Shown here: piece by piece, positions 1-64,000 of the stretch | How the letters are laid out: the number at the start of each line of letters is the position of its first letter | How positions within the stretch are numbered: the stretch's first letter is position 1 | Source: Okapia johnstoni | Lineage: Eukaryota; Chordata; Mammalia; Artiodactyla; Giraffidae | DNA length: 64,000 nucleotides | Direction: 5' to 3' | Assembly (NCBI GenBank): GCA_024291935.2 | Contig: CM044310.1 | Span: forward strand, 81,838,713-81,902,712 | Made by a program: the position numbers and the translations under genes | Notes under the pieces: generated by a model | What the model was told of the DNA's origin: nothing | What the model saw: only the letters and a program-made list of their open reading frames with translations | The model's database searches: none

Positions 1-619
1 TGAGGAGGCCACAGTGGGTGTCCAGGAGAGAGGTGCTGGAGGCCTTTGTCTGGGAAGTGGTGGGTGGACAGATGGACTGATGTAGGTTGCATATAACTCA
101 GTCAACGGCAGGGTGATCAATATTTCCAACCAATGCTCTTTCTGTGCATTCAACAAACATTATCCTAGTGCATTCCAATACTGTCTTGCCTATTCCATGC
201 AGTCATAATTTATTCAAAACCTACTGTGTGCAGGGCTTGGCATTACACCGAACTGAAAGGAGGTGGCAGAGGAAGCAGCAGTCTCTTCCACCCCCACCTG
301 CCAGCAGAAACCAGAGAAGCAGAGACCTGAGTCCAGGGTGGCTATGACTCCTAGCCTCTCCTCTGTCTGCAGCTCTCTCATTACTCAAGCTGAGCTTCCT
401 CCATCTGTTGCACCACAGGGCTCCCCCAAACCATGACCACCGCTGCCTCCAGAAGTCTCTCCAATCAGTGGTTCATGGTCCCTCTGCCCCTCAACCCAGC
501 AAGGATGCTGCAGGACACACTGCTTCCTCTGCGGCCCCCAGGCCTCCATCTACCATCTTGGCAGCGGCTTAGGAGGGGCCTAAGGGTCTCCTTCCTCTTG
601 GGCAGATCCTCTTGGATCA
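1..619. other. Unique intergenic sequence with a short L2-like scrap
   Basis: No gene recognised. Positions about 205-260 read like an antisense L2 tail (a ...CCTACTGTGTGCAGGGC... type core). The open frames here have no recognisable protein character. Confidence 0.4.
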
Positions 620-621
620 AT

Positions 622-745
622 ACTTTTTTTCTTTCTGCCTTCACCTGGAGGCTTGCAGGATCTTTAGTTCCCTGACCAGGGATCGAACCTGTGCCCCCAG
701 CAGTGGAAGTGCAGAGTCTTAACCACCAGACTACCTGGGAAGTCT
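622..745 (-). repeat. CHR-type tRNA SINE, antisense, short form
   Basis: Reverse complement shows a tRNA-Glu-like head with the phrase 'ACTTCC.. GGTGGT', a B-box like GGTTCGATCCC and the 'CTGGTCAGGGAACTAAA' segment, followed by an A-rich tail (T-run at 622-630). Known ruminant/cetacean pol III retroposon family. Confidence 0.75.
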
Positions 746-788
746 CTGAGCACTTTTATTTATTTTTTTATTATATAGTAATACGTAA

Positions 789-1142
789 TAGGGGCTTCCC
801 TGTGGCTCAGCTGGTAAAGAATCCACCTGCAATGTTGGAGATCTGGGTTCAATCCCTGGGTTGGGAAGATCCCCTGGAGAAGGGAAAGGCTACCAATATT
901 TTGGCCACCTGATGCAAAGCACTGACTCTTTGGGAAAGACCCTGATGCTGGGAAAGTTGAAGGCAGGAGGAGAAGGGAGCGACAGAGGATGAGATTGTTG
1001 AATGGCATCACTGACTCAATGGACATGAGTTTGAGCCAGCTCCAGGAGTTGGTGAAAGACAAGAAAGCCTGGCGTGCTGCAGTCCATGGGGCGGCAAAGA
1101 GTCACACACGACTGAGCGACTGAACTGAACTTAACTGAACTG
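789..1142 (+). mobile_element. Chimeric element: tRNA-SINE head fused to BovB 3' tail
   Basis: The first ~105 bp are a Bov-tA-type tRNA-Glu head (GGGGCTTCCCTGTGGCTCAG..., B-box GGTTCAATCCC). From about 895 the sequence becomes the sense 3' end of BovB (TTTTGGCCACCTGATGC... to GACTGAACTGAAC). The join falls in a short stretch that both parents share (CCAATATTTTGGCC at about 893-906). Imperfect flanking repeats, AATACGTAA (780-788) and AATACATAA (1143-1151), suggest that the fusion was inserted as one unit. Confidence 0.7.
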
Positions 1143-1151
1143 AATACATAA

Positions 1152-1476
1152 GATTATTTTTAAAACTTTTTATTTTGTATTACCGATAAACAAACAATGT
1201 GATAGCTTCAGGTGAACAGCAAAGGGACTCAGCCATACATATACATGTATCCATTCTGCCCCAAACTCCCACTGGAGTGGGGTGCCATTGCCTTCTCCAC
1301 CCTCCTACCCAGGCTGCCACATAACGTTGAGCAGAGTCCCATGTGTATATAGCAGGTCTTTGTTGGTCATCCATTTTAAATACAGCAGTGTGTACATGTC
1401 CATCCGAGTCTCCTTAACTGTCTTCCCCCTGACCTTCCCCCCAACTCCCAGCAACCATAAGTTCATTCTCTAAGTC
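1152..1476 (-). mobile_element. 5'-truncated ruminant L1, 3' end, antisense
   Basis: Antisense copy of the L1 3' UTR found throughout artiodactyls (opens with the antisense tail, AACTTTTTATTTTGTATT, then GTGAACAGCAAAGGGACTCAGCC). Interrupted at 1271-1298 by a 28-bp piece of Bov-A SINE that is absent from the related copy at 24.9 kb. Confidence 0.85.
1271..1298 (-). repeat. 28-bp Bov-A fragment inside L1
   Basis: Exact Bov-A wording in antisense (ACTGGAGTGGGGTGCC then ATTGCCTTCTCC), corresponding to the first bases of a Bov-A monomer. It is spliced into the L1 3' UTR between AAACTCCC and ACCCTCC with no SINE tail. Confidence 0.7.
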
Positions 1477-2095
1477 TGCCTGAGTACTTTTAATAAAACA
1501 AGAACAGTAGGTCTTGTGGAACTTCCCTTAGAGACTTGTCAGAGACTTATCAGAGAGGCAGCAGGCGAACCCAGCCCCAGTTCCTTCCAGATTGTAGTCC
1601 CTGTATCTGTAATAACAGCAGCACCCCATCGATTGCATGTAGTCTAGCTACCCACTTAACTTTCACAGCTCTGCCCCCATTTTACAGATGGGGAAGTCAA
1701 GACCTGGATTCTCACAACCACCTGTTACACGAGACCTGGGCTTACGCTGCCCCCATGTGGACAGCCAGTTCTCTGAGTTTGACCACCAACAGCCCCTCCT
1801 GGGGCGTTGTTCCAGACTCTGATTCCAGGAGAGGATTCTGACTCTCTGGATTCCATCTCCCTTTCCACACACCTCCCCACCACAGTGTGACGGGCAGAGC
1901 CCATGTGTGAGTCATTCCACACACATCTGTGAAACAACGCCCTGCAGTCCAGTCACAAACACAGCTTCGCAATCCATCTAGAATTCCACCACTTCCCACC
2001 TCGTTGTCCCCTGGCCCGGCTGCCATCACTCTCACACGAATTATGGCTGTGCCTCCCACGTGTCTCCCAGCTTCTGCCCTTGACCTGTACTGTCT
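1477..2095. other. Unique sequence with a MIR fragment
   Basis: About 1640-1712 resembles antisense MIR (CCATTTTACAGATGGGGAAG core). The rest is pyrimidine-rich unique DNA. Open frames on both strands overlap heavily and resemble no protein I know. Confidence 0.45.
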
Positions 2096-2099
2096 AGAG

Positions 2100-2400
2100 C
2101 AGTGCTCTCCAGTAGAAACAGAATATGAGCCATGTATGGAATTTTACCTTTTCTAGTAGCCACAGTCTAAAAAGTGAAATGGAATACATTGTAATAATAC
2201 ATATTGTAGGCTAATGTATTCAAAATATTACTGCTTCAACTTATAATCAATGTCTTCAAATAGTTAATGAGACAGTTTCTCTCTTGCATGGTTAGTCTTC
2301 ACCGTCCAGTGTGTACGCACATACATAGCAGAATCAGATGGACCACGTGTCAAGCACTTGACAGCCTTGTGTGCAGTAGCTTCAATGGTGGACAGCAGTG
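2100..2400. mobile_element. hAT-type (Charlie-like) non-autonomous DNA transposon
   Basis: Ends CAGTGCTCTCC and GGACAGCAGTG form imperfect terminal inverted repeats. The interior has the family's 'TAGTAGCCACA' and AT-rich centre. No transposase. I do not assert a subfamily name, and an 8-bp TSD is not clear. Confidence 0.6.
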
Positions 2401-2444
2401 CTAATCGCAACACAGCAGCCAGGGCAGTCCTTTAAAAAGTAAGC

Positions 2445-2751
2445 CAATGCAGGGACTCCCTGGTGGTCCAGTGCTTAAGAGTCCACCTGCCAGTGCAGGG
2501 GACATGGGTTTGATCCCTGGCCTGGGAAGATCCCACATGGCCACGGAACAACTAAGCCTGTGTACCGCAACTACTGAGCCCACTAGAACCTGTGCTCCCA
2601 CATCAAGAGAAGCCACTGCAATGGGAAGGCCGCACACCTCAACTAGAGGGTAGTCCCCACGCACTGCAACTAGAGAAAGGCTGTGCACAGCAATGAAAAT
2701 CCAGTGTGCCAAAACAAATAAATAAATATTAATTAATTTAAACATTTTTGA
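2445..2751 (+). repeat. CHR-type SINE, full length
   Basis: tRNA-Glu-like head (GGGACTCCCTGGTGGTCCAG), B-box GGTTTGATCCC, then the CHR body (CAACTACTGAGCC, AAGAGAAGCCAC) and an AAATAAATAAA tail. Flanked by an 11-bp TSD, AAAAAGTAAGC, at 2434-2444 and 2752-2762. Confidence 0.92.
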
Positions 2752-2764
2752 AAAAAGTAAGCAC

Positions 2765-3216
2765 ACATCACTCCTCTGTTTGCAACCGCATAATGGCTCC
2801 CACTTCTTTCAGAGTCAACTCAATGTCCTTAGAAGGGTGAGCAGGCCTGCACAGAGCCCCTTCCTCCCGGGCATCCCCCAGGGCCCTTGAACATTCTTTT
2901 TTTCTTCTACCTGGAACACTTCCACCCAGACAGCCACATGGCTTGCTTCCCAGCCTCCTTCAAATCTTTGCTCAAATGTCACAGTCTCAAGGAGGCCTGC
3001 CCCCACCCTCTCCTTCCTGTCTCATCCCCAAATTAGTTTTTCTCCAAAGCACTTCTTACCTTCTAATATACTGTATAGTGTTCTTATTTATTGTGTTCAT
3101 TATCTCTGTCTCCCTTGTTAAAAATGTCAGCTCAAGTTGGGGAGGAATGCTTATCTGTTTTGCTCACAGACCTATGTGCCTAGAGCCTGGCACCTGGCAG
3201 GCACACAGCTAATAGT
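2765..3216 (+). mobile_element. L2 LINE 3' end
   Basis: Matches the L2 3' region in sense: a remnant of the terminal coding part (TTTGCTCAAATGTCAC..AAGGAGGCCTGCCC), then the tail (GCTTATCTGTTTTGCTCACAG..GCCTGGCACCTGGCAGGCACACA). Strongly mutated and non-coding. Confidence 0.7.
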
Positions 3217-3220
3217 GTTT

Positions 3221-3280
3221 GGTTGGATGGGTGGATGGGTGGATGGGTAGATGGGTGGATGGGTGGATGGATGGATGGAT
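3221..3280 (+). repeat. (GGAT/GGGT)n microsatellite
   Basis: About 15 units of GGAT and GGGT variants directly abut the 3' end of the L2 copy, as expected for expansion of an L2 tail. Confidence 0.95.
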
Positions 3281-3950
3281 ACAGATCAGTTACACAGCAG
3301 GCAGCTGGAGCCCTGCATGCCGGGAGAACTGGGCAGCCTCTTGCTTCGTCTCGCTGCAGCAGGCCCTCTGGTTCTGCTAGGTGCAGTGGCCACCTTTCCT
3401 GGAGGGTCCCAGATGCAACGAGAGGGGCCACAAGAGTGGGATGCTGCTTGGGCCACCCTCTGGAAGTTTGTTTCCTCAGGCCATTTTCTCGTGGTCTGGG
3501 AGGTTTTAAAATAGTCATGATTTAAAAGCAGAAAATCTCCCAGTCTGCTCAATTAATGCTCACAGTTCATTGTTTGTAATTGCACATAAAATTTTATAAC
3601 GGGAAATTACAAGAACTCTCTTTGAAGACTTCCCCTAAGGAACGGATTTGGGAAGAAAAATCCCATTTCTGCTTTCAAGGGATAGGTCCTATTAGCAGAG
3701 CTCTGAAACCTCCCCAAGAGATGAGCTTATGGGGACAGAAGGGAGGTACAGAAAGAGCAGGAGCCTTGGGGTCGGATCCGGCTCTATGGCTGAAACTGCA
3801 GCCTGCAGGACTAAGAACTCCACACAGTCATCCTCAGCTCAGCCCCGCGGGCTACAAAGGAAGGTGCTCATTTTCTAGAACAGAAAACTGAGGCTTAGAG
3901 GGATCCTGACCTGCACCCCCCCAGAGAGGCCATGCAGCTTTTGCCTCCCA
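3281..3950. other. Unique sequence, no gene seen
   Basis: GC-moderate unique DNA. A weak MIR-like stretch (ACAGAAAACTGAGGCTTAGAGG) lies near 3882-3904. The several overlapping open frames on both strands in 3180-3550 run through the microsatellite and are not credible genes. Confidence 0.4.
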
Positions 3951-3951
3951 C

Positions 3952-4165
3952 CCACCAGGTGGCGCTAGTGATAAAGAATTTGCCTGCCAATTCAGGAGAC
4001 TTAAGGGATTTGGGTTCAATCCCTGGGTCAGAAGATCCCCTGTAGAAGGAAATGGCAACCCTTTCTAGTCTTCTTGCCTTGAGAATCCTATGGACTGAGG
4101 AGCCTGGTGAGCTATATTCCATGGGGTCACAAAGAGTTGGACACAGCTGAGTGTCTGAGCATAAG
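3952..4165 (+). repeat. Bov-tA SINE
   Basis: tRNA-like head with B-box GGTTCAATCCC and Bov-A body (GGAAATGGCAACCC..CACAAAGAGTTGGACACAGCTGAG). Confidence 0.9.
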
Positions 4166-4468
4166 CACACAATGACCACAATTGCAGACCGCAGAGGGTC
4201 TCCTAATGGCTCTATGCAGAGTCGCAGACATCAGCTGGCAGGAATAAAGACCATTCCATTGTGTAAGGACATCCAATCACTCCCAGACCACCCCTGCAGG
4301 ACGCAGGAATTGACTGTTATTTCTAAACACTGTGATCGTCTTCTGAAAAACGTGATTACATTGTGTGATATTTTTTCAATGAATTAAAAAGTGTTAGCTT
4401 TTTCAATGCAAAAATGTTAAATATGCCACCATTTAAAAACCCTATTTGAGCATTTCTCTACTTGTTTT

Positions 4469-4688
4469 GAGGGCTTCCCAGATGGCTCAGTGGTAAAGAA
4501 CCTGCCTGCCAAGGCAGGAGACATAAGAGACACGGGTTTGATCCCTGGGTCGGGAAAATCCCCTGGAGGAGGGCATGGCAACCTACTCCAGTATTCTTGC
4601 CTGGAGAATCCCATGGACAGAGGGGCCTGGTGGGCTACAGTCCATGGAATGCAAAGAGTCAGACACGACTGAAATGACTTAGCACGTG
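4469..4688 (+). repeat. Bov-tA SINE with TSD
   Basis: Complete tRNA head (GGGCTTCCCAGATGGCTCAG) and Bov-A body. Flanked by an identical 11-bp TSD, CTACTTGTTTT, at 4458-4468 and 4689-4699. Confidence 0.95.
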
Positions 4689-4699
4689 CTACTTGTTTT

Positions 4700-5244
4700 C
4701 GTCTACCTGGAGACTCAAAAATAACAGTGCCTGCATCTCTCTAGACTCGCAGAGGACCCAGGTACAGAGGCCAAGCCCGAGCAGACTTCTGTGTCCTCGG
4801 AGACTTCCTGTGGCCCGGGCCCCACGCTGAGCCTCAGTTTCTCTCACAGCTCTGACATGCTCAGATTCTCATTGCTACCTGATGATGCCCTGGGAGTGAT
4901 GAAAGGGACACCCCAGGGCTCACGTGGAGCCCACCCAGCAGATGACATGCACTTCTGACAGTGACCTCTCCTCCCAGGGTTTTACCAGTCCTGCTCCTGC
5001 ACTGGTGGGCTTACACATCACTCTACATAAGGATGCTCTGGGCCAGCCTGGGTCCAGCAGGCATTTCCACAGTCTCCAAGCAAGCAGCCAGGCCTCACCC
5101 CCCCATCTGACACTTCAGAGGTAGCTGTGCCAGCGCCCCCTCCCCTGCTGCTGTGCCTCCTTCTCAGAGAACCCTCTTCCCAACACCTCTCCTCGCGAAA
5201 GGCTCCTCTGGATCAGACATCTGGATGTGCCACTTTTCACTCAT
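4700..5244. other. Unique sequence, no gene seen
   Basis: No repeat or coding pattern recognised. CT-rich around 5090-5170. Confidence 0.4.
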
Positions 5245-5345
5245 TCTTTAAATAACTATTGAGCACCTACTAAACGCAGGCTATGAAGCTACAGCAGTGA
5301 ACAGATTAGGTCTCTACCCTCGTGGAGCTTAACTTCTGGGGTGAT
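5245..5345 (-). mobile_element. L2 tail, antisense
   Basis: Reads ATTGAGCACCTACTAAACGC...GAAGCTACAGCAGTGAACAG...CTCGTGGAGCTTAAC, the antisense wording of the ancient L2 tail. Confidence 0.6.
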
Positions 5346-5643
5346 ACACACAAAACCAACATAAGCAAACAAGCTGATTCTAGAGGGCCATGAGCACTAT
5401 GAAAACATGGGCCTGCAGGTCTTTGCAGGGAAATCAGTGGTGATGACCAACCTACTATACCCCTTCCCATCACTGCCCTCTATAAAGAGGCATTCCTGTC
5501 AAAAAAACAAAAACAAAAAACAAGTGCCCTTTCCCTCTTGAAATCTGTTCTCTGCCCTTCTAACTTACCCTCTTCATTAGTCACAAGAAGAGATATTTCA
5601 CTTTCCCATTAACTCCATTCCTCCATTAATTCCATTCTTAATA
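5346..5643. other. Unique sequence, A-rich spacer
   Basis: An imperfect A-rich run lies at 5501-5521. Nothing else recognised. Confidence 0.4.
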
Positions 5644-5657
5644 AAATGATAGTGCAG

Positions 5658-5777
5658 GCTAAGTTGCTTCGGTTGTGTCCGACTCTGTGCGACCCTATGG
5701 AGAGCAGCCCACGAGGCTCCTCTGTCCACGAGATTCTCCAGGCAAGAATACTGGAGTGGGTTGCCATTTCCTTCTCC
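5658..5777 (-). repeat. Truncated Bov-A/Bov-tA SINE, antisense
   Basis: Only the Bov-A half is present (GTTGCTTCGGTTGTGTCCGAC..GTTGCCATTTCCTTCTCC). A 14-bp TSD, AAATGATAGTGCAG, at 5644-5657 and 5778-5791 shows that it inserted in this truncated form. Confidence 0.93.
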
Positions 5778-5889
5778 AAATGATAGTGCAGACCCTATAA
5801 TAAATGGCCACTGACATTGGCTTCAGGCCAGAGAGGTAAAAGGGAACAGTAGGGTCTGGAGCAAATTAGGGCATCTGCCTCTGTCTCGG

Positions 5890-6152
5890 AGAAGGCAATG
5901 GCACCCCACTCCAGTACTCTTGCCTGGAGAATCCCATGGACGGAGGAGCCTGGCAGGCTTCAGTCCATGGGGTCGCTAAGAGTCGGACACAACTGAGTGA
6001 CTTCAATTTTACTTTTCCCTTTCATGCACTGAAGAAGGAAATGGCAACCCACTCCAGTATTCTTGCCTGGAGAATCCCAGGGACGGCGGAGCCTGGTGGG
6101 CTGCCGTCTATGGGGTCGCACAGAGTCAGACACGACTGAAGCGACTTAGCAG
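5890..6152 (+). repeat. Bov-A2 SINE (dimer)
   Basis: Two Bov-A monomers in tandem, each beginning GAAGGCAATGG or GAAGGAAATGG and ending GGACACAACTGAG or GACACGACTGAAG. Flanking repeats CTCTGTCTCGG (5879-5889) and CTCTGTCTTGG (6153-6163) are an 11-bp TSD with one mismatch. Confidence 0.93.
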
Positions 6153-6163
6153 CTCTGTCTTGG

Positions 6164-7009
6164 AGGCCCAGTGGCTGCTTCTTAATTGCAGCTCATTGAT
6201 GCCAGCACAGGGCCATGTAACCAGATGTTATGATCTTCCAGTAGAAGCCAGGCATCCTGAATATACGAGAAATGTCCCAATTTCTCAATGCTGGCAACCA
6301 ATTCAGATGTTTTCCAGTCATTGCTCAGGCCAAGGAGAACACAGGATTGGATCAGTGTGTCACTCAAAGCAAGAAGGGCAGACACATCATTCTAGAGGAC
6401 AGAAAGAAGGGTGAGTTCCATGGAGCCTAGCAGGGAAGACTTAAGCTGGAGACCAAGAGTGAAGACAGAATACGGTTGGTGAGATGGGGTATTGGGAGAT
6501 GGAGACCAGCTGAGCAAAGGCCTGGTAGCCAGACTGTGTGTGTTGTGGCCACGAGGGCCAGCCGGCCATTGGCGCGCCTGGAACAGCCACTGACAGCCCC
6601 AAAGAACTGACTCCAAAGATAATCCCAGGCATCCAAAATGTACTCTGCCAAGCTTTGGCCTTCCCTGGGAAGGTTCTTGGGAGGGTTCCTAAATCTTTAG
6701 GTTTCAGGAGAAAAAGCCTCATAGATTTTTGCTAAATCCTTAGCCAAGCCCCTCCTTCCTCCACCAGAAACCCAGGCAGTCCTTCCCTCTGGTAATCTCC
6801 ATAGCTCACTCATAAATTATGAGCACATTCATTTGCATGTCAGAAGCTGGGCCAAGAAATTAGATAAAATTGATCCGCCACAATTTATTCTCTCTATTTT
6901 TCCAAGAAATGGCCTCCCTCCCATGTTTTATTCATGGAGACACCCAGCTCTCTCTTTTATCTCCAACCCTCAGTAACATTTTCAATTTTCTCAATTTATA
7001 GCTGCAAGA
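6164..7009. other. Unique sequence containing an octamer motif
   Basis: No gene recognised. An exact ATTTGCAT octamer (POU-factor consensus) lies at 6831-6838 within an AT-rich, well-preserved-looking stretch (about 6790-7000) that immediately precedes a CpG-rich patch. Confidence 0.4.
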
Positions 7010-7335
7010 CGCCCTTGGGTCGGGCAGAAGGGAGGCCACCCAGAATGGGCCGCCGTGCTCCGGGCGGCTTGCACAGCGCCGGGGTCGTCTCAGCCAGGCG
7101 GGCGCTCTGAAGCGGGACGGAATGTGGTTCCAGCAAGAAGATCTCGGCCCAGCCTGGGGCTCGGGAGAAAGGCTCCAGGGGGCAGCCGGCAAAGACGGCT
7201 CTGAGCACTAATGAGGGGCCTCTGCTCTGAGGTGAGCCCCGGGGGGAGCCTGGGTCCCGGCTGAACCGGGAGGAGCTTCCAGCAGCTGCTCTTGCCTGGG
7301 AGAGGTAGGGCCACCTTCGGCCTGACACAGGGGTC
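7010..7335. promoter_or_regulatory. CpG-rich patch, possible small CpG island
   Basis: By eye this ~330 bp is GC-rich and carries roughly 20 CpGs, whereas neighbouring DNA has very few. That is near the usual CpG-island thresholds. No repeat explains it. Several minus-strand frames stay open across it only because of base composition. I infer a possible promoter or enhancer; no TATA box, exon or transcript evidence is visible. Confidence 0.4.
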
Positions 7336-7571
7336 GTCTGTTGGGGAGAGAGACATGCCTGCCTCTGTCAGTTCCCCCACCCCTCCCTTTGCTTCCACAA
7401 GCAAAGGGAGACGCTGTCTCAAACAAAGGAGAAGTTGAAAGAGGATATTTTCACATCTTCCGTCTCTCCTTTAGAGCACAGGAATTCTGGGAAGCCTGTG
7501 GATTTGGTTGGGCTTTTTATTTCAGAGCCATTTTTGTCCCTCAGAGGCACAAGTTCAAGGGAGTTCACATC

Positions 7572-7674
7572 CTCCTCCAGGGGATCTTCCGGACCCAGGG
7601 ATCTAACCAGTGTCTCTTAGGTCTCCTGCATTGGCAGGTGGGTTCTTTAGCACTAGTGCCACCTGGGAAGCCCA
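7572..7674 (-). repeat. Truncated Bov-tA, antisense (tRNA half)
   Basis: Antisense tRNA-like head (GGCAGGTGGGTTCTTTAGCACTAG..CACCTGGGAAGCC). A 10-bp TSD, AGTTCACATC, at 7562-7571 and 7675-7684. Confidence 0.9.
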
Positions 7675-7684
7675 AGTTCACATC

Positions 7685-8059
7685 TACCGGGGTGGTTTCC
7701 ATGGTGTCTGCTTGCTGTCCACACAGAGCCATCTGAAACCTGTCCAGCGACCCACCTGGGTCTTCCTAAGCAGAGGTGGTTAACTCACATGCTGCTATGG
7801 CCATGCAGGTATCTTGAGTGGTGTGAGGCAACAGAGCTTGGTGGGGACTGGAATAAACAGGAGAAGGGTTCTTTCTAGAGAGCAGTTGCTTCTCTAACCA
7901 GCTGTTTCCACAATGATCTAAAACAGGTCTGGTGTTGTCAGAGCTTCAGATGCTCTAAGAGACTCCAAAATTCCAGATCATATGTGAATTCTCCATTCAA
8001 CAATAACATTTTTTTTTTAACACTCTGTTGCCAAAACAACTTATAACTATGAGACCATC
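7685..8059. other. Unique sequence, no gene seen
   Basis: No repeat or coding pattern recognised. Confidence 0.4.
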
Positions 8060-8170
8060 CACTCTAGACTGCTGGCTCCTGAGGGATAAGGACCATGTCT
8101 TATTTATCTCTTTTATGGTTCAGCCCAGCCCCATGCCAGGCATACTCTAGCTGCCCAATAAATGTGTTGA
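8060..8170 (+). mobile_element. L2 tail, sense
   Basis: CTAGACTGCTGGCTCCTGAGG..GGACCATGTCTTATTTATC..ATGCCAGGCA..CCCAATAAATGTG matches the L2 3' terminus. Confidence 0.65.
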
Positions 8171-8199
8171 CCTAAGATGTAGATTGAATTTCTTGTGGC

Positions 8200-8912
8200 A
8201 GAAGCTACCCTTTACTTTCTCCAACATCCACTCTTCCTTTCCTCTTTAAATTCATCAAACCTTCATTTTTTAGCTGATTGTATTGTTCCCTGGCTTAAAA
8301 GACACAATTCTCAGCTCCCCTTGCAGCCAGAGATTATGTTCCAATGAGAAGTAACTATTGAGTGGAACTTCTGGGAAGGAGATTTAAAAGGAACTGACAA
8401 AGTTGAGAGGAGCTCTTTTTTGTTCTTCTGCATTTTTACCTTTCTGTAATCCTAATCACGATGGCTGGAACCCTGGCAGCCATCTTGGGCCATGTTCTTG
8501 AGGCTAGAAGCCAATGCTGACGTTGATGGGGCACAAAAGAGAAGGAGCTTGGGATCAGTGATGGTGAAAGAGCTGCTTGCTGCTGCTGCTGCTCAGTTGC
8601 TTCAGTTGTGCTCAACTTTGTTTGACCCTATGGACTGTAGCCTGCCAGGCTCCTCTGTCCATGGGATCTCCAGGCAAGAATACTGGAGTGGGTTGCCATG
8701 CCTTCCTCCAGGGAATCTTCCCAACCCAGGGATCAAACGCAGATCTCCTCCATTGCAGGCAGATTCTTTATCGCTGAGCCACCAGGGAAGCCCGATAGAG
8801 CTGCTTACCCCGGGGCTAACTACATTTAGACTTGTTTTACAAGACAGAAATGAGCTTTATCTCCCTTAAGCCACTGTTATTTTGAAGTTTTCTATTATAT
8901 ACATCTGAACCT
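8200..8912 (+). mobile_element. Old LTR-like retroelement, split by a Bov-tA
   Basis: Phrases typical of MaLR/ERVL-age LTR relics occur (GCAGCCATCTTGGGCCATG; AAGACAGAAATGAGC..TTAAGCCACTGTTATTTTG). The Bov-tA at 8579-8796 interrupts it. No internal genes are attached, and I do not assign a subfamily. Confidence 0.45.
8579..8796 (-). repeat. Bov-tA SINE, antisense, with (TGC)n start
   Basis: Antisense Bov-A then tRNA head ending CACCAGGGAAGCC. The antisense copy begins with TGCTGCTGCTGCT, the common variable tail of this family. A 10-bp TSD, AGAGCTGCTT, at 8569-8578 and 8797-8806. Confidence 0.93.
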
Positions 8913-9204
8913 AATCCTAGTTTATGTACCCTCGTTCAAGTCTTGACTGTTCAGCACCATATATATCATTCTTCTTCTGGGAAAGAAGGAGAGAATCTAA
9001 TTCATTAAATTTACACTTCCCAAGTAAATCCATGGAATGGACTGAAGGGAAGGAAACTAAGAATGGTTTGTCTGGGATCCTTCTGGGTTCTTTGTTCACA
9101 GGAGGTCCAAGGAAGCAACTGTCTTTGGTGGGAATGCTATGGTGATCTTGACTGACTATTAACCAACCATGTGTGGTTTAGGTACATACCTACATGTGGA
9201 CAGT
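8913..9204. other. Unique sequence, no gene seen
   Basis: Overlapping frames on both strands (about 60-70 codons) show no family resemblance. Confidence 0.4.
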
Positions 9205-9206
9205 GG

Positions 9207-9332
9207 AGAAGGAAATGAAACTCACTCCAGTATTCTTTCCTGTTGAATTCCATGGACAGAGGAGCCTGGTCGGCTACAGTCCATGGAGTCACAATGAGTT
9301 GGACACAGCTGAGTGACTAACACTACTACACT
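9207..9332 (+). repeat. Bov-A monomer fragment
   Basis: GGAGAAGGAAATGAAACTCAC..CACAATGAGTTGGACACAGCTGAGTGAC matches the Bov-A half only. Confidence 0.8.
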
Positions 9333-9510
9333 ACATGCGGGCAGTGGGAGAGACCAAATGGCCCTGGATGGTCCAGATTTGATAAGAATGGAAGGACAAT
9401 TGTTGAAGGAAAATGTCTTCATATGTGGTATTCCCCAAAGCCTAGGACAGAAGCCATTGCATGTGACCCTTTCCCCAATGGGATAATCAGTATCTGCAGA
9501 GGAAACTGGC
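9333..9510. other. Ambiguous spacer at the BovB 5' side
   Basis: It is unclear whether this is flank or the diverged 5' UTR of the BovB that follows. No convincing 5' TSD was found. Confidence 0.3.
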
Positions 9511-12500
9511 CCCTTCATGGATCACGGCCTTGTCCCGGTGAAGGGGCTTGTGTAACTCAGTGAAGCTATGAGCCATGCCATGCAGGGCCACCCAAGATGA
9601 ACAGGTCATAGTGAAGAGTTCTGACAAAACCTGACCCACTGGAGAAGGAAATAGCAATCCACTCCAGTATTCTTGCCTGGAGAACCTCACGGACAGTATG
9701 AAAAGGCAAAAAGATATGACATCGGAAGATGAGACCAGGTCAGAGAGTGTCCAAAATGCTACTGGGGAAGAGCAGAGGGCAATTACTAATGGCTCCAAAA
9801 AAAAAAATGAAGTGACTGGGCCAAAGCAGAAATGATGCTCAGTTGTGAATGTGTCTGGTGGTGAAAGTAAAATCCGATGCTGTAAAGAACAGTATTACAT
9901 AAGAATCTGGAATGTTAGGGCCACAAATCAAGGTAAACTGGACATGGTAAAGTAGGAGATGGCAAGAGTAAACATCAACATCTTAGAAATCAGTGAACTA
10001 AAATGGACGGGAACGGGTGAATTTAATTCAGATGACGTCATATCTACTACTGTGGGCAAGAATCCTTTAGAAGAAATGGAGTCGCCCATAGAGTCAACAA
10101 AAGAGTCCAAAATGCAGCATTTGGGCGCAATCTCAAAAATGACAGAATGATGTTAGCTCTTTTCCAAGGCAAACCATTCGACATCACAGTAATTCAAGTT
10201 TTGCCCCAACCACCAATGTTGAAGAAGCTGAAGTTGACCAGTTCTATGAAGACCTACAAGACCTTCTAGAACTAACATCAAAAAAAGATGTCCTTTTCAT
10301 CATAGGGGGCTGGAATGCAAAAGTAGGAAGTCACGAGATACCTGGAGTAACAGGCAAGTTTGGCCTTGGATAACAAAATGAAGCAGGGCAAAGGCTAACA
10401 CTTTTATCAAAAGAACACACTGGTCATAACACACACTCTTTTCCAACAACACAAGAGATGATTCTACACATGGACATTGATTATATTCTTTGCAGCCAAA
10501 GATGGAGAAGCTCTATACAGTCAGCAAAACCAAGATCTCTGGAGCTGACTGTGGCTCAGATCATGAACTCCTTATTGCCAAATTCAGGCTTAACTTGAAG
10601 AAAGTAGGGAAAACCACTAGACCATTCAAGTATGACCTAAATCAAATCTATTATTATTGTACAGTGGAGATAATGAATAGATTTAAGGGATTATATCTGG
10701 TAGACAGAGTGCCTGAAGAACTATGGACAGAGGTTCATAACCTTATATAGGAGGCAGTGACCAAAACCATCCACAAGAGAAAGAAATGTAGGAAGGCAAA
10801 GTGGTTCTCCGTGAAGGTTTTACAAATATTAATAGCCAAGGAAAGAAGAGAAGCAAAGGGCAAGGGAGAAAGGGAAAGATATACCCAACTGAATGCAGAG
10901 TTCCAGAGAATGGCGAGGAGAGATAAGAAGGCCTTCTTAAATGAACAATGCAAGGAAATAGAGGAAAACAGTAGAATGGGAAAGACTAGAGATCTCTTCA
11001 AGAAAATTGGAAATACCAAGGGAATATTTCATGCAAGGATGGGCACGATGAAGGACAGAAATGGTATGGAGCTAATAGAAACAGAAGATATTAAGAAAAA
11101 GTGGCAAGAATACACAGAAGAACTACATAAAAAAGGTCTTGACCCAGATAACCATGATGGTGTGATTACTCACCTAGAGCTTGGAATCTGAAGTCAAGTG
11201 AGCCTTAGGAAGCATTACTACAAACAAAGCTAGTGGAAGTGATGGAATTCCAGCTAACCTATTTCAAATCCTAAAAGATGATGCTGTTAAAGTATGTACT
11301 CAGTATGCATACTGAGTATGTCACTTAGCACATCAGCAAATTTGGAAAACTCAGCAGTGGCCACAGGATTGGAAAAGGTCACTTTTCATTTCAATCCTGA
11401 AGAAAGGCATTGCCAAAGAATGTTCAAACTACGGTACAATTGTGCTCATTTCACATGTGAGCAAGGTAATGCTCAAAATCCTTCAAGCTAGGCTTCAACA
11501 GTACATGAACCAACAACTTCCAGATGTACAAGTTGGATTTAGAAAAAGCAGAGGAACCAGAGATCATATTGCCAACATTTGTTGGATCATAGTTTTTCTA
11601 TGGTAATTCCAGAAAAACACCTACTTCTGCTTCCTTGACTACGTGAAAACCTTTGACTGTGTGGATCACAACAAACTGTGGAAAATTCTTCAAGAGATGG
11701 AAATACCAGACCACCTTACCTGCCTCCTAAGCAACCTGTATGCAGGTCAAGATGCAACAGTTAGAACCGGACATGGAACAACGGACTAGTTCAAAATTGG
11801 GAAAAGAGCACATCAAGGCTATATATTGTCACCTTTATTTAATTTATATGCAGAGTACATCACGCAAAATGCCAGGCTGGATGAAGCTCAAGTTGGAACC
11901 AAAACTGCCAGGAGATATAGCAACAACCAGAGATATGCAGATGATACCACTCTAATGGTAGAAAATGAAGAGGAACTAAAAAGCCTCTTGATGAGGGTGA
12001 AAGACAAGACTGAAAAAGCTGGCTTAAAATTCAACATTCAGAAAACTAAGATCATGGCATCTGCTCCCACCAGTTCATGGCAAACAGATGGGGAAACAAT
12101 GGAAACAGTGACAGATTTTATTTTCTTGGGCTCCAAAATCACTGCGGATGGTGACTGCAGCCATTAAATTAAAAGATGCTTGCTCCTTGGAAGAAAAGCT
12201 ATGACAAACCTATTAGAAAGCAGAGACATCACTTTGCCCACAAGGGTCCCTCTAGTCAAAGCTATGGTTTTTCCAGTAGTCATGTATGGATGTGAGAGTT
12301 GGACCATAAAGAAGATTGAGAGCTAAAGAATTGATGCTTTTGAACTGTGGTGCTGGAGAGGACACTTGAGAGTCCCTTGGACTGCAAGGAGATCCAGCCA
12401 GTCCATCCTAAAGGAGATTAATTCTGGATATTCATTGGAAGGACTGATGCTGAAGCTCCAATACCTTGGCCACCTGGTGGGGAGAGTCACCTCACTGGAA

Positions 12501-12690
12501 AAGACTCTCATGCTGGAAAAGTGAAGGCAGGAGGCGAAGGGGATGACAGAGAATGAGATGGTTGGATGGCATCACCAACTCAGTGGATATGAGTTTGAGC
12601 AAACTCAGGAGACAGTGAAGGACAGAGGAGCCCGACATGCTGCAGTTCATGGGGTCACAAAGAGTCAGACATGACTTAGCGACTGAAGAA
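9511..12690 (+). mobile_element. BovB (RTE-clade) LINE, near full length, decayed
   Basis: Continuous sense BovB from a 5' region (ATCACGGCCTTGTCCCGGTGAAG) through endonuclease, reverse transcriptase and the 3' end (CACAAAGAGTCAGACATGAC). BovB is a non-LTR retrotransposon known to have moved horizontally among reptiles, ruminants and others. This copy is an older, more diverged version than the one at 43.9-47.2 kb and is dead. Confidence 0.92.
9905..12330 (+). pseudogene. BovB ORF remnant: APE endonuclease + reverse transcriptase
   Basis: The single long BovB polyprotein frame is broken into pieces at 9959-10150, 10490-10750, 10757-11191 and 11826-12167. The endonuclease N-terminal part is visible (ISELKWTGTGEFNSDD) and the later endonuclease block near 10300 reads GGWNAKVGS, where intact copies have GDWN: the catalytic Asp is Gly. 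The RT active-site YADD is present at 11934-11945 in a frame open from 11826. A 22-bp perfect palindrome at 11297-11318 replaces normal RT sequence. Stops and frameshifts throughout make any product impossible. Confidence 0.9.
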
Positions 12691-13797
12691 CAACGATACA
12701 GATCAGATATTAGCCATATACCCTGAAAGTGGCTTCCACTGGATCTTAATGGGGACCATAAGCCATTACAGACTCTCAGTCCCTGGTGGTGAGGGCTCTT
12801 GAATGGTGACCGTCTGGTCGAGTTTACTGCACAGCACCATGGGGTAAGGCCACACTCTCACTTGGAAGGCAGTTCTACGTTAATGAGCCCCACCCCGTTG
12901 TCAAGCATCTGTGGAAGAGGCAGGGCCCGGGGAGGCACCAGAAACAGCCTGGCCTTGGCTGGCTGGGACAGGGCCATAGCTGGGAGGGCAGTACCTGTTC
13001 CAGAAGACTAGGACGTGGCAGGGCAGAGGCCCTGCGGGAGCTCTCATGAACCAGGCACCCCCACAGGTGTCCATGACATCAGGAGTTTCCAAAGGAGAGG
13101 GAATCTCAGGGCACAGCAGACTTTATAGGGCTCATCAGTCCTGACCCACTCTCCCCTCAGTGTGAATTCTTGGGAATCCAGAAGTTTCTTCACCCAGGGT
13201 GCTGGTAGGGTCCTCATAGATGTTCTCTAGGCTAATAGCTGGATGCCTGTAAAACTCAGTTTTGTATGTGGTTCAGCTTATGTCACAGACAGGTGGCAAA
13301 ATAAGGTTTGGGCAGTGGGAGAAGATTCATGAATAGTCAGCAAAGTTGAAACCATTGTTACAGGTCCTAGTCTCCCCCGAGCCCTAACCTCCCCTTCCTT
13401 ATGGTTTAGTCAGGGACAAAAGCATAGACTTTCCAGGTTAAAAGGGTTGTAGTGTAAGTCCCGGACATAACACCTGAGTTTCCCTGACGCTTCCCACTCT
13501 CCAAGTGCTTGCACACGGACTGACACTGTTTGTGGCACTCAGTTGTCTGAGGGCAGCGAACTGGCTCACAGGGCAAGAGGAATCCACATAGTGGATTTTT
13601 TTCAATAAATAATACCTGCTGCTGCTATAATTACTATTCTTCACACTATAGTGTAAGGTTCCCCTTCCCCTCCTCCCAGCTCTCAAGGGTCTGCCTCAGA
13701 CAATATGAGCAGAGCCCGTTCCGTTCCTTCTTCCTTCCCTATCCACCTTCCCCTTCCTTTCCTCCCTCCACTTGCCCTTTCCTTTTCCCCCCAAGCC
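12691..13797. other. Unique sequence with a polypyrimidine stretch
   Basis: No gene recognised. 13718-13795 is a C/T-rich tract (pyrimidines almost only), possibly triplex-prone. It merges into the Bov-tA that follows. Confidence 0.45.
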
Positions 13798-13798
13798 T

Positions 13799-14007
13799 GG
13801 GTGCTTAGTTGTGTCCAACTCTTTTCGACCCCATGGACTGTAACCTGCCAGGCTCCTCTGTCCACGGGATTCTCCAGGCAAGAATACTGGAGCGGGTTGC
13901 CATTTCCTCCTCCAGGGGATCTTCCCGATCCAGGGATCGAACTGCGTCTCCTGAGTCTCCTGTATTGGCAAGAAGCTTCCTTACCACTGAGCTACCTGGG
14001 AAGCCCT
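13799..14007 (-). repeat. Bov-tA SINE, antisense
   Basis: Antisense Bov-A body and tRNA head (GATCGAACTGCGTCTCC..CTACCTGGGAAGCCC). Flanked by similar pyrimidine runs (CCTTTTCCCCCC and CCTTTCCCCCTCC) that may be the TSD. Confidence 0.92.
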
Positions 14008-14254
14008 TCCTTTCCCCCTCCAGGCTGCACCTTTTCTACCCCTCCTTAGCATCCGCCTGCCCCCTGCCTCACCGCTTTGTTCCTTCCACGCGCCCTGCTT
14101 TGGCACCTTGGAGGGGCAGGGAGCTCATGGTGTAGTTTGGTGGGCTGGTAGCAAAGCCCACATGTTAGGGTGCATGCACCAAAAAGGAGGAGGCCACTTT
14201 CTAAACACGGACATTGGAAAGCTTCAAGGTGTAGAACTAACGTGAAAAAAAGCC

Positions 14255-14444
14255 AAGCCCAGAACAGTGTGTATGCGCGTGTGTCCCTTCTCTGGACATA
14301 CACACTCAAGAAGTTGAGCGGCTGCCTCTGGGGAGAGGAAAGGAGAAGTAAGGGGCCCAGGGCAGGAAGGAAATGTACCCTGTATCTTAGAGCTTTTTGC
14401 AGTGTTTGAAAATTTTTGTCATGTGAAGTTTCTCCGTGTTTAAA
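14255..14444 (+). mobile_element. Old LINE 3' end (HAL1/L1M-like)
   Basis: GGCTGCCTCTGGGGAGAGG..AAATGTACCCTGTATC..TTTTTGTCATGTGAAG resembles the 3' UTR of degenerate L1-derived elements. Subfamily not resolved. Confidence 0.45.
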
Positions 14445-14445
14445 A

Positions 14446-14492
14446 TATTGGGTTGGCCAAAAAGTTTGTTCAGGGTTTTCCATAAGCTGTTC
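14446..14492 (+). mobile_element. Mariner terminal relic
   Basis: TATTGGGTTGGCCAAAAAGT followed by TTGTTCAGGGTTTTCCATAAG is the terminus of the ruminant mariner family, whose inverted repeat begins TTGGGTTGGCCAAAAAGTTCG. It is preceded by the TA expected at mariner targets. Only one end (~45 bp) is present. Confidence 0.75.
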
Positions 14493-14884
14493 GATTCACT
14501 TTCAAAGTGTTTTAACTACCCCTCCCCCAATCTCATTTAACCCTCCCTGTGGGAAGGTGTAGTTATCCCCGCATAGGAAAGACACACAATAAGAGCCAGC
14601 CGCTCAATGATCTCTTTATCAGCCATAGACTCCGGTGTGACACTCATCCTACACGAGCGGACTGCCAGGCGCAGTGAAAACCGGGACAAGGAATGGCGCA
14701 TGGGTTTCCTAGATGTGGTTGGGGACAGGCAACAAACGCAGGGAGCGTGGATAGTGGGGGGTCTAGGGTCATGGGGTCCCCTCCTTTATGGGCAGGACTT
14801 TAATATACTTCTTTTGACTGCCAGAGTGAAACCACAAGTCAAGTGGAGCAAGCAACAAGGGAGATAAGGGAGGGGGAACTTAAT
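14493..14884. other. Unique sequence, no gene seen
   Basis: An open plus frame at 14607-14867 has no recognisable domain. Confidence 0.4.
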
Positions 14885-15115
14885 AGTTTCTTCAACAACT
14901 ATTTAGTGAGCCTATGATATGTCAGGCACCACTCTGAGCACTGTGGATACAACAGAGAACAAAATGGAAAAGGAAAAAAAATCAGCCCTGGGATGCTAGG
15001 CCCTTTAAACAGTGACGAGAGGAGGCTTCAGCAAGGAGGTACCATCAGAGCTGAAGAACAAAGGGGTGGGCTTGGGAGAACCAGGAGTATGAGGCCTGGG
15101 GATGGGGTGGCCCAA
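14885..15115 (-). mobile_element. Ancient mammalian repeat with L2-like tail
   Basis: TATTTAGTGAGCCTATGATATG..CAGGCACCACTCTGAGCAC..GATACAACAGAGAACAAAATGG is the antisense L2-type tail. The following GGAGGCTTCAGCAAGG.. text continues as in other copies of the same ancient repeat (compare 16975 and 29925). Confidence 0.5.
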
Positions 15116-15136
15116 GGCTGTATGTATTGGCCCCGT

Positions 15137-15371
15137 GTGTGTGTGCACCCATGTGTGCTAAGTCCCTTCAGTTGTGTCCAACTCTTCGCGACCCTAGGGA
15201 CCATAGCCCACCAGGCTCCTCTGTCCATGGGATTCTCCAGGCAAGAATACTGGAATGGGTTGCCATTGCCTTCTCCAGGGGATCTTCCCAACCCAGGGAT
15301 GGAACCCACATCTCTGATGTCTCCTGCATTGGCAGGCAGGTTCTTTAGCACTAGTGCCACCAGGGAAGCCC
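15137..15371 (-). repeat. Bov-tA SINE, antisense
   Basis: Antisense Bov-A and tRNA head ending CACCAGGGAAGCCC. A short TSD, TTGGCCCC, is visible on both sides (about 15127 and 15376). Confidence 0.92.
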
Positions 15372-15374
15372 ATG

Positions 15375-15851
15375 TTGGCCCCAAGTCACAGCAAAAATTA
15401 TCACCAGCCCAGGACTGGTTCCATCAGCAGTGGTCAGGGGTCATGTGGCCTCTAGGCGGGGCTGAATCATTGGGAGGAGGTGTGGATTCCCCAGCCATCC
15501 CCGCCAAGAAATAGCAATTCTACTGTAAGAACCCTCCAAGGGCTTAGCTCCAATATTGCCCTGTCAAATAGGACCCACAGAAATATTTCAGTTGCCTTGA
15601 TGATGTGCTGTTTTAACTGAGCCAGTTTTTAAAATGGGAAATCTTCTAAAACAACTCATTTTTTATAATGTTCTTGAAAACAATCATCAGATCTGAAAAC
15701 ACTGGCACCTCGTTTTTCTGCCAATTGCCAATGGGCTGGAGTGACTATCCTTCAGGTGGGGCTCTCCCTAGTCCACACAAGGGACTCATTCCTGCTGCTG
15801 CCTGACCCCTGCAGCCATTTGACTTGCAACATTGATCTAACAGTTTGTCCG
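15375..15851. other. Unique sequence, no gene seen
   Basis: No repeat or coding pattern recognised. Confidence 0.4.
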
Positions 15852-15860
15852 GGGTCACAG

Positions 15861-16069
15861 GCTTCCCAGGTGACACTAGTGGTAAAGCACTCACCTGGCA
15901 ATGCAAGAGACGTAAGAGATGCAGGTTTGACCCCTGAGTCAGGAAGATCCCCTAGAGGAGGGTACAGCCACCCACTCCAGTATTCCTCCCTGGAGAATCC
16001 TGTGGACAGAGGAGCCTGGCGGGCTCAAAGAGTTGGACACGACTGAAGCAACTTAGCACTCACACACCA
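15861..16069 (+). repeat. Bov-tA SINE
   Basis: tRNA head (GGCTTCCCAGGTGACACTAG) and Bov-A body. Flanked by the 9-bp TSD GGGTCACAG at 15852-15860 and 16070-16078. Confidence 0.93.
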
Positions 16070-16078
16070 GGGTCACAG

Positions 16079-16974
16079 AGGGACTGGTGGGGGCTGGTCA
16101 GGGGTACTTCTTTGCTCCTGCTTCCTGCAACTGCTGCCCATTAACTCTGGCAGCCAGTCCAGGGGTGAGTCTGTCCTGCCACCAAAGAACTCCCTGAGCA
16201 GAGAGCAGAGAGGTAGCCTCCTAGGGGCTCTGCGCCCCCACCTCTGCTGGTGATATGTCATTCTTGCTGCCTTAGAGTTGCTCGGAGTCCTTCCCATGAG
16301 CCAGTAACATTTACTTTTTTCAGAGTAGAAAGGATGAGCACTCCTGGGATAAGCTTGGTTTGGGAAACTGGACTGCGGTTATTCCCCTTGGTGTCCCTCA
16401 AGTCTGAGCACCGTGCGTAGCTTGAAGGACCGTCTGAATGGCCACTGAGTCATGGACCAAATGTCACATGCCAAGTCCAGAGGCCTCAGAGAGGGACTTG
16501 GGCTGTGTCTTGAAGGGACACCTTTCCATCTGGCCAGTGGGCTTCCAAGAAGAGGCTAGAGGTGGGGGTTCAGGGAAATGGTGGGGCTGGGGCCACTGCC
16601 TTCCCAGGCAGGTGGGCTCAGGGAGAGGGGGCTGAGGAGGGTGGACTGGGTGGAGCCTGAGAAGCAGAGTCTTGTTGCTCAGGCAGGCTCTGGACTCTTG
16701 GTGGTGGCTGCTTCCGGACTGGGAATTTGCAGGCAGCCAGATGGGCTCAGTTCCTGCAGAAGGCCCCAGATCTGTGGTAAACGAGGAAGGTGCATTTCCA
16801 GTGAGGAAAAGGAACAAGTCATGGGCAGGTAGGAGGCCTCACGTACAGTTCAGATGACTATCTGTGTGCCCCTGGCTTTAGAGACAAGCCCCAGCTTCAG
16901 CGAGTCTCTCCTTGAGGGAGCAGATGCTATGGGCTCGTAGCTGCCCCTCATTCCTCCTGCCCTTCTTCAGAAAA
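16079..16974. other. Unique GC-moderate sequence, no gene seen
   Basis: Frames of 60-120 codons on both strands overlap one another and show no motif. The base composition permits long chance frames. Confidence 0.4.
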
Positions 16975-17480
16975 GGCATTTTTGGAGCATCTACCATGTG
17001 TCTGGCACTGAGCTAGGCTGCAGGACTCAGAAGGTAGCCTGTGACCAGTAGTGGCACAAACTAATGATGCGATTTATGACAGCACAGAGCTCAGGGAACA
17101 GGACTGAGGGCCCCAGTGGTCAGGGAAGGCCTCTCAGAAGAAGACATGTACTGAAGCTGATACTCGAAGGATGGAGAGGAGCTGGCCACACACAGGAGAG
17201 GAGGGGCCAGGCCGAGGCAGAGCAAAGCATGATGGTCCAAAGGTTAGTCAGGATTCAAGGCCCTAGAAGCAGTCCCCGCAGCTGGCCGCAGGTGACCAGA
17301 GGCTGGAAAAGTGGACGGGGCTTCCCAGAGGCAGGTAAATGCCTGGACTATATCCTGAGGCAGCCAGGGTCGTGCAAAGGCTTCAAGCAGCGGATCAGCC
17401 TGGTGGGACTTGTGCTGGGAAAAGACGATTCTGCTGCAAGGGGAGCATGGGATGGGGTCAGGACACTGGATGCAGAAACA
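16975..17480 (-). mobile_element. Ancient mammalian repeat with L2-like tail
   Basis: Starts with the antisense tail (GGAGCATCTACCATGTGTC..GCACTGAGCTAGGC) and continues as AGGGAAGGCCTCTCAGAAG..ACTGAAGCTGATACTC..GGCCAGGCCGAGGCAGAGC, wording shared by an old interspersed repeat. The 155-codon plus frame at 17064-17531 lies inside it and is not a gene. Confidence 0.5.
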
Positions 17481-18136
17481 GGTCCAGGACTCCGATGTTC
17501 GCACCTCCGCCTGGGGCAGCGTGTGCAGTAGGGGTATGAGAATATCAGGTGCCCCGACCCTCCCCCACAGCCCCAGCGACACCGCGGGGCGGGTCCCAGC
17601 GGATGAGTCTGGGTGGTGAGGTTTTTCTTAATGCTATTGTGAAAATCCATCTTCACCCTGGGAGATCAAGTGCTCTTCAAAGGCCCACGCTGGAGCTCGC
17701 CTTAATCTAGGCAGACACCATCTCGCGACTGCATGTCCAGCCTGTGTCACTTTAAAATTCTCTTTGTTTGAGCCATCTGAGAGCTGGGGGGGCTGCCTGG
17801 CTCAGGGAATCCACAAAGGACCCAATTGGGGCGGGGACTGAGGTCTGGGAGGCTGGCTGCAGGCCCAAGGAGAACCTATCACTGAAGACCGGCCCACAAG
17901 GAAAACCTCGCACACCCCCTCAGCCCTCCACTGATAGTGCTGGCTGCAAACAGTATGCAGGGTGTCAGGGAGTGGGAGGGGCACCCCCATCACTGCCCAC
18001 CTTGAGCCACAGTACACAAGGGCCTTTCAGAGGTTTACCTCTGTGCCTTCCTCTCAGCACAGCATGGTGGCTCTGGAGGTGTCTGAGGCCTGAAGGGTTT
18101 CCCTGAGAAGTGGCCAGGCTTAAGGGTGACTTGAGT
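17481..18136. other. Unique sequence, no gene seen
   Basis: GC-rich at 17500-17600 with several CpGs. No coding pattern recognised. Confidence 0.4.
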
Positions 18137-18350
18137 AAAAAAAGTGTTAGTTGCTCAGTTGTGTCTGACTTTTTGTAGTTCCCATGGACTGCAGCCCACG
18201 GGGCTCCTCTGTCCATGGAATTTTCCAGGCAAGAATACTGGAGTGGGTAGCCATTCCCTTCTCCAGGGGATCTTCCTGACCCGGGGATCGAGCCCAGGTC
18301 TCCTGCAGTGCAGGCAGACTCTTTACTGTCTGAGCCACCAGGAAAGACCA
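18137..18350 (-). repeat. Bov-tA SINE, antisense
   Basis: Antisense Bov-A (GTTGCTCAGTTGTGTCTGAC) to tRNA head (GAGCCACCAGGAAAGACC). Imperfect flanking repeats AAGGGTGACTTGAG and AAGGGTGGCTTAAA. Confidence 0.9.
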
Positions 18351-19320
18351 AGGGTGGCTTAAACCCACCCCAAATCTCCACCAGCTCTTCCAGCAACCCC
18401 AAGTAAATACACAATCAGGTAAAGATGGTGTGTCTGTTTTCACTGCAAGCCAAGCACCCAGCCCCAGCTTCCAACCAGACTGCCAACCCCCAGGCTGTCT
18501 GACTGCCCTGGTCCGTGACCTAATGCAAGTCACAGGCCTGGGATGGGGTACTTGGAGCCAGACCACACCTGAAGTTTTCAGGGAGCCAGGCCCAGTCTAT
18601 GAGGACCCAGTTTGTCCTGAAGTGGTGGCTGCCTGACACCTCCAACCCCTCCCACCTGCCTCCTCACAGATCCATTGTGTCCCGGCTTCAGAAGTCACAG
18701 TCTGCCCCCTTCTGGTGGCTGGAAATTCTCAGGAAGCCACCAACTGGCAGGAACTCCAGCAGAGATGATGGGGGTGAAGGTGTTAGACAGAATCCACCTT
18801 GGCATGGCCTCCTGGGTACCCCTCCTAAGCCCTGACTGAGGGGGCCCATCCTCCCTTCCATGACAAGGACCACAAATGCATGCCTTTGACCTTCCCTCCA
18901 AATGCCATTATGCAAGGGTCACAGGAACAGGATAGAAAGAAAGACATTCTCTATTTTGAAACTTGTGTCCCATTACCAGGCCATGGTGCCTTCAGTAACC
19001 TATAAATAAAATTTTTAAAAGGAAAATGCTTAATTACCCTGGAACAGTTAAATTCACTGTTAAGTAAGTGTTAAGAGCATTTGTTTGTTAAACCTATTCA
19101 TATTAAGTATACAACAATGGTAGAAATGTATTTTCATGCTTCCTCATTTTTTAATATAAGGAAGCTTCAAAACTGGAAATGGCCTGGCCTTGCATACCAC
19201 TCAGGACACGATACCAACTGAGACATGAGGATGGAAGACCCTCACTTCAGGGAGGTCTGGAGCCTGGCCCAGGTTCAGAGTTGCCTCTGCATTCGCAGAG
19301 ACAGCAGAGCCTAAAAGCTA
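18351..19320. other. Unique sequence, no gene seen
   Basis: AT-rich from 18990 to 19160. No repeat or gene recognised. Confidence 0.4.
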
Positions 19321-19520
19321 AGCCCAAGGGCTTTGTCATCAGTGGATCTGGGTTCAAGAGCAGCCTTCTCCACTGACCAGTGGTGTGGTACTGGGCAAGT
19401 GACCTCACCTCACTATGCCTCCATTTCCCCATCTCTAAAATGGGGCTAATAACACAGCCTTCCTGATCCAGTAGCAGAATGGAATATGTGAGATTGCACA
19501 CATACAGTATGGAGCACAAA
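19321..19520 (+). repeat. MIR SINE, sense
   Basis: MIR core in sense: GGATCTGGGTTCAAGAGC, GGGCAAGTGACCTCACC, CCATTTCCCCATCTCTAAAA and TGGGGCTAATAACA. Confidence 0.8.
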
Positions 19521-20544
19521 GCCAGTGCCCAAGGAACAGGGGGCTGTTTCAGCCCTACTTGCCGGCCTCAGGAGTACTGTCACTGACACTCTGGGGCACA
19601 GCTCATGACTTTCCTGCCCTGGGTAGAGGCAGCAAAAGTTCAAAGAGGCCCAAGCAAATCACTGAATAACTGCAGTGCCACTATGCCTTCCTTTGTTTTT
19701 GGACTCCAAGTCTAGTGCTCTTTCCTTGTCCCAAGCCTGCTTGTGTCCAGATTTCCAGGTGACCTGGTCTCCTGTCGGGCTGCTTTCCTTTCTCCATTCA
19801 GCTCACTAAGCACCTGGTAAGTGGCAGGCAGGATGTCAGAGCCTACAGGGGATGGAGGGCCAGACTGGCTCCAGCTCCTTGGGACTCACATTCTCCTGGA
19901 GGAGACAGACAGATGCCCAAGCAAGGGCACGGCTGCTGCACATCGGATGACCTTGCAGTTTCTCTCCCACTTCCTGTCTGTGCTCTCTTCTGTGTGGTAT
20001 CTTCTTCTCAGGCAGGCTCCCAGCCTCTGCCTCGGGGGCCTGCCTCCCAATCCCAGCTCCAGGATGGCATTTGACAACCCCAACAGAAGGGGCATACTTG
20101 AGGGAGCCCGAGGAAGTTCTAACAAAAGGCCTGAGGAGGACTCTCATTGGACCAGCTGGAGAACCAGGCCCATCCTTGAACCAATCACAGAGGCCAAGCC
20201 AGTGGGATATGCTGATTGGTCAAGCTAAAGTCACATCCACAGCTCTCCAGACAGCCGAGGTCTTAGCTCCCAGCACCGCTCTCTTTCCCGATGACCTGAG
20301 ACTACCAAGCCTCAATATAGATACATCTTCCATGCCAAGAGTAGTTCAGGGTGCATTGTGTTTCTAGGAAGAAGAATGATCTAAGGTGCATATTGTCTTT
20401 CAAGATAGTGTACGTATATTGAACTTTTATAATAATCATACACTTTCATAGGGTGATGGTTCTTTCCCTCCTCAGACCCTTGTCTCCCAACAAAATCTCT
20501 CACTAGGTAGATGAGGAGAAAAGTAGGGTATAATTTTTTTAGGT
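19521..20544. other. Unique sequence with three evenly spaced CCAAT boxes
   Basis: CCAAT or ATTGG cores lie at 20146-20150, 20181-20185 and 20215-20219. This may be regulatory DNA or part of an old LTR-like repeat. No gene recognised. Confidence 0.35.
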
Positions 20545-21245
20545 GATTGTTCTGACTGTCTATGTGGAAAATCAAAAGAATTGACCGGAAAAAAAACCTC
20601 CTAGAACCAATAAACAATTATAGCAAGACTGTAGAATATAAGATTAATATACTAGTTAATTGCTTTCCTCTAGCAGCAATGAAGTGAAATTTGAAGTTAA
20701 AAGCACAACACCGTTTACATTAGCTATTCCTACCAAAAGAAATACTTTGATGTGAATCTAACACAATATGTATAAGATCTATATGAGGAGATCTAGAAAA
20801 CTCTGATGAAAGAAATCAAAAAAGAACTAAGTAATTGGGGAGATGGTTCCATGTTTATAGACAGAAAGACTAGTATTGTCCAGATGTCACTTCGTCCCAA
20901 ATTGGTCTACATATTCAATACAATCTCAGTCAAATCCTAGCAAGAAATGTTCTGGATATCAACAAACTGACCCTAAAGTTTATAAAAAGAGGCAAAAGTC
21001 CCAGAATACCTAACTCGGTATCAAAGGAAGAAGAATGAAATTGGAGAACTGACACTACTCAACTTGAAGATATGCTATAAAACAACAGTAATCAAGACAG
21101 TGTTAACTGCAAAGAACAGACACACAGGTCAGTGGAACAGAATAGAGAACCCATAAATAGAGTCACATAAATATAGTCAACTGAGCTTTGATGAAGGAGC
21201 AATACAGTGAAGAAAAGACATCTTTTCAACAAGTGGGAAAAGATG
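20545..21245 (+). mobile_element. Old L1 ORF2 fragment
   Basis: C-terminal ORF2 coding remnant in sense (TTTATAAAAAGAGGCAAAAG; CAAAACAACAGTAATCAAG-like; GGTCAGTGGAACAGAATAG). Many stops. Confidence 0.8.
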
Positions 21246-21600
21246 TTTATCAAATGTCCTGGTTTTAAACTGTATTACAAAGCTATTGTAATCAAAACAG
21301 TATGGTACTTCCATAAAAGCAGACATATAGACCAATGGAATAGACTTTGGAACCCCAGAATAATTCCATGCACATATTAATATTTGACAAAGGAACCAAG
21401 AATAATCAATGGAAAAAGGATAGTGTCTTCAATAAATGGTGTTTAAAAAACTGGATATTCACATGCAAAAAGAAAGAAATCAGACTCATGTATTATATCC
21501 CTCACAAAAAATTAACCCAGAATGGATTAAAGACATGTAGACTATGTAAGACCTAAAATCTTAAAATTCATAGAAGGAAACAGAGAAAAAAATGCCTTAT
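21246..21600 (+). mobile_element. Second L1 ORF2 fragment
   Basis: Repeats the same ORF2 region (CAAAGCTATTGTAATCAAAAC..AGACCAATGGAATAGAC..ATTTGACAAAGGAACCAAG), so it is a separate L1 piece in tandem with the preceding one. Confidence 0.8.
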
Positions 21601-21807
21601 AATTGGGTAAAGAATCTATCTGCAATGCAGGACACACAGGAGATGTGGGTTTAATCCCTTGGTTGGGAAGATCCCCTGTAGAAGGACATGGCAACCTACC
21701 CCACTGTGCTTGCCTGAAAAATCCCGTGGACAGAAGAGCCTGACAAGCTACAGTCCAAAGGGTCACAAAGAGTCAGACATGACTAAGCAACTAAGCATGA
21801 CACAACA
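21601..21807 (+). repeat. Bov-tA SINE in L1
   Basis: 5'-shortened tRNA head and a Bov-A body. TSD GCCTTAT at 21594-21600 and 21808-21814. Confidence 0.9.
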
Positions 21808-21814
21808 GCCTTAT

Positions 21815-22665
21815 TGTGGTAATCATTTCACAATATATACATGTATCAAATCATCATATTGTTTACATTAAATTTACACATGTTATCTATCAATTGTATC
21901 TGGGGAAAAGAGAAAGATGCTCTACATCATATGTCATCAGGTACATGAGAAATAAACCAGTGAGATACCACAGAACACTGGTTCGAATGGCTAAAAAACA
22001 CTGTGGAACACCAAGAACTCTCATTCATTGCTGGTGGGAATATAAAGTGGTATAAAAAAACACACACAAATACTTCTATTTGTATTTGCCAAGATGTCCT
22101 TCAGCAGATAAATGAATAAATCAACATCCAGACAAAGGGATATTATTTAGCACTAATAAGAAATGAGCTATCAAACCATGGAAAGACATGAAGGAAACTT
22201 AATGGATATTACTGGGTGAAAGAGATCAATCTGAAAAGACTATACATATTATATTATTACAACGATATGCCATTCTAGAAAAAGCAAAACTATGGAGACA
22301 ATAAAAGGATTAAGGGTATCAGGAGGGAGGAATAAACAGGCTTAGCACAGGTGACTTTTAGGGAAAGTGAAACTATTCTATAGGATATTATACTGGTGGA
22401 TACATGTTGTAATACATTTGTCCAAACTCATATAATATACAACACCAAGAGTGAACAGTAATGTAAACTATGGACTTTGGGTGATAATTGGGTGTCAGTG
22501 TAGGTCTATTAACTAACAAATGTACCACTCTGGTTCAGGATTTTGATAGAGGATGGGCTGTATTATGCGGGGGCAGGGGTTATATGGGAAATGTACCTTC
22601 TGCTCAATTTTGCTAGGAACCTAAAACTGCTCTGAAAAATAAAGTTTATTAAACAACAACAACCA
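21815..22665 (+). mobile_element. Old L1 3' end
   Basis: ORF2 C-terminus remnant (TCATTGCTGGTGGGAATATAA; GGAAAGACATGAAGGAAAC) into a 3' UTR (CTATGGACTTTGGGTGATAA; CTAAAACTGCTCTGAAAAATAA) ending in an A-rich tail at about 22640-22665. Confidence 0.85.
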
Positions 22666-23685
22666 TCATTTGTGATATCTGTCTCAGTTCTGGAATTTGA
22701 CTGGGCTCCACTAGGCAGTTCTCCTACAGAGAACTACTCTGTAGTCCCCTACACGGCTGCAGTCAGATAGGGATTAGGGCTGGAGTCATCGCCCCAGCTT
22801 CTTCACTCACATTTGATGCCTTAGGTTCGCTGGGACTTCAGCAGGTTCTGCCAGCCCACACATCTCCCTGTGGCCTCTGCATGTGCCCTGGGCTTTCTTG
22901 AAGCATGGCAGCTGGGTTCCATGTGTAAATATGCCCAGATAGGGAGGGAGGAAGGACTGTATGGAAGCCGGTGGAAGCTTCATGACCTACCTCCAGAAGG
23001 CATGGAGAGTGTCAAGGTCATGTTACAAGAGAGCACAGAGGGTGGGAGACAGTCATGGCTTTCTTTAGAAAATACAATCTGTCCCACTGACCTGCCTTCT
23101 GGTGTGGCCGAGGCCAAGTTGCCAACTGGGACATGGTCTTGGGTTTGCTTCCCATCCTCTTCCCAGGAGCTGTGCGCCTCCTGTCTTCCTGATGCTGGCC
23201 CAGGTGCTTCAGTCACTAGCCCTGCTCCCCAGGAACATGCCAAGGACAGCAGGATGAATTCCCCTTTCCAGATGTGAAAACTAGAGCTTGCCCCAGGTCT
23301 CAGTGCTCGGGCTGTTTGCTGCAGAGGAAAGCTGGGTGCCTGAGCCCGAGGCCTCCGCTCCTCTAACTGCTGGGCTGCTCTTTGCCTCACCTACTCTGAG
23401 CAGAAGCCGGCCACCCACACGACCCCTTGATTCCCCAGCACTACTTCCCCTGGCTCACGCGCCCCCTTCAGTCTCCCCTGGGCTCTCCAATATCCTCGCT
23501 CAGTCTGCATCCAGGGCCTGGAACCCTTAGCCCCTTGCTCAGAGGGGGGAGGCCACACTGAGGTTCATTTATGGTCTCCCTCTCATGCCGTGTGTTCACT
23601 GTCCTGTGCCTCAGTTCACGTGTGAGGGCCCTATGGTCCCCCCACCTCCTCACAGTCAGCTGCTATGTCCTCCCAAAGGCTCCTC
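22666..23685. other. Unique sequence, no gene seen
   Basis: Complementary long frames (about 22870-23390 on both strands) shadow one another. No motif recognised. Confidence 0.4.
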
Positions 23686-23689
23686 TACA

Positions 23690-23865
23690 GTGATGACAGG
23701 TTGCCAGGCCCATGATAAGTGGTAAGCCTGCAGTAGCTGTCTGCATGCCTCCATGTCCTCACGGTGGACTAACTTCAGGGGACAAGGACAGGCCCTGTTT
23801 CCTTATGCATCCCCTGGCACGCAGGGGCACTCATCTACTGAATGAATGAACTAACGAATGAATGG
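23690..23865 (+). mobile_element. L2 tail, sense
   Basis: GGACAAGGACAGGCCCTG..CCCTGGCACGCAGGGGCACTC then ATGAATGAA-type units resemble the L2 3' terminus. Confidence 0.5.
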
Positions 23866-24540
23866 ACAAGATCTTAGAAGTGAAGCCAGTCTGCCCACCA
23901 AGGGAGCTCAGAGTTATTGCCACATCTCCAACAGATCCTTCCATTTGGGTCCAAACCTGCCTCTGCCTCCTTCAAGGCTTAAAATTTTGGACTTGGTGGA
24001 GCTGCCTCCCCTTCCCTCCCCTCCTTGCTTCCCCCTTCCCCACCCCTACTGCTGTCCCCACTTGGCTGCAGTGCAGCCACACGCTGGTCAAGTGGGAGTC
24101 ACCTTGTAGCTCGGATTCTAAAAGTTTGCATTTGTTCCTTAGGCATGAATAGAATGAGTACTTTAAAATATAAAAAGAAAAAAGGAAAAAAAATCAAAGG
24201 ATGAAATTTACGCATATCGCTCGGAGATAATTACTATGAACATTTCTCTATATTTTTCTTTCAGCACTTTCCAAAGCATACATATTTTACACAGTGGAAA
24301 TCATACTGCCTATGTACATTGCAACCTTTCTTTTCAAATCCTATCATTAAGTTTTCCTCAATAAATTCAATTTTAACCTGTGTTTTAGTGGTTGCATAAT
24401 ATTCCATCTTATGAAAAAGCCACAATTTAAGCTATCCTTCCAGAGCTGGTCATTTGTCTGCTTCTCACTTTTTCACATGATGCTGTGAGGAAGTTATGGG
24501 CTTTAGCAGTCTTTGCCCATTCACCATTCACCCTTCTTTT
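23866..24540. other. Unique sequence and an old LINE-like stretch
   Basis: 24000-24050 is C/T-rich. About 24150-24490 (GCATAATATTCCATCTTATG..GCTGGTCATTTGTCTGCTTC) resembles a very old L1-derived UTR. No gene. Confidence 0.4.
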
Positions 24541-24890
24541 GGCAGGAGCACCGCCAAGTATTTCCTAGGAAGCCCCTCCTTTCTTAGAGTGTGATCCAGG
24601 TGGAGACAGCTTTATTCCCCAGGGCACATGACCAAGGCTCAACCAACTAGCTTCTGCCATCTCTCTGGCGACAGGGCTGGCCTAGGACAAGCATGTAGCC
24701 CAATCAGAGTCAGAGACTCAATTCTAGGACAGATGTGACCTCTGTGAAGGGACAGGCCTTCTGGTCTTGTCCTCTAGTGTCCTGGTAGGTTAAGATGAAA
24801 GCCTGGGGCTGCTGGTATGTATCTTGCCACCAAGGAAAGAGCAAAGAGGAGCAAGTGATCCCCTATATCCAACTATGCCTAATGCTGAAC
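24541..24890. other. Unique or old-LTR-like sequence
   Basis: Contains GCCCAATCAGAGTCAG and CTTGCCACCAAGGAAAG, phrases reminiscent of old LTR relics. Not assignable. Confidence 0.3.
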
Positions 24891-24903
24891 TCCTTGACTT
24901 TTT

Positions 24904-25198
24904 TTTTTTAACTTTCTATTTTGTATTGGGGGTAGAGCCGCTTAACACACAATATTGTGATAGTTTTAGGTGAACAGCAAAGGGCCTCAACCATACCTAT
25001 ACACGTTTCCACCCCCAAACTCCCCTCCCATCCAGGCTGCCCCATAACACTGAGCAGAGTTCCACGTGCTATACAGTAGGACTTCATTGGTTATCCATTT
25101 TAAACATAGCCGGGTGTACATGTCCATCCCAAACTCCCTAACAATCCCTTCCCATTCTTGAAGCCTGTGAGTCTCTTTCTGTTTTGTAAGTAATGAAT
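24904..25198 (-). mobile_element. 5'-truncated ruminant L1 3' end with TSD
   Basis: Antisense L1 3' UTR beginning with the oligo(T) of its tail. The 12-13 bp TSD TCCTTGACTTTTT lies at 24891-24903 and 25199-25211, so this is a clean target-primed insertion. Confidence 0.92.
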
Positions 25199-25211
25199 TC
25201 CTTGACTTTTT

Positions 25212-26648
25212 GTTTCACATGAGCTAATACATTCCCATGTTTGCTTCATTCAGTTTGAGTCAGGTTTCTGACCTTAAGTCCTATTACCAGTTTATCAGAC
25301 ACATTTTCATCGACAGTGCAAATCCTTCTTTTCCTTAAAACACAGACCCAAAAGTAGAAATTGTAGATCGAAGTAGAATGTTTTTAAAGCTGCTAATATG
25401 TCCTAATAGGAAGTCTATGACCATCGATCCCCTCTTACCAGGTAGGGAGAGACACCACACTGGTCTCCCAGCATGCCCCCTGTGTGTTTGGAAACAAAAC
25501 CAGGCTGAACACTGCTGCTGAAAGAGGCTCTGGCAAAAAAAACCTTGGTGTCCAACTGCCCAGTGTGCAGGTGATGATGCAGTGTAGACAGACACGTGGG
25601 GCTGGGAGAGGAGGGAGCAGGCAGTCCTGGGGGCTGCTTCCAGGTGGATGCTGAAGCAATGGCTGGATCACGGGTGGAGTAAGAGAAACTTGAAAGGCAG
25701 GCAGGGTAAGCACCAGGAAGTGACAGTCCCCCAAACTACTCACCAAGTCACTCTGTGCTGCAGTCACAATTAGCAGCCTTGCAACGTGGTTATTTTTCCT
25801 CTGCTAACCCCTCCTGCTTGAGTTTTCAGAGTGGTCCAGACTCCTTTTCTCCCTGGAATTGAAAGCCTCAGATGGATTTTCAATGAGCAAGGACACTTAT
25901 TTCTAGAGAAATTCTAGATGCAGTAGTCATTCAGCCACATTCATCTTGAAGGAAAGGATGCCAGGAAAGGTTGAAACATGATTCAGGACCATCTGAACTA
26001 TCCGCAAGAATCAGGGGAAAGCTGAGCCTGCCCACTTCTGTGTCCATTTTGAAAAGAAAAGCCTGAGACATGGGATGCCCGCTGCTTCCCCAGGCCCGTG
26101 GCCGGCAGCAGGGGGCTTCTTCCCGCTGTGTCACCATTCAGCAGGTGCCTTCTCCCTCAACAGATGGGCCATGAGCCCCGCAAAAATCCCTTTGCTGATT
26201 ACTGTTTGCCCCCTGCACACAGCCTGCTCTGTGCCAGAAAGTGAACACACTGCACTCTCTGGATTTCCAACTGCCCAGACAACATTCCTGGGTGGTGGAG
26301 TGTGGAGCACATATGTGGGGGCTGGGTCAGGGGGCCGGGGCCACTTCCGGCTTTTGTAGGGGCTGCCTCCCTCTGTCCAAGGCCACAGCTCCCAGCCACC
26401 CCTCTCCCTTGGCTCTTGCTTTTCCTGAGCTCCACTAACTCCTCTGCCTCTCCAGGTCCCTCCAGGCCCAGTGGTGGCAGCAGCTTCACACTGTTCACGA
26501 TACCCATGCACTTCACCACCCTTTGCTGGATTCTCACACCCCTGGAACTGTCCCCCTGTTCATCTCTCTTCAGTTAAAACCCTCTGAACATGCCATGTGT
26601 GTTCTGACATTAAATGTGCCAGGATTCTCACAAGCAGAAGTCATAGTC
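25212..26648. other. Unique sequence, no gene seen
   Basis: GC-richer at 26080-26500 with overlapping frames on both strands. No conserved domain or splice-bounded exon recognised. Confidence 0.4.
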
Positions 26649-26649
26649 T

Positions 26650-26910
26650 CAATCTGTCTGCCAAACCAGGGGATACTGGTTTGATCCCTGGTCCGGGAAG
26701 ATTCCACACGCCTCGGAGCAACTAAGCCCTCGCACTGCAACTACTGAGCCTGTGTGCTACAACTACTGAAGCCCATGTGCCTAGAGCCTGTGCTCCACAA
26801 CAAGAGAAGCCACCTCAATGAGAAGCTCATGCACCACAATAAAGCCGCTCACCGCAGCTAGAGAGAGCCGGCACACAGCAATGAAGACTCAGCACAATCA
26901 AAAGTAAATT
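26650..26910 (+). repeat. CHR SINE, 5'-truncated
   Basis: Begins within the tRNA head (GGTTTGATCCCTGGTCC) and contains the CHR body (AACAAGAGAAGCCACCTC; GCAGCTAGAGAGAGCC). A-rich end. Confidence 0.85.
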
Positions 26911-27245
26911 ATAGTCTTAGAGATGATGTAAACCTGACTCATGGTTCAAATGGGAAAATCGAAAACCAGAAGGAAAGGACGGGCTCTCAGTCACACAGGA
27001 CAGCTTACAGGCAAAGCCAAAGTGAGACAGGAACCTGGGACCCCCTAGGGTCCCCCACTCATGACATGGGAGTCACACAGCAGGGTTTGCAGTTTGGTTA
27101 CTTATTAACTGTGTGATCTTGCCCAAGTGACCAAACCTCTCTGAAGAGATAACATGTACCCACTTCAGAAGGCAACTGGGATGATTAAATGGAATGACAT
27201 GCATGAGCACTTAATGCGGTTTATACACATGACTAGGAGCTGTCA
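26911..27245 (+). repeat. MIR copy, with possible antisense MIR just before it
   Basis: 27086-27245 reads as sense MIR (TTACTTATTAACTGTGTGATC..CCCAAGTGACCAAACCTCTC). 26930-27040 is weakly MIR-like in antisense. Confidence 0.65.
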
Positions 27246-27780
27246 TTGACTCACGAGTTTGCTATTGAGGTCTGTCAGCGGCAGGGTGAGAGTGACCAGC
27301 ATGGGGGGCCTCCCAGCATGGGATGACTTAAAAAAACAAATAGACAAGCAGAACGATGGAGACCCATAAACCAGGCAGCTTGCCGCTGTGGAAGAACAGC
27401 ACAGGCTCTGAGAAGGCCTTCCTGCCCTCTTCTCTTCCAGCTCTCTCCACGACTATGAACTCTACAAGGTCAGGGACCACTGTTCGGGCAGAGCCTGAGT
27501 GCCCGCACTGAGGGACTCCACATATGCATGCTAGCTCCCCTTTGAAGGTACTATATGGAAATGCATATATTTAAAAGTCTTTAAAAGTTAGCACCCCTGT
27601 CAACCCCACCTCTAGGAATTTATTACCCCGAAGACCAGCAAGAGTACAAGACTGGAGAAAACATACAGACACACAAATGCACATTCTTATAATGAAATAC
27701 TGCCCAACCACTAACAAGAGTAACTGGGGCCATATTAATTCACATGGAGAGTAACTTGTCAAGTGAACAACCAGATGATG
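27246..27780. other. Unique sequence with an L2 scrap and old LINE text
   Basis: 27440-27520 resembles an L2 tail. 27590-27750 (CCCACCTCTAGGAATTTATT) resembles degenerate L1 3' text. No gene. Confidence 0.4.
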
Positions 27781-28012
27781 AAATAATAGCAAGCACTTGT
27801 TCTGTGCCAAGAGCTATTCTAAGTTCTTGACCCAGGGCAATCCATCCCATTTTTTTTATTACAACTCTATGAGGTCGGCACTTTTACTGTTTCCATCTTG
27901 TAGATTGGGAAACTGAGGTGAGGAGAGCTGAAGTGACTCAGCAAGGTCACACCACTGATGAGTAGTGGAACAGGACTCAAATCCCAGGTAGTGTGGCTCC
28001 AGAGTCCCGTTT
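27781..28012 (-). repeat. MIR SINE, antisense, nearly full length
   Basis: Antisense MIR from GCAAGCACTTGTTCTGTGCC through TAGATTGGGAAACTGAGG and AAGGTCACACCACTGATG to GGCTCCAGAGTCCCG. Confidence 0.85.
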
Positions 28013-28250
28013 TTTCACTTGCTTCCCAATGTGAGTGACATGATGCCGTCCACAGCAAAGCAGTAAGGAACTGTAAAGGACACTTAGCTATTCACACTGA
28101 TTATGGGGTTAAGTGTTAATTTTCTACATGAATGACACTTACTAAGTCTATCTATTCTTCTTTTGGTGTTCACAAAATGTCTACTCTCTTTGATTGACTC
28201 AAGAATTCTATTTCTCAGAATTTATCCTCAGGAAATTGTAAAAAAAAGAT
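28013..28250. other. Unique sequence, no gene seen
   Basis: AT-rich. Nothing recognised. Confidence 0.4.
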
Positions 28251-28500
28251 GCCAGCAAAGATGCATCAATACAGATGTTTATCACAAGATAACCATAACA
28301 ACAGAAAATTAAAACCAAGGTAAATGTCTAACAAGGGATTGGTTAAATAAAATGCTCTACCTACATATGGTAAAGCAATAAATACTGACCTGGTGAGATG
28401 TTTATGCTCTACTGAGAAATGAAAGAATCAGTAAGCCACATTCGTAAAATAAAGCCATAAATGTGTGGAAGGAAAGTGTGGAAGGGAACATAAGAAAGAG
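28251..28500 (+). mobile_element. Old LINE 3' fragment
   Basis: AACAAGGGATTGGTTAAATAAA..GGTAAAGCAATAAATAC matches the generic ORF2 C-terminal/3' text of old L1 or HAL1 elements. Confidence 0.5.
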
Positions 28501-29176
28501 GCGCCGGCAACCACCTCAGGGTTTGAAATCACGCCTTTTTTATTTGTGATCTTTCTGAATCTTCCAACTTCCCTGCCTTGAGTGTGTATCACTCCTGTCC
28601 TAGTAAGAAATGTTATTTTTATAAAATAGTTGTCACCCTCACCCTGCTGAAGTATCAGATCTGAGACAACGGAATCCCCCGGGGGCTACAGTGCCCTGCA
28701 TTGTAATTCTCAGGAGGGATGGTGCAGGGTTCCATTAGCAAAAACTCCTGTGAAATGAATCTCTACCTAACAGCCAACCTCTGCCGGAGGAGTATTAGGA
28801 AACAGTCAAGATGCAGAGAGCTGCCGAGGCACCTTCTTAAGGGAGCAGCTCCTCGTCTCTCCTGCCGCCAGCACGCCAGCCAGGCAGCCCCCTGTTCGAC
28901 AGACAGACAGTGCGAGGAGTGTAAAAGGTCAATCAAATAAGGATGTGCAATTCAAACATTTACTTTTCAAACATCTTCAGAAAGTTTATCATACACAAAC
29001 AAGCACAGGAGAGAGAAGAGGGTTCAAGTTCAAGACAATTCATTTGCCCAGTGGCCCCAGGGAACACGAGCATCATAGAGTGAGTGGGCCACAGAAGCAG
29101 TGGGGGTGGTTCCCTTTGGCAGCCAAATAGCATGGCTGGCAGGACAGACTTGGAGGCTTTGGGGGGTTGGCTATGA
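28501..29176. other. Unique sequence, no gene seen
   Basis: A plus frame at 28719-28940 is Cys/Arg-rich but has no recognised domain. Confidence 0.4.
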
Positions 29177-29188
29177 AAAGTACTGTGG

Positions 29189-29462
29189 AGGGGCGTCCCT
29201 GGTGGTGCAGCAGATAAATATCTGCCCGTCAATGCAGGAGACACGGGTTCGATCCCTGCTCACGGAACATCCTGCATGCCGGGGAGCAATTAGACTCCAG
29301 CGGCACAAGTACTGAGCCTGCCTGCCTAGCACCTGTGTTCTGCAACAAGAGAAGCTACCACAATGAGAAGCCTGCACCCCACTCCCCGCAACTACAGACA
29401 GTCTTCACAAAAGCAAAGAAGGCCCAGCAGGACCAAAAACTGGAAAAAAAAGGAAAAAACAA
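29189..29462 (+). repeat. CHR SINE with TSD
   Basis: Full tRNA head (GGGCGTCCCTGGTGGTGCAG), B-box GGTTCGATCCC, CHR body and A-rich tail. 12-bp TSD AAAAGTACTGTG at 29177-29188 and 29463-29474. Confidence 0.94.
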
Positions 29463-29474
29463 AAAAGTACTGTG

Positions 29475-29924
29475 AATCAGAGTAACCAGAGACATCACAG
29501 GAAAGGTTACGATGCCAAGTGAGCACAAGAGTAGCCTACACTGAGAAAATAATTCAAGAAAAATTTCAGAACAGTCTGTAAGCAACTTATTCAGTGCACT
29601 TCCACAAACACCCTGATGCTATAGCCAAGTGAGGCAGATTTTAAGGAAAACGGCAAAATAGTATGCCTGCAATGCTTCTTAGGAATCTTAACGGACAGTT
29701 TTGATTTTTTTTTTTTACAAAACATTTTCCCAGAAGGGAAGAAAACTAACCTCGATCTCAGTCTTGATCAGAGAAATAAGGAAATGTTAGCTGAGCATCT
29801 AGTATACATGTGACAGGACGACAGACAATCACTCAGAGCATCAAGTCACCCAGCTCCTTAGGACACGTAATGAAAGATATTGCAAAAAAGAGAGCTCAAA
29901 GGCTCCTGGGCTTAAGTAAAATCC
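29475..29924. other. Unique sequence, no gene seen
   Basis: No repeat or coding pattern recognised. Confidence 0.4.
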
Positions 29925-30312
29925 TGTGACAAGTGTGTATTAGGCAACTGTTGGGTTCCAGGCACAAAAAGGCAGAGGGCACAGTCCTGTCAGCTGGGGG
30001 CTCATAGTCAGTCTGCCAGGGAGGCTGACAGGTGCACCCTGGGTAGCATCTATAATATAAACATCATCATTTAGGGACAGAAACTAGAGAGGAAAGGTCA
30101 CCTCAGGCAAAGTCTGAGAAGGCTTCCAGGAGGATAGGAAATTGAGCTGAGTCTGAGAAGGCGAAAGGAGTTCAGTGGGTACCCTAAGGACTAAGAATGT
30201 GGGGATCACGGAGGAAGCCATAGCACAGGACTCACATGGGCAGAGGTAAGACTTGAGGCTAGAGAGATGAACATGAGCTGGACATTGGAGGTCCCTGGAA
30301 GCTGGATGTAGG
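29925..30312 (-). mobile_element. Ancient mammalian repeat with L2-like tail
   Basis: GTGTATTAGGCAACTGTTGG..TTCCAGGCAC then CTGAGAAGGCTTCCAGGAGG..GAAATTGAGCTGAGTCTGAG follow the same order as the copy at 16975-17480. Confidence 0.5.
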
Positions 30313-31052
30313 AGTACGTGCCCAGCCCACGGCCCAATGCTTCTCAAAGCTGCAAACTCTTCCTCTCTATCACACACAGGGTATGAGAAACACACTGCAA
30401 GCATAATTAAAACCCTTATCACTTTGGGTGTTCTGTCACCACAGGAAGCTAAACAGAAATGCAGGCCCTGGAATCATCCAACAGGATCAGTAAAAAGCAG
30501 TGATTCGATAAGCCAGTGTAAGCTTAGATTTTAAATGTCTTGAAGGTTATCACTAAAACTGAAACACAAGATCGAAATATCCTTGTAGAATTCACCGTCA
30601 CCTTGATACAATTTTGAAGACTCCCAGGGGTCTGTGTCCCTAATCTGAAAACACTCCTGTAGGCAAAGAAAGGTTTTAAGTATATATTTGGGGTGCGGGA
30701 GAGCACAAGGGTGACCGAATTAGATTTACACAGTCTCCATGGTCTCAGTGTTACGGAAAATGATGCTAAGTGTTATATAAGATGTTAAGTGTTATAGAAA
30801 ATGATGCTGACACAAGTCAGGAGGGTCTGGCCTGAGGGCACCAGTGAAGGGATAGCTGCAGGGGTCAGGCAAACAGTGATGCAGGCCTGAGAGGCAGTAA
30901 AGATGAGAAAGAGAAGATGCCCTTCCTGGACATCCTCTACGCTCAAGGTCAGGAGCTCCACGCTTTAGAGACCCTCAGGAGAGTGGGTCCCTTCCCTCCT
31001 AGAACTTGGAGCCTAGTTGGAGACTCAAGAGATGAGTCTTGCCAAAGAATAG
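30313..31052. other. Unique sequence with a short tandem duplication
   Basis: About 30762-30802 holds two imperfect ~19-bp units (GATGCTAAGTGTTATATAA and GATGTTAAGTGTTATAGAA). No gene recognised. Confidence 0.5.
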
Positions 31053-31138
31053 ATTTAATACTAATAAATCATTCAAAAAACAACCTAAATGGTCATCAGT
31101 GGGCAAATGGATAAAGAAAATGTAGTAGATACACACAC

Positions 31139-31307
31139 AAGGCTTCCTTGGTGGCTCAGATGGTAAAGAATCTGCCTGCAATGTGGGAGATCCAGGTTCA
31201 GTCCCTGGGTTGGGAAGATCCCCTGGAGAAGGGAATGGCTTCCCACCTCAGTATTCCTGCCTGGAGAATTTCATGGACATAGGAGCCTGGTGAGCTACAG
31301 TCCACAC
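31139..31307 (+). repeat. Bov-tA SINE in L1
   Basis: Complete tRNA head (AGGCTTCCTTGGTGGCTCAG) with a Bov-A body lacking its terminal part. Confidence 0.88.
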
Positions 31308-31327
31308 ATATACAAAGAAAACATGGT

Positions 31328-31388
31328 GTGTATAATATATATATATATATACACATGCACACACACATATATATACACACTTACACAC
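31328..31388 (+). repeat. (TA)n/(CA)n microsatellite
   Basis: Alternating TA then CA units inside the L1, next to the SINE end. Confidence 0.9.
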
Positions 31389-31835
31389 ATTTCTTTCCCT
31401 TTGAAAAGCAGGAAATCTTGCCATTTGCTACCACATGCATGAACTTGCTAAGTAAAATAAGTCAAGTACATAAGAATATACTTATACGGGAAATCTAGAA
31501 CAGTCATATTTATGGAAGTAGAAAGCAGAAAGGTGGTTACCGGGGGCTATGGGATGCGGGGGATCAGGGAGATGTTGGTCAAAAGGTACACCATTTCATT
31601 TATGCAGGGTGAAGAATTCCTGAAGATCTACTGCACAGCACAGTGCCTACGCCTAATACTATATTGTATGCTTACTCTAAAAAATTTAAGAGCGTAGATC
31701 TTATGTTTAATGCTCATATCAAAAGAGGAAAAAGAGGGAAGGAGGAAACTTCTAGAGTTAATGGATAAGTTCAGAGTATTATATATGGTGATGGTTTCAT
31801 GGGTATATACTTATCTTCAAACTCATTAAAACATA

Positions 31836-32155
31836 TACATTATTTTTTTTCTTTTGCATATTTTTTCATCAGAACCCATTATAAAATATACACATCTCTC
31901 CAAAGGCTACTTTTGCCATCCAGCTGGACTTTTTCCTTATTTTCACAGAATTATTTTCACTTTGTTCAATATATTTTCACTGAATTACAATAAAAATATT
32001 ATTTACCTCTAATTTAAAAATTAAATCAGGAAAGATCAAGGAGATGTTAAGAGTACTCTTTATTTCTCTTTGGTTTCTTAACACAAAACAGCTTTTTTTT
32101 TATATAAGTCAATCACACCTCAATACACACAAATGAAGAAATAAATGAAAATATG
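31836..32155. other. AT-rich sequence, probably further old L1 text
   Basis: TATAAGTCAATCACACCTCAATA near 32102 resembles the end of an L1 3' UTR. Confidence 0.4.
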
Positions 32156-32157
32156 GA

Positions 32158-32270
32158 ATTCCCTGGCATTTCAGTGGTTGAAGCTCCACACTTTCACTGC
32201 AGAGAGCCCGGGTTCGATCCCTGGTCAGGGAACAAAGACCCTACATGCTGTGGCCAAATAAATAAATATG
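32158..32270 (+). repeat. Short CHR-type SINE
   Basis: tRNA-like unit (GGAATTCCCTGGCATTTCAG; GGTTCGATCCCTGGTCAGG) ending AAATAAATAAA. A possible TSD, AAATATG(G)AA, lies on each side. Confidence 0.85.
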
Positions 32271-32274
32271 AACA

Positions 32275-32879
32275 AAACTTGAAAAGTCCATCAGAAAAAG
32301 TAGGATTCTATTCAGGGCAGATGTAGTCCAGGTGACTAACCCGCACAGGAAAGGCTTCAAGGCAAGATGGAACTTAAGACTTTAAAGCAAGAGGAGCGAA
32401 CAGGAACACACCATCCATGGGATGTGGTGGAAATCAAAGGGATGAGTTCTGCCTGGCGAGGCAAGGGGCTGCTGGTAGGGGGAGCAGAGGCCCCCCTGGG
32501 GCTGGCACAACCACTGCCAACTCACAAACCCAGGGCCTGAGCAGGGCTACAGGCTTCCCTGGTCTCTTCTACCACCAGGGTCCAAGATATGGCAACATCG
32601 TGGACCATGTACAAATTTTCCAAATCTCAGTCATTGATATACGACTGTCACCATTTTTGTCAGTTCCTTGTATCTCTTGTACTGTTATTTACTTCCTATT
32701 TTTCTTTAAATTGACTCCCTTGTTAATTTTAAATAAATTTATTTTAAAGGAAAACTTTACATGCCCACAAATGGAAAACCAGTGTCACTCACTAGAAAAG
32801 GAAAGTACCTGGAAAAGTAAGTATAGACTGAAGGATTTTCTACAAAACAAGAAACCTGTACTCTTTAAAAGGAAAGGAA
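32275..32879. other. Unique sequence, no gene seen
   Basis: A 165-codon plus frame (32417-32914) runs from here into old LINE sequence. Its composition is patchy and no domain is visible. Confidence 0.4.
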
Positions 32880-33640
32880 ACCAAAGAGACATGATAAGCG
32901 AATGCATTGTGTGACCCTGAATCAGAGTGGGGGAAAGTTGTTTAAGGATGATACTGGGACAACTGTAAATATGTATACAGAGGTAATAGCATGGCGTCCA
33001 TGTCAAATTTCCTAATTTTGACAATTTCACTCTGGTTAAGAGAATAAAATCCTTATTCCTTTTTTAAAAAATAATTCTTTATTTTTGGTTATGCTGTGTC
33101 TTTGTTGCTGCACAGGTTTTTCCTCTAGTTGTGGACAGTGAGGGCTACTCATCCTTGCAGTGAGCTGGTGTCTTATTGCGGTGGCTTCTCTTATTACAGA
33201 GCACGGGCTTCAGTAGTTGCAGCATGTGGGCTCAATCACTGCGGTTCCTGGGCTCTAGAGCACAGGCTCAGTAGTTGCAGTGCATGGGCTTAGCTGCTCC
33301 GTAGCATGTGGGATCTTCCTGGACCAGGGGTCAAATCCATGCCTCCCGCATTGGCAGGTGGATTCTTTACCACTGAGATGCCAGGGAAGCTCTAAAATCC
33401 TCACCCTCGGGTGGTGAGTGCTGGATATCTAGGTGTGAAGGGCACTTACTGCAGCTTACTCTCAAATGCCTACATTTTTTAAACAAATGAATTCAGACAT
33501 GTACAGATGTATGTATTAATTATACACAGAGTGAGAGAAACATAAAAGCAAATGAGGTGGAATGTCAGTGATGGATGAATGTGCATGAAAGTTATACGGG
33601 AATTTACTGTAATCGTATTCTTCTGTAGGTTGTAATTTTT
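32880..33640 (+). mobile_element. Old L1-derived 3' end split by a CHR SINE
   Basis: ATGCATTGTGTGACCCTGAATC..GGATGATACTGGGACAACTG..TAAATTTCCTAATTTTGAC, then after the SINE CTTACTCTCAAATGCC..CAAATGAGGTGGAATGTCAG: a typical old L1 3' UTR in sense. Confidence 0.7.
33057..33394 (-). repeat. CHR SINE, antisense
   Basis: Antisense CHR from the T-rich tail (TTCTTTATTTTTGGTTATGC) to the head (CCACTGAGATGCCAGGGAAGC). Possible TSD TAAAATCCT on both sides. Confidence 0.9.
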
Positions 33641-33792
33641 CAAATGAGAACTGTTATAAAAGATATACCAAGAACATCACTGCATGTGGACATGCAACCC
33701 TGGCAAGCTTGGGGGAGTTGCTCAGTAAATGTCTTCTGCCAGATGAAGTATTATAAATGTCCATCAATGGAGGAATGGATAAAGATGTGGTG

Positions 33793-33826
<34 letters not shown>

Positions 33827-34293
33827 GGAATGTTACTTAGCCATAAAGTAGGATGAAACAATGCCATTTGCAGCAACATGGATAGACCTAGAAATTGTCG
33901 TGTTGAGTGATGTAAGTCAGAGAAAGAGAAATATCTCATGATATCGCTTACATGTGGAATCTAAAAAAAAGGTACAAATGAACTTATCTACAAAACAGAA
34001 ATAGAGTTACAGATATAGAAAACAAACTTATGGCTACCACATGGTGAGGGGGGAGAGATAAATTAGGAGAGTGGGATTGACAAAGACATACTACTATATA
34101 TAAAATAAATAACTATTAATAATAAGGACCTACATATAGCACAGGGAACTCTACTCAATACTCTGTAACAGCCTATATGGGAAAACAGTATAGAAAAGAT
34201 TGGGTATATGTATATGTATAGCTGGTTCACTTTGATGTACACCTGAAACTATCACAACATTGCAAATCAACTATACTCCAATACAAAATTTTT
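33641..34293 (+). mobile_element. Ruminant L1 3' end, sense
   Basis: ORF2 C-terminal remnant (ATTTGCAGCAACATGGATAG) followed by the 3' UTR (TAGCACAGGGAACTCTACTC) and terminus (TCAACTATACTCCAATAC). Contains the CA microsatellite at 33797-33825. Confidence 0.9.
33797..33825 (+). repeat. (CA)n microsatellite
   Basis: About 14 uninterrupted CA units inside the L1 ORF2 3' part; probably polymorphic. Confidence 0.97.
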
Positions 34294-34314
34294 GTGTATA
34301 TGGCATTAGGAAGT

Positions 34315-34625
34315 GTTCTAATTTCATTTTTTTATACATAGCTGTCCAGTTTCCCCAACACCACTTATTGAAGAGACTATTGTTGCCCCGTTGTATATTC
34401 TTGCCTCCTTTGTTGAAGATAAGGTGCTAGTAGGTATGTGGGCTTATCTCTTGGCTTTCTATCTTGTTCCATTGGTCTATATTTCTGTTTTTGTGCCAGT
34501 ACTATACTATATTGATGACTGTAGCTTTGTAGTGTAGTCTGAAGTCAGGAAGGTTGATTCCTCCAGCTCCATTCTTCTTTCTCAAGATTGCTTTGGCTAT
34601 TCAGGGTCTTTCATGTTTCCATATG
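34315..34625 (-). mobile_element. L1 ORF2 fragment, antisense
   Basis: Antisense ORF2 text (GAAGAGACTATTGTTGCCC; CTATCTTGTTCCATTGGTC; TAGTCTGAAGTCAGGAAGG). It lies immediately downstream of the sense L1 end, giving an opposite-orientation junction. Confidence 0.88.
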
Positions 34626-35410
34626 CAAATTTTTTTAAAAAAGCAAATTCTAAAAGAACATTAAAAAATGTGTCCACATGCCCCTCAAACAACAGCGGTC
34701 CACACACCATGCTGGGGAAATCAGTGTCAAAGGACAAGAGTGAGCTGCAAAGAATGACTCACAAAGACAAGTCACAGGGGAGTGTGAACCCTTCACAGGC
34801 CAAAAGGCTTTTGATGTCCACACCTTCCAGCAAAGAAAAAGACAGAAGTGCAGCCCACAGGGACTCCTGCCCCAGGTGACTGCAGAGGGGAAAGAGCTGT
34901 AAGAAAGGAGTTGTGCAGAAGGCTTGCTGTTCACAGTGTGGCAGGGGGTGTGGAGAAAGGATGCTGCTGTTCTTTTTACTAACACCAACCTTCCAACCAA
35001 AGTCGTGGCCAAGACGATGTGAAGCTAAGTGACTACAGCTTTGGTGGACAAAAAACTGCTGCTCTGGGTGGGAGGAGGACGAACAGACTTTCATAGCAAG
35101 AAAAGAGGGATGCGAGCACCCAATCAGGAGGGCTGGACAAGATGTGGAGAGATGCGGGCTTCATTCCCACCTCTTCTCACTCCAAAGGAGAATCTTTGGA
35201 GAGATTCAAGTTTCTCCTGTCATTTCCTGACCTGTGATTCACAGTAACTCATTGTTCTAACAATGACCACCACCATGGTTTGTGAGACTGATCAGTATTT
35301 ATTATAATAAGAAATAAAACTGCTAATTATTGCAGTGAGATGCCTTCTGTTACATACGTCATGACTTCAGAGAGACTAATGAGAAATAATACACATCTTT
35401 GACATGATGG
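34626..35410. other. Unique sequence with an unexplained Lys/Ser-rich open frame
   Basis: The plus frame 34613-34879 starts in the L1 fragment but from about 34640 is hydrophilic, Lys/Ser/Arg-rich and not repeat-derived (includes HKDKSQGSVNPSQAKR). I do not recognise it. It could be an old pseudogene or chance. Confidence 0.35.
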
Positions 35411-35600
35411 ATGGGACTTCCCTGGTGGTCCAGTGGCTAAGACCTTGTCTTCCAACGCAGGGGATATAGGTTTGATCACTGGTTGGAGAGCTAAGATCCC
35501 GCATACTTTGTGGCCAAAAAGCCAGAACATAAACAACAGAAGCAACATTATAACAAATTAAATAAAGACTTTAAAAGGGTCCACATCAAAAAAATCTTTA
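35411..35600 (+). repeat. CHR-related tRNA SINE
   Basis: Head GGGACTTCCCTGGTGGTCCAG and B-box GGTTTGATCAC, then a CCAGAACATAAACAACAGAAG tail. This is the same subtype as 53869-54070, with the distinct tail AATAAAGACTTTAAA. Confidence 0.85.
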
Positions 35601-36083
35601 AAAAAATTAATTTAAAAAGTGATGGAATACAATCCTGTGTTAAGTGTCCAAAATTCTTTTTCATGCCGTCAACTCCTCCTAACCACACAGGAACACGGTG
35701 GGGTTAAGCTGATTTGCAAGAAGAGGATATTGAACTGAGAGCTGATGCAACTTGTCCAAGATCATTCTGGAAACACTTAAGTGGTCCTGATTCCACGGTG
35801 GGCTCATTCCACCTCCTGAGCTGCCCAGTGGACTGACTAGTGGACCAGTCTTAGGGTTTCCTATGACAGAAGCCAGAGCTTTCCCATCTCATCAGAGAAG
35901 GGAGCAGACTTGGGAGTCTGTATGTGGAGAATGGCTGTACGTTAACAAGGCAGAAGGAAACCAGTCTCCCCTCCTGTGCTCCCAGCATTCACAAAGTAAC
36001 ACAGTGCATTCTACTGAGCAGGGAGCTATAAAACCTTCGGAGACCCAAGGAAGTCACAGTTCACCTTGGTCAGTCACCAGCCC
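35601..36083. other. Unique sequence, weakly MIR-like
   Basis: 35690-35790 has a faint antisense MIR signature. No gene. Confidence 0.35.
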
Positions 36084-36094
36084 TCCCCTGGGAT

Positions 36095-36323
36095 TTTGGC
36101 CACCTGATTCGAAGAGCCAGCTCATTGGAGAAGACCCTGATGCTGGGAAAGATTGAAGGCAGGAGGAGAAGGGGACGACATAGAGAGAGATGGTTGGATG
36201 GCATCACCGACTCAGTGGACATGAGTCTGAGCAAACTCAGGGAGACAGTGAAGGACAGGGAGCCCTGGAGTGCTGCAGTCCGTGGGGATGCAAAGAGTCG
36301 GACACAAATGAACAACTGAACAA
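36095..36323 (+). mobile_element. 5'-truncated BovB 3' end with TSD
   Basis: Sense BovB tail (ATTTTGGCCACCTGATTCG to GTCGGACACAAATGAACAAC). TSD CTCCCCTGGGA (36084-36094) and CTCCCATGGGA (36324-36334), one mismatch. Confidence 0.92.
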
Positions 36324-36334
36324 CTCCCATGGGA

Positions 36335-36799
36335 CAGGGTTCTAAGTAGGAGAAGCCATCTCTCCTCTGGATGCAGAAATCAGGGTGAGGTTTGGGGTGA
36401 TGACACTCCAATGATGGTTCTAACGTACACATCAGTACAGAAAAGCCACCTCCTCAACTACTTTAGAAGGTTTATTACTTTCCTCTGGCTAGATCCTGAA
36501 TGATAAACACTTCCTGTCTAAGAGATATTTGGTTAAAAGGAAAGAGCATGACATTTTAGGGCTGAAGGAGAGAAACAGAGAAAACCCTGTGAATAGGAGC
36601 GATCCCTTCTGAAAAGTCAATGTTTTTGAATGACATGGAAGCAACTGGCTACTAAGGTGGGGATAGGCAGAATTGCCCACTGTAATTTAAGAGCTGTCTC
36701 ACATAAAAAGGTAGATTAATTATTGCCTAACTACTACTCCTTCACAGAGAGAAATTTTATAACAACTCTAGCTCAGGTCCCCTGTAACAGTAGTGCTCA
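36335..36799. other. Unique sequence, no gene seen
   Basis: No repeat or coding pattern recognised. Confidence 0.4.
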
Positions 36800-36923
36800 T
36801 AACCACCCACTAAGGTAGGTAGAAATCTAAGATGACCACCAAGATTCCTGCCCTCTGGTGCACATGCTTTTCATAATCACCTCTCTTTGAATGTGAGTGA
36901 GACCAATTAATATTAAAGGGAAG

Positions 36924-37098
36924 GACTTCCCTGGTGGTCCAATGGTTAAGGCTCCATGCTCCCAATGCAGCGGGTTTGGGTTCCATCCCTGGTCAAAGAA
37001 CTAGATCCTGCATGCCTCAGCAAAGATCCTGCATGCTGCAACTAAGACCTGGCACAGCCAAATTTTGAAAAAAAAAATGTGCTAGTTTAAAAAAATAT
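36924..37098 (+). repeat. CHR-type SINE nested in the LTR
   Basis: Head GACTTCCCTGGTGGTCCAATG, B-box-like GGTTCCATCCC, A-rich end. Near-identical flanks TATTAAAGGGAAG and TATTAAAGGAAG are the TSD. Confidence 0.9.
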
Positions 37099-37167
37099 AT
37101 TAAAGGAAGATCACCTTAAATTCATCAAAAGGGAAATTATCCTAGACAGGTGGGCCTGACCTAACCA

Positions 37168-37617
37168 ATTCAGTTCAGTCACTCAGTCGTGTCTGTTTCT
37201 TTGCAACCCCATGGACTGCAGCACGCCAGGCTTCCCTGTCCGTCACCAACTCTCAGAGCTTACTCAAACTCATGTCCATCGCGTCAGTGATGCCATCCAG
37301 CCATCTCATCCTCTGTCATCCCTTTCTCCTCCCACCTTCAATCTTTCCCAGCATCAGGGTCTTTTCCAGTGAGTCAGTTCTTTGCATCAGGTGGCCAAAG
37401 TATCAGAGTTTTAGCTTCAGCATCAGTCCTTCCAATGAATATTTAGGACTGATTTTCTTTAGGATGGACTGGTCAGATCTCCTTGCAGTCTAAGGGACTC
37501 TCAAGAGTCTTCTCCAACACCACAGTTCAAAAGCATTAATTCTTTGGCACTCAGCTTTCTTTAGAGTCCAATTTTCACATCCATACATGACTATTGGAAA
37601 GACCATAGCTTTGACTA
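37168..37617 (-). mobile_element. 5'-truncated BovB nested in the LTR
   Basis: Antisense BovB 3' end (ATTCAGTTCAGTCACTCAG..CATCCATACATGACTATTGG). Exact 10-bp TSD GACCTAACCA at 37158-37167 and 37618-37627. Confidence 0.95.
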
Positions 37618-38060
37618 GACCTAACCAGGAAAGCCTTTAAAAGATGAAGCATCAGGCTCTCCCAGCCTGGAAGAAAGAAAACACTCACATTGTAAGAAGA
37701 GCGGGTCTGCATGGCAAGGACCTGAGGATGGCCCCCAGGAGCTGAGAGGAGTCTCCAACTGATAGCTAGTGTGCAAATGGGGCCCTCAGTCACAGAACCA
37801 CACAGAAGTTAATTAACCAACAACCAGTGAGCTAGGAAGAGCAACCTGAGCCTCAAATGAAACCCCAGCCCCTGCCCACACATTGCTTTTCAGCCTAGTG
37901 ACACTGAGGACCCAGCTAAACTGTACCCAGACTCCTGAAACCACAGACACCGTGAGATAATAAATGTGTTTTATTAATTTATTTATTTATAAGTTGGTTG
38001 TTTCCAGCTGCTAAGTTTGTGGCCATTTGTTACACAGCAACAGGAAACAAATATACCCAC

Positions 38061-38567
38061 ATAATGATGGATCCTGAGTGCTCTGGACACAGACTCCAGC
38101 CAGCTTCCTGTCTAGGCTCACATAGCAGCTCAGACAGATCAGCTTTGTGCCCAAGGGATGTGGAAAAAAAATCATAGGCTAACCTGGAAAATAAAAATGT
38201 ATTTAGCAAACTACAGGAAAAAAGTATTAGAAAGTTTAATCTAGCAAACCTCTTCTTTATCTAAAATCCATGTAGTATAAATCAGTGCCTATTTTAATAT
38301 ATTAAATGTCCTACTACATGCCAGAAAGCATACCTGATTGAACCTCCTTTCCAAATGCTAGCCTATCATGCTAATTTATGATCTAAAGACCAACATGAGT
38401 GTGTGAAATACTTCCGATCATAACATTTGCAACATAAGTTTTCTTTACATTCCTAATAGCAAAAACACACTTTTGCTATTTCTTATTTTGGGGCAGGGTG
38501 GGGGAGGGAGGTTTGGCTGCACCACTCGGCATGTGGGATCTGATGAAATAAATTAATGCACATCTAC
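38061..38567. other. Unique AT-rich sequence, no gene seen
   Basis: No repeat or coding pattern recognised. Confidence 0.4.
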
Positions 38568-38577
38568 ACTCCAGAAT

Positions 38578-38787
38578 GGGCTTCCCAAGTGACTCAGTGG
38601 TATAAAGAATCCTCCTGCCAAAGCAGAACACAAGAGATTTAGGTTCGATCCCTGGGGAGGGAAGATCCCCTGGAGAAGGAAATGGCAACCCACTCTAGTA
38701 TTCTTGCCTGGGAAATCCCACGGACAGAGGAGTCTGGAGGGCTGTAGTCCATGGGCTCGCAAGAGTTGAACGTGACTAAACAGTAAA
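38578..38787 (+). repeat. Bov-tA SINE with TSD
   Basis: tRNA head GGGCTTCCCAAGTGACTCAG and Bov-A body. Exact 10-bp TSD ACTCCAGAAT at 38568-38577 and 38788-38797. Confidence 0.95.
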
Positions 38788-38839
38788 ACTCCAGAATAAT
38801 CTGCAATTGTTAGAAACAGGTAGTAATACACCCAATCAA

Positions 38840-39075
38840 GATACAATCATAGCATGTTACCACTTGTATGTAAGTTTGTATACACTTGCCTATGGATAAA
38901 GAAACAAGAAACTGTTAAGCTAAGAAGTAGAAATGGGAGAACTACTTTTTACTGTTTACCTTTTCTCTTGAATTTTGTACCATGTGTATCTATCATCTGC
39001 TTTTAAAAAGACTAATTTTTTAAAAAGAGGAAATAAGCCAATACCAGAAAAATCCATGCTTTTAAAAAATATACA
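38840..39075 (+). mobile_element. Old LINE 3' end
   Basis: TTACCTTTTCTCTTGAATTT then TGTACCATGTGTATCTATC resembles the terminus of old L1-derived elements. Confidence 0.45.
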
Positions 39076-39540
39076 AACTGTCTTCAAAATCTTAACACAA
39101 GTTACTGTTCTAATCTTCTTCTACTAAATTATTTAGATAACTATAAGAAAATAAAAAGTCTTTCCCCTGTAGATGCTAGTGATTCATTCAACAACCCCGA
39201 GCGTCTCTAGAAAGTTTATGTATATTTATGTGCAGAGGAGGCTCCAGCGCCCTCAGGGAGTCTCTCTAAGGCAGAAGAAGGGCTCAGTGACTAATGTTCA
39301 GCTAACACCAGCACCTGAGGCTACACCCTCAGGATGGATGCAAGCGCTCCACACGGGTGAGTGTCTCAACCTCCCAGCCCTCAGCCATCTGGCATGTGGC
39401 CACTGAGTAGGGCTCCTACCTCACTTCATGTCACCTGTTTGGTAGGACAGGACACTACATGGCAATAGAGAAAACCCAAGAGCTCACTGTCAGATGTCAG
39501 ACTTCACAGTGTGCAGGAAAAGACCTACCAGGTCATGCAA
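39076..39540. other. Unique sequence, no gene seen
   Basis: A plus frame at 39173-39406 shows no recognised domain. Confidence 0.4.
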
Positions 39541-39551
39541 TCTAGGGAGAT

Positions 39552-39778
39552 GCGGGCATGCATGCGTGCTCACATGCATGCTTAGTTGTGTCCAACTCTG
39601 TACAACCCCACGGACTGTAGCCCAGCAGGCTCCTCTGTCCATGGGATTCTCCCAGCAAGAATACTGGAGTGGGTTGCCATTTACTTCTCCAGGGGATCCT
39701 CCTGACTCAGGGATAGAACCCATGTCTCCTGCATTGGCATATCGATTCTTTCTCACTGAGTCACCTGGGAAGCCCCAG
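39552..39778 (-). repeat. Bov-tA SINE, antisense, with TSD
   Basis: Starts with an alternating purine/pyrimidine tail (GCATGCATGCGTGC), then antisense Bov-A and tRNA head. Exact 11-bp TSD TCTAGGGAGAT at 39541-39551 and 39779-39789. Confidence 0.95.
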
Positions 39779-39824
39779 TCTAGGGAGATACCTTGAGACA
39801 AAGGGAAATAGGTTTTTTTTTTTA

Positions 39825-40117
39825 AGTTTTGGAAGGATACACATACAGAGGTGATAGATGTCATGAAGACACAAGAGAGAGAATGTCATGTGATGACAGA
39901 GGCAGAGATGGGAATGATGGAACCCCAAGGATGCTGGCAAAGGCTAGAAGCCAGAAGAATCAAGGAAGCACTCTCTCCTCCATGTTTCAGAGGAAGCACA
40001 GCCCTGTGAAGCCTGATATCAGACTTCTGGCCTCCCAAATTGTGAGATGATTTCTTTTGTTTTAAGCCACCCAATTTGTGCTGCTTTTTTATGGCAAACC
40101 TAGGAAACTAACACACT
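39825..40117 (+). mobile_element. MaLR-type LTR fragment (MLT1-like)
   Basis: CAAAGGCTAGAAGCCAGAAG..TGATATCAGACTTCTGGCC..AATTGTGAGATGATTTC..TAAGCCACCCAATTTGTG..GGAAACTAACACA is a MaLR LTR 3' half. No internal sequence. Confidence 0.7.
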
Positions 40118-40440
40118 GACAAAAAGTCTTTGCAGTTTTCACTAACACATTCCCTAGATGGATAAACAATGAATATGCCTTCTGATATATTGCAATATGA
40201 AACCCCACCACCTATGAAACATCCTTTCCAAAATTGCAGAACCTGAATCTAATCAAGCCTCTAGACCGAACTTCTAGCATACAGAAAACACAGGGAACAG
40301 AAGAACAGGTAAGTGACTCCATGAGGAAACAATCTACAATGTAGGGTGGTCTATGAGACAGCTGTCTTGGACTCAAATTTAGTATCAGTCGTGGGGGGAA
40401 AAAAGGAGGTAAAAAGACTGCTCTAGATTAAAAGAAACTA
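40118..40440. other. Unique sequence, no gene seen
   Basis: No repeat or coding pattern recognised. Confidence 0.4.
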
Positions 40441-41320
40441 AAGACACATAAAAACCAAATGCAATGGATAAAACTTAATTAAACCCTGATTTTTTAAAAG
40501 GGCCATAAAAGGATCCCTGGGACAAAAAAGTTGGAGTAATTATATTCATATCACACAAAATAGACTTTAAAATAAAGATTATAATAAAAGACAAAGAAGA
40601 GCATTGCATAATGATAAAGGGATCAATTCAGAAAGAAGGAAAACATTTATAAATGTAAATGAAGCCAACATAGGAGCCATAAGAAATACAAAGCAAAAGC
40701 ATTGTTGGGACAACTGGAAATTCAAATATGAGAACCAGATATTACAGACTGTAGAACTGGTACTAATTTTTAAGGTGTGATAACAGTATCATAATTATAT
40801 AAGAGAATGTCTTTATTCTTAGGAGACGCATGTTGAAGTATTTAAAGATGGGATATCATGAACTCGACATCTTACTAATATTTTTATGGTTGAGGAAAAG
40901 TTTTATTTATACAGCATATATGTAAGTTTTTAAAATGGCAGACTGCTAACAATTACTGAATCTAGTTATAGAATACATGGTTGTCCATTATACTATTCAT
41001 TCAAAATTTTACACACAATAAAATATTTCATAATAAAAAATTGGAGCATAATAAAATTAAAAGGGGCCTCAATGCAATGAGGTAGCCAGAACAAGTTCCT
41101 GAAACAAAAAAATACATTAGTAGAAAAACTGGTGAAATATGAATAAAATCTGTAATATAGTTAATATTATTGTACTAGTGGCAATTTCCTAGTAAATGTG
41201 CATGGTTCTATAAGGCATTAAGGGGAAGTTGGGTAAAGGGAACTCCCTGTACTATCTTTGCAAATTTTCAGTAAATCTAAAATTATTCCAAAAGAAAAAA
41301 ATTTTTTTTGTTTGTTTTTT
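40441..41320 (+). mobile_element. Old L1: ORF2 scrap plus 3' UTR
   Basis: ORF2 text (AATAGACTTTAAAATAAAG; CATAATGATAAAGGGATC) followed by an old L1 3' UTR (AAGAGAATGTCTTTATTC; AATCTAAAATTATTCC). Confidence 0.7.
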
Positions 41321-41335
41321 TGGAAAGGGGGTTGG

Positions 41336-41452
41336 GACTTCCCTGGCAATCCAGAGGTTAAGACTCCATGCTTCCACTGCAGAGGGCACAGGTTTGATCC
41401 CTAGTCAGGGAACTGAGACCTGACATGCCTATGCAGTGCAGAAAAAAAAAGA
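41336..41452 (+). repeat. Short CHR-type SINE
   Basis: Head GGGACTTCCCTGGCAATCC, B-box GGTTTGATCCC, oligo(A) end. Confidence 0.85.
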
Positions 41453-41462
41453 GTTAAAATGG

Positions 41463-41694
41463 TGGTAACTAGTATATAGGTGGCTTAGTGGTAAAGAGTC
41501 TGTCTGCCAGTGAAGGAGACACAGAAAACACAGGTTCAACTCCTGAGTCAGGAAGATCCCCTGGAGGAGGAAATGGTGACCCACTCCAGTATTCTTGCCT
41601 GGGAAATCCCATGGAGAGAGGAGCTTGGTGGGCTACATGGGGTTGCAGAGTCAGACACAACTGAGCACACACACTCACACACACACACACACTC
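41463..41694 (+). repeat. Bov-tA SINE with CA microsatellite tail
   Basis: tRNA head starting GGTGGCTTAGTGG, B-box-like GGTTCAACTCC and Bov-A body, ending in (CA)n at 41665-41691. Confidence 0.9.
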
Positions 41695-42070
41695 CACTTG
41701 ACCAGAGTCCTGGAGTCACACCCACCTTTGCAGGACAGATCGGATTAACCAAGTCGCAACATCAGCAGACATCCATGCAGTTCTTAACAGCCTAAAATAT
41801 TTTCAGTCATATCATCTCATTGAATCTTGGTGACAGGCCTCATTTTGTAAAGGAGGACCAGTAAACACCTAGCCCACCTCACTGAATCATAAACACTTTC
41901 CACCTGAAGGTCCCTCTCTAACAGGAGATTCCCACCCACCTTGGCCCAGGTACACAGATATTTGATTTCCTCCAAGGTCAGCCCTTCCATTGGGCCCCTG
42001 GGGCTTCACCTGAGACCCACATTAACGGTAGTCCTAGCAGAAATATAGTGACACTGTTTTGTGTTCTTTT
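41695..42070. other. Unique sequence, no gene seen
   Basis: No repeat or coding pattern recognised. Confidence 0.4.
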
Positions 42071-42081
42071 TCATTACGATT

Positions 42082-43096
42082 TGTTGTTGTTATTCAGTTG
42101 CTCAGTCGAGTCCAGCTCTTTGTGAACCCATGGATTGCAGCACACCAGGCTTCCCTGTCCTTCACCAGCTCCTGGAGTTTGCCCAAGTTCGTGTCCATTG
42201 AATCAGTGATGCCATCCAACCATCTTGTCCTCTATCGTCTCCTTCTCCTCTTGCCTTCAATCTTTCCCAGCATCAGGGTCTTTTCCAATGAGTCAGCTCT
42301 TTGATTCAGGTGGCCAAAGTATTGGAGCTTTGCCTTCAGCATCAGCCCTTCCAATGAATATTCAAGGTTGATTTTCTTTAGGATTGATTGGCTTGAACTC
42401 CTTGCTGTTCAGGGACTCTCAAGAGTCTTCTCCAACACCATAGTTCAAAAGCATCAATTCCTTATGGTCCAACTCTCACATCCATACACAATTACAGAAA
42501 AACCATAGCTTTGACTGTATGGAAATTTGTAGGTAAAGTAATGTCTCTGCTTTTTAATATGCTGTCTAGGTTGGTCACAGCTTTTCTTCCAAGGAGCAAG
42601 TGTCTTTTAATTTCATGGCTGCAGTCACCATCTGCAGTGATTTTGGAGCCCAAGAAAATAAAGTCTGTCACTGTTTCCATTATTTTCCCATCTATTTGCC
42701 ATGAAGTGATAGGACCAGATGCCATGATCTTCGTTTTTTGAATACTGAGTTTTAAGCCAGCTTTTTCACTCTTCTCTTTCACCTTCATCAAGAGGCTCTT
42801 TAGTTCCTCTTCACTTTCTGCCATAAGGGTGGTGTCATCTGCATATCTGAGGTTATTGATATTTCTCCCGGCAATCTTGAATTCACCTAGTGCTTCATCC
42901 AGCCTAGCATTTTGCATGATGAGCTCTGCATATAAGTTAAATAAGCAGGGTGACAATATACAGCCTTGATGTGCTCCTTTCCCAATTTTGAACCAGTATG
43001 TTGTTACATGTCCAATTCTAACTGCTGCTTCTTGATCTGCATACAGATTTCTTCGGAGGCAAGCGAGGTGGTCTGGTATTTCCATCTCTTTAAGAA
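42082..43096 (-). mobile_element. 5'-truncated BovB, antisense, with TSD
   Basis: About 1 kb of the BovB 3' third in antisense. TSD TCATTACGATT (42071-42081) and TCATTATGATT (43097-43107), one mismatch. Confidence 0.95.
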
Positions 43097-43100
43097 TCAT
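42492..43100 (-). pseudogene. BovB reverse-transcriptase C-terminal fragment, open for 202 codons
   Basis: The longest open frame in the window, and it is transposon-derived. It covers the RT from the thumb-side of motif B (GCILSPCLFNLYAE) through the YADD active site (42834-42845) to the C-terminal GSKITADGDCSHEIKR block. The endonuclease and N-terminal RT are missing through 5' truncation at insertion, so no functional enzyme can be made. The lack of stops probably means a fairly young insertion. Confidence 0.9.
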
Positions 43101-43107
43101 TATGATT

Positions 43108-43296
43108 ACCTTCTATTTTATAGCAATTGATTATGATATCCATTCACGGTAAAAATATAGCATTTCCCTTTTTAAGGACATTTTCAACTTTTTAAAAGGG
43201 AAGGAAGAAAAACACTAAGAAATAACAGATTTTTACTTGGTAAAAACACAACACACTTTCCTACCTATTGCTACATCTTTGTACCTTCAACAGCCC
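43108..43296. other. Unique sequence, no gene seen
   Basis: AT-rich spacer between BovB and a DNA-transposon relic. Confidence 0.4.
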
Positions 43297-43490
43297 AGAA
43301 CTGTGCTGACCATTACACAGTAGCAACCAGTCACATATGACTACCATGCAATTACAATACTGTAGTCATTTAAATTAAAAATTAAATAAGATAAAAAATT
43401 CAGTGAGTCAGTCACACCATCCCCATTTCAAGTGCTCGATAGTCGCATGTGGTGATGGCTACCATGTTGGACAATGCAGCTATAGAACAC
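43297..43490. mobile_element. hAT-type non-autonomous DNA transposon
   Basis: The imperfectly palindromic ends (GTAGCAACCAGTCACATATG and CGCATGTGGTGATGGCTACC; outer CTGTGCTGACC and GGACAATGCAG) and AT-rich middle match the same broad family as 2100-2400. Confidence 0.6.
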
Positions 43491-43692
43491 TCTTCCCATC
43501 ACAGAAAATTCTACTGGTTAGCATGGGCCTGGAATGCCACTCACGGCTCACCTGGCTACTCGCCTGGCAGTGGTGATAAAAGTCATGGTTTCTCCCCAAG
43601 TAATGGTCAATTGCCAGACGGGGGAGGGGGGCATCCCAAAGGAGGAGGCCTCTTGGAAGGGGCTGCAGGTATCAGGGGACAGGTAACAGACC
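43491..43692. other. Unique sequence, no gene seen
   Basis: No repeat or coding pattern recognised. Confidence 0.4.
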
Positions 43693-43694
43693 TT

Positions 43695-43899
43695 TTGTGC
43701 TCAGTCGCTCAGTTGTGTCTGACTCTGTGAGACCCCATGGACTGTAGCCTGTCAGGCTCCTCTGTCCATGGGATTCTCCAGGCAAGACAACTGGAGTGGG
43801 TTGCCATTTCCTCCTCCAGAGGATCGTCCGAACCCAGGTATCGAGCCCACATCTTCTGTGTCTCCTGCATTGGCAGGTAGATTCTTTACCTGCTGAGCC
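43695..43899 (-). repeat. Bov-tA SINE, antisense, lacking its head end
   Basis: Antisense Bov-A and most of the tRNA part. The outermost ~12 bp of the head are missing where the adjacent BovB begins. Confidence 0.88.
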
Positions 43900-43901
43900 T
43901 T

Positions 43902-46900
43902 CAGTTCAGTTTTGTCATTCAGTCATGTCCGACTCTTTGCGACCTCATGAACTGCAGCACGCCAGGCCTCCCTGCCCATCATCAACTCCCTGAGTCCACC
44001 CGAACCCATGTCCATTGAGTCGGTGATGCCATCCAGCCATCTCATCCTCTGTCATCCTCTTCTCCTGCCTTCAATCTTTCCCAGCATCAGGATCTTTTCA
44101 AATGAGTCAGTTCTTCGCATTAGGTGGCCAAAGTATTGGAGTTTCAGCTTCAGCATCAGTTCTTCCAATGAATATTCAGGACTGATTCCCTTTAGGATGG
44201 ACTGGTTGGATCTCCTTGCAGTCCAAGGGACTCTCAAGAGTCTTCTCCAACACCACAGTTCAAAAGCATCAATTCTTCAGCGCTCAGCTTTCTTTATAGT
44301 CCAACTCTCACATCCATACATGACCACTGGAAAAAACATAGCCTTGACTAGACGGACCTTTGTTGGCAAAGTAATGTCTCTGCTTTTTAATATGCTATCT
44401 AGGTTGGTCACAACTTTCCTTCCAAGGAGTAAGGGTCTTTTAATTTCGTGGCTGCAGTCACCATCTGCAGTGATTTTGGAGCCCATAAAAATAAAGTCAG
44501 CCACTGTTTCCACTGCTTCCCCATCTATCTGCCATGAAGTGATGGGACCGGATGCCATGATCTAAGTTTTCTGAATGTTGAGCTTTAAGCCAACTTTTTC
44601 ACTCTCCTCTTTCACTTTCATCAAGAGGCTCTTTAGTTCTTCTTCACTTTCTGTCATAAGGGTGGTGTCATCTGCATAGCTGAGGTTATTGATATTTCTC
44701 CCAGCAATCTTGATTCCAGCTTGTGCTTCCTCCAGCACAGCATTTCTCATGATGTTCTCTGCATATAAGTTAAATAATCAGAGTGACAATATACAGCCTT
44801 GACGTACTCCTTTTCCTATTTGGAACCAGTCTGTTTTTCCATGTCCAGTTCTAACTGTTGCTTCCTGACCTGCATACAAATTTCTCAAGAGGCAGGTCAG
44901 GTGGTCTGGTATTCCCATCTCTTTCAGAATTTTCCACAGTTTATTGTGATCCACACAGTCAAAGGCTTTGGCATAGTCAATAAAGCAGAAATAGATGTTT
45001 TTCTGGAACTCTCTTGCTTTTTCGATGATCCAGCGGATATTGGCAATTTGATCTCTGGTTCCTCTGCCTTTTCTAAATCCAGCTTGAACATCTGGAAGTT
45101 CACAGTTCACGTATTACTGAAGCCTGGCTTGGAGACTTTTGAGCATTACTTTACTAGCGTGTGAGATGAGTGTAATTGTGGGTAGTTTGAGCATTCTTTG
45201 GCATTGCCTTTCTTTGGGATTGGAATGAAAACTGACCTTTTCCAGTCCTGTGGCCACTGTTGAGTTTTCCAAATTTGCTGGCATATTGAGTGCAGCACGT
45301 TCAGAGCGTCATCTTTTAGGATTTGAATTAGCTCAACTGGTATTCCATCACCTCCACTAGCTTTGTTCATAGTGATGCTTTCTAAGATGCTTTCTACTTG
45401 ACTTCACATTCCAGGATGTCTGGCTCTAGGTGAGTGATCACACCATTGTGATTGTCTGGGTCATGAAGAACTTTTTTGTACAATTCTTCTGTGTATTCTT
45501 GCCATCTCTTCTTAATATCTTCTGCTTCTGTTAGGTCCCTACCATTTCTGTCCTTTATTGAGCCCATCTTTGCATGAAATGTTCCCTTGGTATCTCTAAT
45601 TTTCTTGAAGAGATCTCTGGTCTTTCCCATTCTATTGTTTTCCTCTATTTCTTTGCACTGATCGCTGAGGAAGGCTCTCTTATCTCTCCTTCCTATTCTT
45701 TGGAACTCTGCATTCCTTTGCTTTTCACTTCTTGTCTTTTCACAGCTATCTGTCAGGCCTTCTCACACAGCCACTTTGCTTTTTTGCATTTCTTTTTCTT
45801 GGGGATGGTCTTGATTCTTGTCTCCTGTACAATGTCATGAACCTCCATCCATAGTTCATCAGGCATTCTGTCTATCAGATCTAGCCCTTTAAATCTATTT
45901 CTCACTTCTACTGTATAGTCATAAGGGATTTGATTTAGGTCATACCTGAATGGTCTAGTGGTTTTCTCCACTTTCTTCAATTTCAGTCTGATTTTGGCAA
46001 TAAGCAGTTCATGATCTGAGCCACAGTCAGCTCCTGTTTTTTTTTTTGCTGACTGTATAGAGCTTCTCCATCTTTGGATGTAAAGAATATAATCAATCTG
46101 ATTTCTGTGTTGACAGTCTGGTGATGTCCATGTGTAGAGTCTTCTCTTGTGCTGTTGGAATAGGGTGTTTGCTATGACCAGTGCGTTCTCTTGGCAGAAC
46201 TCTGTTAGCCTTTGCCCTGCTTCATTCTGTACTCCAGGCCAAATTTGCCCGTTACTCCAGGTGTTCTTTGACTTCCTACTTTCGCACTCCAGTCCCCTAT
46301 AATGAAAAGGACATCTTTTTTGGGTGTTAGTTCTAGAAGGCCTTGTAGGTCTTCATATAACTGTTCAACTTCAGCTTCTTCGGCGTTACTGGTTGGGGCA
46401 TAGACTTGGATTACCATGATATTGAATGGTTTGCCCTGGAAACGAACAGAGATCATTCTGTTGTTTTTGAGATTGCATCCAAGTACTGCATTTCAGACTC
46501 TTTGTTGACCATGATGGCTACTCCATTTCTTCTAAGGGATTCCTGCCCACAGCAGTAGATATAATGGTCATCTGAGTTAAATTCACCCATTCCAGTCCAT
46601 CTTAGTTCACTGATTCCTAGAATGTCGATGTTCACTCTTGTCATCTCCTGTCTGACCACTTCCAATTTGCCCTGATTCATGGAGCTAACATTCCAGGTTC
46701 CTATGCAATATTGTTCTTTACAGCATCGAATTTTGCTTCTATCACCAGTCCCATTCACAACTGGGTGTTGTTTTTGCTTTGGCTCCATCCCATCATTCTT
46801 TCTGGAGTTATTTCTCCACTGATCTCCGGTAGCATATTGGGCACCTACCGACCTGGGGAGTTCATCTTTCAGTGTCCTATCTTTTTGCCTTTTCATACTG

Positions 46901-47223
46901 TTCATGGGGTTCTCAAGGCAAGAATACTGAAGTGGTTTGCCATTCCCTTCTCCAGTGGACCACATTCTGTCAGAACTCTCCACCATGACCTGTCCGTCTT
47001 GGGTGGCCCCACACGGCATGGCTTAGTTTCACTGAGTTAGACAAGGGTGTGGTCCATGTGATCAGATTGGCTAGTTGTCCATGACTGTAGTTTCAGCCTG
47101 TCTGCCCCCTGATACCCTCTCTCAGTGCCCACCATCTTACTGGGTTTCTCTTACCTTAGAAGTGGGGCCTCTCTTCACGGCTGCTCCAACAAAGCATGGC
47201 CGCTGTCCCTTACCTCCCTTACC
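43902..47223 (-). mobile_element. Full-length BovB LINE, antisense, with TSD
   Basis: About 3.3 kb covering 5' UTR (sense starts near GACAGCGGCCATGCTTTGTTG), endonuclease, RT and 3' UTR (antisense start CAGTTCAGTTTTGTCATTC). Likely TSD CTGAGCCTT at 43893-43901 and 47224-47232. Length agrees with a complete BovB. Confidence 0.93.
44050..47019 (-). pseudogene. BovB endonuclease-reverse transcriptase ORF, broken
   Basis: In transcription order the pieces are 47019-46453 (endonuclease start: DILGISELRWTGMGEFNSDD), 46456-46205 (QVYAPTSNAEEAEVEQ; GDWSAKVGSQ, with Ser where GDWN has Asn), 45980-45753 (linker), 45630-45394, 45370-45146 (RT start: GDGIPVELIQILKDD), 45110-44778 (FDCVDHNKLWKILKEMG; RQGCILS), 44750-44562 (YADD at 44667-44678) and 44558-44277. 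Frameshifts and stops separate them, so the copy is inactive. It is closer to the family consensus than the copy at 9.5-12.7 kb. Confidence 0.92.
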
Positions 47224-47232
47224 CTGAGCCTT

Positions 47233-47450
47233 GGGGTTGATCAATCCTGCAGAGAACAAAACTCAAAACATAAAGGGGAAGATGCCTGATGAACCCACTC
47301 CAGCTCCCTGCCCCAAAAGGACTTTTCTGAACCTTCAGACAGGGGTTGAGGAGGGAGCACCTGCCATGTACACCAGGCCTGACCCCAGCTCCTCAGAGCT
47401 CTGCCAAATCCTCTCTGGGCCCAGACTGGGCACCTCGATGGATATCCAAG
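47233..47450. other. Unique sequence, no gene seen
   Basis: A 77-codon plus frame (47231-47464) is Pro/Glu-rich, with no recognised domain. Confidence 0.35.
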
Positions 47451-47451
47451 G

Positions 47452-47803
47452 GTCAGCAAACTAGAGTCTGGGGGCCAAATACAGCCTGCTGTCTGTATTA
47501 GTATGGCCTGCAAGCCAGAATGGTTTCCTCATATTTATTTATTTATTGCCTGTGCCATTCAGGATGCTGGATCTTTGTTCCCTGACTAGGGATTGAATCC
47601 AGGCCTCCTGCAGTGGAAGCATGGAGTCTAACCACTGGATTGCCAGGAATGTCCAGTTTTCTCATTTTTAAATGCTTATATTTTAAATGGCTATGTAAAT
47701 ATATACATAATATCCTTATTTTTGCTACTTGGCCCCCAAAGCCTAAAAAAAAAAAAACGGTTTACTATCTGGCCCTTTAAAAAGAAGTTCGCAAACCCTT
47801 GGT
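47452..47803. mobile_element. hAT/MER1-type DNA transposon split by a CHR SINE
   Basis: Left end GTCAGCAAACTAGAGTCTGG, right end ACTATCTGGCCC..GTTCGCAAACCC: the terminal inverted repeats of a common mammalian hAT-type element. Interrupted by the SINE at 47526-47655. Confidence 0.75.
47526..47655 (-). repeat. Short CHR-type SINE, antisense, nested
   Basis: Antisense tRNA unit (TTCCCTGACTAGGGATTGAA; CCACTGGATTGCCAGGAATG). Similar flanks GGTTTCCTCAT and AGTTTTCTCAT are the probable TSD. Confidence 0.85.
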
Positions 47804-48532
47804 CTAAGTCCATGCCTTTTGACATCCTGGTCCTCCGCTCTCAGATTCTCACAAGTGGATTTTGTTCCAAACTTTCTGTTGTGACACTTGGAATAAACTT
47901 TCTCAAGCATCCAAAACAGTCAGGCTCCCAGACGGGTCATAAAGGCAGACCGTGGACCCATAACACACCTGAAATGCTCTATTCCTCAGAATCCAACATC
48001 CGTCTTCCTAGAACTCTGGCCCCCAGGGGTGTGACACGTGGTCCCAGCACTCTGTCACCTCTCTCGGTGACAGTCTGCCGGGCACAGTTCTCAGCCAACG
48101 GGACATTTTCTCACAGTTTTAAAGCTAGCTCTTTTTAAGGCCCGGAAGAGTTTTGTTTTCCAACTAATGCAAAGATGGGAAGCAATTGAGGGCAAGAAGA
48201 TTTCTTCCTGAGCCCTCCTGCCTTTTATTCACTCACTTCTCACGGGAACAGGGCTGTGGCCAAGGCTCAGGGAAGCACGGTGAGCACAGCTGAAGGAAGG
48301 GAGGAAACAAAGACAGGGCAGCAAGAGAGCACAGGCTGTGTTGGGAACAGAGAAGATGCCAAACTGATACACTCTCCTCATTCCGAAAGTCAACAGGTCA
48401 CAAACGGAAAAGGGTGCAGAAATGTTGGTCCCAGGGCTTCAGAGCTTCAACGCACTGACCCTGCCAATAAGAGACATATCCGCTACAGCTCCCAGAGCAA
48501 GTGGGCCTATTCCCTCAACCACAATCCACCAT
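47804..48532. other. Unique sequence, no gene seen
   Basis: A hydrophilic 92-codon plus frame (48256-48534) is not recognised. Confidence 0.4.
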
Positions 48533-48546
48533 AAAGAGTCAAGGTG

Positions 48547-48841
48547 AGGACTTCCCTGGTGGTCTAGTGGTTAAAAATCTGCCTGCCAATGCAGAGGACA
48601 CTGGTTCGCTCCCTGGCCCGGGAAGATCCCACATGCTGCAGGGCAACTATACCCGTGCGCCACAGTTACTGAAGCCCTTGTGTCCTTGAGTCCACGTTTC
48701 GAAACAAGAGAAGCCACTGCAGTGAGAAGCCCATGGACTGCAACTAGAGAGTAGCCTCCCCCACCATTGGCTGCAACTAGAGAAAGCCCATGCACAGCAA
48801 CGAAGACTCAGCACACCCCAAAATAAATAAATATTTTTTAA
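48547..48841 (+). repeat. CHR SINE, full length, with TSD
   Basis: Head GACTTCCCTGGTGGTCTAG, full CHR body and AAATAAATAAA tail. Exact 14-bp TSD AAAGAGTCAAGGTG at 48533-48546 and 48842-48855. Confidence 0.96.
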
Positions 48842-48855
48842 AAAGAGTCAAGGTG

Positions 48856-49478
48856 GAAATATTGTGCCCATAGGAAAGACTTTTTTTGGTTAAAATCATC
48901 CCTGTTCACAAAAGAGGCCAAAGCAGTATCTGATTCTTGTGAACAAATGCACCCCCAGGTCTAAATTTTAGTTAAGACCCAGGTGAAAGGCCACCTTCCC
49001 ATGCAGACTTCACTGACAACTTCCTCTTTAACACAGAAGATCGAAAACATGCTCTCATCCGGTTCCTTCTCCACTCCCACCGTCAGTACACAGGGAGGAC
49101 AGGAGAGGAGCAGAGGGCATGAACAAATATTTAACGAGAGGAATGGAGGGAAGGGTGACTAAGGGAGGAAGCTGCATACTAGGTGCCTGAACTCTTTACG
49201 TTCAAGAGCCAAGGACGGTTCTGAGGCTGGGCATACCAGTGTCCACGGAGGGACTAGCTTGACTGGGAGCTTGACCCTCTCCTCCCAGAGGTAAGAGCTG
49301 GGTGTCTGATGAGCCCCGAGAGCAGCAGGATCCAGTGTGGACTGAAGTTAGTCAACTCAGGATTTCCAGTTATATAAGCCAATCAAGTTCTCTTCCTTTG
49401 AGCTGGGCTCCACGTCACTGGCAATGAGAGGAGTCCACAGTAGTACAGCTGCATTAAAACACTACAGAATTCAGGGTG
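48856..49478. other. Unique sequence, no gene seen
   Basis: No repeat or coding pattern recognised. Confidence 0.4.
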
Positions 49479-49495
49479 CTTACTATGACAGCTTT

Positions 49496-49790
49496 TTTTT
49501 TTTTTTTTTACTTATTTTTTATTTTTGGCTGTGCTGGGTCTTTGTTGCTGCACGTGGGCTTTTCTCTAGTTATGGTGAACAGGGGCTACACCCTAGTTGT
49601 CATGCACAGGCTTCTCACTGCAGTGGCTTTTCTTGTTGCAGAGCATGGACTCTAGGCATGTGGGCTTCAGTAGTTGCAGCATATGGGCTTAGCTGCCCCA
49701 CAGCATATGGAATCTTCCTGGACCAAGGATTGAACCCATGTCCCCTGCGTTGGCAGGTGGATTCTTAACCGCTGGACCACCAGGGAAGTC
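49496..49790 (-). repeat. CHR SINE, antisense, with TSD
   Basis: Antisense CHR from oligo(T) to CCACCAGGGAAGT. Flanks CTTACTATGACAGCTTT (49479-49495) and CTTATTATGACAACTTT (49791-49807) are a 17-bp TSD with two changes. Confidence 0.94.
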
Positions 49791-49807
49791 CTTATTATGA
49801 CAACTTT

Positions 49808-51235
49808 AAGTCACTCTAACTGTGGCTACAAACCTTGGTCAAAGATCTTCTCTAAAAGTCTTCCCTGTATTAAAACTTAAAGCAACTCACTCAAGAGAAA
49901 TAGCACCCAGTGAGCTACAAAGTGTCTCTTGTGGTCTTCTGAAGATGTAATATTCATGAAAAATGTGACAGCAAACACTGCAATTGCTCTAAACGGTCCT
50001 ACTTCCTTGGGAAAATTCTCGTGGAAACAAGAAAGCTACTGCTCCACTGGAGCCCTGCAGGGAAGCACTGACCTGCAGCAGAAGGAGACCTCCCAGCCTC
50101 TCACCTATCAAAGGGGACTGGGCAGAGACCAGGTCAGGAGGGCCTGGGAACCATCTCTTTCCAGGGGTTGGAAGGAGTGGAGGCAGGTTGCCCGTGATGG
50201 ATGTATGAGGAAATGAGGAATGATTTGCCCTGAAATGAGGAATGATCACTGCCAGCCAAAGGATTTGGCATCCCAAAGCCTGGAAAAATGAAGAAAACAA
50301 ATGGAAGGCAGGCGCCTGCTGCAGAGGCCAGTGAGCTGCACAGGGAACAGCTCAGGCAACTCTAGGAGACCTTCACATCTTCTGACTTCACAGGTTCTAT
50401 GATCAAAACGCAGGATGTTAGCTGGACTTACTGAGATGAGCACCACACAATACACACAAATATTGAATCATCACGCTGTTCAGCTGAAACTAGTAAATGT
50501 TAAGGGTCAAATCTCAAGTAAAATAAAGACAAATTGCTCAGAAAGAAACAAAACTGTTGTTTTAAGCTTATGAGTTCCCTTCCCACCCTGAGAAAGTGAG
50601 TTCAATAAAACACATTCTGCATTTAAAATATGAATAAAATAATAAGAGTAAAATATATTCTTTGAATATAAATAATGAAAATATGAATAAAATAAAAAAT
50701 AAGAAGAACAATTTATTTAAAGCTTTTTTAACATGGTCCTATAACTTCAGCTGCTTTTCCCTACAAGTATTATTATTTTCTTCTCACCTACTTAACTCAG
50801 AGTATTATTTTCTTCTCACCTACTTAACTCAAAACAAGCAATCTGAAAAGTCACTGCTTCAAGGACTCAGCTTATAGCTGAAGTGCTTTTAAAATCGATG
50901 AGGAACTGCTTCTTCACATTCACCATACACTTCAAGGCACTCTTCAAAATGTCTTAGTTAACAAACTTAGAATCAGAAAAATAAACGGATAAAGAATTGA
51001 AACTATTTCCTATGTGCCCATCTATATAAAGAGGCCATCCCATTTATGTATTAAATTCTGGTTCAAAAGAAAATGTAGCTTCAGAAGAAGCATTTTATCT
51101 TATAAAAGTTAAACATTAAAACAGTGTATTCCCATCTGGAACATGTTCAAATTAGATATCATTGTATTACAGAGGTATATTCTCTTAATTGAATGAAAAA
51201 TTCTTACTTTTCTTTGATATATAGATTCATAGAAA
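49808..51235. other. Unique sequence; no exon recognised
   Basis: Downstream exons of the NCOA5-like gene might lie here or further left on the minus strand, but none could be identified. 50600-50720 is AT-rich and low in complexity. Confidence 0.4.
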
Positions 51236-51540
51236 AGAAATTTGGGGGGAGACTCACAGACTCAGAAAATGAACTTATGGTTGCCAAGGAGAAGGGATAG
51301 TTAAGGAGTTTGGGATGGTCATGCACACACTGCTATATTTACAATGGATAACCAACAAGGATCTATTGTATAGCACACAGAACTCTGCTCAATGTTATGT
51401 GCCGGCCTGGAAGGAAGGGAGGTTTGGGGGAGAATGGATACATGTGGATGATGGCTGAGGCCCTTCACTGTTCACCTGAAACTACCACATTGTTCATCAG
51501 CTATACCCCAATACAAAATAAAAAGTTCAAAAAATAAATT
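51236..51540 (+). mobile_element. Ruminant L1 3' end, sense
   Basis: GAACTTATGGTTGCCAAGG..TAGCACACAGAACTCTGCTC..CACCTGAAACTACCACATTG and a terminal CCCCAATACAAAATAAAAAG then (TTAA/AATT)n tail. It abuts the end of the NCOA5-like exon at 51588. Confidence 0.9.
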
Positions 51541-51587
51541 AATTAATTAAATAGAGAAGAGAAGGGACAGGGCCAAATATCTTCCAC

Positions 51588-51855
51588 TTGTCCTTTCCTG
51601 GTCTCCAGGTAGTCGATGAGTAGGTCCAGCTCATTCCTGTACAAATGTTTGCCCTCACTCAACAGGAAGAAAAGACGCTGGATGCCCAAGGGACAGTGTA
51701 GCTGGTAAGGCACTCCTGGGCCATAAAGTCATTTACCAGATCTCCAGCCCTCAGAGAAATGCCAGTGTGTTTCTGCTGCTCCCATTTAGCGAAAAATCTC
51801 CTGTATTCTTCAGCCACCAGCACCAGGGCATTCTCCAAAGGCATATGACGATGTA
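51588..51855 (-). pseudogene. NCOA5-like exon: LxxLL (NR-box) segment, decayed
   Basis: NCOA5 is a nuclear protein that binds oestrogen receptors through one LxxLL motif. Read from 51855 down, the block gives HRHMPLENALVLVAEEYRR, which matches HRNMPQADAMVLVARNYER of NCOA5 as I recall it. After a one-base frame change near 51700-51720 it continues GIQRLFFLLSEGKHL and LIDYLETRK, against AIQSLINLLADNRYL and IINYLRERK. LFFLL is an LxxLL motif in the same place as LINLL. Directly upstream is a pyrimidine-rich tract (CTCTTCTTGTCCCT) ending in GG (51857-51856) instead of AG. With AG there, the phase would match the donor at 56157. The 3' boundary is uncertain. Frameshift plus lost acceptor mean this copy is very likely non-functional. 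Confidence 0.72.
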
Positions 51856-51876
51856 CCAGGGACAAGAAGAGCCTGC

Positions 51877-52092
51877 GTGTGCCTGTGTGCTGAAGTCACT
51901 GCAGTCGTGCCCAACTCTTTGCGACCCCATGGACTGTAGCCTGCCAGGCTCCTTTGTCCATGGACTTTTCCAGGCAAGAACACGGGAGTGGGTTGCCATG
52001 CCCTTCTCCAGGGGATCTTCCTGACCCAGGGATCAAACCCATGTCTCTTATGTCTCCGGCATTGGCAGGAGGTTCTTTAATGCTAGCGCCAC
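51877..52092 (-). repeat. Bov-tA SINE inserted beside the exon acceptor
   Basis: Antisense Bov-A and tRNA head (GGCATTGGCAGGAGGTTC..CTAGCGCCACC). Exact 14-bp TSD CAAGAAGAGCCTGC at 51863-51876 and 52093-52106. The target is the polypyrimidine tract just upstream of the NCOA5-like exon. Confidence 0.95.
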
Positions 52093-52106
52093 CAAGAAGA
52101 GCCTGC

Positions 52107-53868
52107 TTTACATCAAATGGGTGCCCTGGTTTCTTTTAAAACACATTTACACATTTAAAACACATTTAAAAGACAAGGGGAAAAGCAATCAGAAAAGAAC
52201 ATAGTTAACCTAAGGATATGATGTTGAAACTGTTTCAGCTTTCAGTGCAGATGTGACTATCTACTGATTCAAGATACTGGGATCCTCAACAGCAGGTGCC
52301 CTGTTGGATTTCAAAATCAAACAGTACATTCTGTTACAAAGAGACAGAATGTGACAGCTTGGTTTAGGGTTTGAAGGCAAACCCTTACTTCATAATTGGA
52401 TAGTTTCACGCTAAGCTAATGAGAGAGAGACACAGAGACAAACAGTGAGAGCAAGGAAGGGAGAGATAGAAAAGGTGGGGGGAGGAAGAGAGGAAGAGAG
52501 AAAGAAAGAGAAAGAGTGAGAGATGGGAGAGGGAGGAGGGGAGGAATAGGTGGCCTGCAAGTCAATGGGAATTCTTATGGCTAAACAAAGCTAGCCTACA
52601 AATAAGACAGGATGCAACGTAAACCACCACTGGCCACTTGAAAAGCTAAGAGAAACAACAACAAAACCCCTAAAGGGGAAGGTTTGCATTTGGTTTCAGC
52701 AATGAGGGTATATGACTTGAGTGTGATTCACGGAAGAAGCAACCAGGCCCTGAGAATGGCAGCCTTTAGACAGTAGAGTAGGGTGAAAAAAAAAACAAAG
52801 AGTGAGGCAGGGGCTGCTGTTTTTCATTATGAACCTTGTAGTGCCTATCTTTTAACTTTGTAAAAGCAATAGAGAAAAGGCAGACAGACAGACACGCCGT
52901 GCAGGGCCTCCAGGCTCTGTCACTGTAAGATGAGGAGTCCTTTACCTGGCTCCAGTCTTCGGCTCAGGTCTATGAGATCTTAAACAGTACTGAAAGCCCT
53001 TCCAGGTCAGATCAGCAGAGCTCCAACTACTACATAAAAAATAAATTCTAGACACCAAGAATAGCTTTCATATAACTTCCTGGCTGTAGTCAATGCAACG
53101 TTACCTTCTGATCTCTCCCAAGCTGATCTACAGAGAGTAAGACTGAATAAAAGTTTAATTTTAAATGGGAGGCCTCTACCCTATCTTGCCATATATCACT
53201 GGCTTCTGAACAAATTTATGCCCCAAGGGACACCACAGAGCTAATGTGGAGATTACGGTACTTAGCTAAATCTTAAACTGTGTTTATTAAGATTACATTT
53301 AGGAAGCAATATGAACATATATTTCTCTTCAGGTGTTGAAGTTTTGTTGTTTGACTATTTTAAATATTTGTCTCAGTGCAAAAGCAGCTCCACACACTTT
53401 TGAATAATGACTGCATGCAAGGTATGAAGCAAGCTGCTGGCTACAAAAGCATTGTTAGAGAGAGCCCAGCCAAGATAAATCTTGCTAAAATAGATGGAGC
53501 TTATAGGAGGAAACAACATGCTCTATTTACCTATGATCTGAGTTCAGGAATTAAATTCATGGATAAGAAATGAAACATTTATCTGTTCATACTATTCTGG
53601 ACATGAAAAAGAAACTATCTTCTGAATTTGTTGCATGTTAAAAAATAGGTTATGCTTTTTCTGAAGGAGTGTTGGGTTTTTTTTAAGTATTTTAGTATTC
53701 AACAAATTATTCAATCTACTTGAGTGATAATCTTCTAAACGATCTTGCAGGAACATAACATGCAAATAACCACATGTGATTAACCTTTTGCACAACCTGT
53801 TCAAGTTACACCGTTCCCCACCCTAGCCTAGGAGACTGGGATTTGTGATTTTTGAAACTATGCATTTT
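52107..53868. other. Unique sequence with a purine-rich tract
   Basis: 52424-52545 is almost all A/G on the plus strand (GAGAGAGAGA..GGAAGAGAGGAAGAGAG). A 65-codon plus frame at 53376-53573 is not recognised. If the NCOA5-like gene model is right, this is intronic. Confidence 0.45.
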
Positions 53869-54070
53869 GAGGACTTCCCTGATGGTCCAATGGTTAAGAC
53901 TTCACCTTCTAATGCAGGAGATGTGTGTTCAATCCCTGATCAGGGAGCTAAGATCCGATATGTCTCACGACCCACCAAAAAACCAGAACATAAAAACAAC
54001 AGAAGCAAGACTGTAACAAATTCAATAAAGACTTCAAAGATGGTCCACACCAAAAATTTTTTCTAAAAAC
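53869..54070 (+). repeat. CHR-related tRNA SINE
   Basis: Head AGGACTTCCCTGATGGTCC, then CCAGAACATAAAAACAACAG and AATAAAGACTTCAAAGATGG. Same tail subtype as 35411-35600. Confidence 0.85.
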
Positions 54071-54182
54071 TTATTAAAAATTGAATTTTCTTTTACATTT
54101 TCAGAACTTATATATGACATAAATATGGTTTAGTCTTACTGTTTCTTTAAAATAAATTAGACATTTCCTATGATTAGAAAAG

Positions 54183-54418
54183 GGGCTTCCCAGGTGGCAC
54201 TAGCGGTAAAAAATAAAAACCACCTGCCAATGCAGGAGACATAAGAGATGTAGTTTCCATCCCTGGGTTGGGAAGATCCCCTGGAGGAGGACATGGCAAC
54301 CCACTCCAGTATTCTTGCCTGGAGAATACCCTGGACAGAGGAAGCTAGAGGGCTACAGTCCGTGGGGTCACAAAGAGTCCGACATGACTAAAGCGACTTA
54401 GCACACATGCACACATGC
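54183..54418 (+). repeat. Bov-tA SINE
   Basis: tRNA head GGGCTTCCCAGGTGGCACTAG and Bov-A body. TSD TTAGAAAA on both sides. Confidence 0.93.
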
Positions 54419-54426
54419 TTAGAAAA

Positions 54427-54986
54427 ACTGTAATTTCATACTCATGAGTCAGAACTGGCTAGGGGGGTGTGCATGGCTACAAAGAGGCAAAGCAAATGGA
54501 ATGGTCAGAATAAAAGATATCCTGGCCTCCTCCCAAGACAGGAAGCAAGTTTCTTCACTACCGTCTTTTCACACCCAATATCATGGCTGGATTATAGACC
54601 ATCAGTCCTACACTGGCCTCTCTGCAGGCTCCAGGAGCTATAAGCAGTATATAAATTCAGCTACTAGTGTTCCACAAGGTCTCTGCCCAAAGCAAATGTC
54701 TCCTGAGTCAGTAACGAAAACCCTACACTGCTAAGGAGACTTGAGCTGGGACAGATGATCCAGGGCCTGCAGGAGAAGTGGGCCTGGTTGCTGCTCAAAT
54801 GAACAGAGAAAAGAAGCAGAGTTGGCCTGACATCCTATAGACATCCTGGCACAGGAGGAACTCAACACATTAGGACTGAACAGAAAATTTCCAAGAGCGT
54901 CTGCAAAGATGAGAGGACCAGAAAACCCACGCTTCTCTGGGGTTTGGCTCTAGGCAAGCTACTAAGGACCTTCACAAGCAGGCCCC
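54427..54986. other. Unique sequence, no gene seen
   Basis: A 96-codon plus frame at 54444-54734 is not recognised. Confidence 0.4.
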
Positions 54987-54996
54987 CTCCTCTCTT

Positions 54997-55393
54997 TTTT
55001 AAAATTTATTTATTTATATATTATTTAAAAATCTTCAATTGGTATGCTGTTTTCTAATTTATTTATTTTGGTTGCCCTGGGTCTTTGTTGCTGCACACAG
55101 GTTTTCTCTAGTTTCGGAGAGCAGGGGCTACTCTTTGCTGCAGTGCGCTGGCTTCTCATTGCAGTGGCTTCTCTTGCTGTGGGGCACAGGCTCTAGGCAG
55201 GTGAGCTTTAGTAGTTGTGGCCCACAGGTTCAGTAGTTGCAGCTCACGGGCTCTAGAGAGCAGGCTCAATAGTTGTGGCACATGGGTTTAGTTGCTCTGC
55301 ATCGTGTGGAATCTTCCTGGACCAGGGATCAAACCCATGTCTCCCGCATTGGCAGGCGGATTTCCATCCACTTTGCCACCAGGGAAGTCGCTC
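54997..55393 (-). repeat. CHR SINE, antisense, extended tail
   Basis: Antisense CHR preceded by an unusually long AT-rich tail (54997-55070). Exact 10-bp TSD CTCCTCTCTT at 54987-54996 and 55394-55403. Confidence 0.93.
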
Positions 55394-55551
55394 CTCCTCT
55401 CTTGAGGTAGCGGTTCTGACCAGGATTGAGAGGTTGAGGGTAGTTCAGGATGTGTGCATCTGCTGAAGTCTGGGTATTTTAGGGGGAAAGAGTTCATTTC
55501 TGTGGACTCTCATGAACCTAAGAATAGTTAAATGTTTGAGATGTCCTATAT

Positions 55552-55770
55552 GGGCTTCCCTGGTAGCTCAGACAGTAAAGCGTCTGCCTACAATGCGGGA
55601 GACCCAGGCTCAATCCCTGGGTCAGGAAGATCCCCTGGAGAAGGCAATGGCAACCCACTCCAGTATTCTTGCCTGGAAAATCCCATGGACCGAGGAGCCT
55701 GGTAGGTTATAGTCCATGGGATCGCAAAGAGTCAGACATGACTGAGCAACTTCACTTTCACTTTTCACTT
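55552..55770 (+). repeat. Bov-tA SINE
   Basis: Head GGGCTTCCCTGGTAGCTCAG and full Bov-A body ending in the CTTTCACTTTTCACTTTC tail. Confidence 0.94.
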
Positions 55771-56157
55771 TCAGAGAAGGAAAAGTTGGCAAGAAAGGTA
55801 GCATAAGAGAATGAAGGAGATGATGAACAGGGGGTCTTATTATCACCAAGTATAGAAAAGGTGATGGTGGGACCTGGTCAAAAGTTCTACATAAGAGAAT
55901 CGAATGGGTCACATAATATTTTGGATGAATATTTTTGATTCTTACATAATAAGCAGTAAAGACGATTTAAGTTTCAATTGTCTCTAGTCACCAAAGAGTA
56001 CTCTGTGATAACCGTCCAAGTACTGCTTCCTAACTGGATTCAGTTTAGTTACTGACAAATGTGAACCTTCAAAGTGAACCAGCATACAAAGAAAAAATAT
56101 TACATTTTAAAAGCAGGATCTATTTTAAGCAATTGTTCTACATTGAGCTAGACTTAC
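55771..56157. other. Unique sequence, probable intron of the NCOA5-like gene
   Basis: Immediately 3' (minus strand) of a GTAAGT donor at 56157-56152. No repeat recognised. Confidence 0.4.
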
Positions 56158-56357
56158 TTTTGACAGACTCATGAAGCATAATGATGATACAAGGGAAAAG
56201 TTTAACATTAGACCGTTTGACAAGAATACAAAATGGGGATCCATCATCTTTAACTTCCTGGAGTGTCCAAGTGAGGCCTGACTCAAAGGCAAGGTGAATC
56301 ATTTCCACTATGAGGCCATGATCCTGCAACCGATGACCCATGACTATTGCATATTCC
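56158..56357 (-). pseudogene. NCOA5-like exon: anticodon-binding-like domain, intact
   Basis: 200 bp encoding 66 codons plus one base at each side, fully open, starting EYAIVMGHRLQDHGLIVEMI and containing DGSPFCIL. Against human NCOA5 as I remember it (DYAESVGRKVRDLGMVVDLI; GGSPFAIV) it aligns over 66 residues without a gap, with about 18 identities counted by hand and many conservative changes, so it is a relative and not a recent copy. The acceptor is a T-run ending TTTTTTTTAAG at 56358 and the donor is AAAA/GTAAGT at 56157. The first base completes a codon begun in the upstream block at 61183 (AG+G = Arg, against Lys in NCOA5). It is typed as a pseudogene only because the flanking exons are damaged; this exon itself shows no lesion. 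Confidence 0.75.
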
Positions 56358-56835
56358 CTTAAAAAAAATACATACACACACAGACATACACACCCACAAA
56401 TGCAAGAAAAATGTGAGTTACTTTCAATCAAACAACTGAAAAAAATCTATGTCACAAAGCAATTGTTCCCTAGATACTTTGATGCACCACAGATTTAACT
56501 AAGTGAGGGGATAGATACTATATTTTTATTGTATTTAGGTAAGTGAAGTGGAAGATGCTGTATTTTTCTAAAAATCATCCATGCCGTACAACTTGTTTTC
56601 ATTCTCAGGCACATTGAAAACATTCTAGGGTGTGTTATTCGTCTGATAGAATCAGTTAAGAGGACTGGAGGCAACCCCAACCAAAAGAAAACTCTTTTTT
56701 TTTAAAATGTAGTGCCCTCATTTGGTTGGTTATGTACATAATTTTATAAAGGAAGCAGAATATGTTAAAGCCTTATTTTTGTGGGGTAAGCACCATGAAT
56801 GTGGGAGGCATTTTTCAAAACGGAATCATTCACGT
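56358..56835. other. Unique sequence, probable intron
   Basis: A short CA/TACA-rich stretch at 56370-56400 lies next to the exon's polypyrimidine tract. No other feature. Confidence 0.4.
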
Positions 56836-56842
56836 GTTATTT

Positions 56843-57087
56843 GATGTTGTTCAGTCGCTCAGCAGTGTTCGACTCTTTGTGACCCCATGGACTACAGCAC
56901 AACAGGCTTCCCTGACCTTCACTATCTCCCCGAGTTTGCTCAAACTCATGTTCATTGAGTCAGTGATACCATCCAATCATCTCACCCTCTGTCGCCCCCT
57001 TCTCCTCCTGCCTTCAATCTTTCCCAGCATCAGGGTGTTTTCCAATGAGTTGGCTCTTCCCATCAGGTGGCCACAGTATTCATCAAA
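56843..57087 (-). mobile_element. 5'-truncated BovB 3' end, antisense
   Basis: GTTGTTCAGTCGCTCAGCAG..CAGGTGGCCACAGTATTC. Short TSD GTTATTT at 56836-56842 and 57088-57094. Confidence 0.92.
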
Positions 57088-57094
57088 GTTATTT

Positions 57095-57361
57095 AAATTG
57101 AAATTTAAAGACCATGAGAGAAAATTTTAAACTGTTTTGAAGAAAAAAAAAACTGTTTTGAAGAACAGATACGACTATTATCTTCAGAAAAATGAGAGAA
57201 TTCTCATTCACAATTAGTTCCTGGGAAAGACCAGTACTTGTTGAGGTTATTACCACTTGGACAATTCCTTGCTAAAGAATAAATGGATGATACTGCAGTT
57301 AACCATCTCATCCAACATCAACTATCATCCCAGAACTAGCCTTGGATCAAAACCCAGTCAC
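57095..57361. other. Unique sequence with a small direct duplication
   Basis: AAACTGTTTTGAAGAA occurs twice at about 57129-57167. No gene. Confidence 0.45.
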
Positions 57362-57363
57362 TG

Positions 57364-57689
57364 GGGCTTCCCTAGTGGTCTAGTGGTTAAGAGTTCATCT
57401 GCCAATACAGGAGACACAGGTTCGATCGCTGGTCGGGGAAGATCCCACCTACCGTGCATGGAGCAGCTAAGCCAATGTGCCACAACTACTGAGCCCATGA
57501 GCCACAACTACAGAAGCCCGCATGCCCCAGAGCCAATGCTGCACAAGAGAAGCCACCACAATGAGAAGCCTACCCACCACACCAAAGAACAGCCTGGCTC
57601 CACACGGTGCAACTGGAGAAAAGCCCGTGCAGCAGTGAAGACCCAGCACAGCCCAAAATCAATCAATCTTAAAAAAAAAAAAAAAAAAA
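57364..57689 (+). repeat. CHR SINE, full length
   Basis: Head GGGCTTCCCTAGTGGTCTAG, B-box GGTTCGATCGC, full body and a ~20-base oligo(A) tail. Confidence 0.94.
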
Positions 57690-57719
57690 GACCCAGGGTC
57701 ATCTCATCACCCATTTCCT

Positions 57720-58345
57720 TAGCCTTGGTCCTCAAGTCCTGAAGAATCTGTCCTGGACCTCTCCCTTGGGTTTCTTCCATTCCTGCCCAACACTTTCTGA
57801 GAAGCTGCAATGGCCTCCTACCACATCTTCTAGCCCTGATTTTGTTTCTCACTCCAATCCATCCTACATGTCAATCTGAGTATTACTTTCAAAAATGCCA
57901 CAGTAACTGTTCAGCATCCTAAACTTCTCACACTTGCTTCCCAAGTCCTGGCAAGAGGGGGCTCCATCCTATCACAAGAGGTCTTGTAACCCACTGAGCT
58001 TCAGTTGTCTTGTTTCTCTTCCCAAATTTAATGTCTTGTGATCTCAGGACAATCAACTCCTCTCACACTTTTTCCAGCTGTGCCTTCCTCGCCATTCTGT
58101 TTGCTAGACTCTTAGCAGTCCTCACCTCAAAGGCCCAGCTCAAATGATATTATTCCCTGAAATCTTGATTCAACTTGTTGGCCCCATAAAGGTAATACTC
58201 TTCTTGTATGTATATTCTGCTTAGAGTACAGTCTATATTCTGCTTGTTATTTATACAGGTATTATCTTAGACTACATGTGGTGCAAATAGGGATTGTTAT
58301 TTAACTATCTTTAGGTTTCTCTCTGTGCCCAGCACAGAGCTTTAC
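57720..58345 (+). mobile_element. L2 LINE 3' region, long copy
   Basis: Sense L2 text throughout (CTGTGCCTTCCTCGCCATTC; AAGGCCCAGCTCAAATG; CTCTCTGTGCCCAGCACAG), the longest L2 in the window. Confidence 0.7.
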
Positions 58346-58445
58346 ACAGAAGAGCACATAAAATGTGCATTTTGTAAATAAAAAATTAACATGATGGCAG
58401 GAAAAATGCTTTTCTGGCAATTTAGGAGAGTATGGATGATTTCAG

Positions 58446-58659
58446 GATTCCCTGGTGGCTCAGACAGTAAAGAGTCTGCCCACAATGTTGGAGGCCTGAA
58501 TTCGATCCCTGGGTCCGGAAGATCCCCTGGAGAAGGAAATGGCAACCCACTCCAGTATTCTTGCCTGGAAAATCCCATGGACGGAGGAGCCTGGCAGGCT
58601 TCAGTACATAGGATCGCAAAGAGACAGACCTCACTGAGTGACTACACTTTCTTTTTTTC
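58446..58659 (+). repeat. Bov-tA SINE with TSD
   Basis: Head GATTCCCTGGTGGCTCAGAC and Bov-A body. Exact 14-bp TSD ATGGATGATTTCAG at 58432-58445 and 58660-58673. Confidence 0.96.
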
Positions 58660-58673
58660 ATGGATGATTTCAG

Positions 58674-59718
58674 AAAATAAATTCAAAAGGAAAACAAGAA
58701 AAACATGACATGGTTCATATTTACAGAGTGAGAGCCCGTGAGTCAAAGTTATCACCCACAAAAAGCTATCACAAAAATAATTCACATTTAGATGACACGA
58801 TTTGAAAATTAATTACTGCTTTGGAATATAAAGGAATGAATGAGCTAACGAATTGATCACTACATATCTTCCTAACACGGAAGAGACGAGCAGGCCTGCT
58901 GAACGGCCTAGTTCACAACTTCCCTGGGAGAGGAAGACCCCACACAGCAAGAGCTCCTCAACTGCATCTACCAGGGTCTGATTCCATGGCTAAGCGCCAG
59001 GCCTGCAGAACACCAGGCAGAGGGGTGACCTCCACTCCAGATGGAGTGGGGAGAAGAGCACCCCCAGGACCCCTCCTCCCCACAGAACTCTGCCCTCTAG
59101 TTAATACTGGAGATGGGAAGGTGACAAGAATACCAGGGTGGGGAACGTCACACAGCAGCTGGAGTTACTCGCGATTCTAAAAGACGCGCAAGATGCTTCC
59201 AGAAGGGTATGATTCTTGCTACAAGTTTTGAGAAAGCTAAATGCAGTCCAAGATTAATGCAGTTTCCCTGGCTGATGCAGAGTATGGTAGTAAAGTTGAC
59301 AAATGCTGAGGGAAAACAAAGCTACGAGGCATGCTGAGTCTTTACTGCCTCTGGGTTCAAAATCAGTTTAAATTAGTACATGATCAAATTAATCCAGGGC
59401 ATGCCTGGTCGTCTTTCAATTATTAAAGGGAAATTCCATAATTTTTCTAATGTAAAGGGAACTGGCCTCCCCCGCCCTCCGCACACTATGACTGACCTCA
59501 TTTCTTCCACCGTGCTGTCTCCCAAGGTCCAACCCGAATAACCCTCCAAACGAAACGGAGCTACAATTTTGCTTTCACGAACTCAGAGAAAAGATGCTAC
59601 CGACAAATAGATATCTGTAGAGGAGATATCACAGAATAAAAATTCTGAGGCAAGTCTAAATTGGATGTTTTCTCCTTTTTTTTTTATTCTTTCATTCTTC
59701 TAGCACCAGGGCTGCATT
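58674..59718. other. Unique sequence, probable intron
   Basis: No repeat or coding pattern recognised. T-run at 59677-59687. Confidence 0.4.
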
Positions 59719-59719
59719 T

Positions 59720-59968
59720 TTGTTTGTTTGTTTAATATTTATTTACTTACTTGGCTGCATCACGTCTTAGCTGCAACACATGGGATCCCTGTCATATCAG
59801 GTGGATGCTCTAGGTGTGGTCCCTGGGCTCCTGAGCACCTGGGCTCAGGAAGTTGCAGCATGCTGGCTCAGTTGCTCCTCGGCACAGGGGATCCAAGTTT
59901 CCCAACCAAACCCACATCCCCTGCATTACAAGGCAGATTCTCAACGACTAGACCACCAGGGAAATCCC
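59720..59968 (-). repeat. CHR SINE, antisense
   Basis: Begins with (GTTT)n, then antisense CHR to GACTAGACCACCAGGGAAAT. Confidence 0.9.
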
Positions 59969-60445
59969 ATAAATTGCATATTTTCATATTTACAAAAGTA
60001 AGAAAACCAACGCTGCCTTAATTGATGGTTTATGTTTTGTGTACACCTGGGCTCCTGTTCAGGAATTATCAGTTCTCATCATGCCTGGATCTTCCCTCTC
60101 AGTACCTACCTAACCTGGAGTAACTGTATGCACCTCCAGCCAACCAGTGGTCTACGAGCCAGACTCTCTGCCAAGCACCATGAAACCCAACATAATCCAG
60201 AGACATAGTTATCATCGCATATTAAGTCTCCATCTGCCCTCAAGTGCCAGCCAATGGTGTGCAGGATCAGGGCCCTGCAGGAGCCCAGAGTACAAGCTGG
60301 TCACTGACCAGGCTGCAGCTGTGCTTAAGCAGCCCTTGTGAGTCAGGCAGGCGGAGAAGAGGGAACAGCATCCCATGTTGAAACCAAAACAGCACAAAGG
60401 CTAAGAGGAATTCAACATGCAGTTAAGAAATGAGAGGACCTGAAC
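59969..60445. other. Unique sequence, no gene seen
   Basis: No repeat or coding pattern recognised. Confidence 0.4.
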
Positions 60446-60446
60446 C

Positions 60447-60745
60447 TCCCTGGTGGTACAGTGGATAAGAATCCACCTGCCAATGTAGGGGACACGGGTT
60501 CGAACCCCGGTCTGGGAAGATTCCACAGGTGGCAGAGCAACTAATCCTGCACACTATAACTATTGAGCCAGCGTACCTAGAGCCTGTACTCCACAACAAG
60601 AGGGGCCACGGCCATGAGAAGCCTGTGCACCTCAATGAAGGGTAGTCCCCGCTCACTGCGACTAGAGAAAGCCCGCACACAGCAAGGAAGACCCAGTGCA
60701 GCCAAAAATAAACAAGTAATTTTTTAAAAGAAAAAAAAACAAGAG
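60447..60745 (+). repeat. CHR SINE, full length
   Basis: Head ACCTCCCTGGTGGTACAGTG, B-box GGTTCGAACCC, full CHR body and A-rich tail. Confidence 0.94.
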
Positions 60746-60779
60746 AACCCTTCTCTAAAGATCAGTGAAAACAATTTTT

Positions 60780-61060
60780 TAGCACACTACACTAGACAGT
60801 CGGTGCCCGGGGCAGGGGTTTGTCTGTTATGTTCATCCAAGTATCCTCAGAGCTTAGATCTGTGCCTGGCATATGGGCCCCAACCTTAAAAATAGCTTTG
60901 GTCTTTTTTCTGATTATAAAATTAATAGATGCTCACTGTAGAAAACTCAGGCAATACAGAAAAGCTGAATAAGACCGTCATCTTCAGAAATCTCCCCATC
61001 TACTGAATGCTTCTACCACCATCAGTAAACCCAACAGCATAATTCCCATAATTCCTAACT
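60780..61060 (+). mobile_element. L2 tail followed by old LINE-like text
   Basis: 60790-60885 is L2-like (GTTTGTCTGTTATGTTCATC..CTGTGCCTGGCATATG). 60898-61010 (TCTGATTATAAAATTAATAG..AACTCAGGCAATACAG) resembles an old L1-derived UTR. Confidence 0.5.
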
Positions 61061-61182
61061 CAAGGTTCTAGAAAAGCATTCCGAGAATTTCAACCTTCAG
61101 CGACTTATGTATGTAAAGCTGAAGACTTCTTGATTTGGTTTTACACAACCTCATTTGACACTCTAAAAAGAAATAAATCTAC

Positions 61183-61311
61183 CTCTGCTCTTTCTCGACA
61201 GAAACAATAATTAGCAATCTGAAGACCTCTCTCGGTCATGTTCTTTCTGAATCACTTGATAATAGAGGTGGAAAAACCACCCTTTCTGAGCATTCCTGCC
61301 ACTGGCATCAT
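61183..61311 (-). pseudogene. NCOA5-like exon: charged helix and start of the conserved domain, frameshifted
   Basis: The minus frame gives HLYYQVIQKEHDRERSSDC, which aligns with RQYFEEIQRRFDAERPVDC of NCOA5 as I recall it (Y, IQ, D, ER and DC identical). The next codon is TAA. One missing base at that point explains it: in the adjacent frame the text continues IIVSVEKEQ, against VIVVNKQT. The block then ends AG/GTAGAT at 61183, in the exact phase that the exon at 56357 needs. The 5' boundary (TATATTCCAG at 61312) is a guess. Minus-strand sequence upstream stays open to 61527 in another frame, but I cannot relate it to NCOA5. The alignment is short, but order, strand and phase support it. Confidence 0.6.
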
Positions 61312-61638
61312 CTGGAATATATTGATATATTCATGCTTTTTGCAAGGCCAAAGCAATGCACAGGTGACCATAAACTCTCCAAAAGAAAGGTCTTCAGAGT
61401 TTCTTACCAAAGTGTGAAAGACAGCATCTCTACCACGAGTAGACGAGGGAAACAGAAGATGATTCTCGACACGACTCGTACCTAATAGCGCATGGCCAGC
61501 TTCATTCCCTTTGGAATAATCAGCCACCTTGTGTCATTATTCTTCAAGGCTGTTGGATGCATGAAAATATAATACTTTGTGCAAACACAGTCTCCCTCTA
61601 TAAGTGTCCCCAAAAGCCAAAAAGTAAATACCAGATCA
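61312..61638. other. Sequence 5' of the NCOA5-like exon, open on the minus strand
   Basis: A 91-codon minus frame (61527-61252) overlaps the exon in another frame. It could be older coding sequence upstream of a frameshift, or chance. Confidence 0.35.
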
Positions 61639-61649
61639 CCAAGCAAAAT

Positions 61650-61869
61650 ATTTGTAGCTGTTTAGCCCTAAGTCGTTTCTGACTCTTTTGTGACCCCATG
61701 GACTGTAGCCCACCAGGCTCCTCTCTCCATGGGATTCTCCAGCAAGAATACTGGAGCGGGTTGCTATTTTCTTCTCCAAGGGATACTCCCAAACCAGGGG
61801 CCAAACTCGCGGCTCCTGAGTCTCCTGCATTGGCAGGCGGCTTCTTTACCACTGAGCCACCTGGGAAGT
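61650..61869 (-). repeat. Bov-tA SINE, antisense
   Basis: Antisense Bov-A and tRNA head (TTGGCAGGCGGCTTC..CACCTGGGAAGT). Similar flanks CCAAGCAAAA and CCAAGCAGAA are the probable TSD. Confidence 0.92.
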
Positions 61870-61879
61870 CCAAGCAGAA

Positions 61880-62999
61880 CAGGCACCTAAATAAAGACTG
61901 TGTCAACTCAGAGGTAAAACAGCACTCAATAATCTGTTCTCATTTTAGAATTCTATTAATATTAGTTTCTAGGATTTTCTGCCCTTTTCATTTCTTCTCA
62001 TCTGTTACAACAAAAAGTACTAAATGGAGCCATTGATCTTTGTCATGGATCTATGTGTCATATCTATTTCTGTCAGATAAAGGCAGACAGCACAATGCAT
62101 ACTTTAAGATGTTTATTCTAAAGGATAGGAGATCATTTTATCTGAAGTGTTCATCTCTTGAAGAAGGGGCGGCTATCTCTGAAGGCGTTCATTGGATATG
62201 GGTGCACAATGAATCCACAAGATCTGCTCACATTACTCCTGAACACTCTACAGCTCCTGTGAGCAAGCTGTGTTCCCTTGCTAAAGGCATGCAAGAGTGC
62301 ACAGATGCTGGATAATCCATCAGCCATCTAAAGTGGTCCCCTTTGCTGTGATTTAATAAGAAAGGGGGCATTCGATGCACGATGCCCCCTAAATCAGGCT
62401 TTTTTACTGCAGCTCCCCAGCATCCAGGTGCCGATGTTCCTGTCCACAAGGAATGTCCTGCCAGGGAGAGAACCACCTGGGCAGGCAGCAATTAGCTCTT
62501 TTCTCACCAGAGGCCTCGGGCTGCATGGCAGAGCGGCACAGAACCCCTCAGTCAGACCGTGACTACTCAGCAAGCTGCCAACCAGCGTCAATCCCTTTGC
62601 TCTTCCCCCGGACGATTTTCATTCAGGTTCTTGTCCACATCCAACCTCCTGACAGAGCAGAGTTCTGGCTCCAGAACTTCAGATGCAAAGCTTAGCCCGA
62701 GTCCGTGCCTCCCCTACTGCCCCGAGAATCCTGAGCTACACTAGCACTCTTCCCTCCCCGCAGCAGGCTCCGTCTTTGTCTGCGGTCTCTGACAATAGCT
62801 GCCTCTGATTCCACAGGCCATTCCTTAGGCAGTCTGCTCTCTCCAGCCTTTGCTACACTGTGCTCTTGCTGGCTTTCTCTCAAACGTCATACACTTACTT
62901 TCTTTTAATGAAGTGGCATGTAAACTGCCTCCCCCACTCCCCTAAGTAATTAGAGAGGATTTGGAGGTGCCCCAGAAGCGGGCTCATCCAGGAAAGGCA
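61880..62999. other. Unique sequence, no gene seen
   Basis: Several 60-90 codon frames overlap on both strands without recognisable motifs. Earlier exons of the NCOA5-like gene would be expected here or beyond the window; none was found. Confidence 0.4.
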
Positions 63000-63245
63000 G
63001 TGTATTGGTGAAATTGTAACTGCCTGGATTTGGATCTCAGCTCCTTCACTCACTAACCAGGAAAACCTGAACAAAATATTAATACTTAATATTGTTACGC
63101 CTCAGTTTTCTCACCTGTGAAATGGGGATATTTGGAGACCCTGCCCCTAAGTGTTGCTATGAGGATTACATGAGTTAATACAGGTAATTCCCATACAGTA
63201 GTGCCTGACACAGAGTAGGCCCTGGAAAGATGTAAGCCCTTATTA
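63000..63245 (+). repeat. MIR SINE, sense, nearly full length
   Basis: CTGGATTTGGATCTCAGCTCC..CACTAACCAGGAAAACC..CTCAGTTTTCTCACCTGTG..GAAATGGGGATA..GTGCCTGACACAGAGTAGG. Confidence 0.85.
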
Positions 63246-63685
63246 TCCACCTCTGCCTTTATGTTTCTGTCAGGCCCAAGGCTAAGAAAATCTCTCCTTC
63301 AGAAGAGCGTGTAACAGTGTAAGCATTCTAAGTCTCCTTTTCAGAAAATGTTACCTGAGAGAAGCTAACCTCCATTAATAGTCACTCCTGAATTCTATAC
63401 TTCCAAGTGCCTCTGCAGTTGAGGAAAGCATTTTTCAATTTTGAATTATTAATCTAATCTGACACAAATCTCATCTTTAATGCAGGGTGAGAGAAGTCCT
63501 GTCAAGGTTCATACATTCAAAAATCAATTCAAATACCGTTCAAGGAAATCTGCTTTTACCAAAACTACAGAGGTAGATCCAAGCCAAGAATCCTGAACTG
63601 CCATGTTGATTTACCCATTTCGTTTCTTAGAAGAACTCCACTGTTCAGTGTAGTAAGACAGGGTAAACTAAATAAGGTAAGCTTC
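63246..63685. other. Unique sequence, no gene seen
   Basis: No repeat or coding pattern recognised. Confidence 0.4.
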
Positions 63686-63689
63686 AGAA

Positions 63690-63935
63690 CTGGTTGACTT
63701 ACTTTGGGATACTACGCAGTAGTCAAAAACAGTGAGGATGAATAATCCTCCATGACATAGTATAAGTGAAGGAAGTTCCACAACAATATACTAGTGTGAG
63801 CCATTTAAGTTACAAGCAAGCAGAAAACAACTGGGAGAGTTCTGAAAAGGGATTTTCACTTTTTATTATCAGATACTTTTACATCTATTGACCCATTTCT
63901 TGGGTTAAAAAAAAAAAATTAAGTGACTTTTAGTT
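63690..63935 (+). mobile_element. Old LINE 3' fragment
   Basis: TTTGGGATACTACGCAGTAG..GGATGAATAATCCTCCATGAC resembles the 'one-complete-monomer' ORF2 end/3' text of degenerate L1 elements. Confidence 0.5.
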
Positions 63936-64000
63936 CTATGCCAGACTCTGGAGTATTGATCTGTCTCATAATAGAACAAGCTGGCATTTCTTGAGCACAT

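Follow-up and report, generated by a model that had tools for sequence, protein, structure and literature searches.

The locus and its NCOA5-like blocks

The window, that is, the whole stretch of 64,000 nucleotides of the Okapia johnstoni assembly that was analysed (C6:81838713-81902712), is free of Ns. The genome searched comprised 2.376 Gb in 1604 contigs, and for the exon and repeat searches the window was extended with its flanks to a region of 294 kb. Outside the window, roughly 94 kb and 141 kb before its first position (-94 kb and -141 kb), the minus strand carries two ZNF423-like exons in gene order. We take the gene to be ZNF423, as the two exons match the human ZNF423 sequence at about 90% with the gene order kept; when its ORF was compared with the PDB, weak zinc-finger matches only were obtained (best E 0.0042). 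Because these minus-strand exons lie to the left of the window, the putative NCOA5-like remnant described here sits upstream (5') of ZNF423 and on the same strand.

An earlier note on this DNA had described three blocks resembling NCOA5, and all three were found at its coordinates, in its order and on the minus strand. Exon 1 (61183..61311, minus strand) encodes a charged helix, ...FFHLYYQVIQKEHDRERSSDC. The first 98 nt of the exon, counted from the acceptor, close with the DC codons, and a frame-shifted tail follows; the acceptor of the exon is ATATTCCAG|AT, in phase 1, and its donor AG|GTAGAT, in phase 2. Exon 2 (56158..56357, minus strand) is an open stretch of 200 nt for 66 residues of an anticodon-binding-like domain, with an acceptor TTTTTTTTAAG|G in phase 2 and a donor CAAAA|GTAAGT in phase 1, both of them canonical. 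Exon 3 (51576..51855, minus strand) has to be read in two frames, HRHMPLENALVLVA...MAQE (51853-51713) and PLGIQRLFFLLSEGKHL...LETRK (51692-51594); its end at 51576 is the point where reading stopped and not a splice donor, and similarity ceases at about 51594. This third block was indeed present and NCOA5-like, but it proved to be split over the two frames, and its 5' boundary carries GG and not AG. None of the three exons overlapped a repeat in a self-comparison of the 294-kb region.

We compared the exons with the PDB (177,635 distinct sequences, E limit 10). A search with the middle exon returned human NCOA5 (1v95) as its sole match, with an E-value of 2.5e-5. When the three blocks were joined in a read-through with X at the frame breaks, NCOA5 was again the sole match (E 1.1e-15), and the alignment spanned SDC to beyond HRHMP...VLVAEEYRRF. 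The first half of exon 3 on its own gave no significant result; NCOA5 came top with an E-value of 0.2, next to unrelated phosphatases at 0.38 and 0.43. The identity of the middle exon, counted by hand in the note as about 27% over 66 residues, is 29% of 62 residues by tblastn. In a Pfam-A scan exon 2 alone matched no family, and scans of prokaryote and viral contig collections gave 45 and 7 pattern matches, among which no relative of exon 2 was confirmed.

NCOA5 of the same genome (also known as CIA and KIAA1637) is located on another contig than the remnant (C24:62977334-62979129). The intron phases in order, 1, 2 and 1, were identical in the remnant and in the host gene, which bears out the phase agreement that had been claimed across the two putative introns and adds to it the boundary before exon 1. 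The middle exon (exon B of NCOA5) measures 200 nt in both genes, and each has 98 nt between the acceptor and the last base of the DC codons. Exon A of NCOA5, 127 nt long, thus shares this distance and the acceptor and donor phases with remnant exon 1. The introns between exons 1 and 2 and between exons 2 and 3 are 4825 and 4302 nt long in the remnant, whereas those of host NCOA5 are 1816 and 1363 nt long. The end of exon 3 is not comparable, since there is an assembly gap in host NCOA5 and no donor was seen in the remnant.

A helix, an anticodon-binding-like domain and a following helical segment are common to NCOA5 (the host gene and 1v95) and the remnant. At the position of LxxLL, the nuclear-receptor box, NCOA5 has LINLL and the remnant LFFLL; the two align without a gap at the motif, with the remnant in its shifted frame. 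In other respects the remnant differs from NCOA5: identity is 33% over 141 aligned codons, the frame is broken and an AG acceptor is missing. Judged from sequence, the three minus-strand blocks are co-linear exons homologous to the NCOA5 core.

The domain part of the NCOA5-core query that we used agrees with 1v95 essentially letter for letter. Searched with this query (E limit 1), the whole genome yielded four matches, of which three fell on the C24 NCOA5 gene and one on remnant exon 2 (E 0.018). Remnant exons 1 and 3 were passed over, so the search would also miss other decayed pieces; within this limited reach, it matched no other intact NCOA5 relative in the genome. A whole-genome search with PF03129 (HGTP_anticodon) gave three matches, on C9 and C14, and hit neither NCOA5 nor the window. 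We also compared the outer exons of host NCOA5 with the 294-kb region by tblastn. For two RD-rich N-terminal exon stretches, a low-complexity query of low power, the best match had an E-value of 0.12 and lay on the plus strand about 160 kb away. The Q/S/P-rich last exon, whose low complexity makes it hard to detect, gave two best minus-strand matches on the expected side, one with an E-value of 0.22 at a distance of about 150 kb and one with 0.64 at about 70 kb, both otherwise unsupported. Thus no convincing further N-terminal or last exon was recognized in the 294 kb, such exons being of low complexity and hard to detect.

Lesions and present coding state

The earlier note had described the gene as decayed, and this was supported by a frameshift and a stop in exon 1, a frameshift in exon 3 and the absence of an AG acceptor before exon 3. 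The stop, TAA (61211..61213, minus strand), directly follows ...SSDC when the helix is read on in its own frame. Remnant exon 1 has 31 nt left between DC and its donor, NCOA5 has 29 nt, and the frame is therefore off. In exon 3 the similarity passes into another frame somewhere between 51713 and 51692, from ...MAQE to PLGIQRLFFLL, whereas NCOA5 has one continuous frame here. The lost 3' splice site of the intron between exons 2 and 3 (51856..51857, minus strand) reads GG (CCCTGG|TACATCG), compared with AG in NCOA5 (CCTACAG|AGCATCG). Exon 2 is intact and open and has consensus splice sites, which is mildly unexpected for a gene that has been dead for a long time.

A Bov-tA-like SINE of 216 nt (51877..52092, minus strand) was found 21 nt upstream of exon 3. 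It is enclosed by target duplications of 14 nt, GCAGGCTCTTCTTG, at 52106-52093 and 51876-51863. Its non-CpG divergence from the consensus of 50 local copies is 10.7% (203 nt used), the median of the 50 copies being 10.6%. On assumed neutral rates the element may be 35-71 million years old, although this figure may be too high if the consensus combines several subfamilies.

If the three exons were now spliced together, the mRNA would be out of frame in exons 1 and 3; exon 3, moreover, is without AG, and a SINE interrupts its pyrimidine tract. We therefore expect no normal product, and the remnant most likely makes no normal protein today. We considered whether the gene may still work, possibly in a truncated form, with the frameshifts being assembly errors and exon 3 being spliced via another acceptor. 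Such an acceptor could be CACAG|GCACAC, where the SINE ends; lying 29 nt before CAT by hand count, it would be in phase with exon 2, and upstream of HRHMP no stop interrupts the frame across the edge of the SINE (ORF 51662-51895); the open exon 2 with its consensus splice sites would also agree with a working gene. That errors of assembly occur is seen in host NCOA5 of the same assembly, where the frame is off by one base next to a stretch of Ns, and a lone frameshift can therefore be an error. In the remnant, however, about 0.6 kb of exon contains two frameshifts and lacks an AG, a SINE stands 21 nt away from exon 3, and the window is without Ns, unlike the NCOA5 gap. A working gene therefore seems very improbable to us, and the reading as a dead gene is retained.

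Divergence, architecture and origin

To describe the divergence from NCOA5, 141 ungapped aligned codons were compared. The first codon position differs in 66 of them (47%), the second in 56 (40%) and the third in 86 (61%). The residues are identical in 47 of the 141 codons, and different codons are used in 27 of these 47; DNA identity in the aligned codons is 48-56% by block. As differences are fewer at positions 1 and 2 than at position 3, the remnant was probably coding for a long time before its death; this long constraint, together with the heavily changed silent sites, points to an old split from NCOA5. From the okapi sequence alone, we infer that this split predates the placental mammals.

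Introns would equally have been retained if NCOA5 had undergone a recent segmental duplication and the copy had decayed neutrally from the outset; such a duplicate would also be in keeping with the NCOA5-core query, which matched no other paralogue in the genome. It is nevertheless very unlikely, since the DNA identity is 48-56% by block only, neutral decay is not expected to leave positions 1 and 2 less varied (66 and 56 of 141) than position 3 (86), and the exact open frame of 200 nt has been preserved in exon 2.

Just as little can be said for a processed retrocopy of NCOA5 that was later split by insertions. Decay and the transposable elements between the blocks would fit such an origin, but the breaks coincide with exon junctions of NCOA5, the phases are alike, canonical splice sites flank exon 2, and the identity to host NCOA5 is low (47 of 141 aligned codons). 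Introns are absent from retrocopies, whereas the remnant has kept both at the NCOA5 positions. A retrocopy can in practice be excluded because phases 1, 2, 1 are shared and the 200 nt of exon 2 and the 98 nt from acceptor to DC recur in both genes; the earlier note had reached the same view from the low similarity and the remaining introns. The shared architecture is, for the comparison of these sequences, a stronger argument than the percentage identity. A duplication at the DNA level with its introns thus remains our reading.

All stop-to-stop ORFs of the window of at least 30 aa (1394) were then scored against the NCOA5 core. Ranks 1-4 were taken by the four frame pieces of the remnant, with scores of 122, 97, 82 and 59, and the fifth-ranked ORF of the window scored 54. 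In the flanks, used as a control (229,817 letters including assembly Ns, 4999 ORFs), the top score was 68, and in the reversed window (1386 ORFs) it was 59; every control ORF was thus outscored by exon 2 and by each half of exon 3, whereas exon 1 (59) did not stand out. When each piece was shuffled 2000 times, the shuffles of the helix, of exon 2 and of the two exon 3 halves all scored lower than the real sequence. For the 9-residue tail of exon 1, 1141 of the 2000 shuffles scored at least as high, and this tail carries no weight. In a plain tblastn search of the window the exon 1 helix had an E-value of 0.63, behind one unrelated match at 0.42; alone it is not significant, and the putative assignment of exon 1 leans mainly on position, phase and exact length. 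Chance similarity between unrelated ORFs would suit exon 1, which alone falls inside the range of the control ORFs, and the weak PDB match of half of exon 3, but it is negligible as an explanation in view of the PDB E-values, the ORF ranking, the controls for exons 2 and 3 and the identical exon architecture.

A possible second NCOA5-family gene

We put at roughly nine in ten the probability that the locus holds the remnant of an intron-retaining, DNA-level paralogue of NCOA5 upstream of ZNF423, which was constrained for long and then died. The ancestral paralogue would have encoded the helix, the NCOA5-type anticodon-binding-like domain and the helical segment with LFFLL. It would have lived for long as a coding gene under constraint and been lost afterwards, the lesions being observed and their order presumed. 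By analogy with what is known of the family, its product may have been an NCOA5-like nuclear co-regulator that bound its partners via LxxLL and the domain. The remnant resembles unitary pseudogenes in its retained introns and several disabling lesions. Unitary pseudogenes are lost in one lineage and intact elsewhere, whereas the remnant is known here from the okapi genome alone.

A wider proposal is that a second gene of the NCOA5 family existed in vertebrates upstream of ZNF423, having separated from NCOA5 before the placental mammals and kept the domain and LxxLL, and that this gene was lost in the okapi and is intact and unrecognised in some living mammals or other vertebrates; here the odds seem to us evenly balanced. 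NCOA5 is, to our knowledge, regarded as a single gene, and a literature search, with most subscription journals outside its scope, found no title that names an NCOA5 paralogue. A second, clearly separate member of the family with the same gene structure, if true, would mean that a co-regulator of the NCOA5 type had once been duplicated and the copy had then disappeared, and it would bear on the purpose of the tRNA-synthetase-like domain of NCOA5. ZNF423 can serve as a synteny anchor for locating intact copies; the corresponding human interval lies between ZNF423 and CNEP1R1. If the remnant is a fossil of ruminants only, it would be an ordinary pseudogene.

A stretch rich in CpG, past the window end and some 6 kb upstream of exon 1, was considered as a candidate promoter. 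It was rejected, as it contains tandem copies and seems to resemble the 5' region of a transposable element. Besides the SINE next to exon 3, BovB-like reverse-transcriptase ORFs and further Bov-tA-like SINEs were seen, elements whose host range points to a ruminant genome.

tRNA-like sequences and LINE remnants in the window

Near the start of the window, a tRNA-Gly(TCC)-like gene was found on the minus strand (667-740), where an Rfam match (668-740, 41.3 bits) and ARAGORN agree; the sequence may be a genuine tRNA gene or a tRNA pseudogene, or else the head of a SINE. ARAGORN in its bacterial setting also called a 'tRNA-Pyl' (CTA) on the plus strand at 53876-53948, for which no Rfam match was obtained at the gathering score, and this call is probably the tRNA head of a SINE. 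Broken reverse-transcriptase ORFs of a BovB-like LINE type are present on the plus strand at about 10700-12200 and on the minus strand at about 42500-47000.

The host NCOA5 locus

In exon 3 of the true NCOA5 gene of the okapi (contig C24, near 62977334-62977586), a one-base frame disruption adjoins an N gap and is likely an assembly error.

CpG-rich DNA on either side of the window

To the left of the window (L030), some 34.5-39 kb from its start, there are CpG islands with GC-rich ORFs. They lie upstream of both ZNF423 exons that were detected and possibly represent the ZNF423 promoter. Past the window end (67001-68250 in window coordinates; about 3214-4463 of L011, the DNA beyond that end), a CpG-rich tandem repeat is followed by sequence resembling a LINE 5' region.
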